Origin: Armatimonadota bacterium
GTDB lineage: Bacteria > Armatimonadota > Fimbriimonadia > Fimbriimonadales > Fimbriimonadaceae
Direction of reading: 5' to 3'
Length of the DNA: 37,365 nt
Assembly (NCBI GenBank): GCA_018268335.1
Contig: JAFDWT010000021.1
Span: 1-37,365 of the forward strand
A program made the position numbers and the translations under genes. Numbering within the stretch: the first letter of the stretch is position 1; every line of letters begins with the position of its first letter. A model generated the notes under the pieces. That model was not told the DNA's origin. It did not search any database and saw only the letters and a program-made list of their open reading frames with translations. Of the stretch, positions 1 through 37,365 are shown piece by piece.

Positions 1-1347
1 CGCGACACCCACGAGTTCCTCCAGGCCGTGGCAGGCGAGGGAGTGGAGGCTGCAATCGTTCACTCGATTCACGGACTGAACATGGTGAAGCGGCTCGGCA
101 TGTCGGCAATTTTGGTAGATCCCCGACCGCAAGTTTTCAACACCACAGTGGCAAGGGCATGCAAGAAGATCTACGGCGACTTGACGGCGGCAATGCGCGT
201 CGTCGGCGTGACCGGCACTAACGGGAAGACCACAACGGCATGGTTGATACGCCATGCCTTATCCTCGTTGGGCCGAAGAGCCGCCTATCTCGGCACCCTC
301 GGCTACGACGACCCTGACGGCCATGTCCACCTGGACAACACGACCCCGTTTCCGGCCGACCTCTGGGGCCTCTATGACCGGGCCGCTAGCAACGGGTGCC
401 AAGACTTGGTGATGGAGGCTTCGAGCCACGCCCTCTTCGAACGTCGTTTGGCCGGAACACGGTTTGACGTTGGCATATTTACGAATCTCACGCAAGATCA
501 CCTCGACTTCCATGGCACGATGGAGGCATACGCCGAATCCAAAAAGCTGCTGTTCACCGAATACGCGGCTGCCTCGGACAAACCGTTCGTGGCTGTGTTG
601 AACCTCGCCTTCGACAATGCTACAGCGTGGGCAAGCGCAACGCCACATCGAGTCTTGACCTTTGGAGCACGTGAATCCGATGTGGTCACATCCGGCAAAC
701 CCGCACTCGACGGCATTGAATTTGCCGCGACCTACTTTCCAAACACACGATCCACAAGGCTGCGTGTCGGCGGAATCTTCAACATCGAAAATGCCAGCGC
801 CGCACTCACGGCTCTCATCGCTCTGGGCTACCCCCTCGACGACGCTCTTAGCGCTTTGGCCCAAGCTCCTCCAGTTCCAGGTCGGTTTGAGCCAGTTGCA
901 AACGACAAAGGAATCGGTGTCATCGTCGACTACGCTCACACCCCTGATGCACTTGAGCAACTGTTGGTGTCCGTTCGTTGGCTAGAGCCCAAGCGGATAA
1001 TCACCGTCTTCGGCTGTGGCGGCGACCGGGACCGGACGAAGCGGCCCAAGATGGCGGCGGTCGTGAGCGCCAATTCCGAAGTCACAGTGGTCACGAGCGA
1101 CAACCCCCGCACCGAGGACCCCGCCGAGATTCTTAAAGAAGTCGCCTCCGGCGTCCGACCAGGCGCGGAGTGCCATCAGATCATCGACCGGCCCGAAGCT
1201 GTCGCCCACGCCATCGCCATCGCCCAGCCCGGAGACGTCGTGGTGATCGCTGGCAAAGGGCACGAGGATTACCAGATCATCGGCCGCACCAAGCACCCGA
1301 TGGACGACCGCGAACTGGCCCGTCAGGCCCTGGCGGCCCGCCCATGA
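1..1347 (+). CDS. murE: UDP-MurNAc-tripeptide synthetase MurE (meso-DAP type), 5' end missing
   Basis: This cytoplasmic Mur ligase adds the third amino acid to UDP-MurNAc-L-Ala-D-Glu using ATP. The reading frame is open from base 1, and the residues before the first possible start (GTG at 28) still look like the MurE N-terminal domain (RDTHEFLQA), so the true start lies outside the window. The ATP-binding loop GVTGTNGKTTT is at about 205-240, and the C-terminal domain carries SDNPRTEDP near 1096. DNPR is the signature of enzymes that add meso-diaminopimelate rather than lysine. The TGA stop overlaps the murF start (ATGA), so translation is probably coupled. The first 950 bases have a more mixed third-base use than the last 350. 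Identity is certain; only the start is unknown. Confidence 0.96.
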   Translation, partial: RDTHEFLQAVAGEGVEAAIVHSIHGLNMVKRLGMSAILVDPRPQVFNTTVARACKKIYGDLTAAMRVVGVTGTNGKTTTAWLIRHALSSLGRRAAYLGTLGYDDPDGHVHLDNTTPFPADLWGLYDRAASNGCQDLVMEASSHALFERRLAGTRFDVGIFTNLTQDHLDFHGTMEAYAESKKLLFTEYAAASDKPFVAVLNLAFDNATAWASATPHRVLTFGARESDVVTSGKPALDGIEFAATYFPNTRSTRLRVGGIFNIENASAALTALIALGYPLDDALSALAQAPPVPGRFEPVANDKGIGVIVDYAHTPDALEQLLVSVRWLEPKRIITVFGCGGDRDRTKRPKMAAVVSANSEVTVVTSDNPRTEDPAEILKEVASGVRPGAECHQIIDRPEAVAHAIAIAQPGDVVVIAGKGHEDYQIIGRTKHPMDDRELARQALAARP

Positions 1348-2696
1348 ATATCGACGACCTGACCGTCCGCCTCGACGGCGTCCCCGTCGGCGTGAACCCC
1401 AGCCGGGAAGTGACCGGATTCGCCACCGACTCGCGCGAAGTCAAGCCAGGCTACGCCTTCCTCGCGATCAGGGGCGCCAATGTCGACGGGCACGAATTCG
1501 TCGAAGCCGCGTACCGCGCCGGTGCTGCCGTTTCGGTGGTCGAGCGGGCGGTGGATTCGCCGCACATTTTGGTGGAAGACTTGGTGCAGGCGCTGGCCCA
1601 CTTGGGGCGGGCCTACCGCTCCCACTTCCATGGTCCGGTCGTCGGCGTGACCGGGAGCAACGGCAAGTCGACGACCAAAGAGCTAGTCGCCGCTGCCCTC
1701 GCTCCACTGGGGCCGGTGCTCAAGAGCCAGGGCAACAAGAACACGGAATACACGTCGCCGCTGGTTTGGACCAATTTGACGACCCAGCACAAGGCGGTCG
1801 TTATCGAGATGGGGATGCGAGGCTTCGGCCAGATCGACCACCTCGCCAGCATCGCCCAGCCGACAGTCGGCCTGGTGACGATGATCGGCACCGCCCACGT
1901 CGAGATGGTCGGGAGCCGCGCTGGTATCGCCAAAGCCAAGGCCGAGATGCTAGACCACCTGGCCGGCTCCCAAGTCAGTGTCCTTCCGCGTGATGACGAC
2001 TTCTACGCCGACCTCGCGCGTTCCGCCCCTGGCCCGGTCCGCACATTCGGTACGACCCCCGACGCTGAGTGCCGGGTGCTGGGCTACCGCGCCGACGGCC
2101 TCGTCGGCTGCGTGGTCCGGGGAACCCTGGACGGGCAGGAATGGGAGGTCGAGCTACCTCTCTTGGGTCGCCATCAGGCCACCAACGCCGCTGCCGCGAT
2201 CTTGGCCGCCCACTCGGCTGGTGTCGCCGTCCTGGATGCCGCCGATGCACTCCAACACGTGGAGCAAATGCCGATGCGCATGGAAGTCGTGGAAAGGGCA
2301 GGCGTCCGCATTTTGGTCGACACCTACAACGCCTCCCCCGACTCGACCGTCGCCGCCCTGCGGGCTCTATGCGACACCGCGGTCGAGGGCCGACGCCTGG
2401 CAGTCCTGGGGGAGATGAAGGAACTCGGCACCTACACGGAGTCCGGCCATCGCCAAGTCGGTGCCGCCCTGGCCACATTGCCATACGACCGAGTGCTGCT
2501 CACCGGAGGACCGACCAAGTTCATCGCTGAAGAAGCCATCAATGTGGGCTTCGCCCCGGACAAAATCGAGTCCGACGACGCCCTGGACATGGGCCATGTG
2601 CGCCAGTTCCTGGCCTCCGCTCGTCCTGGAGACGTGGTCCTGCTCAAAGGAAGCCGCGCACTGGGATTGGAGCAAGGGTTGGAGGGGCAACCGTGA
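1344..2696 (+). CDS. murF: UDP-MurNAc-tripeptide--D-alanyl-D-alanine ligase MurF
   Basis: MurF joins D-Ala-D-Ala to the UDP-MurNAc-tripeptide, completing the soluble precursor that MraY uses next. The 450-residue protein has the three Mur ligase domains. The N-terminal substrate domain contains FATDSREVKPGYAF, the central ATPase loop is GVTGSNGKSTTKE at about residues 100-112, and the C-terminal part has the LVDTYNASPDS and LGEMKELG segments. I chose the ATG at 1344 because it overlaps the murE stop as ATGA and gives the usual MurF N-terminus. An in-frame start at 1170 would lie inside murE and adds unrelated residues. The D-Ala-D-Ala donor is made by the Ddl half of the fusion protein encoded 6 kb downstream. 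Confidence 0.97.
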   Translation: MNIDDLTVRLDGVPVGVNPSREVTGFATDSREVKPGYAFLAIRGANVDGHEFVEAAYRAGAAVSVVERAVDSPHILVEDLVQALAHLGRAYRSHFHGPVVGVTGSNGKSTTKELVAAALAPLGPVLKSQGNKNTEYTSPLVWTNLTTQHKAVVIEMGMRGFGQIDHLASIAQPTVGLVTMIGTAHVEMVGSRAGIAKAKAEMLDHLAGSQVSVLPRDDDFYADLARSAPGPVRTFGTTPDAECRVLGYRADGLVGCVVRGTLDGQEWEVELPLLGRHQATNAAAAILAAHSAGVAVLDAADALQHVEQMPMRMEVVERAGVRILVDTYNASPDSTVAALRALCDTAVEGRRLAVLGEMKELGTYTESGHRQVGAALATLPYDRVLLTGGPTKFIAEEAINVGFAPDKIESDDALDMGHVRQFLASARPGDVVLLKGSRALGLEQGLEGQP

Positions 2697-3607
2697 CACT
2701 GGCCGACCTGACCCCGTTCTTCGTCGCTCTGGTCGTGGCGGCGGTGGCCTCGCCGCTGGTGATGCGGGCGCTCGTCGCCGCCAAGAGCCGCCAGACGATC
2801 AGCCAGCATGTCCAAGAGCACGCCCACAAGCAGGGGACCCCGACCATGGGCGGGATCATCATCCTGGTCGGATGGATCGCCGGGAGCCTGGTCGGGCAGT
2901 CGTCGAACTTGTTACCTGGGCTGGTGACCATACTCCTGTTTGCCGCCATCGGATTCGCCGACGACTATCTGCTCCCCAAGCTCAAGCCCGGCTCCCGGGG
3001 ATTTGGCTGGATCCCCAAGCTCGGCCTACAGGTCGTGGCCGCTCTTCCGGCGACCGCCGCTTTGGCCTGGCGCACCCCGATGTCGTCCGTGGTCATGGTG
3101 GTGTGGGTGCTGTTCTACGCCAACGCTTTCAACTTCTCCGACGGCCTCGACAACCTGTCGGGCGGTATCGCCATGTGGACAGTGGTCGGCATCCTGGCCA
3201 TGTCGTCGGGGCACTTCGACCCGCTCTTGACCGCCTTGTTCGGGGCGACACTCCCCTTCATGGTGTGGAACGCACCTCCCGCCAAAGTGTTCATGGGCGA
3301 TGTAGGCTCCCTCCCCATCGGCGCCTATTTCGGGATGGCGACTTGTAGCATGGTCGCCGCCGACCCTCGGATTTACGCACCAAAAGTTCTCGTGCTTTCT
3401 GGCCTGATGTTCGCTATGGTCGTCCCAGTCGTCGTTCAGATCGCCGGTGTGAAGTTGTTCAAGCGCAGACTCGTGCCGTTCAAGACGCCGGTCCATCACG
3501 GCTTCCAAGCCGCCGGGTGGGATGAACCCCGGATCGTCCGCATGTTCCACGTGGCCCAGATCGTTTTGGTCGCACTCGCCCTGGCCGTGGGTGGAGGTGT
3601 CAAGTGA
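2693..3607 (+). CDS. mraY: Phospho-MurNAc-pentapeptide transferase MraY
   Basis: MraY transfers phospho-MurNAc-pentapeptide from UDP to undecaprenyl phosphate, making lipid I in the inner membrane. The protein has 304 residues, shorter than the about 360 of Escherichia coli, with roughly ten hydrophobic segments. Family motifs are present: HKQGTPTMGG near residue 45, FADDYL with the catalytic Asp pair near 85, NAFNFSDGLDNL near 143 and VFMGDVGSLPIG near 200. The late loop usually written HHHF reads HHGF here (KTPVHHGFQAAGW), so the third His is Gly. The start is GTG at 2693, overlapping the murF stop as GTGA. The position in the cluster makes WecA or another GlcNAc-phosphate transferase unlikely. 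Confidence 0.95.
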   Translation: MTLADLTPFFVALVVAAVASPLVMRALVAAKSRQTISQHVQEHAHKQGTPTMGGIIILVGWIAGSLVGQSSNLLPGLVTILLFAAIGFADDYLLPKLKPGSRGFGWIPKLGLQVVAALPATAALAWRTPMSSVVMVVWVLFYANAFNFSDGLDNLSGGIAMWTVVGILAMSSGHFDPLLTALFGATLPFMVWNAPPAKVFMGDVGSLPIGAYFGMATCSMVAADPRIYAPKVLVLSGLMFAMVVPVVVQIAGVKLFKRRLVPFKTPVHHGFQAAGWDEPRIVRMFHVAQIVLVALALAVGGGVK

Positions 3608-4989
3608 CGGGCCGTGACCAGTTCTTGGGTGCCCGCGTGGCAGTGGCCGGTATGGGAGTCAGCGGTGTAGCTGTCGCCAGGGCCTGCCGCGAACTCGGCG
3701 CCCGCCCGACCCTGTTTGAGCAACAGCCCGGCGACGTGCCCGAAGTCCTGGCCCTGACGGAAAAGCTGCAGGCCCAAGAAGTCGATGTCGAAACCGGTTG
3801 GAACGGACGCCTTGACGCCGCTGACTTCGAGTACCTCGTCGTCTCTCCCGGATTCAAGCGCGACCACCCGTGCGTCGTCGACATGCAAGGCCGCGAAGTC
3901 CTGAGCGAGGTCGAGTTCGGCAGCCGTGTCGCCGAGGCCCCGATCCTGGCGGTCACGGGAACCAACGGCAAGAGCACGACGGTGGCGATGCTCTACACGA
4001 TCCTGCGCTCTGCTGGTCGTGAAGCCTATCTGTGCGGCAACATCAGCGGCAGCGGCCTGCCCGAGGAGCCTCTGACGAGCGCCGCCATGCGCGCTCCCGC
4101 CAGCGCTTACTTGGTCGCCGAGGTCAGCAGCTACCAACTAGAGTTCGTCAAGACGCTCCGGCCAAAGGTCGCCGCTTGCACCAACGTCACGCCCGACCAC
4201 CAGAACCGCCATCCGAGCTTCGAGGACTACTTCGAGACCAAGATGCGGCTCTTTGACAACATGGCTGCTGGCGACGTGATCGTCGCTAACGTCGACGAGC
4301 GCAGCGTGCCCGTCTCCCGTCTGCGCAAGCCAATGTCGCGGGGCGCTCGGCTGGTTTTGGTGTCGCCCAAGGGCAACGGGGTCGGCGAGAACGCCCAGAT
4401 CAAACGCACCACCGAAAAGCTGTGGATCCAGGAGGACGCCTACCCGCTCAGTGAACTGCCGTTTTATGGCGAGCACAACCTGGCCAACGCCATGATGGCC
4501 TGGGAGATGGCCCGTGCCGTGTCCAAGCCGACGATGGCCGCAGTCGCCGGCCTGACGACGTTCCAGGGCCTCGCCAACCGCTTGGAGTTCGTTGGCAAAC
4601 GTAACGGCGTCGATGTCGTCAACAACTCGATGTGCACCAACCCGGCGGCCGTCATCGCTAGCAGCCTGGCGATCAAGTCGCGGCAACACATCCTGATGGG
4701 CGGCAACACCAAGAACTTGGACTTCTCGCCGGTGGCGCGCTACCTCGAGAACACGGAAGACCAGGTCTATCTCTTCGGGCCAAGGCAAGAAGAGCTGAAC
4801 CGGATGCTCGGTGGCCAGTGGCCAGCGTATAATAGTCTGAAGGAGGCGTTCCTGGCGGCGGTAGCGTCGGCGGTCGCCGGCGAAGTCGTCATCCTCTCAC
4901 CAGGGTGCGCCAGCAGCGAACCGTTCGCAAACTTCCGCGAACGGGGAGACGCCTTCAAAAAGATAGCCAAGGAGTGGCTAGGGACATGA
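3604..4989 (+). CDS. murD: UDP-MurNAc-L-alanine--D-glutamate ligase MurD
   Basis: MurD adds D-glutamate to UDP-MurNAc-L-Ala in the cytoplasm. The 461-residue protein has an N-terminal Rossmann-like domain (VAVAGMGVSG), the ATP loop AVTGTNGKSTT at about residues 117-127, the SSYQLE segment and a FEDYFETKMR stretch that should hold the carbamylated lysine. The C-terminal domain is unusual. Where most MurD proteins read NDSKATN, this one reads NNSMCTN near residue 340, followed by a conserved-looking MGGNTKNLDF. It starts with GTG overlapping the mraY stop and its own stop overlaps ftsW. Position between mraY and ftsW is standard for MurD, so I keep the name despite the motif change. Confidence 0.93.
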   Translation: MTGRDQFLGARVAVAGMGVSGVAVARACRELGARPTLFEQQPGDVPEVLALTEKLQAQEVDVETGWNGRLDAADFEYLVVSPGFKRDHPCVVDMQGREVLSEVEFGSRVAEAPILAVTGTNGKSTTVAMLYTILRSAGREAYLCGNISGSGLPEEPLTSAAMRAPASAYLVAEVSSYQLEFVKTLRPKVAACTNVTPDHQNRHPSFEDYFETKMRLFDNMAAGDVIVANVDERSVPVSRLRKPMSRGARLVLVSPKGNGVGENAQIKRTTEKLWIQEDAYPLSELPFYGEHNLANAMMAWEMARAVSKPTMAAVAGLTTFQGLANRLEFVGKRNGVDVVNNSMCTNPAAVIASSLAIKSRQHILMGGNTKNLDFSPVARYLENTEDQVYLFGPRQEELNRMLGGQWPAYNSLKEAFLAAVASAVAGEVVILSPGCASSEPFANFRERGDAFKKIAKEWLGT

Positions 4990-6203
4990 TGAAGACTCAA
5001 GGACAGAGCGACCCTCTCGTCACCGTCCTCGCGCTCGTCGCGACGGTGGTCGGCCTCTTAGCCGTCTGGGACTCCGGATACGCCCGAGCGGCGGTCAACG
5101 GCCAACTTGTGCCTCGCGAGCTGCAGAGCCAGATCGTTTTCTCCTTGGTTTCGGTAGTCGTCGGAGTCCTCGTCAGCCGGATGCGGCCGAGCCGCATGCG
5201 CAAAGCCGCTTGGGTCGGGCTGTTTTTGGTGGTCGTCGGCATGGTCCTGGTCGAACTGCCTGGCGTCGGAAAAGAGATCAACGGAGCCCGGCGATGGATC
5301 GACTTCCGCCTGTTCACAGTCCAGCCTGCCGAATTCGCCAAGCTGGCGGTCATTGTGTTTCTCGCGGCGTTGTTGGCCGCTTGGAAGCCGGTCAAGGCCA
5401 AGGCCGTCAAGCACTGGGGCGAGGCCGTTGACCGAATCTGGATGCCACGTTTGGCGAAAGCGTTCCCAGCGCTGTTGGTCGTCGTCACCATACTGATGGT
5501 CGAGCGCGAGCGCGACCTCGGCACGATGATGGTGGTCGTCGCCGCCGGGTTCGGCACATTGTTTGTCGCCGGTGCCGACAAAAGGTTGCTCGCTTGCCTC
5601 GCCGCGGCCGCCCTGGTGACTGGCGGCGCCTTCATTTTCAAGGAGTCGTACCGCTCCGACCGGATCGCCAACCACATCCACCGCTGGAACGACGACAACG
5701 TCGACGGCCCAGGCTATCAGACGACCCAAAGTGAAACCGCCCTGGCCCAAGGAGGTCTGCTCGGTGTCGGTCTGGGCAACGGGCGGGCCAAGCATGTTCT
5801 GCCGGCGCCCACCACGGACTTCGTCCTTGCGACTGTCGGCGAGGAGTTCGGGCTTGTCGGCTCACTGGCAGTCATCGGCCTATTGGCCGCAGTCACCTGG
5901 CGTTTGATGGTGAGGGCTCTGGCCAGCCAGGACGTTTTTGCGCGAGGAGTCTTGGGCGGCGTGGCCGCCTGGATCGCTTTTCAAACGACGGTGAACGTGC
6001 TCATGGTCAACGGCGCGTTTCCGCCGGTCGGTGTCCCGTTGCCGTTTGTCAGTGCCGGTGGTTCTAGTCTGGTCGCGCTGTGGGCAGCCGTAGGCCTGTG
6101 CCAGGCAGTCCTGTGCGGTGAGAAAGTTGTTGTCAAGGAGGAAGAGGATGCGTCTGGTCGTGACGGGTGGCGGCACGGGCGGCCACGTGTTTCCCGCGCT
6201 TGA
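4986..6203 (+). CDS. ftsW: Septal peptidoglycan polymerase FtsW (SEDS family)
   Basis: FtsW is the SEDS glycosyltransferase that polymerises lipid II at the septum together with a class B penicillin-binding protein; none is visible here. The protein has about 405 residues with around ten membrane segments. Signature stretches are GARRWIDF followed by VQPAEFAKL near residue 110, LPAPTTDFVLATVGEEFG with the proposed catalytic Asp near 280, and VPLPFVSAGGSSLVALW near 345. The ATG at 4986 overlaps the murD stop as ATGA and is preferred over an in-frame start inside murD. The last 56 bases overlap murG, giving a hydrophilic, Arg-rich tail of about 18 residues. Confidence 0.95.
   Translation: MMKTQGQSDPLVTVLALVATVVGLLAVWDSGYARAAVNGQLVPRELQSQIVFSLVSVVVGVLVSRMRPSRMRKAAWVGLFLVVVGMVLVELPGVGKEINGARRWIDFRLFTVQPAEFAKLAVIVFLAALLAAWKPVKAKAVKHWGEAVDRIWMPRLAKAFPALLVVVTILMVERERDLGTMMVVVAAGFGTLFVAGADKRLLACLAAAALVTGGAFIFKESYRSDRIANHIHRWNDDNVDGPGYQTTQSETALAQGGLLGVGLGNGRAKHVLPAPTTDFVLATVGEEFGLVGSLAVIGLLAAVTWRLMVRALASQDVFARGVLGGVAAWIAFQTTVNVLMVNGAFPPVGVPLPFVSAGGSSLVALWAAVGLCQAVLCGEKVVVKEEEDASGRDGWRHGRPRVSRA
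6136..6141 (+). promoter_or_regulatory. Ribosome binding site of murG
   Basis: The sequence AGGAGG is a full Shine-Dalgarno match placed 6 bases before the ATG at 6148. It lies inside the ftsW coding region and decides the murG start against an in-frame GTG at 6118 that would add ten unrelated residues. Most genes in this cluster use stop/start overlaps and show no such site. Confidence 0.8.
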
Positions 6204-7242
6204 GACCGCGCTGTGCGGACGGGACCGAGGCTGGGAAGTCCAGTTCTACGGCGCGTCACGCGGCCACGAGGTTTCAGCGTGCGAAAAGGCAGGCATGCCG
6301 CTCCGCGTCTTCGACGCGCGTCCGGTCTACAAGCCTGTCAGCTTAAAAGGTCTGCAGTCGATCCTGGCCTTGCTCAAGGCCACGTCGGCTGTCCTCCGGG
6401 CGTTCGACGAAGACCGCCCCCAGGTCATCTTCGCCACTGGTGGATTTGCTGCCGCACCGGTCATGAACGCCGCCCGCAAGCGACGGCTGCCGCTCGTCAT
6501 TCACGAACAGAACACGGTTCCTGGGCGGACGAACCTCTTGCTTGGGCGGAACGCCTATGCTGTATGCACGGCATTCCACGGCACCGCCCGGCACTTCCGG
6601 GGGGCCAACGTCCAGCGCACCGGCATGCCTGTCCGCCGCGCTCTGCGTCAGAGTGCCCAGGGTCGGCTCAGCTTGGAGCACGGCCACGGCTCGGCTTCAC
6701 CGGTCGTCTTGGTGATGGGTGGCTCCCAGGGCAGCTCGGCTCTGAACGACATGGCCCTCAGCACTGCCGTCCGCATGGCCAAGAGTGAGGTGCAGTGGCT
6801 GCACGTCACTGGCACGAGCCATTTCGACGTCACCCACGATTCCTTGCAGAGGATGGCCGTGCGGTCCGACTACCAAGTCCGCGCCTACCTCGACTCCGAC
6901 GAAATGGCCGCAGCCCTCTTTGAGTGTTCATTAGCCTGGTGCCGGAGCGGGGCAGGGACTCTCGCCGAGCTGGCCGCCTTCCGGAAGCCTTCTCTTCTGG
7001 TGCCATACCCCCACGCCTTTGGCGACCACCAGCGGCACAACGCCCTGGAGTTTGTCGCCATGGGCGCCGCCGAGATGGTCGGGCAGGGCGATATGAACCC
7101 AGCCCAGGTGGAAGCGCGTATCTTAAGTTGGTTGATGGACACGGACCGTCGGGTCGCCGCCGCCAAGGCGCTGGCCGATTGGGACGTGCCGGACGCGGTG
7201 GAGCGCATCCTGTCCATCATCGAGAAGGCGGCGGCACACTAA
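6148..7242 (+). CDS. murG: UDP-GlcNAc:lipid I N-acetylglucosamine transferase MurG
   Basis: MurG is a peripheral GT-B glycosyltransferase on the inner face of the membrane that converts lipid I to lipid II. The 364-residue protein begins with VVTGGGTGGHVFPA, the glycine loop of the acceptor domain. It carries IHEQNTVPGRTN near residue 125, MGGSQGS near 190, and the donor-binding segment RSGAGTLAEL, then PYPHAFGDHQRHNA near 290, all typical. The start at 6148 is supported by a strong ribosome binding site. Its first 56 bases overlap the end of ftsW, and its TAA stop directly abuts the ATG of the murC-ddl fusion. Confidence 0.97.
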   Translation: MRLVVTGGGTGGHVFPALETALCGRDRGWEVQFYGASRGHEVSACEKAGMPLRVFDARPVYKPVSLKGLQSILALLKATSAVLRAFDEDRPQVIFATGGFAAAPVMNAARKRRLPLVIHEQNTVPGRTNLLLGRNAYAVCTAFHGTARHFRGANVQRTGMPVRRALRQSAQGRLSLEHGHGSASPVVLVMGGSQGSSALNDMALSTAVRMAKSEVQWLHVTGTSHFDVTHDSLQRMAVRSDYQVRAYLDSDEMAAALFECSLAWCRSGAGTLAELAAFRKPSLLVPYPHAFGDHQRHNALEFVAMGAAEMVGQGDMNPAQVEARILSWLMDTDRRVAAAKALADWDVPDAVERILSIIEKAAAH

Positions 7243-9522
7243 ATGCGCACCAAACTCGAAATCGAGACTCTGTTTGGCGACCGTTCTGGCCTGGACGGGG
7301 CCAAGTCGTTCTATTTGGTCGGCGTCGGCGGGGCCGGCATGAGCGGCATCGCCCGGCTGCTTCTGGCCAAGGGCTGCCGAGTCAAAGGCTCTGATTCGAC
7401 TCCCACGGCTTTGACCGAGGAACTGTCCCGGCTCGGTGTCGACGTCCACATCGGCCACAGCGGGGAAGGGATCGAGGAAGGCGACGCGGTGGTGTTTTCT
7501 GACGCGATCGACCTCAAATTTTCGCCCGAATACGCTAGGGCCCAAGAGTTGGGTGTCCACGTCTACCGCCGGTCGCAGGCCTTAGGTTGGCTGCTGCAGG
7601 GACTCAAGGTCATCGCTGTCACGGGCACCCATGGCAAGACGACGACGACCGGCATGGTCGCCGCCGGCCTGCGGGCGGCCGGGATGGACCCGACCATCGT
7701 CGTCGGCGCCGAGGTGCCGGAGTTGGGCTCGGCAGTCGTCGTCGGCAAGCATCCGTGGGCTGTCGTCGAGGCTTGCGAGGCGTACGACTCGTTCCACGAC
7801 CTGGATCCCGATGTCGTGGTGCTGACCAACCTGGAACTCGACCACGTCGATTTTCATGGCGACTATCAAAGTCTTTTGGCGAGCGTCATGCGTTTTGTCC
7901 GCCGGATTCCGTTCAAAGGAGCGCTCATTCACTCGACCCAACGCGGCGCCGCCGAGGCTGCCGCCCTGTTGGGTCGGAACCAGAAGGCGTATGACGAAAC
8001 CACATTTGGTCAACTCGCTCCTGGCTTGGTCTTGAACACGCCGGGAGCCCACAACTTGAGCAATGCGGCGGCTGCGCTTTTGGCTTGCATCGAGGCCGGT
8101 GCAGACCCCGCTCTCGCCGCGGCTGGCATTGCCAAGTTCCAGGGTGCCGAGAGGCGGCTGCAGGAAATCTGCACCGACACCCTCGCCGGACGCGAAGACG
8201 AACCGGCCGTGACCGTCGTTGACGACTACGCCCACCACCCGACTGAGATCGCGGCAAGCATCGCCGCCCTGCGCGAGCGGTACTCCGGCCGCCGCCTGGT
8301 CGTCGTGTTCCAGCCGCACCTTTACTCACGCACCAAGGACCAGTACGACGCCTTTGCATCGGCCCTCTCTGCCGCCGACCTAGTCGTGATGACCGACATC
8401 TACCCGGCCCGCGAGGAGCCGCTGCCCGGCGTCAGTTCGCTGCGTATCGTCGAGGCGCTGACCTGCCCGTTCGCCTACATCCCGAGCCGCCACCTGCTTC
8501 CGCGCGAAGTGCGGCAGTTAGCCGAGCCCGGCGACGTTGTCGTCGGCATGGGGGCCGGGAACATTAGCGAGTTCGTCCCCGCCTTTGTCAACGAGATGGC
8601 CCGTGGTCGGGTCCAGCGTGTGGCCGTCATTGCTGGGGGCGACTCCCCCGAACGCGAAGTCAGCCTGCACAGTGGCCGGGCGGTGCTCGCCGCGCTCCAA
8701 CGGCTTGGCTACGACGCCTACCTGCTCGATATCGCCGACCTGCTGCTTGGCAAGGGTGACCTGAGCCAACTCACCGGCGACAAGCGGCCCGACCTTTGCT
8801 TTCTCGCTGTCCATGGCGTCCGGAGCGAAGACGGCGCGCTGCAAGGTCTCCTGGAGTGCGCCCACGTCCCTTACACAGGAAGTGGTGTCCTTGCCAACGC
8901 CTTGGCGATGGACAAGGAGATGACCAAACAAATCCTGGCGAGAGAGAACATCCCGGTCGCCAAGGGCGTCCTCCTGCGCGAGGGCGACGACCTGCCGCTG
9001 TGGCCCGCCCCGCTGGTCGTCAAGCCCAACGCCCAGGGCTCAACCGTCGGCCTGACATTTGTCAAGCATGACGCTGAACTCAGAGCAGCAGTGGAGAAAG
9101 CGTTCGTCTACGGTGACGAGGTCCTCGTGGAGGAGTTCCTTGAGGGCCCCGAGATCACTGTCCCGTGCCTGGGCGACCGGGCATTGGCGCCTATTGAAAT
9201 CGTCGCCGGCAGCGGCGAATACGACTTCGCCACCAAATACACCCCCGGCGAGGCGACCAAGCACTGCCCGGCGCGCATCTCCGAAGAAGACACTAGAAAA
9301 GCCCAGGAGTACGCCGCAAAGGCCGTCCGTGCCCTAGGCTGCAATGGAGTGACGCGGACCGATATGATCGTCACTCCGCGAGGCCCCGTTGTCCTGGAGG
9401 TGAACACGTTGCCGGGCATGACCGGCACCAGCCTGGTCGCCATCTCGGCGCAAAACGCCGGCATGACCTTCGACGACCTCGTGGAATGGATGGTCCGCGA
9501 TGCCACGCGCCAAAAAGCGTAA
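7243..9522 (+). CDS. murC-ddl: Fused UDP-MurNAc--L-alanine ligase / D-alanine--D-alanine ligase (MurC-Ddl)
   Basis: One 759-residue polypeptide carries two wall enzymes. Residues 1 to about 455 are MurC, which adds L-Ala to UDP-MurNAc. It has YLVGVGGAGMSGIA near 24-37, the ATP loop VTGTHGKTTTT at 126-136 and YAHHPTEI near 330. From about residue 458 follows Ddl, an ATP-grasp ligase making D-Ala-D-Ala. It has VAVIAGGDSPEREVS, EDGALQGLLE, YTGSGVLANALAMDK and the C-terminal EVNTLPGMTGTS. Only about ten residues separate the halves, with no stop or frame change. Such fusions are known in Chlamydia. MurB, which often sits between murC and ddl, is not in the window. The start directly abuts the murG stop. 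Confidence 0.96.
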   Translation: MRTKLEIETLFGDRSGLDGAKSFYLVGVGGAGMSGIARLLLAKGCRVKGSDSTPTALTEELSRLGVDVHIGHSGEGIEEGDAVVFSDAIDLKFSPEYARAQELGVHVYRRSQALGWLLQGLKVIAVTGTHGKTTTTGMVAAGLRAAGMDPTIVVGAEVPELGSAVVVGKHPWAVVEACEAYDSFHDLDPDVVVLTNLELDHVDFHGDYQSLLASVMRFVRRIPFKGALIHSTQRGAAEAAALLGRNQKAYDETTFGQLAPGLVLNTPGAHNLSNAAAALLACIEAGADPALAAAGIAKFQGAERRLQEICTDTLAGREDEPAVTVVDDYAHHPTEIAASIAALRERYSGRRLVVVFQPHLYSRTKDQYDAFASALSAADLVVMTDIYPAREEPLPGVSSLRIVEALTCPFAYIPSRHLLPREVRQLAEPGDVVVGMGAGNISEFVPAFVNEMARGRVQRVAVIAGGDSPEREVSLHSGRAVLAALQRLGYDAYLLDIADLLLGKGDLSQLTGDKRPDLCFLAVHGVRSEDGALQGLLECAHVPYTGSGVLANALAMDKEMTKQILARENIPVAKGVLLREGDDLPLWPAPLVVKPNAQGSTVGLTFVKHDAELRAAVEKAFVYGDEVLVEEFLEGPEITVPCLGDRALAPIEIVAGSGEYDFATKYTPGEATKHCPARISEEDTRKAQEYAAKAVRALGCNGVTRTDMIVTPRGPVVLEVNTLPGMTGTSLVAISAQNAGMTFDDLVEWMVRDATRQKA

Positions 9523-10231
9523 GCCACAAAAGCCGCGCAAGCCGGTAGCCTGGGGCCGCTGGCTATGGGCGGGGCTTGGTCTTTCGATAGCCGCCGGCAT
9601 GTGGTTCAGCCCACTCACTGCGCCACGCAAAATCCGGGTCGTCGGCGTGAGAAACACGGACGAAAAGGCAGTCGGCCAGGCACTCCAAGCTCTGGTGACG
9701 ACACCATGGCTCCGCGTCAACCGGCACTCTGTCGAAGAGTCCGTCAAGCAGACCGCCGACATCGCCACCGCCAAGTATGACGGCAACATCTTTGGCCGCG
9801 GTGTCCTCAAGGTGGAGTACCGCCGTCCAGTGGCGGTCGTAGACGGCTCCAAGCCTGCTCTCCTGAGCGACGAAGGCGACATTTATGCCGGCACTTTCAA
9901 GCCCGACGGGCTGCCGCACCTGACCTTGCCGACCGACGGCGAGGGCCCGTGGAGCCTGCTGGCGACGCCGTTGCCGACTAAAGACGTATCAAGGCTGGCA
10001 AACGATCTAAAAAACCGCTTTCCAGATACAAATTGGACTATTAACATAGACGCAAGGTCTGTTATAATTCTGGTTCCAAGCAAAGGCCCCCAGGTCGTAC
10101 TCGGGACGTCGGAGAGGCTGGAAGAAAAGGTCGGCAGGCTAGCAAATATCCTGTCCACACGCCCGGACATCGTTCGTTCGGCAACAGTGATCAACCTGAC
10201 TGCACCAGACCAGCCGGTGTACAAGCCTTGA
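9500..10231 (+). CDS. ftsQ: Cell division protein FtsQ/DivIB
   Basis: FtsQ is a bitopic division protein that links the FtsB/FtsL part of the divisome. The 243-residue protein has a Lys/Arg-rich N-terminus (about 17 residues), one membrane segment at about 20-38, and a POTRA-like domain starting with IRVVGVRNTDEKAV near 50. A beta-rich domain follows. Sequence conservation is low, as usual for this family, so the call rests on architecture and on position between ddl and the DUF881/sbp/ftsA genes. It overlaps the end of murC-ddl by 23 bases. A stretch at 10021-10080 is AT-rich (22 of 60 bases are G or C) and uses codons unlike its surroundings, including a promoter-like element described separately. 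Confidence 0.88.
   Translation: MPRAKKRKPQKPRKPVAWGRWLWAGLGLSIAAGMWFSPLTAPRKIRVVGVRNTDEKAVGQALQALVTTPWLRVNRHSVEESVKQTADIATAKYDGNIFGRGVLKVEYRRPVAVVDGSKPALLSDEGDIYAGTFKPDGLPHLTLPTDGEGPWSLLATPLPTKDVSRLANDLKNRFPDTNWTINIDARSVIILVPSKGPQVVLGTSERLEEKVGRLANILSTRPDIVRSATVINLTAPDQPVYKP
10041..10068 (+). promoter_or_regulatory. Candidate internal promoter for DUF881-sbp-ftsA-ftsZ
   Basis: TTAACA (10041-10046) and a perfect TATAAT (10063-10068) are separated by 16 bases, close to the sigma-70 consensus. They lie in an AT-rich island inside ftsQ, about 170 bases before the next gene. The AT bias makes the match stand out in this GC-rich region. Internal promoters driving ftsA and ftsZ are known inside upstream dcw genes in Escherichia coli, so the placement makes sense. 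Activity is inferred, not shown. Confidence 0.5.
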
Positions 10232-10240
10232 AGCCAGGTC

Positions 10241-11002
10241 ATGTTGAATCCGTTCCAGATCCGTCGGCCAGCGAACAACTGGGTCGTCCCGGTCAGCCTC
10301 TTGATGCTGATCGTGGGCTTCCTGTTTTCGACCGCCTATTCGGTGACAGCACGGAGCAATCAAATCCAAGAGAGCCTGCGCGGCCAATTCTCGGCCACTG
10401 AACTGCCGCAGCTCATCACCGACCAAGAACTGGGTCGCAAGCTGGGCGAGCAAAAGAACGAGATTCTCAAGCTGCGCGGCGACATCGCCGCCCTGCAGTC
10501 CAAATTGGCTGACGGCAGTTCGGCCAGCAAAGAGATCAACAAGACTCTGAAAGAAAACAACCTCTTCGCCGGCTTGACCGAGGTCGAGGGGCCCGGCATC
10601 ACCGTCACCCTCTCGGACTCCAAGAAGTCGGACTTGCCCAGCAGCGAGATGGGGACGATCCACGACAACGACATCATCAAAGTCGTCAACGAGCTTTACG
10701 CCGCCGGCGCGGAGGCCATCGCCATCGACAACCGCCGACTGTCGGCGTCAAGTAGCGTAAGGTGTGTCGGCCCGACCGTCCTTGTCGACGGCGAACGGAT
10801 CGCCTCGCCCATCACGATCAAAGCGATTGGCAACCCCAAGGACCTCTATGGCGGCGTCAATATCCCGCGAGGCGTCCTCGACGAACTGCGCCTTGTCGAC
10901 CCTAACATGGTCAAAGTCGAGTTGGTCGACAAACACCACCTTCCCGCCTTTTCTGGTGGGACGATCAGAAAATTCGCCAAGGAGCCACCACCGAAGTCAT
11001 GA
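10241..11002 (+). CDS. DUF881 membrane protein, YlxW/YlxX-like
   Basis: This 253-residue protein has one membrane anchor at about residues 15-35 and a probable coiled coil at about 60-105. It then has the DUF881 domain, with GPGITVTLSD near 122, INDIIKV-like NDIIKVVNELYAAGAEAIAI near 148, and NPKDLYGGV near 200. In Bacillus subtilis the related ylxW and ylxX lie between divIB and sbp next to ftsA and ftsZ, which matches this position. Biochemical function is unknown; a role at the divisome or cell envelope is inferred from the conserved neighbourhood only. It starts 9 bases after ftsQ and its stop overlaps the sbp start as ATGA. Confidence 0.85.
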   Translation: MLNPFQIRRPANNWVVPVSLLMLIVGFLFSTAYSVTARSNQIQESLRGQFSATELPQLITDQELGRKLGEQKNEILKLRGDIAALQSKLADGSSASKEINKTLKENNLFAGLTEVEGPGITVTLSDSKKSDLPSSEMGTIHDNDIIKVVNELYAAGAEAIAIDNRRLSASSSVRCVGPTVLVDGERIASPITIKAIGNPKDLYGGVNIPRGVLDELRLVDPNMVKVELVDKHHLPAFSGGTIRKFAKEPPPKS

Positions 11003-11412
11003 TCCTTGTGCCGATCCTGGCCATGATCGTCGGAATCGTCCTTGGTTTCGTCATCAACACTCCGGTGAAGGGGGACGTCGCCCTCTACCTCGGCGTGGCC
11101 GTCTTGGGTGGTCTAGATTCCGTCTGCGGTGGTTCGCGGAGCGGCCTGGAAGGCAAGTTCCGCACCGACGTCTTCATCACCGGGTTCTTTGCTAACATCG
11201 CCATCGCCGTCTTTCTGGTGTGGCTAGGCTCTAGGATCAGCGTCAACTTGTATCTGGTCGCCGCGTTTGTCTTTGGCACACGGATCTTCAATAACCTGAG
11301 CCTCCTGCGAAGGATGGCCCTGACCAAGTGGCAGGACGCCCGGCAACGCAAAGCCGTCGAGTCCGAGGTCGCCACCCAACAAGGGCAACAAGCCCAGCAG
11401 ACACCACTATGA
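10999..11412 (+). CDS. sbp: Small basic protein Sbp (DUF1290) membrane protein
   Basis: This 137-residue protein has about four hydrophobic segments: residues 2-20, 28-40, 58-76 and 80-95. It contains the family stretch YLGVAVLGGLDSVCGG, then LEGKFRTDVFITGFF, and a hydrophilic Gln-rich C-terminus. DUF1290/Sbp proteins sit directly before ftsA or ftsZ in Bacillus, clostridia and several other phyla. The molecular role is unknown. It overlaps the DUF881 gene at its start and ftsA at its stop, both as ATGA, which strongly suggests coordinated translation with ftsA. Confidence 0.88.
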   Translation: MILVPILAMIVGIVLGFVINTPVKGDVALYLGVAVLGGLDSVCGGSRSGLEGKFRTDVFITGFFANIAIAVFLVWLGSRISVNLYLVAAFVFGTRIFNNLSLLRRMALTKWQDARQRKAVESEVATQQGQQAQQTPL

Positions 11413-12635
11413 GCAACCCCCGCGTGTTCGCCGTCGATCTCGGGACGACCAAGACAGTCGCAATTTCCGCTGTCTTAAACGACCAGGGCCACGTCAAGGT
11501 CGAATCGGTCGCCTCGTTCCCGTGCACTGGCATGGTCAAAGGCCAAGTGCGCGACAAGGACGCGGTGGCAGTCTCCATCGACCGGGCTTTGGGCCGGGTC
11601 GAGGCCGAAGTCAAAGAAAGGGCGGAAAACGTGGTGGTGGCCGTTGGCGGCAAGGGCGTCACGAGCCAGCGCAAGCAAGCTTTCGTGCCCATTGTCCCAG
11701 CTGGCCGGGTCGTCAGGAGGCAAGACGTCCACCAGGTTCTGGGCCACAGCCGCCAAGTCCGGATCGCGGAAAACTGTGAACTCCTTCTTGCCGCCCCGGC
11801 CGAGTACCGTATCGACGGCAACCGGGTGCATGGGCAGCCCGTCGGCCACAACGCCTCGCGCCTTGAAGTCACCACCAACCTCGTTATGGCCGAGCGGCAA
11901 GACATCCTGGCGATCAAAGAAGTCATCGCCGCCGGAGGACGCCACGCCGAGACCATCGTCCCCGAAGCTCTGGCCGCCGGACTGGGCGTGGTCAACACCG
12001 AGGCCAGCGAGGCGACGGCCATCGTCGTCGATATCGGCGGATCGGTCACCAACGTCGCTGTCTTTGAAGGCGGCAACGTCTGTCACCTGGGCACCGCCCC
12101 AGTGGGAGCCTGGCACGTCACCAATGACGTCGCCCAATTGCTCCGCATCGAGTTCGCCGAGGCTGAGAGGCTGAAGACGTCCCACGGCTGCGCCGTGGCG
12201 GCCAGCATCGGGCCCGACGACGTCGTCCAGGTCGTCCAGTCGGACGGGGCCTCAAGACCAATGCAGCGGCGCGTCTTGGCCGAGATCGTCGAGAGCCGCA
12301 TGAAGGAGATCGCGTCGCTAGCACTGGCCATTGTCGCGGACGCCGAATTGGAATCTTGGCCCCGCACGGGCATCGTCCTTTGCGGCGGCGGCAGCTTGTT
12401 GCCAGGCACTGAGGAACTCTTCAGCCGGGCCACTGATGGCCGCAAGGCCCGCACAGCCCACCCGCGGGTCGCCGGAGGCCACACGCGGGACCTCGGCGTC
12501 CCCCAAATGGCCACCGTCGTCGGCCTCGCCAAACATGCCCTTGCCGGGCACGACGAAGAGTTTGTCCCTGTTTCCGCCCAAACCGGGTGGCAGGACACTG
12601 TCCGTAGTCTAAAATCGCTTTTCGGGGCGCGATAG
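11409..12635 (+). CDS. ftsA: Cell division protein FtsA
   Basis: FtsA is an actin-fold ATPase that ties FtsZ filaments to the membrane. The 408-residue protein has FAVDLGTTKTVAI (phosphate 1) near residue 6, the SHS2/1C region in the first third, and VVDIGGSVTNVAVF (phosphate 2) near 207. It also has VLCGGGSLLPG (adenosine motif) near 323. The C-terminus, WQDTVRSLKSLFGAR, is a plausible amphipathic membrane-targeting helix, as expected for FtsA. I chose the ATG at 11409, overlapping the sbp stop. A longer in-frame start at 11328 would lie inside sbp and adds a low-complexity head. ftsZ follows after 46 bases. Confidence 0.95.
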   Translation: MSNPRVFAVDLGTTKTVAISAVLNDQGHVKVESVASFPCTGMVKGQVRDKDAVAVSIDRALGRVEAEVKERAENVVVAVGGKGVTSQRKQAFVPIVPAGRVVRRQDVHQVLGHSRQVRIAENCELLLAAPAEYRIDGNRVHGQPVGHNASRLEVTTNLVMAERQDILAIKEVIAAGGRHAETIVPEALAAGLGVVNTEASEATAIVVDIGGSVTNVAVFEGGNVCHLGTAPVGAWHVTNDVAQLLRIEFAEAERLKTSHGCAVAASIGPDDVVQVVQSDGASRPMQRRVLAEIVESRMKEIASLALAIVADAELESWPRTGIVLCGGGSLLPGTEELFSRATDGRKARTAHPRVAGGHTRDLGVPQMATVVGLAKHALAGHDEEFVPVSAQTGWQDTVRSLKSLFGAR

Positions 12636-12670
12636 CACCCCCACGTCGCTTCGTTAATCCGTTGGAAACC

Positions 12671-12676
12671 AGAGGG
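12671..12676 (+). promoter_or_regulatory. Ribosome binding site of ftsZ
   Basis: AGAGGG lies 5 bases before the TTG at 12682. It supports translation from this rare start codon. The next in-frame ATG comes only after the GGGGCN nucleotide-binding loop and cannot be the real start. Confidence 0.55.
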
Positions 12677-12681
12677 TCAAA

Positions 12682-13899
12682 TTGAGCAGTAGCAGCGCAG
12701 TCATCAAAGTCGTCGGAGTCGGGGGAGGCGGATGCAACGCCGTCAACCGCATGGTCGAGTCGAACATCCAGGGGGTCGAGTTCATCGCGATGAACACCGA
12801 CGTCCAGGTACTCGACCGCTCGTTAGCTTCCAAGAAGATCCAGCTCGGCGCCAACCTGGCCCGTGGGCTGGGCGCCGGCGGCGACCCTGAGATCGGCAAG
12901 GCGTCGGCTGAAGAGAGCAAGAACGACGTCCGCAAGGTTTTGGAGGGCAGCGACATGGTCTTCATCACCGCCGGTATGGGCGGTGGCACCGGTACCGGTG
13001 CGGCTCCCGTCGTCGCCGACCTGGCCCGCGAAATCGGCGCACTGACCGTCGCGATCGTCACCAAGCCGTTTGCCTTCGAGGGACCACGCCGAGGCCGCAT
13101 GGCCGAAAACGGCGTCACCTCGCTGGTTGGTCGTGTGGACACGATGATCACCATCCCCAACGACCGGCTTCTGGACGTGGTGGAGCGCAAGACCACCTTC
13201 CTCGACGCCTTCGGCGTGGCCGATGACGTCCTGCGACAAGGCGTCCAGGGCATCAGCGACATCATCACTGTCCCCGGTCAGATCAACGTCGACTTTGCTG
13301 ACGTCAAAGCCGTCATGACCAACGCCGGCCCTGCGCTGATGGGGATTGGCTATGGCATCGGCGACCAACGCGCCCTGCAGGCCGCCCAACAGGCGACCAG
13401 CAGCCCGCTGTTGGAACAGTCCATCCACGGCGCCCGCGGCCTGCTGGTCAACATCACCAGCAGCGACGACCTGACCCTCAGCGAAGTCAACGAGGCGATG
13501 GCCTATATCCACTCGCTGTGCGACGAGGAGGACGCGAACATCTTCTTCGGCACCGTCGTCGATCCGACACTCGACAACGAGGTCCGGTTCACGGTTCTGG
13601 CGACCGGTTTCTCGAGCACTGCTTATCAGGCTCGCCCCGCCCTGCGGACAGCCGTCTCGGCCACGCCGACCGCTGCAGTGTCCGACCAGGCGGTCGCCGT
13701 GCAGCGGGACGTCCAGCCGTTCTCGCCCAACGCCGGTGCCGCCGAGGCCCGACTTGGCGCGAACCGGACGACTATCAAGGACATCTGGGACAAGGCCAGC
13801 ACCGCCCAGCGCGAACAGGCCAAGCCCGAAGAGATCTTCGACGACAGCGAGATCGATATCCCCGCCTTCCTGCGCGAGCATCGCAACAAGAGGGACTGA
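12682..13899 (+). CDS. ftsZ: Cell division GTPase FtsZ
   Basis: FtsZ is the tubulin-like GTPase that forms the division ring. The 405-residue protein shows [14 protein letters not shown] at about residues 11-24, the tubulin signature [10 protein letters not shown] at about 100-109, and the T7-loop region [17 protein letters not shown] near 207. A variable linker follows, then the conserved tail DIPAFLREH that binds FtsA and other partners. The start is TTG with a ribosome binding site just upstream. The gene follows ftsA by 46 bases and is closed by a strong hairpin terminator. It is the last gene of the dcw cluster here. Confidence 0.98.
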
Positions 13900-13911
13900 C
13901 CTTTGTCGGGC

Positions 13912-13955
13912 AAAACCCCTGGGCCGCACCGACTGCGACGGCCCAGGGGTTTTTC
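13912..13955 (+). terminator. Strong, probably bidirectional terminator after ftsZ
   Basis: A perfect 15-bp stem (13912-13926 with 13939-13953) has a 12-base loop and is rich in G and C in its centre. The outer pairs are four A and four T, so a run of five T follows on the plus strand and a run of four T follows on the minus strand. The facing gene stops at 13955, directly beside it, so the hairpin can end both transcripts. Confidence 0.9.
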
Positions 13956-14794
13956 TATATGCGCCGCTCGAACTGCTCGGGTGGCACATCGGTTAACAGT
14001 GCCATCCAAGACTTCAAATCCATTCCGGGCAACCGGTTCCGCCATCTGAAGACGCTCAGGGCGTTTTCCTCGGTGCCGCACCGGCCCATCTCCGTCATCA
14101 GGCGCCAGTCACGGGCCATCTCCGTTTCCATCTGCGCTGCGGTCGCGGCGTCGAGCACCATGGCACCGGCGGCTGTGTAGGTGTCGTCCGGCAGCGTGCC
14201 GGCGGCGCGGGCAAACCGCGCCATGTCGTTGTAGCTCAAGCCGTGGAAGTGCGGACGGTTGTTCTTGAACAGCCGCCATTGCCGGGGGATGGCGACAAAG
14301 AGGGAAGTGGATTCGTGCGCCAAAGGCTGCAGGCGATGCTCCAGCCGCTCTTGGCTATAGCCTTCCCAAACCTCCGGCACCCGGTGGTCGTAGACGACAC
14401 TAAACAGGAGCCCGGCATCAAGCCACACAATCTTGCCAAACCGACGGGCCAGCTCGCAAGTGATGGCCGATTTTGCCAAATAAACGCTGACGAGTCCGGG
14501 CATCTGGTACTCGTCCAGCCGTGTGTTGCGCCAACTCCAGTCAAAAAGCCGGACGACCTCTTGGTCGGGGTCGTCAACGTCCCAAATCCGCTTTCGGTAT
14601 TCGTCGATGCTTGTGACCAGCACGACCTCGATGGCCGGGTCGAAGTCGGTCGGGTCGTTGGTAGCGACGACCAGTCGGGCCGCTCCCTTCTTTTTAGCCA
14701 GATCGTTGAGTAGGAGCCGATAGTACTTCTCCGGCTCCCGGTCTTTGCGGACGCCAAAGAACGCGCAGCTAGCAAGGGTGACAGGCTCCGGCAT
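13955..14794 (-). CDS. Unrecognised protein, paralog of the divergent gene at 15086; possibly glycosyltransferase-like
   Basis: The 279-residue protein has no signal peptide or membrane segment. It begins with a hydrophobic strand (TLASCAFFGV), then RLVVATNDP, and has KIVWLDAGLLFS near residue 120 and GLSYNDMARFARAAG near 195. The end reads ENALSVFRWRNRLPGMDLKSWM. The last two thirds align by eye with the product of the gene read divergently from 15086: WLD, the R-x-W segment, GL-[TS]-YDDM/YNDM, and SVFRWR/SILRWR all recur. The WLDAG segment recalls GT-A-type and HtrL/YibB-like proteins, but this is weak and I do not assign a function. It converges on ftsZ and shares its terminator. Confidence 0.75.
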   Translation of the reverse strand: MPEPVTLASCAFFGVRKDREPEKYYRLLLNDLAKKKGAARLVVATNDPTDFDPAIEVVLVTSIDEYRKRIWDVDDPDQEVVRLFDWSWRNTRLDEYQMPGLVSVYLAKSAITCELARRFGKIVWLDAGLLFSVVYDHRVPEVWEGYSQERLEHRLQPLAHESTSLFVAIPRQWRLFKNNRPHFHGLSYNDMARFARAAGTLPDDTYTAAGAMVLDAATAAQMETEMARDWRLMTEMGRCGTEENALSVFRWRNRLPGMDLKSWMALLTDVPPEQFERRI

Positions 14795-14834
14795 CTGCGG
14801 GAGGGGATGGTACCCCTAGACCTGCTCCTTGTTT

Positions 14835-14872
14835 GGCTTGCCTGGCAGCCTTGGCCAAGCCATGGGCAAGCC
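14835..14872. promoter_or_regulatory. Dyad-symmetric element between divergent paralogs
   Basis: GGCTTGCC at 14835-14842 and its exact inverse GGCAAGCC at 14865-14872 flank a perfect 10-base palindrome CTTGGCCAAG at 14850-14859. The two dyads share nearly the same centre. It lies in the roughly 290-base gap between the divergent genes starting at 14794 and 15086, nearer to the minus-strand gene. An operator or a leader hairpin are both possible; the rest of the gap shows no convincing gene. Confidence 0.35.
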
Positions 14873-15085
14873 GCCAAGAACCCGACTTGCCGAATCGTTG
14901 GCGCTCGGCTGCGACCGCGACGACCAGTGCGGCCAAGTCGGGGCACCCTTCTTTCGCGTATCCCTATGTTGTGTGCCCTGGGCTGGCCGCACCGGGCGGT
15001 CTCGTCAGCATCGAGTGGCCCCGCTGCGGCAGCCCAGGTACTACACGCTCTCAATCGAGATATGATCCAAATGACAGTGCCGCCC

Positions 15086-15769
15086 ATGCCCGACCCAACT
15101 TCGCACAATCTGACAATAGTCGGCACTATCCCAGCCGGGCCAGACACAACGAACGCTGGCACAGAGTTCTTCAACGACCTGCGGAGCAAAACTGACCTGC
15201 CGATCGTGGTCTTCACCGCTGACCCGGGCAACTGCATCGAAGGAATCAAGACCCGGTCATTTGCAACAGGAAGCCACCCATGGATGGCGACACTGGCCGC
15301 CGCCACCGAGGAGTTCGGCGACGTCCTGTGGCTGGATGGCCACCACTTGCTCCATGGCGAAATCCAGGGGCCGGTCAGCCCTGCCAAGATCGAAAAGGAG
15401 CTCCTACCATGGCTGCGCGTCCGCCAGGCGGAGCGGCTCCCGGTCTGGGCCACTAGGCCTCGGAACTGGTGGGCGAACTCCGAGGAGTCGTCGGGCGTCG
15501 GCTTGACCTATGACGACATGACCGACCTAGCCCGGGCCTGCGAGATCCGACCAGGATCCGGCTACGTGTGCCCAGCCGCCGCCCTGGTTCTGCCCGAAAC
15601 GGCCAAAGTCATTGCCGAGGAGTTCGAGGGCATCAAGCAACGCCTCACCTCCCGCTGGCCGAGGGGCGATGAAGCGACGGTGCTCTCGATCCTCCGCTGG
15701 CGACATCGATGGCTAGGCGTGGACGCCTACGAATGGGCCCGCAGGTTGGTCGCTGATCCAATTGCCTGA
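15086..15769 (+). CDS. Unrecognised protein, paralog of the divergent gene ending at 13955
   Basis: The product has 227 residues with no signal peptide. It opens with MPDPTSHNLTIVGT, parallel to MPEPVTLASCAFFG in its divergent paralog, which is why I chose the ATG at 15086. The frame stays open back to 14807, but that extension is Arg/Pro-rich and unlike the paralog; ATGs at 15062 and 15071 are also possible. Shared segments are DVLWLDGHHLLHG, RPRNWW, GLTYDDMTDLARA and ATVLSILRWRHRWLGVDAYEW. A TATGAT at 15061-15066 would place transcription just before 15086. The paralog's WLDAG is WLDGH here. Function unknown; an old inverted duplication is inferred. Confidence 0.7.
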   Translation: MPDPTSHNLTIVGTIPAGPDTTNAGTEFFNDLRSKTDLPIVVFTADPGNCIEGIKTRSFATGSHPWMATLAAATEEFGDVLWLDGHHLLHGEIQGPVSPAKIEKELLPWLRVRQAERLPVWATRPRNWWANSEESSGVGLTYDDMTDLARACEIRPGSGYVCPAAALVLPETAKVIAEEFEGIKQRLTSRWPRGDEATVLSILRWRHRWLGVDAYEWARRLVADPIA

Positions 15770-15826
15770 TGCTTCATTTTTCCGTCTTCGACTCCATTTG
15801 CTAGACTGAAACTAGAGATTGCCAAT

Positions 15827-16435
15827 ATGTTTGGACTATCGATTGCCGTTCTCGTTGTCGCTTCGCCTTGGGTAACCAATGGTCAAGAGGCGACAAGGGC
15901 CAATGTGGCAGACGCCATCGATGGTTTGCAGGGCGTAGTGAGAGACAAGGTAGGACGACCAGTGCCAGGTGCCACTGTCCGTGTACGGATGAGTCCAAAA
16001 TTTGCCGTGACGGATGGCTACGGACATTACCGGTTCAAAGAGTCGCTTCGAAAGGGATCACTTATCTGCGCCATTACGTCTGACTCGGAATCCGGCGAAC
16101 CGGTGCAAGTGTGGTCGCATATCGCAAACGACCTCGTCTTGGACAAGAAGGCAACTATATTGAAGGGACGCTTCCTCAGACGTGACGGCAGTCCGGCCAC
16201 CGGTGTCACGGTTGTGGTCAGAGCCAAGGAGAAGGATTCCTGTACACGCTTCTTCAATGTCGCACAAGTCAAAACGGATACTGACGGCACCTATTCCTGT
16301 CCATTGCCGTTTTCGAAGTTGGTCCACTTCGTGTTTGTTCAGACTCCTCGACAGTGGTGGAATGAAGAAGAAATGCTTATCGAACGAACTGAGCAAACAT
16401 ACATTTTCAGGGATGTCCAGTACGCTGGCAGCTAG
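15827..16435 (+). CDS. Secreted protein with two carboxypeptidase-regulatory-like repeats
   Basis: The 202-residue product starts with a hydrophobic signal peptide (FGLSIAVLVVASPW, likely cut after NGQ). Two similar beta-sandwich units follow. The first has GVVRDKVGRPVPGATVRV and TDGYGHYRF near residues 35-70. The second has LKGRFLRRDGSPATGVTVVV and TDTDGTYSCP near 112-160. This G-x-V-x-D-x-x-G-x-P-V-x-G-A pattern is typical of CarboxypepD_reg-like domains found in surface and secreted proteins. There is no enzyme domain. Base use is visibly less GC-rich than in the dcw genes. Its TAG stop shares the bases CTAG with the stop of the convergent fucosidase gene. Confidence 0.7.
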   Translation: MFGLSIAVLVVASPWVTNGQEATRANVADAIDGLQGVVRDKVGRPVPGATVRVRMSPKFAVTDGYGHYRFKESLRKGSLICAITSDSESGEPVQVWSHIANDLVLDKKATILKGRFLRRDGSPATGVTVVVRAKEKDSCTRFFNVAQVKTDTDGTYSCPLPFSKLVHFVFVQTPRQWWNEEEMLIERTEQTYIFRDVQYAGS

Positions 16436-17682
16436 TCGCGCCCAGGGCCTTGATACACCGAGAACGGCTCTTTGAACACAATCTTCACCACCGTCACCTC
16501 AGGATCAAGCTTGCCCTCCGGTAGAGCGAATTCGTAAGCCCCGGGGACCGGGTTCCAGTCGCTATGCCCAAACCGTTTCCACGTCAGCGGCGTGCCGTCG
16601 AGCAGCGTCGCCGACACGATGTCGCCCTTGATCCCTCGAAGCCCGAAGTGGCCCCGGGGGTCGCCGAAGACGAAGAGGTAGAGCGTCTTGCCGTCCTGGC
16701 TCCGCGTCGAGGGGCCGTAGAAGCAGTTGGTCGGCACTCCGGCTCGGGAACCGTAGACCGCCTCGGCATGAGGCTTGATCCATCGGCCAAGAAACTCCAA
16801 CGCTTCCCGCGACTCAGATGGAATGGTGCCGTCCTCCATCGGGCCGATGTCGAAGAGCAGGTTGCCACCCATGCCGATGGTCTCCAGGAACATGCGGAGG
16901 ACGTACTGCGGCGACTTCCAGTTGGTGTCGCAGAACCGCCAGCCCCAGTTGTCGTTGTGGGTGACGCAGAACTCCCACGGCCCCTCGGGCGGCACGACCG
17001 GCATACCCTGTTCGGGTGTGGCGTAGTCGCCGTATCCCTGCATACGGCTGTTAATGACGGCGTTCGGCTGCCAGGCGTGCAACTGGTCGCGCAGTTCCTT
17101 CATGCGCCAGGTCTCGGCGTCGCGCTCCCAGTCGCCGTCGAACCAAAGCAGGTCGACCGGGCCGAACTGGGTGCAGAGTTCCTTCAGCTGAGCGCGGTGG
17201 AAAGCGAGGAACCGCTCCCATCCCGCATCGTCGGTCGGGCCTTGCCGGAACGCAAACCGGTTGGCCGCGGGGTCGTCGCTGCCTATGCTGGCGTAGTCGG
17301 GGTGCGACCAGTCCAGGTGGCTGAAGTAGAACCCGACGCGCAACCCGTGGTGACGAAGTGCCTCCACGTAGGGCGTGATGAGATCGCGCCCCGCCGGGGT
17401 GCTCTTGACAGTTGAAATCGCCCCGGCTTGAGTGTCCCACAAAGCCACCCCGTCGTGGTGCTTGGTCGTCAGGACGGCGTATTGGGCGCCGCTCGCCTTA
17501 AAGAGAGCGGCCCAGTCCTCGGGGTCGTACTGAGAAGCTGTGAAGCCCGGGGCCTGAGAGAAGTATTCGTCATACGTCGTCTCACCGTTAAAGAACGACC
17601 AACTCTCCGTCGTCCCGTTGACAGCGTAGATGCCCCAGTGGATGAAGATCCCGAGCTTGGCCTCGGGGAACCACGACTGCAT
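16432..17682 (-). CDS. Alpha-L-fucosidase, glycoside hydrolase family 29
   Basis: This 416-residue enzyme should release terminal L-fucose. It shows the GH29 pattern: WFPEAKLGIFIHWGIYAV at residues 4-21, YAVLTTKHHDGVALWD at 68-83, GFYFSHLDW near 117, and VDLLWFDGDW at 176-185, where Asp182 is the likely nucleophile. RAEAVYGS-like AEAVYGSRAG comes later. No signal peptide is present, so it acts in the cytoplasm or is exported otherwise. I chose the ATG at 17682, which overlaps the stop of the upstream transporter gene as ATGA; a longer frame reaches 17709. Translational coupling with the transporter suggests the substrate is imported by it. Confidence 0.9.
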   Translation of the reverse strand: MQSWFPEAKLGIFIHWGIYAVNGTTESWSFFNGETTYDEYFSQAPGFTASQYDPEDWAALFKASGAQYAVLTTKHHDGVALWDTQAGAISTVKSTPAGRDLITPYVEALRHHGLRVGFYFSHLDWSHPDYASIGSDDPAANRFAFRQGPTDDAGWERFLAFHRAQLKELCTQFGPVDLLWFDGDWERDAETWRMKELRDQLHAWQPNAVINSRMQGYGDYATPEQGMPVVPPEGPWEFCVTHNDNWGWRFCDTNWKSPQYVLRMFLETIGMGGNLLFDIGPMEDGTIPSESREALEFLGRWIKPHAEAVYGSRAGVPTNCFYGPSTRSQDGKTLYLFVFGDPRGHFGLRGIKGDIVSATLLDGTPLTWKRFGHSDWNPVPGAYEFALPEGKLDPEVTVVKIVFKEPFSVYQGPGRD

Positions 17683-19058
17683 CACGAGGCCGCCATCTCC
17701 TCGTCCCACATCTTGACGTCGCGCTTCTCCTTGATCAGGAAGCTACCAATCACAAACGTGATCAAAGCGACCACGATTGGATACCAGAACCCACTGTAGG
17801 GGTCTTTCGTCTGCTTGTTGATCTCCAAGAAGAGGAACGGCACCATGCCGCCGAAGACGCCGTTGCCGATGTGATAGGGCAGCGACATCGAGGTGTAGCG
17901 GATCTTGGTGGGGAAGAGTTCGACCAAGAACGCCGCGATCGGCCCGTAGACCATCGTGACCAAGATGACCAAGCCGACGACCAGACTGATGATCAAGCCG
18001 ACATTGGGGTCGTGGGCCGGTGCCTTGGGCATCGCCGGGTTGTAGTTGGCCGCTGCCGCCATGGCGTGGTAGATCGGCATATACAGGACGACTGCCAGAA
18101 AGCATCCGGTCATGATGATCGGCTTGCGCCCGATCCGGTCGCTCAGCCAGCCAAAGAACACGAAGAACGGTGTCGCGATCAGCAGGCTGACGGCAATGAT
18201 CTGGTTAGCCAGCAGCTTGTCCACGTTCAAGACGGTCTGCAGGAAAAAGAGCGATTGGAACTGGCCCGTGTACCAAACGACACCCTGGCCCATCGTGGCG
18301 CCGAACAAGGCGATGAGCACCACCCGCCGGTTCTCGGGGTTCATGAAGCTCTCCTTCAGCGGGTTGGCCGACGTTTTGCCGACTTTCTTGGCGTGAGCGA
18401 AGAGCGGCGACTCGGACATGCGCTTGCGGATCAGATAGGAGAACACGACCAGGATCAAACTGAGCCAAAACGGGATGCGCCAGCCCCAGTCTTCAAACGT
18501 GGCCTTCGGCAGATTGGCCTGGCAGATCATGATCACGCCCAGCGACATGAAGAGCCCGAGGGTGGCCGTCGTCTGGATGAAGCTGGTATAGAAGCCGCGC
18601 TTGCCGTCTGGACTGTGCTCGGCCACATATGTCGCCGCCCCACCGTACTCGCCGCCCAGAGCGAGGCCCTGGAGCAACCGTAGGATGATCAGCAGTGCCG
18701 GCGCGGCCCAGCCAATGGTGTGGAAAGACGGAATGCAGCCAATGGCAAAGGTCGCGCCGCCCATCAAGATCAGCGTCACCAAAAACGTGTATTTCCGGCC
18801 GATGATGTCGCCGATCCGCCCGAAGAACAATGCACCAAAGGGCCGCACGACAAAGCCGATCGCAAAGGTCGCTAGCGTCTTGAGAAGCTCACCGCCCTCC
18901 TTGTCCGAAGGGAAGAAGTGCTTGGACAAGAACACCGAAAGGGAAGCGAAGATGTAGAAGTCGTACCACTCGATCAGCGTTCCGGCCGACGAGGCCCCGA
19001 TGACCGACCAAATCTTCTTCTCGCTCCGCTCCTCAGCGGCGGCCACTGCGTTGTCCAT
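17682..19058 (-). CDS. MFS transporter, metabolite:H+ symporter (MHS) family
   Basis: The 458-residue membrane protein has about twelve hydrophobic segments in two halves. Family marks are GTLIEWYDFYIFASL near residue 26, the loop GRIGDIIGRKYTF near 80, RLLQGLALGGEYGGAATYVAEHSP near 128, and the second-half loop GWLSDRIGRKP near 300. These fit the MHS/ProP-KgtP-ShiA group, which carries organic acids, betaines and similar solutes by proton symport. The gene overlaps and precedes the GH29 fucosidase gene, so it may take up a fucoside or a breakdown product. That substrate is inferred from context and would be unusual for the family. Confidence 0.9.
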   Translation of the reverse strand: MDNAVAAAEERSEKKIWSVIGASSAGTLIEWYDFYIFASLSVFLSKHFFPSDKEGGELLKTLATFAIGFVVRPFGALFFGRIGDIIGRKYTFLVTLILMGGATFAIGCIPSFHTIGWAAPALLIILRLLQGLALGGEYGGAATYVAEHSPDGKRGFYTSFIQTTATLGLFMSLGVIMICQANLPKATFEDWGWRIPFWLSLILVVFSYLIRKRMSESPLFAHAKKVGKTSANPLKESFMNPENRRVVLIALFGATMGQGVVWYTGQFQSLFFLQTVLNVDKLLANQIIAVSLLIATPFFVFFGWLSDRIGRKPIIMTGCFLAVVLYMPIYHAMAAAANYNPAMPKAPAHDPNVGLIISLVVGLVILVTMVYGPIAAFLVELFPTKIRYTSMSLPYHIGNGVFGGMVPFLFLEINKQTKDPYSGFWYPIVVALITFVIGSFLIKEKRDVKMWDEEMAAS

Positions 19059-19067
19059 GCTTCGGGC

Positions 19068-19096
19068 ATTCTACACAGGTGGGGCCAGAATGTCGC
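19068..19096 (-). promoter_or_regulatory. Candidate promoter of the transporter-fucosidase operon
   Basis: Read on the minus strand, GCGACA (19096-19091) and TAGAAT (19073-19068) are 17 bases apart. The -10 box matches the consensus at five of six bases, the -35 at four. Transcription would begin only a few bases before the ATG at 19058, so the mRNA would be nearly leaderless. No ribosome binding site is seen there. Confidence 0.35.
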
Positions 19097-19166
19097 CCAA
19101 CTGAGTGGCAGTTAACTTGACCAATATTGCCTTGCGTCAGCAGGGGCCGAGCATCAAACTGAACCT

Positions 19167-19682
19167 ATGGTCGCTTCACTTGCTCTAGCCGTCCTCTTGG
19201 CCGAAAAACCGATCCTCCCGCTTGGCGATTGCCTCAAGGAGAAGTTTGAGGCCTACGAGAAGCATCTGGGCAAGGCATATGAGACCAAAAAGCTGGATGG
19301 ATTCGACGTGCGTCGGTACAAAGTCAGCTCAAAGCCAAACATGGCCTTCATAGAGCTGACCGATTGGAAAAGCAAGACTGGCACTGTGAACGTGGTGACG
19401 GTCGTATTTGCCAAAGGCTCTAAAGTTTTGCATCTCGACGCTTTGAAGATGCTCGGCATTGATGACAGCCATGTTGCGGCAGTGGCTGCCTATCCTGGCG
19501 ACCATTCGATCCAAATCCTGACCGGACTAAAAGCAGGCAAATTTGTTTCAGGCACCATCAAGAGTTCTAGTTCTGGTGTCATCAACCCGAGCGGCGGAGA
19601 TTTTGGGGCCACCTTTTACAAACAATTCATGGCTTACGAGCAAGGATCTGTGCTCCAAGTCGAATGCCCGCCACCGTTGTAG
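19167..19682 (+). CDS. Small secreted protein of unknown function
   Basis: The product has 171 residues. A hydrophobic start (VASLALAVLLA) looks like a short signal peptide, probably cut near residue 12. The rest is soluble, with charged segments and a likely alternating strand pattern such as GTVNVVTVVFAKG near 71-83. A single Cys is found near residue 22 and another near the C-terminus. I recognise no family. It is divergent from the transporter gene, with 108 bases between, and its base composition is less GC-rich than its neighbours. The reading frame and signal peptide support a real gene. Confidence 0.6.
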   Translation: MVASLALAVLLAEKPILPLGDCLKEKFEAYEKHLGKAYETKKLDGFDVRRYKVSSKPNMAFIELTDWKSKTGTVNVVTVVFAKGSKVLHLDALKMLGIDDSHVAAVAAYPGDHSIQILTGLKAGKFVSGTIKSSSSGVINPSGGDFGATFYKQFMAYEQGSVLQVECPPPL

Positions 19683-19709
19683 TCGATGAGTCTCGTCATT
19701 TGAGCCAGA

Positions 19710-19744
19710 TCGTCGCCTCCCGACGCAGGTCCGAGAGGCGACGA
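19710..19744. terminator. Hairpin between convergent genes
   Basis: A perfect 10-bp stem, TCGTCGCCTC at 19710-19719 with GAGGCGACGA at 19735-19744, encloses a 15-base loop. It lies between the stops at 19682 (plus) and 19761 (minus). There is no T run on either side, so factor-independent termination is uncertain. Confidence 0.4.
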
Positions 19745-19760
19745 CGACCTGCCCCAGACG

Positions 19761-22700
19761 TCACAGCTTCTTGACGCGGATATTCCGGAACGCAGCCTTG
19801 TCTCCGTGGTCCTGCAGGCAGATGTGCCCCTCCGTCGCCTTGGCGAAGCCGGGCCAGTTCTTGAATTTGGCAGCAGCGATCTTGTCTTTGAACTCAGTCG
19901 AACCTAGGTCGTAGGAAACCGTCAACTTGCCGTTCAGCCAGTGCTCGACCTTGCCGCCCTTCACGACGATCCGTCCGTCGTTCCACTCGCCGACCGGGCG
20001 AGTGAAGTCCATCGGCGGAGCGTACAGGCCGTAACAAGCGCCAGCCGAGGTGAGCGGGTTGCGCCCGTCCAAGTGCTTCTCATTGTCCAGCACCTGGTAC
20101 TCGGGGCCACTTTTGAAGGAGTAGTCCTCATCTTCGGTGACCTTGTACATGACGCCGCTGTTGCTGCCGGAAGCCACCTTCCATTGGAAGCGGAGCTCGA
20201 AGTCGCCGAACTTCTCCTTGGTGACCAAGTCGCCACCGTTGCCATTGCTCGAATCGACGGCCACACCGCCGTCCTCGATGTACCAGGCACCTGGCACGTC
20301 GGCGCGGCGATAGCCTCGGAACTGCTCCAACGACTTGCCGTCAAAGAGCATCTTGAACCCTTCTTTGGCCTCGTCGCGAGCCAGGACGTTGGCCTTCTCG
20401 GCTCGCTCGTAGACGACCTTGCCGACCTTGCCCGCCGGGATCTTGTTCAGGGTGTAGTACACCTCGGTGGACCAGAGGCTCTGGCCAGTGGCGGAAACCA
20501 CGGACGGATGCACCCGGATGTCGACGACGTAACCTTCTTTCAGTCCGTCGTACTCCAGGAAAGCCTTCTTGCGGTCGTTGCTCCAGGTCACCGAGCGGGG
20601 CACAAAGGCGGTCTCGTCGATGTTTGGCCCGCCGTACTCGCTCGTCGCGATGTACGTCCACTGGCGAGTGGGGAAGAACCCGGGCGTGTCGCCGATCCCC
20701 TTGGCCACAGGCTCGGTGAACTCCACCTCAAAGCCGTTGGTCATTGCGGTGGCGCGCAGAATCTCGTAGGCGGGCTTGCCGTTGTAGGCCAGCCGCTGCA
20801 AGCCGTACCACAGCTTGTCTTCCTGCCCCCAGTTGCCGCTGCTGCCGACGCCGCCGACATACAGCGAGCCGTCCGGGCCGACGATTGTCCGGTTGATGCC
20901 GGCCTCCAGGCCAGCAGTGAACCGCACGATACCGCCCTGTGTCTGGCCACCGACCGACTCCATAAAGAGCCGTTGCAGTCCGCCATAGGTGACGTCGCCG
21001 AACGCCCACTGGCCCTTGTAGGGGCCGAAATCGAGAGGCACGATGTTCGAGGGCGAATTCGCGATTTCGTTTTCGGGCAGCCAGACGACTGGTGGATGGG
21101 CTGGTTTTCCTTCGGTGCCTTGCGGGTCGACCGAACGGTTGCCATACCAAGCGCCGGGCTCGATCTTGACGATCTTGTTGGCAGGCACCCAGTCGCCCTG
21201 GTTGTCGGCGATGAACAACTCGCCTTCGGGCGTCAGCCACAGGCCGTTCGGCGTGCGCAGGCCATTGGCTATGTAGTCGTAACTGCCGTCCATGCGGATC
21301 TTGAGCACGGAGCCGCGGTTCGGCAGTTGCTTCATTGACGACTTGCCGCCCGGATCGATGGCGATGGCCAGCGAGGCGTAGAACACCTTCTCCTTGGCGT
21401 CATACGGCAGGCCGAACGAGAATTCGTGGAAGTTGGTCGACACCTGCCAGCCGTTGGCGACGCACCGGTACTCATCGGTGATCCCGTCGCCGTCGTTGTC
21501 AACGAGCTTGGTCAGCTCCTGTTTTTGTAGGACATAGATCTGACCGTCCACCACCTTGATTCCCAATGGCTCGGCCAGGCCGGCGCCGATCCGCTTGACG
21601 GTGATCTTCGTGGGATCTTTGGCAGCAGGGTTGTGGACGCGGTAGACGCCGCCGTCGGGCTCCCAGCAGCAAACGACCATATCGCCGTCGGGCAAGAAGT
21701 CGATGCCACCGACCTTGGGCTTAAAAGTCTCCGGCCGAGCTTGCGTGAGGTCAAACGACGGGTGGACTTTGTCAAGCGGCCGCATGTCGCCAGGCTGCCG
21801 ACGGGCACCAGCCATCATGACCCTCTTCTTGCCCGGAGCGACGACGCGGACCTCGCCCTTGCCGGTGGTGAACGCGCTAGGCGGGACGATTTCGAAGTCT
21901 TTGTCGCCCGGCTTCTTCCAGAGCAGGCGAAGACCGAACCCGCCGAACTGCTGGAAGTGCTCGATGAAGATGCTGTGCTCGCCGGTGCCCAACTCGATGT
22001 CGCCGTCGCCGGGCTTGCCCATCTCCATGAACCCGTCATGTTCGAAAACGATCTTGCCGTCCAGGGCCAGGCGGGAGCCGTCGTTGCTGTCTAATCGGAA
22101 GGTGTATTTGCCCGCCTTAGCGATGTTGATGTAGCCGCTGACATGGCTAAGGAACCTTGTCTCTAAGCCACCAAAGTCGGCTTTCGTCGTGAGGTTGACG
22201 TTCGGGATGATCTTGTTGACGTTGCCCGTCTGGCCTGCCACCAAGGTCGGTATGCGGCTCATGTCTTCGTCAACGAAGTAGACGCGAAGGCCAAGCCCAG
22301 GCTCACGCTGGTTGCTGACGTCCTGGACCGGTGTCGGCTTTGGCTTGGGGTTGGGGGCACTGGCTCCAGACTTCGTCCAGGCATAGCGAAACGTCGTCCG
22401 ACCCTCACCGACCGGCAAGCGGAGCACCGTGCCCTTTGCAGAAGTCGTGCGGACACCGCCGACAACAGCGACCTCAGTTTCTGCCCGGTGGATAGTGACC
22501 AGCGTCAGGCTGTGGCCCGCCGGAATGCCGCTCACAGTCAGCTTGCGCTCCAATCCGACCTTTCCCGCACCGGGAGAATAGAACTCGGGGACCTCCGTCA
22601 CGTGGACGGTGCCCTTGTTGCTGGTGAGGTCGAAAGAAATGTGGACCTGGCCGTCGACAAACTTGTAGCCGCGATAGACCGGCGTGAGCTTGACGACGTC

Positions 22701-23060
22701 GTCACCCTTTTGCAGGCCCCAGGTTTCCTGGTCGACGTCATTGCGGATGTAGGGAGCGCCTTCGCTGGTCGGCTGCGGACCGTGGACGGTGGTGTAGACA
22801 GAGCCGTCGAACTTCACACCGCCTGTCCACACTTGATAGAGGTTGCAGAGGGTCGTGTCGTAGGCCGCCCACACGTCCTTATGCAAGGCGACTGTGATCA
22901 TCCGCGGATGCTGGTCAAGAACGGAGCGGAACACCCAGATGTCTCGGGGCCGATACGGCACACCAAAGGGGTCGTGGTCGGCAACAGGGGTCGCGAGGGC
23001 CGCCGCCAAGGTCAACACAGCCAGCATGGGGCCATGTTTACCCGTGAAACTACCGGCCAT
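19761..23060 (-). CDS. Large secreted PA14 / beta-propeller / DUF1080 (3-keto-glycoside hydrolase-like) protein
   Basis: The 1099-residue protein starts with a signal peptide (LAVLTLAAALATPVA after a short basic head). Residues 30-235 resemble the N-terminal region of secreted planctomycete-type propeller proteins (WVFRSVLDQHPRMITVAL, VYTTVHGPQPTS). About 250-395 is a PA14 carbohydrate-binding domain (KAGKYTFRLDSNDGSRLALDGK). About 445-760 is a beta-propeller with NGLWLTPEGELFIADNQGDW. About 900-1099 is DUF1080 (FKMLFDGKSLEQFRGY, GNGGDLVTKEKFGDFEL, KSGPEYQVLDNEKH, LQDHGDKAAFRNIRVKKL), a domain now linked to 3-keto-disaccharide hydrolysis. No CxxCH haem site is visible, unlike many relatives. 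It lies 12 bases after the GH76-like gene on the same strand. Confidence 0.88.
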   Translation of the reverse strand: MAGSFTGKHGPMLAVLTLAAALATPVADHDPFGVPYRPRDIWVFRSVLDQHPRMITVALHKDVWAAYDTTLCNLYQVWTGGVKFDGSVYTTVHGPQPTSEGAPYIRNDVDQETWGLQKGDDVVKLTPVYRGYKFVDGQVHISFDLTSNKGTVHVTEVPEFYSPGAGKVGLERKLTVSGIPAGHSLTLVTIHRAETEVAVVGGVRTTSAKGTVLRLPVGEGRTTFRYAWTKSGASAPNPKPKPTPVQDVSNQREPGLGLRVYFVDEDMSRIPTLVAGQTGNVNKIIPNVNLTTKADFGGLETRFLSHVSGYINIAKAGKYTFRLDSNDGSRLALDGKIVFEHDGFMEMGKPGDGDIELGTGEHSIFIEHFQQFGGFGLRLLWKKPGDKDFEIVPPSAFTTGKGEVRVVAPGKKRVMMAGARRQPGDMRPLDKVHPSFDLTQARPETFKPKVGGIDFLPDGDMVVCCWEPDGGVYRVHNPAAKDPTKITVKRIGAGLAEPLGIKVVDGQIYVLQKQELTKLVDNDGDGITDEYRCVANGWQVSTNFHEFSFGLPYDAKEKVFYASLAIAIDPGGKSSMKQLPNRGSVLKIRMDGSYDYIANGLRTPNGLWLTPEGELFIADNQGDWVPANKIVKIEPGAWYGNRSVDPQGTEGKPAHPPVVWLPENEIANSPSNIVPLDFGPYKGQWAFGDVTYGGLQRLFMESVGGQTQGGIVRFTAGLEAGINRTIVGPDGSLYVGGVGSSGNWGQEDKLWYGLQRLAYNGKPAYEILRATAMTNGFEVEFTEPVAKGIGDTPGFFPTRQWTYIATSEYGGPNIDETAFVPRSVTWSNDRKKAFLEYDGLKEGYVVDIRVHPSVVSATGQSLWSTEVYYTLNKIPAGKVGKVVYERAEKANVLARDEAKEGFKMLFDGKSLEQFRGYRRADVPGAWYIEDGGVAVDSSNGNGGDLVTKEKFGDFELRFQWKVASGSNSGVMYKVTEDEDYSFKSGPEYQVLDNEKHLDGRNPLTSAGACYGLYAPPMDFTRPVGEWNDGRIVVKGGKVEHWLNGKLTVSYDLGSTEFKDKIAAAKFKNWPGFAKATEGHICLQDHGDKAAFRNIRVKKL

Positions 23061-23072
23061 GGGGCCGGTGGT

Positions 23073-24161
23073 TCAGGGATTTTCCTTCAGCGCCCCTGCA
23101 ACGCTATAAAACGTCCTCGCCGCACTGGCCTGGAAGAGCAGGCGGTGCCCTTCGTTCTCCCGGACCTCGGGAGACCCCCAGCGCAGGCCATACATGCCGT
23201 ATTCGCTTCTGCACTTGTCGCGGAGGGCCAGCGCCGCACGCACCGCCAGGTCGCGCCACGGGCCTGTTCGGTCCAATCGGTCACAGTCCAGGAAGGCGTC
23301 GACCAGGTGGTGGGCAAAGGCGACCTCGTCGTCCAAGACGCCGCCGACTTTCACCCACTTTTTTTGTGCCGCCACGGCGATTTTCAAGGCGTCGCCCTTG
23401 TACTTGTCGTCTTTTGTCACCTTGAACAGCTCCAGTTTCAACCGGATCGGCAGCGCCGTGTTGTACGACCACTTGGTCCTGTCGACCTTGCCGTCCACGC
23501 CGCGGCTGTCCCAATAAATGTCGTCGCCGTCGCGCATGCCGTCGCACCAGGCGTCGAGAGCTTTGGCAGTGGCCAGGTCTTCGGCCTTGCCAGCCCCGTT
23601 GAACAGCTTGGCGGCGACCAGGCCCGTGTTGGCGGTGGCGCAGACGTTCATCGACTTGCGGTCTTGCTCGTGCCAGAAGATCCCGCCCGACTTCCTGTCC
23701 TTGCCGGACAGCACGAAGGCCAGAGTCTTCCGGGCACGGGCCAGGTCGCTGGCACGGTGGCCCCATTCGAACCCTTCGATTTGGGCAAGCGCCACCCAGG
23801 CGTTGTCGTCGTAGTAGCGGTCCGGCTCCTTGAGCTTCGGCAGCACGCAATAGCCCGCCTCGGGTCCGCGTTCGTCCCAGTACGTTTCGACTTCGTACAT
23901 GATCTTCGAATAGGTGTCCCGGTAGCGCGGGGCGTCGTAGTGCATGGCCGCAGCGGTGGCCGAAAGGAGGACGGCCATGTCCCACATCGTCGCCTGTTCT
24001 TTGGTGGCTTGCCTACCCTTGATCGCGGCCGCAAAGGTCGGCTCGCGGTCCATGTGATAGAGCACGTCGACCATGCCCATCGTCTCGTCGCCGAACCGCG
24101 AGAAGGCGTCGGCCAGGTCGACCTGCTGCGTGGCAAGACAAAAAGACATCAAGGCGACCAT
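23073..24161 (-). CDS. GH76-like glycoside hydrolase (alpha-1,6-mannanase type)
   Basis: The 362-residue protein is all-helical in appearance, as expected for an (alpha/alpha)6 barrel. The clearest mark is YYDDNAWVALAQ at about residues 116-127, where the adjacent Asp118 and Asp119 match the catalytic pair of GH76 enzymes, followed by GGIFWHEQD and NVCATANTGLVAAKLF near 160-185. GH76 cleaves alpha-1,6-mannan backbones. The N-terminus (VALMSFCLATQQ) is a weak signal peptide; without it the enzyme would be cytoplasmic. The gene directly precedes the large DUF1080 gene, suggesting shared transcription and a joint role in polysaccharide breakdown. It is divergent, by only 43 bases, from the barrel protein gene. 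Confidence 0.8.
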   Translation of the reverse strand: MVALMSFCLATQQVDLADAFSRFGDETMGMVDVLYHMDREPTFAAAIKGRQATKEQATMWDMAVLLSATAAAMHYDAPRYRDTYSKIMYEVETYWDERGPEAGYCVLPKLKEPDRYYDDNAWVALAQIEGFEWGHRASDLARARKTLAFVLSGKDRKSGGIFWHEQDRKSMNVCATANTGLVAAKLFNGAGKAEDLATAKALDAWCDGMRDGDDIYWDSRGVDGKVDRTKWSYNTALPIRLKLELFKVTKDDKYKGDALKIAVAAQKKWVKVGGVLDDEVAFAHHLVDAFLDCDRLDRTGPWRDLAVRAALALRDKCRSEYGMYGLRWGSPEVRENEGHRLLFQASAARTFYSVAGALKENP

Positions 24162-24204
24162 CCACTATGCTGACGCGCAGAGGTGGCGCAGGGATACTGG
24201 CCGC

Positions 24205-24939
24205 ATGCGCTGCCTTGCCTTCTTTGTCGCCTTGCCCGTTGTCGCCTTCGCTCAGGACAAGCCGCCGATCCAGCCTGACCGGCCCGGATTTTCGGACGGA
24301 ACCGGCATCGTTGGCAAACGGACTCTGGAGATTGAAACCGGCAAGTCGTCGAGCTTCGACTCGGGGCATCCGACCCTCTCCTGGGGTGACGCCGTGCTGC
24401 GATATGGTCTTGGCGGCAACTTGGAGCTGCGACTTGTCGGCGTTACCTATTTGATGGCTCCAGGAGGGGCCAAGGGCTGGGGAGACCCCGGGTTCGGGTT
24501 CAAGTACCGCCTGCTCCGCGCCGACAAAGGCCGCCCCGACGTGTCGCTGATCGGGCTGACCACGGTGCCCGTCGGCGCCAGCGACGTGCGCGACAACGAA
24601 TGGAACCCGACCTTCAAGCTAGCCTGGAACTTGCCGACAGGTGACGACGCGGTGTATGGCAATCTCGTCTGGTCTCGTGTCGGCACAGGGCCTGACCGGT
24701 TCAGCCAGTCCGCCGTGTCGCTCGGCTATGGCCATGCCGTCAACGAGCGCGACGGCATGGGCCTGGAGATGTGGTGGGTCGACCACACGAGCCTCGATGG
24801 CCCAGGCGCCGGGTTCGCAGGTTTCTCCTTCACCCACCTCTTGAACCCCAACATCCAGCTGGACATTGAACTCCAGACCGGATTGGACCAGCACAAGGAC
24901 GGCTACCTCTTCAGCACCGGGATCGCCGTCCGGTTCTGA
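24205..24939 (+). CDS. Secreted beta-barrel-like outer-membrane protein
   Basis: The 244-residue product has a clear signal peptide (RCLAFFVALPVVAFAQ). After the opening IQPDRPGFSDGTGIVGKR come alternating-strand stretches such as LEIETGKSS, LELRLVGVTYL, PGFGFKYRLL and DVSLIGLTTVPVG. It ends in GIAVRF, a terminal Phe as in outer-membrane barrel signals. The opening (RPDRPGFSDGT-type) and the strand order resemble Phenol_MetA_deg/transporter-like barrels. I chose the ATG at 24205 because it begins the signal peptide; upstream in-frame codons add a non-hydrophobic head. It supports a diderm envelope. It may be a porin-like channel for products of the adjacent hydrolases, but that is inference. 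Confidence 0.72.
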   Translation: MRCLAFFVALPVVAFAQDKPPIQPDRPGFSDGTGIVGKRTLEIETGKSSSFDSGHPTLSWGDAVLRYGLGGNLELRLVGVTYLMAPGGAKGWGDPGFGFKYRLLRADKGRPDVSLIGLTTVPVGASDVRDNEWNPTFKLAWNLPTGDDAVYGNLVWSRVGTGPDRFSQSAVSLGYGHAVNERDGMGLEMWWVDHTSLDGPGAGFAGFSFTHLLNPNIQLDIELQTGLDQHKDGYLFSTGIAVRF

Positions 24940-24959
24940 CTTGGAGCTATGCTGAGAAT

Positions 24960-25742
24960 GTGAGTCCATTTCTGTCAGTCGCCGACATGAACGGTTTGGT
25001 CGGCGAGGTCGCCGCTGACCACTTCCTCTCGGCCTTCCGCACGTTCATCGACCATCCGTCGCTGGCCACTGGTACGGGCTACATGCGCTACATCACTGGA
25101 GAAATGCACCCGCTGGGTAATTGCGCCTTGTTCGAGGGAGATGTGCCTGCCGAGGTAGTCGCGGAAGTCATCGTGCCATTGGCTGAAGCACCCCTGCCGA
25201 CGGCGGTCGTCACGACTCGCCCGACCAGCCCAGCCTTTGAAGCCGTGGTTGCTTCCCATGGCTTTTCGCCATTCGGCGCAATGCCGGCTATGGCAGTCGA
25301 CACGGCGTCCTTGGCCTCGACATCGTTGCCTGACGGATACTTGTTCAACCAATACGGCCCCGACCAGTCGGATGAGTTCGTCGATTCTTTCGCGGCAGGC
25401 TACGAACTCCCCCGCCCGCTTGCTGCCCTGTTTTCGCCGAGCACCGCCGCACGGTTCGACAATGTCGAGGTTTTTGGAGTGGAGAAGGACGGCCGGATCG
25501 TTTCCACCTCGATCCTCATCTATGCCAACGGTGTCGCCGGCATCTATTGCGTGAGCACCCTGCCCGAAGAGCGCAAGAAGGGCCTCGGCGCCCACGTCAC
25601 CGCCGAGCCCCTGCGCAGGGCCCTGGCCAAGGGCTATGGCGTCGGCGTCCTGCAGGCCAGCGAGCCAGGGCACCCGGTCTACAAGCGACTAGGCTTCCAG
25701 GACGTCAGCGGCTTGCCACTGTACATGCGGATGCCAGGCTAG
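24960..25742 (+). CDS. GNAT-family N-acetyltransferase
   Basis: The 260-residue protein is likely a cytoplasmic acyl-CoA-dependent transferase. The second half is GNAT-like, with GRIVSTSILIYANGVAGIYCVSTLPEERKKGLGAHVTAEPLRRA near residues 172-215, in which R-K-K-G-L-G-A marks the acetyl-CoA loop. VYKRLGFQDVSGLPLY follows near the end. The N-terminal half has a second alpha/beta fold with no acetyl-CoA loop and resembles the N-terminal part of two-domain GNATs. The GTG start at 24960 has GGAG about 12 bases upstream. The substrate cannot be told. Its TAG shares CTAG with the stop of the convergent peptidase gene. Confidence 0.85.
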   Translation: MSPFLSVADMNGLVGEVAADHFLSAFRTFIDHPSLATGTGYMRYITGEMHPLGNCALFEGDVPAEVVAEVIVPLAEAPLPTAVVTTRPTSPAFEAVVASHGFSPFGAMPAMAVDTASLASTSLPDGYLFNQYGPDQSDEFVDSFAAGYELPRPLAALFSPSTAARFDNVEVFGVEKDGRIVSTSILIYANGVAGIYCVSTLPEERKKGLGAHVTAEPLRRALAKGYGVGVLQASEPGHPVYKRLGFQDVSGLPLYMRMPG

Positions 25743-27358
25743 CCCTTAGCTTTCAAAACCCAACCGTCCGGATCGACGACCGGCGTGGCATTGCCGACTT
25801 TGATCGAGCCCTTGCCGCCTGGCATCTCGACCCGCTGCCGTTTGCCGTCGACTTCGACATCGACCGGCATAGGGAAGAGCAGGCCACCCGGTGTCACCCA
25901 CTCAAGTGAGAGCGTGCCTCCCTCAACCTTGGTCTTCAATACCGGCAAAGCTGGTTGTCGCAGATAGACCTCGAAGAACCAGTCCAGCTTCCGGCCCGAC
26001 TCGCGCTCGGCGATGCTCAAATAGTCGTCCGTCGTCACCAAACGCTCGGCTCGCCCGTCGGTCCACTTCTCCGATTCGGGCGTCGGATAAGCCATGCGCC
26101 GAACAGACCGGAAAAAGGCCGCGTCCCCGACCAGATAACGCAACGCATGCAAGATGCACGCGCCCTTGCCATAAATGTCGCCAGTGTAGATTTCGCCCGA
26201 CGTCTTGGACTCGCGGGGAGCCACTGCCATCTTGTTCTCCGTCGCGCGAGCCCGGCCCTTCATAGCCTCAAGGTACGCGGCCTTGCCGTGGGTGTGCTCC
26301 TGATAGAGCGTGTCCATGTACGACTGGAACCCCTCATGGATCCACATGTCGCGCCAGTCGGCGGCGGTGACCAGGTTCGCCCACCACTCGTGCCCGAATT
26401 CGTGCAAGAGCAGCCAGTCCAACCCGTCTGGCGCAAACCGGAACTGGTTGCCATACGCGATGGCGGTGGAGTGCTCCATCCCCAAATGCGGCGTCTCGAC
26501 AATGCCGAGTTTCTCGGTCCGGAACGGGTACGGCCCGCAGTACTTCTCCATGAAGGCGAGGTACTTCTTCTGCTCTTCGATCAGCTTTGGAGCCTTGTCC
26601 ATGTGCTCCGGCAGAACGTAAAAGTCGATAGGCATGACAGTTCCGTCGATAGAGGTTGCTTTGTCATGGACGAGCTTGTATGGACCGGCGTTAAAGACGA
26701 CGCAGTAATTGGCGATAGGCATCGACATGTGCCAGGTCCACGTCTTGGTGCGGTCGTCGTTCTTGCTTTCGCTCACCAGCTTGCCGGGGCCAACCGCGAC
26801 TAGCGGTTCGGGGACTGTCAGTCGCATCGTCACCTGGTCGGGGCGGTCCGAAGGATGGTCTTTGCAAGGGAACAGCAGGTCGGCACCGTCATCCTCGAGC
26901 GACACCGAGAACCACGGGCCGCCGTCAGCTGCTTTAGACCAGACCATCGCACTGTCCCACGGCGCGTTCTTGGCGATCCGTGGTTGGCCCGAGTAGGTGA
27001 TCACCGTCTTGATCTCGTCGCCCGGTTGTTTGGATTGCGGGAAAAACACCCGCAGCGTGTGTGCAGACCTTTCATACCGGAGTGCTTGCTTGCCGTCGGT
27101 GACCGAACTCACCTTGAACGGGCTATCCAGGTCAATTTGAATCACGATCGTTGGAATCGTCGTTTTGGCCACCATGACCGTTGTGCCAGAAATAGTTTTG
27201 GTGGCTGGGTCGGCCTTAATCGCGACGTCATACGACTTCACGTCATAGACCGATTCTTCAAATGGTAAGGGTCCGCCCGAGGATTGGGCAATGCCAACAA
27301 CCGGGGACAGGCCGGAGAGAAGTATCCCAACTGCCGTCCAAGTGCGACGCAAGAACAT
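25739..27358 (-). CDS. Secreted M1-family metallo-aminopeptidase
   Basis: The protein has about 539 residues from the chosen ATG and a signal peptide (WTAVGILLSGLSPVVGIAQ). The M1 zinc site is intact: HEFGH at residues 319-323 and the third ligand Glu342 in IHEGFQSYMD, eighteen residues after the second His. The exopeptidase GAMEN motif has the form GMEHSTAI at 293-300. The N-terminal beta domain (YDVKSYDVAIKADP) is normal; the long C-terminal helical domain of full-size M1 enzymes is absent. The ATG at 27370 is an equal start candidate; starts further out lie in the divergent chaA gene. Expected role: extracellular or periplasmic peptide trimming. Confidence 0.9.
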   Translation of the reverse strand: MFLRRTWTAVGILLSGLSPVVGIAQSSGGPLPFEESVYDVKSYDVAIKADPATKTISGTTVMVAKTTIPTIVIQIDLDSPFKVSSVTDGKQALRYERSAHTLRVFFPQSKQPGDEIKTVITYSGQPRIAKNAPWDSAMVWSKAADGGPWFSVSLEDDGADLLFPCKDHPSDRPDQVTMRLTVPEPLVAVGPGKLVSESKNDDRTKTWTWHMSMPIANYCVVFNAGPYKLVHDKATSIDGTVMPIDFYVLPEHMDKAPKLIEEQKKYLAFMEKYCGPYPFRTEKLGIVETPHLGMEHSTAIAYGNQFRFAPDGLDWLLLHEFGHEWWANLVTAADWRDMWIHEGFQSYMDTLYQEHTHGKAAYLEAMKGRARATENKMAVAPRESKTSGEIYTGDIYGKGACILHALRYLVGDAAFFRSVRRMAYPTPESEKWTDGRAERLVTTDDYLSIAERESGRKLDWFFEVYLRQPALPVLKTKVEGGTLSLEWVTPGGLLFPMPVDVEVDGKRQRVEMPGGKGSIKVGNATPVVDPDGWVLKAKG

Positions 27359-27370
27359 GGTGCCTATCAT

Positions 27371-27385
27371 ACGTGACAAGCACGT
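27371..27385. promoter_or_regulatory. Inverted repeat in the peptidase/chaA divergent promoter region
   Basis: ACGTG and CACGT flank a 5-base spacer. It sits between the divergent starts at 27358 and 27434, where promoters of both genes must lie. A second short dyad, CAGGG and CCCTG at 27399-27415, follows in the presumed chaA leader. No convincing -10/-35 pair was found. Confidence 0.25.
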
Positions 27386-27433
27386 GTGAAGTGTTCCCAG
27401 GGAAGCTTTGCCCTGAAGGACTACCATGGAGAC

Positions 27434-28492
27434 ATGCGAGCCTTTCCAGTAATCGCCCCCGTTGTGGCTGTCCTGGCTTGGATCGCTGTCGTTGCTTTGC
27501 CGGGGCCGGTCAGTTTGTGGATCGCTGTTCTCGGTTTGGTCCTGGCCGTCATCGCCGCCGTCCATCATGCGGAAATCATTGCGTTGCGCGTCGGCGAGCC
27601 ATATGGGACGCTTGTCCTTGCATTGGCCATGACGACCATTGAGGCGGCCCTTGTCCTGTCTTTGATGCTGATGAAGGGGCCCGGCAGTGCTTCTCTCGCA
27701 CGCGACACGGTGTATGCCGCGATCATGACGATTTGCTCAGGCGTCCTGGGCGTGTGCCTCTTCTGGGGTGGGCTCAAACATCGAGAACAGGTTTTTCGTG
27801 TCGACGGTGCCACATCCGCCTTAGCCGCCTTGGTCGCTTTGGCGGGTTTGACGCTGGTTCTGCCGAATCACACCACCAGCAGCCCCGGTGCGACGTATTC
27901 ACCGGCCCAACTTGCCGTTGTGGCGCTGCTTTCATTTGTGCTGTGGGCCGTGTTCGTCATGATCCAGACCGGTCGACACCGGGAGTACTTCCTTTCGTCT
28001 CCAGAAGTCGACGGGGAACATGACCGTCGCCCATCTTCCAGGGAATCATGGACCAGCACTATTGCGATGGTTGTCGGGCTGGTTGCTGTCGTCTTGCTAG
28101 CCAAGGCAATGTCCAAGCCAGTGGAGGGATTTGTGGAGAGCATCGGGGCTCCGCGGACGCTTGTCGGCGTCCTCATCTCGTTCCTGGTCTTGCTGCCTGA
28201 AACCGGCGCCTCCATCCGAGCTGCCCTGGCAAACCGGCTGCAGACAAGCATGAACTTGGCAATGGGGTCGGCGCCCGCAAGCATTGGCTTGACGATTCCC
28301 GTTGTCGCCGTCGCCAGCTTGGGGCTTCGGTTACCTCTCGAACTTGGCCTCGGTCCGAAGGAGACGATCCTGCTGACCTTGACGTTCATCGTGAACGGAC
28401 TGACACTAGGCTTGGGTCGGAGCAATATTCTGCTCGGCGCCGTTCACTTGATTTTGTTCGCAGTCTTCTTGCTGACGTCGTTCTTGCCTTAG
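27434..28492 (+). CDS. chaA: ChaA-type Ca2+(Na+)/H+ antiporter
   Basis: The 352-residue inner-membrane protein has about ten to eleven hydrophobic segments in two homologous halves. HHAEIIALRVGEPYGTLVLALAMTTIEAALVLSLML near residues 38-75 carries the acidic exchange motif of the CaCA superfamily, and the second copy is ETGASIRAALANRLQTSMNLAMGSAPASIGL near 255-285. This pattern and the length match ChaA, which expels calcium, sodium or potassium in exchange for protons. A hydrophilic loop rich in charges separates the halves. I chose ATG 27434; a GTG at 27386 would add 16 polar residues that do not look like family. It is divergent from the M1 peptidase gene. Confidence 0.88.
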   Translation: MRAFPVIAPVVAVLAWIAVVALPGPVSLWIAVLGLVLAVIAAVHHAEIIALRVGEPYGTLVLALAMTTIEAALVLSLMLMKGPGSASLARDTVYAAIMTICSGVLGVCLFWGGLKHREQVFRVDGATSALAALVALAGLTLVLPNHTTSSPGATYSPAQLAVVALLSFVLWAVFVMIQTGRHREYFLSSPEVDGEHDRRPSSRESWTSTIAMVVGLVAVVLLAKAMSKPVEGFVESIGAPRTLVGVLISFLVLLPETGASIRAALANRLQTSMNLAMGSAPASIGLTIPVVAVASLGLRLPLELGLGPKETILLTLTFIVNGLTLGLGRSNILLGAVHLILFAVFLLTSFLP

Positions 28493-28519
28493 GCATTGAG
28501 AATCGACTCATTGCCTGAG
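28488..28519. terminator. Hairpin at the end of chaA, facing tRNA-Leu
   Basis: CTTAGGCA-T-TGAG (28488-28500) pairs with CTCA-T-TGCCTGAG (28507-28519) with one mismatch and one G-T pair, around a 6-base loop. It includes the chaA stop codon and lies just beyond the 3' end of the oppositely read tRNA gene, so it may end both transcripts. No T run follows on either strand. Confidence 0.35.
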
Positions 28520-28525
28520 GAGAGT

Positions 28526-28610
<85 letters not shown>

Positions 28611-28632
28611 GTGACCAGTGTCTAGTGTACCG

Positions 28633-28956
28633 TCACGCCTTTTCGTCGGCAGGATCGGCGTAGGTGGCTGCCAGCCGGGCAAGCCGTTCGTCCCACCGGG
28701 CCGCGAGTGTGTCCATCCAGGTGCGCATCTCCAATAGAGGCGTCAGATCGAGTTCGCGGACAATCTGTCGGCCGGATCTGCGGCTAGTGACAAGGCCTGC
28801 CGACTCAAGCACCTCCAGGTGTCGAGTGGCGGACTGGCGCGTCATGTCGGAACGGTCAGTCAGCACAGAGGTCGGCACTGGGCCGCGCACCGAGAGGAGC
28901 AGCACCATGTCGCGGCGTGCCTCGTGGGACAAAGCGGCGAGGACGGCGTCGGTCAT
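28633..28956 (-). CDS. ArsR-family winged-helix repressor
   Basis: The 107-residue cytoplasmic protein begins directly with the helical ArsR core (AVLAALSHEARRDMVLLL). Its recognition-helix region MTRQSATRHLEVLESAGLVTSRRSGRQ is typical of winged-helix regulators, where the segment after GL-V forms the wing. No cysteine metal-binding motif is seen; it belongs to the ArsR type that pairs with AHSA1/SRPBCC genes. Its ATG overlaps the stop of that upstream gene as ATGA. The perfect inverted repeat at 29386-29409 before the operon is the obvious candidate operator for autoregulation. Confidence 0.9.
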   Translation of the reverse strand: MTDAVLAALSHEARRDMVLLLSVRGPVPTSVLTDRSDMTRQSATRHLEVLESAGLVTSRRSGRQIVRELDLTPLLEMRTWMDTLAARWDERLARLAATYADPADEKA

Positions 28957-29387
28957 GCGCTGTAGGCTAACGGTAGCTTGGCCAATTCCTCGTCCCAGCC
29001 GCCGTTGTTTTGGCCAAACGCCCAGGCGCGCCTCGATTCGGCGATCCGCTCAAATCCTGATTCTGTCATCGTGACTTTTGTGCCGCCCTCCGTGGGTTCG
29101 AGCATGAACCGGACTGTCGTCAGTTCCTCGGCGGGATGATCATCGAGCGTGAAGGCGTCGCCTGGGTGCCATTGGTAGCTCAACGCTCGTGCAGGGGTGA
29201 ATTCTGTCAATCGACACTGGCTCCGATGCTCGCCCCAGACCAGGACAAAGGGCTCGCCCAGGACAAATTCGCCCTCGATTCTTTCGGGGAACCAGGTGGA
29301 CAGGGCAGCTGGGCTGCCAAATGACTTCGCCCAAACGGCCTCGGGAGTGGCGGGGAGAACGAGTTCGCGAATGATCGTGTCCGTCAT
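28953..29387 (-). CDS. AHSA1/SRPBCC-family (START-like) protein
   Basis: The 144-residue protein (from ATG 29387) fits the AHSA1 group of the SRPBCC fold: IIRELVLPATPEAVWAKSF at the start, a mid-region WFPERIEGEFVLGEPF, and a C-terminal helix TMTESGFERIAE followed by NNGGWDEELAKL. These small helix-grip proteins bind hydrophobic ligands; the specific ligand is unknown. The gene lies upstream of, and overlaps, the ArsR-type repressor, a common pairing. An ATG at 29396 is possible, but both starts fall within the inverted repeat, and the mRNA is probably leaderless. Confidence 0.88.
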   Translation of the reverse strand: MTDTIIRELVLPATPEAVWAKSFGSPAALSTWFPERIEGEFVLGEPFVLVWGEHRSQCRLTEFTPARALSYQWHPGDAFTLDDHPAEELTTVRFMLEPTEGGTKVTMTESGFERIAESRRAWAFGQNNGGWDEELAKLPLAYSA

Positions 29388-29409
29388 ATGCAGCATATTA
29401 GCTGCATAT
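29386..29409. promoter_or_regulatory. Inverted-repeat operator of the AHSA1-ArsR operon
   Basis: A perfect 9-base repeat ATATGCAGC (29386-29394) and GCTGCATAT (29401-29409) is separated by ATATTA. On the minus strand the spacer reads TAATAT, a plausible -10 box with a weak -35 (TTGCAC, 29424-29419). The gene starts at 29387 inside the left arm. The size and symmetry match ArsR-type operators. Binding by the ArsR protein is inferred. Confidence 0.65.
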
Positions 29410-29454
29410 CAATAACCGGTGCAAGGGGGCAACACAGGTATTGTCCAAATCGCA

Positions 29455-30438
29455 ATGGTTTTGGTCTGCGGAGGGGCGGGGTACATCGGGTCTCACTTGG
29501 TGAAGGCCCTGCGCCAAGCCGGGCGGGAGCACGTGGTGCTCGACAACTTCAGCAAGGGGCACCGGGCGGCTGTGGCGGGGAGCCTGGTTGTCGATGCCGA
29601 CCTGAACGATCCGGCCGCGCTCGCCCAGGTGTTTGCCGAGTACCAGATCGGCTGCGTCCTCCACTTCGCCGCCAGCATCGAGGTCGGCGAGAGCGTCGCC
29701 GACCCAGCGCCCTACTGGCGCAACAACGTATTGGCCGTCCACAACCTGCTGGGCGCGATGCGTCAGGCGGGCGTCGACAAGATCGTCTTCAGTTCCACCG
29801 CCGCGGTATACGGCGAGCCCCAGCAAGTCCCCATTCCCGAAGACCACCCCAAAAACCCGACCAATCCCTACGGCGACACCAAGCTGGCCGTCGAACGGAT
29901 GCTGGCCGCCTACGGCCGCGCCTACGGCCTGCGCAGTGTCGTATTCCGTTATTTCAACGCCTGCGGCGCCGATCCTGAAGGTCTCCTGGGCGAAGACCAT
30001 GATCCCGAGACCCATCTGATCCCTCGGATCTTGCTCGCGGTGGCCGGCAAGGCTCCGCAAATCACCGTCTTCGGCACCGACTATCCGACGCCGGACGGGA
30101 CGTGCCTGCGCGACTTCGTCCACGTCGCTGACTTGGCGGCCGCCCACGTCCGGGCTGTAGACCACTTGCTCGATGGCGGCGACAGTCGCACCTACAACCT
30201 GGGTAGCGGCGAAGGTGCCAGCGTGCGCCAGATCTTGCAGGCGGTGGAAGAAGTCACTGGCCGTCCGGTCCCGGTCGTCTACGGCGACCGTCGGCCGGGC
30301 GACCCCGCACGCCTGGTCGCCGACAGCTCCGCCGTCCGTCGCGACTTGGGCTGGGAGCCAAACTATCCCGACGTGCGCGACGCGGTCCGACATGCCTGGG
30401 GTTGGATGCAGGCTCATCCAGAAGGCTATAGAGGCTAG
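29455..30438 (+). CDS. galE: UDP-glucose 4-epimerase GalE
   Basis: GalE interconverts UDP-galactose and UDP-glucose in the cytoplasm using bound NAD. The 327-residue protein shows the SDR-type NAD loop VCGGAGYIGSH at residues 4-14, LHFAASIEVGESV near 75, SSTAAVYGEP near 113, and the active-site NPYGDTK with Tyr and Lys near 139-143. FRYFNACGAD and RDFVHVADLAAAH follow in the usual order. I chose ATG 29455, which begins directly before the NAD loop; an in-frame start at 29419 adds an unrelated head. It could link to the alpha-galactosidase at 31111, but UDP-galactose is also used for surface polysaccharide. Confidence 0.96.
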   Translation: MVLVCGGAGYIGSHLVKALRQAGREHVVLDNFSKGHRAAVAGSLVVDADLNDPAALAQVFAEYQIGCVLHFAASIEVGESVADPAPYWRNNVLAVHNLLGAMRQAGVDKIVFSSTAAVYGEPQQVPIPEDHPKNPTNPYGDTKLAVERMLAAYGRAYGLRSVVFRYFNACGADPEGLLGEDHDPETHLIPRILLAVAGKAPQITVFGTDYPTPDGTCLRDFVHVADLAAAHVRAVDHLLDGGDSRTYNLGSGEGASVRQILQAVEEVTGRPVPVVYGDRRPGDPARLVADSSAVRRDLGWEPNYPDVRDAVRHAWGWMQAHPEGYRG

Positions 30439-30528
30439 TCTGCCTAGACAAGGCACTGGTAATTCAGCCGGGAACACGACAAATCATGTTAAGGAGCGCG
30501 GGGCCGTGGTTAACTTCTACCAAACGCA

Positions 30529-31080
30529 ATGGGCAAACCGACGACCAGACTCCATGAGGCGCTCGTTTGGGCCGCCCAGTCACACGCCGGACAAGACCGC
30601 GACGGCGAATCGCCGTTGCCCTATATCACCCATGTCGTAGAAGTGGTCAATGAACTGCGCCACACCGGCGGCGTCACGGATGAGACCATGCTGGTCGCGG
30701 CTGTCCTTCATGACATCGTCGAGTCGGGCGGGGTATCTGCCGGTGACGTCGCCAAGAAGTTCGGCACCGAAGTCGCCGGCCTCGTCGCGGAGCTCACCCG
30801 CACCGAGCCGACCGAAGAGCAGATGGAAGGCAAGTCCGAACGAGAGATTTGGGATATGCGTTCCAGCCTACTGCTAGAGGACATCCAACGCATGTCCAGT
30901 ACGGCCCAGACAATCAAACTGGCTGACAGAATTTCGAATTTCACTCATGCCCTTCGGACCAAGAAAGGCGGAAAGAAGAAACGCTATGTCAAACAAACTG
31001 AGCGCATCCTAGCCACGGTGCCGCGCAAGACCAATTCGGGGCTTTGGAAGAAGCTCTATGGCATGGTCGTCGACGTTTGA
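30529..31080 (+). CDS. HD-domain small alarmone hydrolase-like protein (MESH1-like), altered active site
   Basis: The 183-residue protein has the layout of small alarmone hydrolases: ALVWAAQSHAGQDR, PYITHVVEVV with His35, LVAAVLHDIVES with His61 and Asp62, and IKLADRISN with Asp133. These should bind the metal ion. In MESH1 and Rel the HD pair is followed by E-D (HDxxED), which is needed for ppGpp cleavage. Here it reads HDIVES, keeping Glu65 but with Ser66. Substrate and activity are therefore uncertain; it may act on another nucleotide. The C-terminal tail is Lys-rich. No synthetase domain is present. It starts 90 bases after galE. Confidence 0.8.
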   Translation: MGKPTTRLHEALVWAAQSHAGQDRDGESPLPYITHVVEVVNELRHTGGVTDETMLVAAVLHDIVESGGVSAGDVAKKFGTEVAGLVAELTRTEPTEEQMEGKSEREIWDMRSSLLLEDIQRMSSTAQTIKLADRISNFTHALRTKKGGKKKRYVKQTERILATVPRKTNSGLWKKLYGMVVDV

Positions 31081-31110
31081 GCGCCCACCTTTGAACGGGC
31101 ATGGGTGACT

Positions 31111-32430
31111 TCAATAATCGGGTCGCAACCGGAACAGCCGTGCCCCGTGCGCCGGTACCTCTGCCGAGACCTTATCGGTGACAGAAGGAAGCTCATGCTG
31201 GCTCCACAGGTCTCGGACTTTCGCTCTTGCCTGCACACCACGCTCACTTTGCTCATGCGGTGATGCGATGACTTTGGCCTCCTGCAGTCCGACTTCGATA
31301 GTCTGCGGACGGTCGGTAACGTTGAAAAGAGCGAGAACGGTGTCTGGCGAGCTCTCCAAATGAGTCGTCCACACCCGCGTGGTAGCGTCTCGACGCAACT
31401 CCATGCCCCCGAAGCTCTGCTGGTTCACCGCCAGAACCTCCGAGTTTGTGATGAGATGCAATGTCCACTCATCAAGCTCCGTCAGGTCGCAGCCTAGCAT
31501 CAGAGGAGAACGGAATACTGCCCAAAGGGTCATCATCGTCACCTGTTCGTCACGGGTGAATTTGGTCGGTTCGCCGAAACGGAGCTTGCCGAGGGGCAGC
31601 ATGTCGGCGTCGGGCCAGTGGCCGGGGCCGCTGACCGGTGCCCAGATTCGACAGCGGTCAAACTGGTCATAGAGCAGCTTCCAGTCGTCCCAGAAGTCGT
31701 CGCTGATCCGCCACAGGTTGGCGTGGTCTTTCACGTGCGCGGCCGCGTCTAGGCGGGTCTCGCCAGGCGAAAGGGAGAGCACCATCCTCCGGCCGCTGGC
31801 GTCGATGGCTTCGCGGACGCCCTCGACCTCGGACTGGTGGTACGGCCGGGCGATGTCGTCGACCTTGACGTAGTCGACCCCCCACTCAGCGTACTGGCGG
31901 AAGACGCTGTTCAGGTACGCCTGCGCGCCGGGCTTGGTCATGTCCAGGCCGTACATGTCCGGGTTCCAGGGACAGGTGGACGTGGTGTCAGCGATCTGAT
32001 CTGCCGTCCAGAGCGAGTCGAGGACGGGGAGCTTCTTCTGGACAGCTTCACGTGGGATGCCGCGCATCAGGTGCAAGCCGAACTTGAGGCCCTTGCCATG
32101 GACATAGTCGGCCAGTGCCTTGAACCCCTTGCCGTTAGCCGCACTGGGGAAGCGGTTGGGCGCCGGCTGCAGCCGCCCGTGCCCGTCCAAGGTCAGCTTG
32201 GCGCCCTGGCGGTACTCAAAGCTCTTGGCGTCTGGCTCGTACCACTGGATGTCGACGACGACGTATTCCCAGCCGAACGACTTGAGCTTCTCGGCCATGA
32301 CGTCGGCCTGGGCTTTGGTTTGCGCCTCGGTGACGGTGGTGGCGAAGCAGTCCCAACTGTTCCACCCCATCGGCGGCCGCAGGGCGACGTTCCAAAAGGC
32401 TTGGGCGGCTAGGGCGAGAGGAGTCAGCAC
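31111..32430 (-). CDS. Alpha-galactosidase, glycoside hydrolase family 27
   Basis: The 439-residue enzyme should remove terminal alpha-galactose. It has PPMGWNSWDCF at residues 19-29, EYVVVDIQWYEP near 55-66, LKFGLHLMRGIPREAV near 115, and the nucleophile motif YVKVDD with Asp191. RISDDFWD near 241-248 holds the probable acid/base Asp, and SPLMLGCDL follows. The C-terminal beta domain ends at a short Arg-rich tail. The start is GTG at 32430 with a weak signal peptide (LTPLALAAQA); no ribosome binding site is seen. A TAG in the same frame only 10 codons upstream is the stop of the kinase gene, so no long extension is possible. It is read 27 bases after the kinase gene. Confidence 0.9.
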   Translation of the reverse strand: MLTPLALAAQAFWNVALRPPMGWNSWDCFATTVTEAQTKAQADVMAEKLKSFGWEYVVVDIQWYEPDAKSFEYRQGAKLTLDGHGRLQPAPNRFPSAANGKGFKALADYVHGKGLKFGLHLMRGIPREAVQKKLPVLDSLWTADQIADTTSTCPWNPDMYGLDMTKPGAQAYLNSVFRQYAEWGVDYVKVDDIARPYHQSEVEGVREAIDASGRRMVLSLSPGETRLDAAAHVKDHANLWRISDDFWDDWKLLYDQFDRCRIWAPVSGPGHWPDADMLPLGKLRFGEPTKFTRDEQVTMMTLWAVFRSPLMLGCDLTELDEWTLHLITNSEVLAVNQQSFGGMELRRDATTRVWTTHLESSPDTVLALFNVTDRPQTIEVGLQEAKVIASPHEQSERGVQARAKVRDLWSQHELPSVTDKVSAEVPAHGARLFRLRPDY

Positions 32431-32457
32431 GGATTCAGAATATCTCAGGCGAAACTT

Positions 32458-34041
32458 CTATTCCGCAGCCTGGCGCTCGAAGGTGACCTGACACACCGTC
32501 CAACCCAGTCGGTCCTCCAAGGCATACTGTCCGCCCAGGGCTCCCACGAGCGAACGAATGATTTGCAGGCCCAACTGACCGCCCATGGGGTCGAAGTCGG
32601 GGGGCAGGGGATCGCCGTCGTTGCTGACCCAGACGCCTATCTTGCCGTTGCGCTCTTCGATGTTGATGTGGACTTCGCCCTTGTCGGTGACGGCAAACCC
32701 GTGCTCGACGGCGTTGGCGATCATCTCGTTGAGGATCAGCGCGATCTGAGTGGCTTGCGTGGTGTTGAGGTAGACGTCGTCTCCCCGGACACTGAAGGCG
32801 ATGGTCTTGCCGGGCAGCATGAAGGATTGCTGCATGTGCTGGCCCAAGCTGCTGGCGATCGACTTGATGCTGACGTGGTCCAAGTCGTCGCGGCTCAGTA
32901 GCTCGTGGACGGCGGCGATTGCGAGGATGCGCGAGAGACTGTCACCAAGCGCCTCCTCCAGAGACTTGTAGTGCGATTGCCGGATCTGGAGCCGGAGTAG
33001 GGAAGCCACCTGCTGCAGGTTGTTCTTCACCCGGTGGTGCATTTCCTGCATGAGGGTGTTGCGCACCTGGAGCTTGGCGTGCTCGATGCTGACGGCGGCC
33101 TGCTTGGCCAGCGTCTCCAGCATTTCGACCTCGTCTTCGGCGAACTCGCGGACTTCGCCGGTGTACGACGTAAGAACCCCCACCGCGCGGCCCTGGATGG
33201 TCAGAGGGACGCAGATCATGGAGCGCAGGCCCTGCTCCTCGGCGAGGTCGTGTCCGATGTAATCGGGGTCGGTCTGGACGTCCTCGACGATCATCGTCTG
33301 GGCGGTCTTGATGACCCGCCCGGCGATGCTCTCGCCCAGGCGGATGGCGCGCTTGCGTTGGTACGCCTTGTTCGTCGCCTGAGTGGCGCGCAGGATGAGC
33401 TCGCCGCGCTTTTCATCCAGGAGCCGGACGGTCACGACGCGGTAGTTGAACCGGCGGGCGACGACGTTGACAAGGAGTTGCAGGATCTCCTCCAGGTATG
33501 GCGAGTCGCTCAGCGAGCGGGTGACCTCGGTGAGGGCGCTCATGCGGTTGCTTTGAGAGCCAGCTTCGTAGGCAGTGCGGAAGACGCCGATGGCCAGGGC
33601 CAGGTCGCGGCCGATCGACTCAGCTGCGGCGATCTCGGCCTTGCTGGGCTTCCAGGGCTCCAACCGACGCCAGAGGGCGACCCCGACAGGGTCCTCAGGG
33701 CATCCCACCAGGACGCCAAGGGCGGACTGGAACTCTTCGTCGCGCGTGCCCGGCATCGGGCGGTAATGCTTGTCTTCCTGAAGCTTGTCGGCGACGACGA
33801 CGGGGCCTCCGCTCTTGATGACTTGACCGACGAGCCCGACGCCTCGACCGATCCGTACCCGGTGGATGAGGTCGGACATCGTCGTGCTGGCGCGAAGGAC
33901 CAGGCTGCCGCTGGGGCCGACCAGGAGCAGATCGGCGGAATCGGCGCCGACCGTCAGATCCATCAGCTTGGTAGCTTCGTTCAGCAGTTGGTCTTCGCTT
34001 GTCGCCTTGGACAAGGCGGCGCGGATCTCGGCAGTCGGCAT
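32458..34041 (-). CDS. Two-GAF sensor histidine kinase, HisKA_2 type
   Basis: The roughly 527-residue protein has no membrane segment. A first GAF domain lies at about residues 15-150 and a second at about 175-325 (VRLLDEKRGELILRA, YIGHDLAEEQGLRSMICVPL). The dimerisation and phosphate-acceptor segment MHHRVKNNLQQVASLLRLQ follows near 330-350, typical of HisKA_2. The HATPase domain ends the protein, with NEMIANAVEHG (N box) near 437. It senses a small ligand or redox state in the cytoplasm. No response regulator gene lies nearby. The ATG at 34041 is preferred; a TTG at 34050 overlapping the upstream stop is possible. Confidence 0.9.
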   Translation of the reverse strand: MPTAEIRAALSKATSEDQLLNEATKLMDLTVGADSADLLLVGPSGSLVLRASTTMSDLIHRVRIGRGVGLVGQVIKSGGPVVVADKLQEDKHYRPMPGTRDEEFQSALGVLVGCPEDPVGVALWRRLEPWKPSKAEIAAAESIGRDLALAIGVFRTAYEAGSQSNRMSALTEVTRSLSDSPYLEEILQLLVNVVARRFNYRVVTVRLLDEKRGELILRATQATNKAYQRKRAIRLGESIAGRVIKTAQTMIVEDVQTDPDYIGHDLAEEQGLRSMICVPLTIQGRAVGVLTSYTGEVREFAEDEVEMLETLAKQAAVSIEHAKLQVRNTLMQEMHHRVKNNLQQVASLLRLQIRQSHYKSLEEALGDSLSRILAIAAVHELLSRDDLDHVSIKSIASSLGQHMQQSFMLPGKTIAFSVRGDDVYLNTTQATQIALILNEMIANAVEHGFAVTDKGEVHINIEERNGKIGVWVSNDGDPLPPDFDPMGGQLGLQIIRSLVGALGGQYALEDRLGWTVCQVTFERQAAE

Positions 34042-34046
34042 AGTGG

Positions 34047-35273
34047 TCAAAACGGCCCGATGGCGGTCGTGCGGATTCTTTCTACGCCGAGCACGCGCTG
34101 GGCGAGCGCGGTCACTTGGCCCGCCGTCACCGCCTCGATCTTGGCCTTGGTCTCTTCCATTGGGATGTGGCGGCCATGGACGAGTTCGTTCTTGGCCAGC
34201 CGCATCATGCGGTTGCTCGTGCTTTCCAGCCCCATGATCAAGCTTCCGCCGATCAGCTTCTTGGCCCGGTCGAGCTCGCCCTCCGTCGGCCCGTCGGCCA
34301 TGATCTTGTCGAACTCAGTCCGCACCACGTCGCGGACTTGCTGCCAGGTCTCGAGCCCCGTGCCGCCGTAGACCGTGAAGGCGCCGCCCGATGAGTAGGG
34401 CATGTGGTAGCTGCCGATGCTGTAGACCAGTCCGCGCTTCTCGCGGACTTCTTGGAAGAGCCGGCTACTCATGCCGCTGCCGAGGACGCCGTCGAGGATG
34501 ATCGCGGCGTAGAGGTCGTCGTCGTACTGGGATGTGCCCTCAGTGCCGATGCAGAAGTGGACTTGCTCGACGTCCTTGGCGACCAGGTTGTCTCCCGCGT
34601 GTGGTGTCGGTCGGGTCAGTGGGGCGTCGGCAGAGCCTGCTGGCAGGTCGCCCAGTGAAGCTTCGGTCAGTCGGACAAAGGCATCATGGTCGACCTTGCC
34701 GGCAGCGGCGACCACCAAGTTCGCGCCGATGTAGCGGCGGGCGATGTAGTCCTTCAGGTTCTTCTGCTCAAAGCTGCTCACGGACTCGCGGGTGCCGATG
34801 ATCGGCAGGCCCAACTCGTGGTCGGGCCACAGGCCCTCCATATGCAGGTCGTGGACGTGGTCGCCCGGTTCGTCCTCACTGCGCTTAATCTCTTCGAGCA
34901 CCACCCCCTTCTCGGTGGCGAGTTCCTTGGGCTCGATCAGTGCGTTTCGCACCATGTCGGTGAGGACGTCGAGGCCGTTCGAGGCGTCTTCGGCCAGGGT
35001 GCGGCAGTAGTAGCAAGTCTGCTCTTTGTCGGTGAAGGCGTTGAGCATGCCGCCCCGCCCCTCGATGCTCTCGGCGATGTCCTTGGCCGTGCGGCTCGGA
35101 GTTCCTTTGAAGAGCATGTGCTCGATCAGGTGGGTAATGCCACCTTCGTCAGCGTTCTCGTGGGTGCTGCCGGTGCGGCACCAGACGCCAATGCTGGCCG
35201 AGCCGACGTGGTCGATCCGCTCGGTCAGGACGCGGACGCCGTTGGGGAGGACGGTCTTCTGAATAGGTTCCAT
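34047..35273 (-). CDS. M16-family zinc peptidase (pitrilysin/processing-peptidase type)
   Basis: The 408-residue protein carries the inverted zinc motif HLIEH at about residues 51-55 within GGITHLIEHMLFKGT, with a conserved Glu about 76 residues later (ATEKGVVLEEIKRSEDEP). It includes GRGGMLNAFTDKEQTCYY. The second half is a non-catalytic M16_C domain (REKRGLVYSIGSYH). This order matches single-chain YmxG/MPP-beta-like peptidases. No signal peptide is seen from ATG 35273; a longer frame to 35357 adds a basic, Pro-rich head. The histidine kinase gene follows after 5 bases on the same strand. Confidence 0.93.
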   Translation of the reverse strand: MEPIQKTVLPNGVRVLTERIDHVGSASIGVWCRTGSTHENADEGGITHLIEHMLFKGTPSRTAKDIAESIEGRGGMLNAFTDKEQTCYYCRTLAEDASNGLDVLTDMVRNALIEPKELATEKGVVLEEIKRSEDEPGDHVHDLHMEGLWPDHELGLPIIGTRESVSSFEQKNLKDYIARRYIGANLVVAAAGKVDHDAFVRLTEASLGDLPAGSADAPLTRPTPHAGDNLVAKDVEQVHFCIGTEGTSQYDDDLYAAIILDGVLGSGMSSRLFQEVREKRGLVYSIGSYHMPYSSGGAFTVYGGTGLETWQQVRDVVRTEFDKIMADGPTEGELDRAKKLIGGSLIMGLESTSNRMMRLAKNELVHGRHIPMEETKAKIEAVTAGQVTALAQRVLGVERIRTTAIGPF

Positions 35274-35401
35274 GGCGAGGTTGCGGGGTGGATGGTACCG
35301 GGGATTCCGCACATGCGCTGGAGCCTTGTTCGGCGTTTTCATTCTGAGTTGAGTCAAGGCAACGCGAAGAATCGGGTCCAGTGGCTAAGATAGCGGTCGG
35401 G

Positions 35402-37312
35402 ATGGAATCAGACGCTACGAAGTTCGCCCGTTTGGTGGACAAGTACCGCGAGCTCGGCGAGGCAAACCCCGAGCGCGTCCAGGCGGCTTTAGCCCGACAC
35501 ATGTTGGTTGGGAACCTGGTGCTCTTTGGCGGACTGTTTGGACTTCCGTTCGTGCTGGCCTTTATCGTGGCAGCGATGATGTACCGGGCCTCCGTGATCT
35601 ACTTGTTCTTGCTTTTTGGCATCGGCGTGGTTTGGCTCGCCATTGCCAAGAGTGCGTTCTCAAAAATGCCGTTTCCCAACGGAACGCCCCTCCATCCGGA
35701 ACTTGGTGGGTTCCTCTATGGCGAAGTCGACGCTGTCGCCAAGAGTCTGGGACTGCCAAAAATCGACGCCGTGGCGGCGAACCCCTTTTCGTCCATTGAA
35801 GCCGTTGACTGGCGGCGGTACTGCTTCTTCGGCAAGACAAAACGCGTGGTGGTCGTCGGAGTTCCATGCCTGTGCCTCTTGACACGCACGGAGTTGCGCG
35901 CGCTGCTCACACGCGAGTTGGGCAAGTACGCCGGTGGATCACGCCAAATGATGAGGGCCGTGGGGAACAGTGTGGCTTGGTCTTCGGTGCTGACCCATTT
36001 GGAAGGGAAGGGTGGCATCCCCGCGAATATTCTCGGCACCTTCATCAAGAGTTACTTGCCGGAACTCCGGGCCATGCTTCTGGCCGATTTGCGCCGCCAG
36101 GTGTTTGAATGCGACGCTCAGGGTGCCGAGGCGACAGGGCGCCATGAGATGGTCAGGGCACTGATGAAGCAGGCGACCATGGGCGAGCTCTGGATGGACC
36201 CTGCTTACCAGTCAGTCATCGAAGACGCCAAGCGCCAAAGAGGCCGGCAAGGCTTTAGCGACATCATCAATTTTCTCGAGACATCTGAGCCACCGTCAAT
36301 CGACCGGGCAGAGAAGGTCGTCCGGTCAGCTTTATCCGCACCGGACGACCCTTATGACGAAATGCCGAGCCTCAAGGCCCGCCTCGAAAAGCTCGGGCTT
36401 GACGTCGCGTTCATGAAGGACCGGATCGACGAACAGGCCCTTTCCGTCGTGCGGCGCGACGACACAAACGCCCTTGCGGAACTGGCACTTGGCGACAAGC
36501 CGCGCTTTGTCGAGGCTGTGGACGAGGCCTGGTCAGAGGCGTTTGCCGGGCTGATGGCTGAGCGCGCTGACGCCCATGCGGCAGCGCTTGAGGAGCTCGA
36601 CGCGTTGATCAAGCAGGCCGAGACGACACCGCTGAACGCCGACGAATACGCGAATCTGGTCGCGACGGTCAAGGCGACCAGGGGAAACTTAGAGGCGCTC
36701 GAATACGCCGACAAAGCACTCAGATGCCATCCAGACGACAAGCAACTCAAGTTCCTCCACGCCGTGCTTCATTTGGAGGCTGATGAGGAAGACCAGGAAG
36801 CGAAGGAGGTTCTGGAGCGCTTCGCTGAGGGCGGAGACCTTGAATACGGTCCGCTCGCCACGCAGATGCTCAGGACGCATGCTCAGAAGGTGGGGGACGA
36901 CGCTGGAGCCCAAGCGCTACACGACCAAGAGCACCAGTCCAAGCAGCAAGCCCTCGAAATCGAGGAGGAGTTCTCCCAACTTGCCGGTTTCCGCTTCTTG
37001 GCGCCAGTCGAGCTGACCGCCGACCAAAGGGACGCCATCGGACGGGCCGCCGAGTCGATCGGGAAGCGCCTTCGGCGCGTCCACGTGTTCGAGCGGCATT
37101 CCAACTTCAACACGGCTTACCACAAGACCTGCCTGCTCCTCGTGGTGGCGCGGCCCTTCGTCTCGGAGGATTTGAACGCGCAGTTCCACAAGTGGGCCGC
37201 CCACTTCTACGGAGCCATTCCCGGGGACTGGATGATCTACTGCGCCTACGACAAGCTACCCCTGACCGAAGAGAAGCACTATCCCATCGGATCGATCGTT
37301 TGGAAACGCTGA
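35402..37312 (+). CDS. M48-like membrane protein with a degenerate zinc site and C-terminal repeat region
   Basis: The 636-residue protein has an N-terminal helix, two membrane segments at about 35-60 and 65-82, and an M48-like domain at about 95-255. In the line KTKRVVVVGVPCLCLLTRTELRALLTRELGKYAGG, the family pattern ...LGLPLL..LT..ELRAVLAHELGHY... is easy to see, but HELGH has become RELGK (Arg171, Glu172, Lys175). The later FECDAQGAEATG keeps the Glu/Asp of the third-ligand region. The first two zinc ligands are missing, so it is probably not a protease. A charged helical part with TPR-like character (ALEYADKALRCHPDDKQL) follows. Function unknown. The start at ATG 35402 is preferred; GTG 35381 is possible. 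Confidence 0.8.
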   Translation: MESDATKFARLVDKYRELGEANPERVQAALARHMLVGNLVLFGGLFGLPFVLAFIVAAMMYRASVIYLFLLFGIGVVWLAIAKSAFSKMPFPNGTPLHPELGGFLYGEVDAVAKSLGLPKIDAVAANPFSSIEAVDWRRYCFFGKTKRVVVVGVPCLCLLTRTELRALLTRELGKYAGGSRQMMRAVGNSVAWSSVLTHLEGKGGIPANILGTFIKSYLPELRAMLLADLRRQVFECDAQGAEATGRHEMVRALMKQATMGELWMDPAYQSVIEDAKRQRGRQGFSDIINFLETSEPPSIDRAEKVVRSALSAPDDPYDEMPSLKARLEKLGLDVAFMKDRIDEQALSVVRRDDTNALAELALGDKPRFVEAVDEAWSEAFAGLMAERADAHAAALEELDALIKQAETTPLNADEYANLVATVKATRGNLEALEYADKALRCHPDDKQLKFLHAVLHLEADEEDQEAKEVLERFAEGGDLEYGPLATQMLRTHAQKVGDDAGAQALHDQEHQSKQQALEIEEEFSQLAGFRFLAPVELTADQRDAIGRAAESIGKRLRRVHVFERHSNFNTAYHKTCLLLVVARPFVSEDLNAQFHKWAAHFYGAIPGDWMIYCAYDKLPLTEEKHYPIGSIVWKR

Positions 37313-37329
37313 AGTGGTATGACCGGCTC

Positions 37330-37365
37330 ATGTCATTGACACTTGCCGCCCTTGCCACCTTGGTC
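37330..37365 (+). CDS. Start of a further gene, cut by the window edge
   Basis: An ATG at 37330 opens a frame that runs to the last base and encodes a hydrophobic stretch (MSLTLAALATLV) resembling the beginning of a signal peptide. It lies 17 bases after the stop of the M48-like gene, on the same strand. Too little is visible to say more. Confidence 0.35.
   Translation, partial: MSLTLAALATLV

Follow-up and report, generated by a model that had tools for sequence, protein, structure and literature searches.

Among described proteins, the closest comparison for the gene pair considered here is with the HtrL_YibB family (PF09612), whose function is given as unknown in Pfam and in the literature consulted, and whose Escherichia coli gene, htrL, adjoins rfaD-waaF-waaC. 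At the level of predicted fold, the comparison extends to the GT-A glycosyltransferases, such as LARGE1, the blood-group/alpha-1,3-galactosyltransferases, LgtC and glycogenin. The DNA between the two genes is best compared with the REP/BIME/REPIN elements; REP/BIME hairpins flank a Y1 transposase (RAYT) gene.

The window, that is, the whole stretch of 37,365 nucleotides analysed from a draft genome of the Fimbriimonadaceae (Armatimonadota), carries a head-to-head pair of ORFs, P0001 and P0002, next to ftsZ (Table 1). Both were confirmed at the positions and on the strands proposed in a preliminary description of this DNA; alternative in-frame starts of P0002 are possible at 15062 and 15071. 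Rightward of the pair, domain scans of four genes (15827-19682) identified CarboxypepD_reg, an alpha-L-fucosidase, a sugar transporter and one gene without a match, none of them a gene of glycan biosynthesis, and the only above-threshold Rfam match in the window is a tRNA at 28529-28610. The inverted repeat between ftsZ and P0001 is missing from the hairpin scanner output, probably because the scanner has a loop limit of 8. In the congener G052, which has a single homologue located directly downstream of ftsZ and in the same orientation, a comparable hairpin with a T-run lies between the two genes. The idea that the G052 gene is cotranscribed with ftsZ was dropped because of this terminator-like hairpin.

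Table 1. Features of the ftsZ-P0001-P0002 locus (positions in the window).
Feature	Positions	Strand	Description
ftsZ	12682..13899	+	Tubulin/FtsZ and FtsZ_C domains; syntenic anchor
Inverted repeat	13912..13953	.	Perfect 15-bp repeat, 12-nt loop, A/T runs on either side; terminator-like for ftsZ and P0001
P0001 (279 aa)	13955..14794	-	Full-length family member; predicted GT-A glycosyltransferase
Hairpin repeat, copy 1	14877..14950	+	17-pair model stem, bulged C, tail GGGGCACCC
Hairpin repeat, copy 2	14969..15042	-	Opposite orientation; the 3' tails face each other
P0002 (227 aa)	15086..15769	+	Probable orthologue of the G052 homologue; internally deleted, coding signal retained

The homology between P0001 and P0002, which the preliminary description would have counted as refuted had no significant alignment been found, is confirmed by BLASTP over the C-terminal ~157 residues (27% identity, 50.1 bits, E = 6e-12) and by a Smith-Waterman score of 129, which none of 2000 shuffles reached (33 ± 5.3). 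Three of the four shared segments noted by eye, WLDAG/WLDGH, GLSYNDM/GLTYDDM and SVFRWRNR/SILRWRHR, are located inside the aligned region, whereas the MPEP/MPDP starts lie outside it and are paired by the MAFFT alignment. Compared alone, the N-terminal halves score no better than chance, their score being equalled or exceeded in 208 of 2000 shuffles. The strong divergence attributed to them is in part an internal loss in P0002, since P0002 can be aligned from near its N-terminus when the G052 protein is used as the query (e.g., NDLRSKTDLPIVVFTADP). In alignment A3, P0002 presents 33 and 8 gap columns in its N-terminal half and 8 further ones after WLDG. Conserved residues were indeed lost in one copy, as had been suspected: P0002 has W-L-D-G-H instead of the W-[LI]-D-A-G found in the five full-length members.

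The family has a very restricted distribution, being present in five of the 113 genomes of the class, all from one Fimbriimonadaceae-like family, and this genome is alone among the 113 in having both genes. No relative was recovered from the scan of viral contigs, and tblastn against phage and plasmid sequences, with the G052 protein as query, retrieved nothing at E <= 1; a match in G122, from the wider phylum, was taken as noise (family HMM E = 0.12 at that locus). The ftsZ gene of this genome is 88% identical to that of G052. In our reconstruction, a tree of six rows only, P0002 branched with the G052 protein (support 99/99) and P0001 with that of G040 (85/93), in agreement with the identities of P0002, which are 44.8% to G052 and 27.1% to P0001. 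The branch of P0002 is long (1.28, versus 0.03 for G052, or 0.13 under LG+G4). These relationships suggest that P0002 is likely the orthologue of the ftsZ-adjacent gene of G052; P0001 is a separate lineage, inverted between ftsZ and P0002. The pair had previously been read as an ancient inverted duplication whose copies share a bidirectional promoter and have divided roles, a reading with which the homology and the head-to-head order of the genes would agree. It is contradicted by the grouping of P0002 with G052 and by the rejection of P0001 and P0002 as sisters (AU test, p = 0.0019), although an older split within the genus, uniting P0001, P0002 and G052, was not rejected (p = 0.068).

The gap between the genes also bears on this reading. 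Its dyad symmetry was confirmed, with a self-reverse-complement score of 32 that was not reached in 500 dinucleotide shuffles (13.5 ± 2.7), and it is formed by two copies of a dispersed ~74-nt hairpin repeat in inverted arrangement, which together constitute the imperfect palindrome of ~166 bp that had been described as the symmetry. In addition, a search of 13800-15900 gave no sigma-70-like site (0.4 expected), a weak test limited to this promoter type. We thus found no support for a shared bidirectional promoter, and we consider the duplication scenario as a whole very improbable.

Copies of the repeat occur elsewhere in the 3.09-Mb draft genome (12 in all at E <= 0.01 and 14 at E <= 0.1, scoring 150 of the 2746 first-look candidates), with inverted pairs on contigs C40, C61 and C63; a further, weak pair lies on C87. 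The copies show compensating changes in the stem, with the restriction that the number of further pair types is unremarkable, 133 of 500 shuffles (11 copies) or 51 of 500 (7 copies) reaching the observed value. The dispersal of the hairpins, their partial arrangement in inverted pairs and the compensating stem changes resemble REP/BIME/REPIN elements, from which this ~74-nt repeat differs by its 12 copies at E <= 0.01, REP sequences usually exceeding 100 copies per genome (PMC2817692). Searches for Y1_Tnp gave four matches in this genome (two above the cut-off) and one in G057, but the repeat had no match better than E = 0.34 in these five loci, so that the idea of its being mobilised by this genome's Y1 transposases found no support there. 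The locus thereby reveals a structured repeat family that reaches no Rfam threshold. Sub-threshold Rfam matches to microRNA and CRE models within 13850-15900 were taken as chance resemblance; two of them sit on the terminator-like hairpin and on the second repeat hairpin.

Palindromes at both junctions of P0001 could also have promoted an assembly artefact affecting gene order and orientation, given that the arrangement comes from a single draft genome of 126 contigs. Both ORFs are however intact, and the junctions do not share the hairpin repeat, since its model finds no match at the ftsZ-side palindrome (E <= 1), and we regard such an artefact as highly improbable.

The conservation of residues differs sharply between the two proteins. 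P0001 breaks 10 of the 62 columns on which the four remaining full-length members all agree, and the same leave-one-out test gives 3/55, 4/56, 13/65 and 11/63 for the others, versus 32-39 of 55-65 for P0002 in the equivalent test. When all six proteins are considered, P0002 breaks 30 of the 52 columns that are identical in all five others, compared with 1/23 for G052, 5/27 for P0001, 1/23 for G012, 4/26 for G040 and 3/25 for G025. The coding signal of P0002 is retained, with a GC3 of 0.76 and a codon score of 0.205 bits in frame and negative in the five other frames. Its pS to G052 is 0.63, compared with 0.61 for the Mur ligase/D-Ala ligase gene, 0.63 for the gene before DUF881, 0.52 for DUF881 and 0.46 for ftsZ. 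The indels of P0002 are frame-preserving, as the alignment to G052 stays in one frame, and dN/dS relative to G052 is ~0.39 (dN 0.52; dS 1.33, near saturation); for P0001/G052, dN and dS are 0.56 and 1.77. In simulations of neutral decay (2000 runs each), the frame stayed free of stops in 2.05%, 0.20% and 0.15% of runs.

Together, these observations lead us to favour, with a probability of roughly 0.6, that the old ftsZ-adjacent P0002 has eroded and is probably no longer an enzyme, and that its distant homologue P0001, which retains the family motifs, is therefore likely the working copy. From G052 and the tree, the ancestor of the genus would have had one family gene directly downstream of ftsZ and in the same direction. 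P0002 would be this gene in the present genome, having lost ~40-50 residues and many conserved positions with its frame still open, and P0001, a more distant member, would have come to lie inverted between ftsZ and P0002, a rearrangement that the hairpin repeats may mark. The locus thus exemplifies how a distant homologue joins an ftsZ-adjacent gene whose old copy sheds many conserved residues and not its frame. The order of these events and the loss of activity in P0002 are our inferences; P0002 is probably a non-catalytic GT-A protein; counting against a loss of activity, the first Asp of the motif, the frame and the modelled fold are all kept.

The replacement explanation can be subdivided according to the present role of P0002. 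It could be a functional pseudoenzyme, a GT-A-fold protein that lost catalysis and has been retained in the role of partner, regulator or binding protein, perhaps to P0001, a serious candidate to which we give somewhat under even odds. The open frame of 227 codons, host-like codon use, frame-preserving indels, retained predicted fold, rarity of stop-free neutral simulations and a dN/dS not near 1 all argue for it, but the very long branch, the extent of broken invariant columns, the near-saturated dS and the restriction of P0002 to one genome weigh on the other side. P0002 could instead be a dying gene whose function has passed to P0001 and whose frame is open through recent decay or GC-rich DNA. 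This is only slightly less likely: the lost residues and internal segments, and the full-length homologue alongside, are as expected, but frame and codon use are intact after ~1.3 synonymous changes per site relative to G052 without a stop.

As for the activity of the family, the relation to GT-A enzymes raised in the preliminary description is borne out at the level of models, the GT-A fold being predicted for both proteins. The P0001 model (pLDDT 84.5, pTM 0.86) matched LARGE1 (Z 13.1), blood-group transferase (up to Z 12.6), LgtC (Z 11.6) and glycogenin (Z 11.6), with 8-15% identity and query-normalised Foldseek TM-scores in the PDB of only 0.40-0.46 among the matches listed. The P0002 model (pLDDT 81.1), whose AF2 alignment included its relatives, had a best Z of 11.9. 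The family differs from these enzymes by carrying DxG instead of the canonical DxD, the W-[LI]-D-A-G motif presumably occupying the DxD place, and by having no sequence-level match in the PDB; likewise, no Pfam or NCBIfam match directly supports a glycosyltransferase function. Scanning Pfam, NCBIfam and PHROGs and searching the PDB by sequence yielded only weak and unusable matches, namely to ACP_PD (E = 0.13), to Lys_KAL_CLE (E = 0.19), to a PHROG tape measure protein (E = 0.02) and to kumamolisin (E = 0.15). Regarding genomic context, one Glyco_transf_9 and two Glycos_transf_1 genes adjoin the G012 homologue and one Glycos_transf_1 gene adjoins that of G025, and none was found among the scanned neighbours at G040, at G052 or to the right of the window pair.

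The DxG motif, and the failure of searches to find a close characterised relative, would also suit a family that uses the GT-A fold for another purpose, e.g., nucleotide binding or nucleotidyl transfer. We consider this unlikely, as the structural matches listed are glycosyltransferases, glycosyltransferase genes adjoin two of the four homologues outside this genome, and HtrL_YibB genes are located in LPS/LOS loci. For the intact members of the family, the most probable activity would be sugar transfer from a nucleotide-sugar donor onto a glycan of the cell surface.

A relation to HtrL/YibB, also proposed beforehand, was recovered as a remote one by profile-profile alignment (hhalign probability 87.8, E = 3.4e-6, 221 columns), with a score of 49.2 against a maximum of 22.3 in 150 column shuffles and 18.9 for the reversed control. 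Single members gave E = 0.0003-0.014 against the HtrL profile, and P0002 alone was not significant (E = 0.15). The Pfam HMM search does not detect the relation: PF09612 was unreported at E <= 10 for P0001, P0002 and the five A2 members (HMMER filters drop most matches above ~0.1), the family falling short of the curated cut-off of 24.1 bits. E. coli HtrL was not significant against A2 when taken alone (P = 0.24) and became so once relatives of HtrL encoded by phages and viral contigs were included; it had no PDB relative by sequence (best E = 0.24), and the XacN1 HtrL domain alone recovered no relative in the viral-contig scan. Across 291 genomes of the phylum, PF09612 was matched nowhere, a weak absence, as the control genomes were also matchless. 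The profile alignment is collinear: W-[IL]-D-x-G, H-G, a strand that contains glycine and a stretch resembling G-[TD]-[ED]-[ED] occupy corresponding places in both families. By these sequence comparisons our family belongs to the HtrL_YibB superfamily as a remote branch.

A broader proposal, which we regard as tentative and rather unlikely, is that HtrL_YibB and this family form one superfamily of DxG GT-A glycosyltransferases, P0002 being a pseudoenzyme member beside its active homologue P0001. If the proposal is true, it would provide a function for HtrL_YibB, found in bacterial LPS loci, large phages and nematodes. Small and outlying as it is, our family, with its confident GT-A model, offers a function for HtrL_YibB that is concrete and can be tested.

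The two open reading frames of the preliminary description, the minus-strand P0001 and the plus-strand P0002, are present in the window and homologous, as indicated by BLASTP (157 residues, 27% identity, E 6e-12) and, in agreement, by Smith-Waterman alignment (score 129; mean of 2000 shuffles 33, none reaching 129). In this direct comparison the similarity is restricted to the C-terminal part, and the N-terminal halves alone align no better than chance (score reached by 208 of 2000 shuffles). Using the protein of the congener G052 as query, P0002 is matched in one frame, starting near the N-terminus; the match is interrupted by a large internal gap and, directly after WLDG, by a short one (33 + 8 and 8 gap columns, respectively, in the alignment A3). 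P0002 is 44.8% identical to this protein and 27.1% to P0001.

The family has a restricted distribution. P0001 has matches in five of the 113 genomes of the class and P0002 in the same five, all from one taxonomic family, taken to be Fimbriimonadaceae-like, with a single such gene in each of the four other genomes (G012, G025, G040 and G052). Searching 291 genomes of the phylum with the G012 member gave six with a match, the sixth (G122) being weak and taken as noise. The homologue adjoins a Glyco_transf_9 and two Glycos_transf_1 genes in G012, and one Glycos_transf_1 gene in G025; the neighbours scanned were a TIM-barrel protein and one without hit in G040, and ftsZ and a GGDEF/HD gene in G052. 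The ftsZ-adjacent region therefore differs between the two congeners, as a CarboxypepD_reg protein and an alpha-L-fucosidase gene lie to the right of P0002 and the GGDEF/HD-domain gene on the far side of the G052 homologue.

Coordinates of the features discussed (C, contigs of the draft genome; L016, locus of G052)
Feature	Coordinates	Position
ftsZ (+)	window 12682-13899	
Two-way terminator-like hairpin, perfect	window 13912-13953	between ftsZ and P0001
P0001 (-)	window 13955-14794	
Imperfect palindrome, ~166 bp, halves = two hairpin repeat copies	window 14877-15042	between P0001 and P0002
P0002 (+)	window 15086-15769	
CarboxypepD_reg protein and alpha-L-fucosidase gene	window 15827-17709	right of P0002
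GGDEF/HD-domain gene	L016:6758-8914	far side of G052 homologue
Y1_Tnp (IS200/RAYT-like) matches	C36:10826-11161; C98:15557-15883; C48:28352-28591; C124:33127-33366	

The earlier suggestion of a relationship to GT-A glycosyltransferases and HtrL/YibB proved a good one. Profile comparison with E. coli HtrL alone gave P 0.24, reaching E 1.3e-4 after the addition of two phage relatives and E 3.4e-6 (probability 87.8, 221 columns) with 61 HtrL sequences, namely 58 distinct proteins drawn from viral loci (78 of 80) and three others. The score of this profile (49.2) exceeds the best of 150 column-shuffled versions (22.3) and the reversed alignment (18.9). Against it, single members reach E 0.0003-0.014, and P0002 alone just 0.15. 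Since the Pfam model PF09612 itself leaves the family unreported, membership is not claimed. In two Campylobacter phage records, H2 and H3 (MG065686.1, MG065691.1), a stretch matches E. coli K-12 HtrL at 100% identity and may have entered these assemblies as E. coli contamination. Passages of the literature give HtrL_YibB proteins in LOS loci as uncharacterised or of unknown function (PMC4172580, PMC10327509), and describe HtrL as having no assigned function and its domain as present in a nematode protein (PMC8989417). Among the matches listed for literature on HtrL_YibB and on Armatimonadota with REP terms or HtrL, no title presents HtrL as a glycosyltransferase or concerns the hairpin repeat discussed below.

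The AlphaFold2 models (P0001, pLDDT 84.5, pTM 0.86; P0002, 81.1 and 0.82, with relatives included in its input alignment) resemble GT-A enzymes. In a second look with VIA-align, P0001 matched LARGE1 (Z 13.1, rmsd 3.2, 199 aligned), blood-group transferases (Z up to 12.6), LgtC and glycogenin (both Z 11.6), although its identity to these proteins is just 8-15%; P0002 has a similar match set (Z up to 11.9). The W-L-D-A-G segment presumably occupies the DxD place, judging from the sequence and GT8 motifs. In Foldseek, the best PDB match of P0001 has E 3.6e-5, with query TM 0.40-0.46 among the 50 matches listed. The top viral model, an uncharacterised Caudovirales protein (BFVD A0A6J5L916; E 3.6e-9, TM 0.61), has a better E than every solved structure.

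P0002 breaks 30 of the 52 columns that do not vary among the five other proteins. The same test gave 1/23 for G052, 5/27 for P0001, 1/23 for G012, 4/26 for G040 and 3/25 for G025, these column sets being smaller, since the references then include P0002. When P0002 was excluded and four full-length proteins served as reference each time, 32-39 of 55-65 invariant columns were broken in P0002 (8-11 of those being gaps), compared with 3/55 (G052), 10/62 (P0001), 4/56 (G012), 13/65 (G040) and 11/63 (G025). P0002 lacks R-x-D-R, YY, the LAK lysine, AGLL, the F-H of FHG and the second Glu of GTEE; it retains the Asp of WLD, DM, the first Glu and R-W. Its frame is open, with GC3 0.76 and a codon score above zero in its own frame only, the upstream extension to 14807 being without coding signal (-0.35). 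Relative to G052, pS and pN are 0.63 and 0.37 for P0002, 0.61 and 0.12 for the Mur ligase/D-Ala ligase gene, 0.63 and 0.24 for a 243-aa gene without a Pfam hit (ftsQ by position), 0.52 and 0.12 for DUF881, and 0.46 and 0.08 for ftsZ. Under neutral simulation (2000 runs per level), 2.05%, 0.20% and 0.15% of runs stayed stop-free at 0.25, 0.5 and 1 substitutions per site. From the residue loss together with the open frame, codon, pS/pN and simulation results, we infer that P0002 has lost catalysis, yet was still a protein over most of its branch.

In G052, the sole homologue directly follows ftsZ, with which it shares the strand, and a terminator-like hairpin lies between the two. P0002 has this orientation relative to ftsZ, and P0001 is inverted and placed between them. 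The six-row tree groups P0002 with G052 (99/99) and P0001 with G040 (85/93), with branch lengths of 1.28 for P0002 and 0.03 for G052 (0.13 under LG+G4). A clade uniting P0001 and P0002 is rejected (p 0.0019); a P0001+P0002+G052 clade misses the rejection threshold (p 0.068). Under this model the tests therefore disfavour a local inverted duplication in this species lineage, and the suggested duplication reading is unsupported; the pair may go back to an old divergence inside the genus, or P0001 may have come from another lineage. The GC3 of P0001 (0.78; ftsZ 0.84, G040 and G025 0.58) does not point to a recent acquisition from a low-GC source. Both genes occur together in one draft genome only.

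The dyad symmetry noted in the gap is real (0/500 shuffles reach it); it corresponds to two copies of a hairpin repeat, leaving the suggested shared bidirectional promoter unsupported. The repeat is a dispersed ~74-nt family whose stem covaries and whose tail is mostly GGGGCACCC, at times in inverted pairs, found in the window and on C22, C42, C44, C50, C61, C63, C80 and C87. A 22-mer recurs exactly on C22 and C61 and with three mismatches on C42 and C44 (backward control, 0 hits). A covariance model built from seven copies, which match by construction, found 12 copies at E <= 0.01 (thus five new ones), 11 of these at E <= 2e-6, and 14 at E <= 0.1, scoring 150 of 2746 first-look candidates. 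With stricter filters (118 candidates scored per genome), a scan of 41 genomes gave 12 in this genome, 27 in G057, many as inverted pairs, four in G042 and three in G069, and no copy in any of the other 37, G052 among them. Across an alignment of 11 copies, which was fitted to the model, both sides have changed in 9 of the 17 pairs and 93.6% of cells are paired; 0/500 shuffles reach its covariation score. An unfitted MAFFT alignment of seven copies was alike (9/17, 94.1%). The count of further pair types is unremarkable (reached by 133/500 shuffles on 11 copies, 51/500 on seven), and an Rfam scan of the gap gave no family over threshold. There are further inverted pairs on C61 and C63, whose 5' ends point towards each other, and a weak one on C87. 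According to mechanical ORF calls at seven other sites, copies are flanked by the ends of converging ORFs (C63, C61, C80), directly follow an ORF (C44), or sit between tandem ORFs or overlap short or doubtful ones (C22, C42, C50); among the sites looked at, only the window pair sits between two gene starts. The genome has four Y1_Tnp matches, two over the cut-off, and G052 has none; the repeat was not found beside any of the four.

Overall, P0001 is a probably active HtrL-like GT-A glycosyltransferase gene. P0002 beside it is the likely orthologue of the congener's gene, poor in the conserved residues, and the hairpin repeat pair lies between the two.
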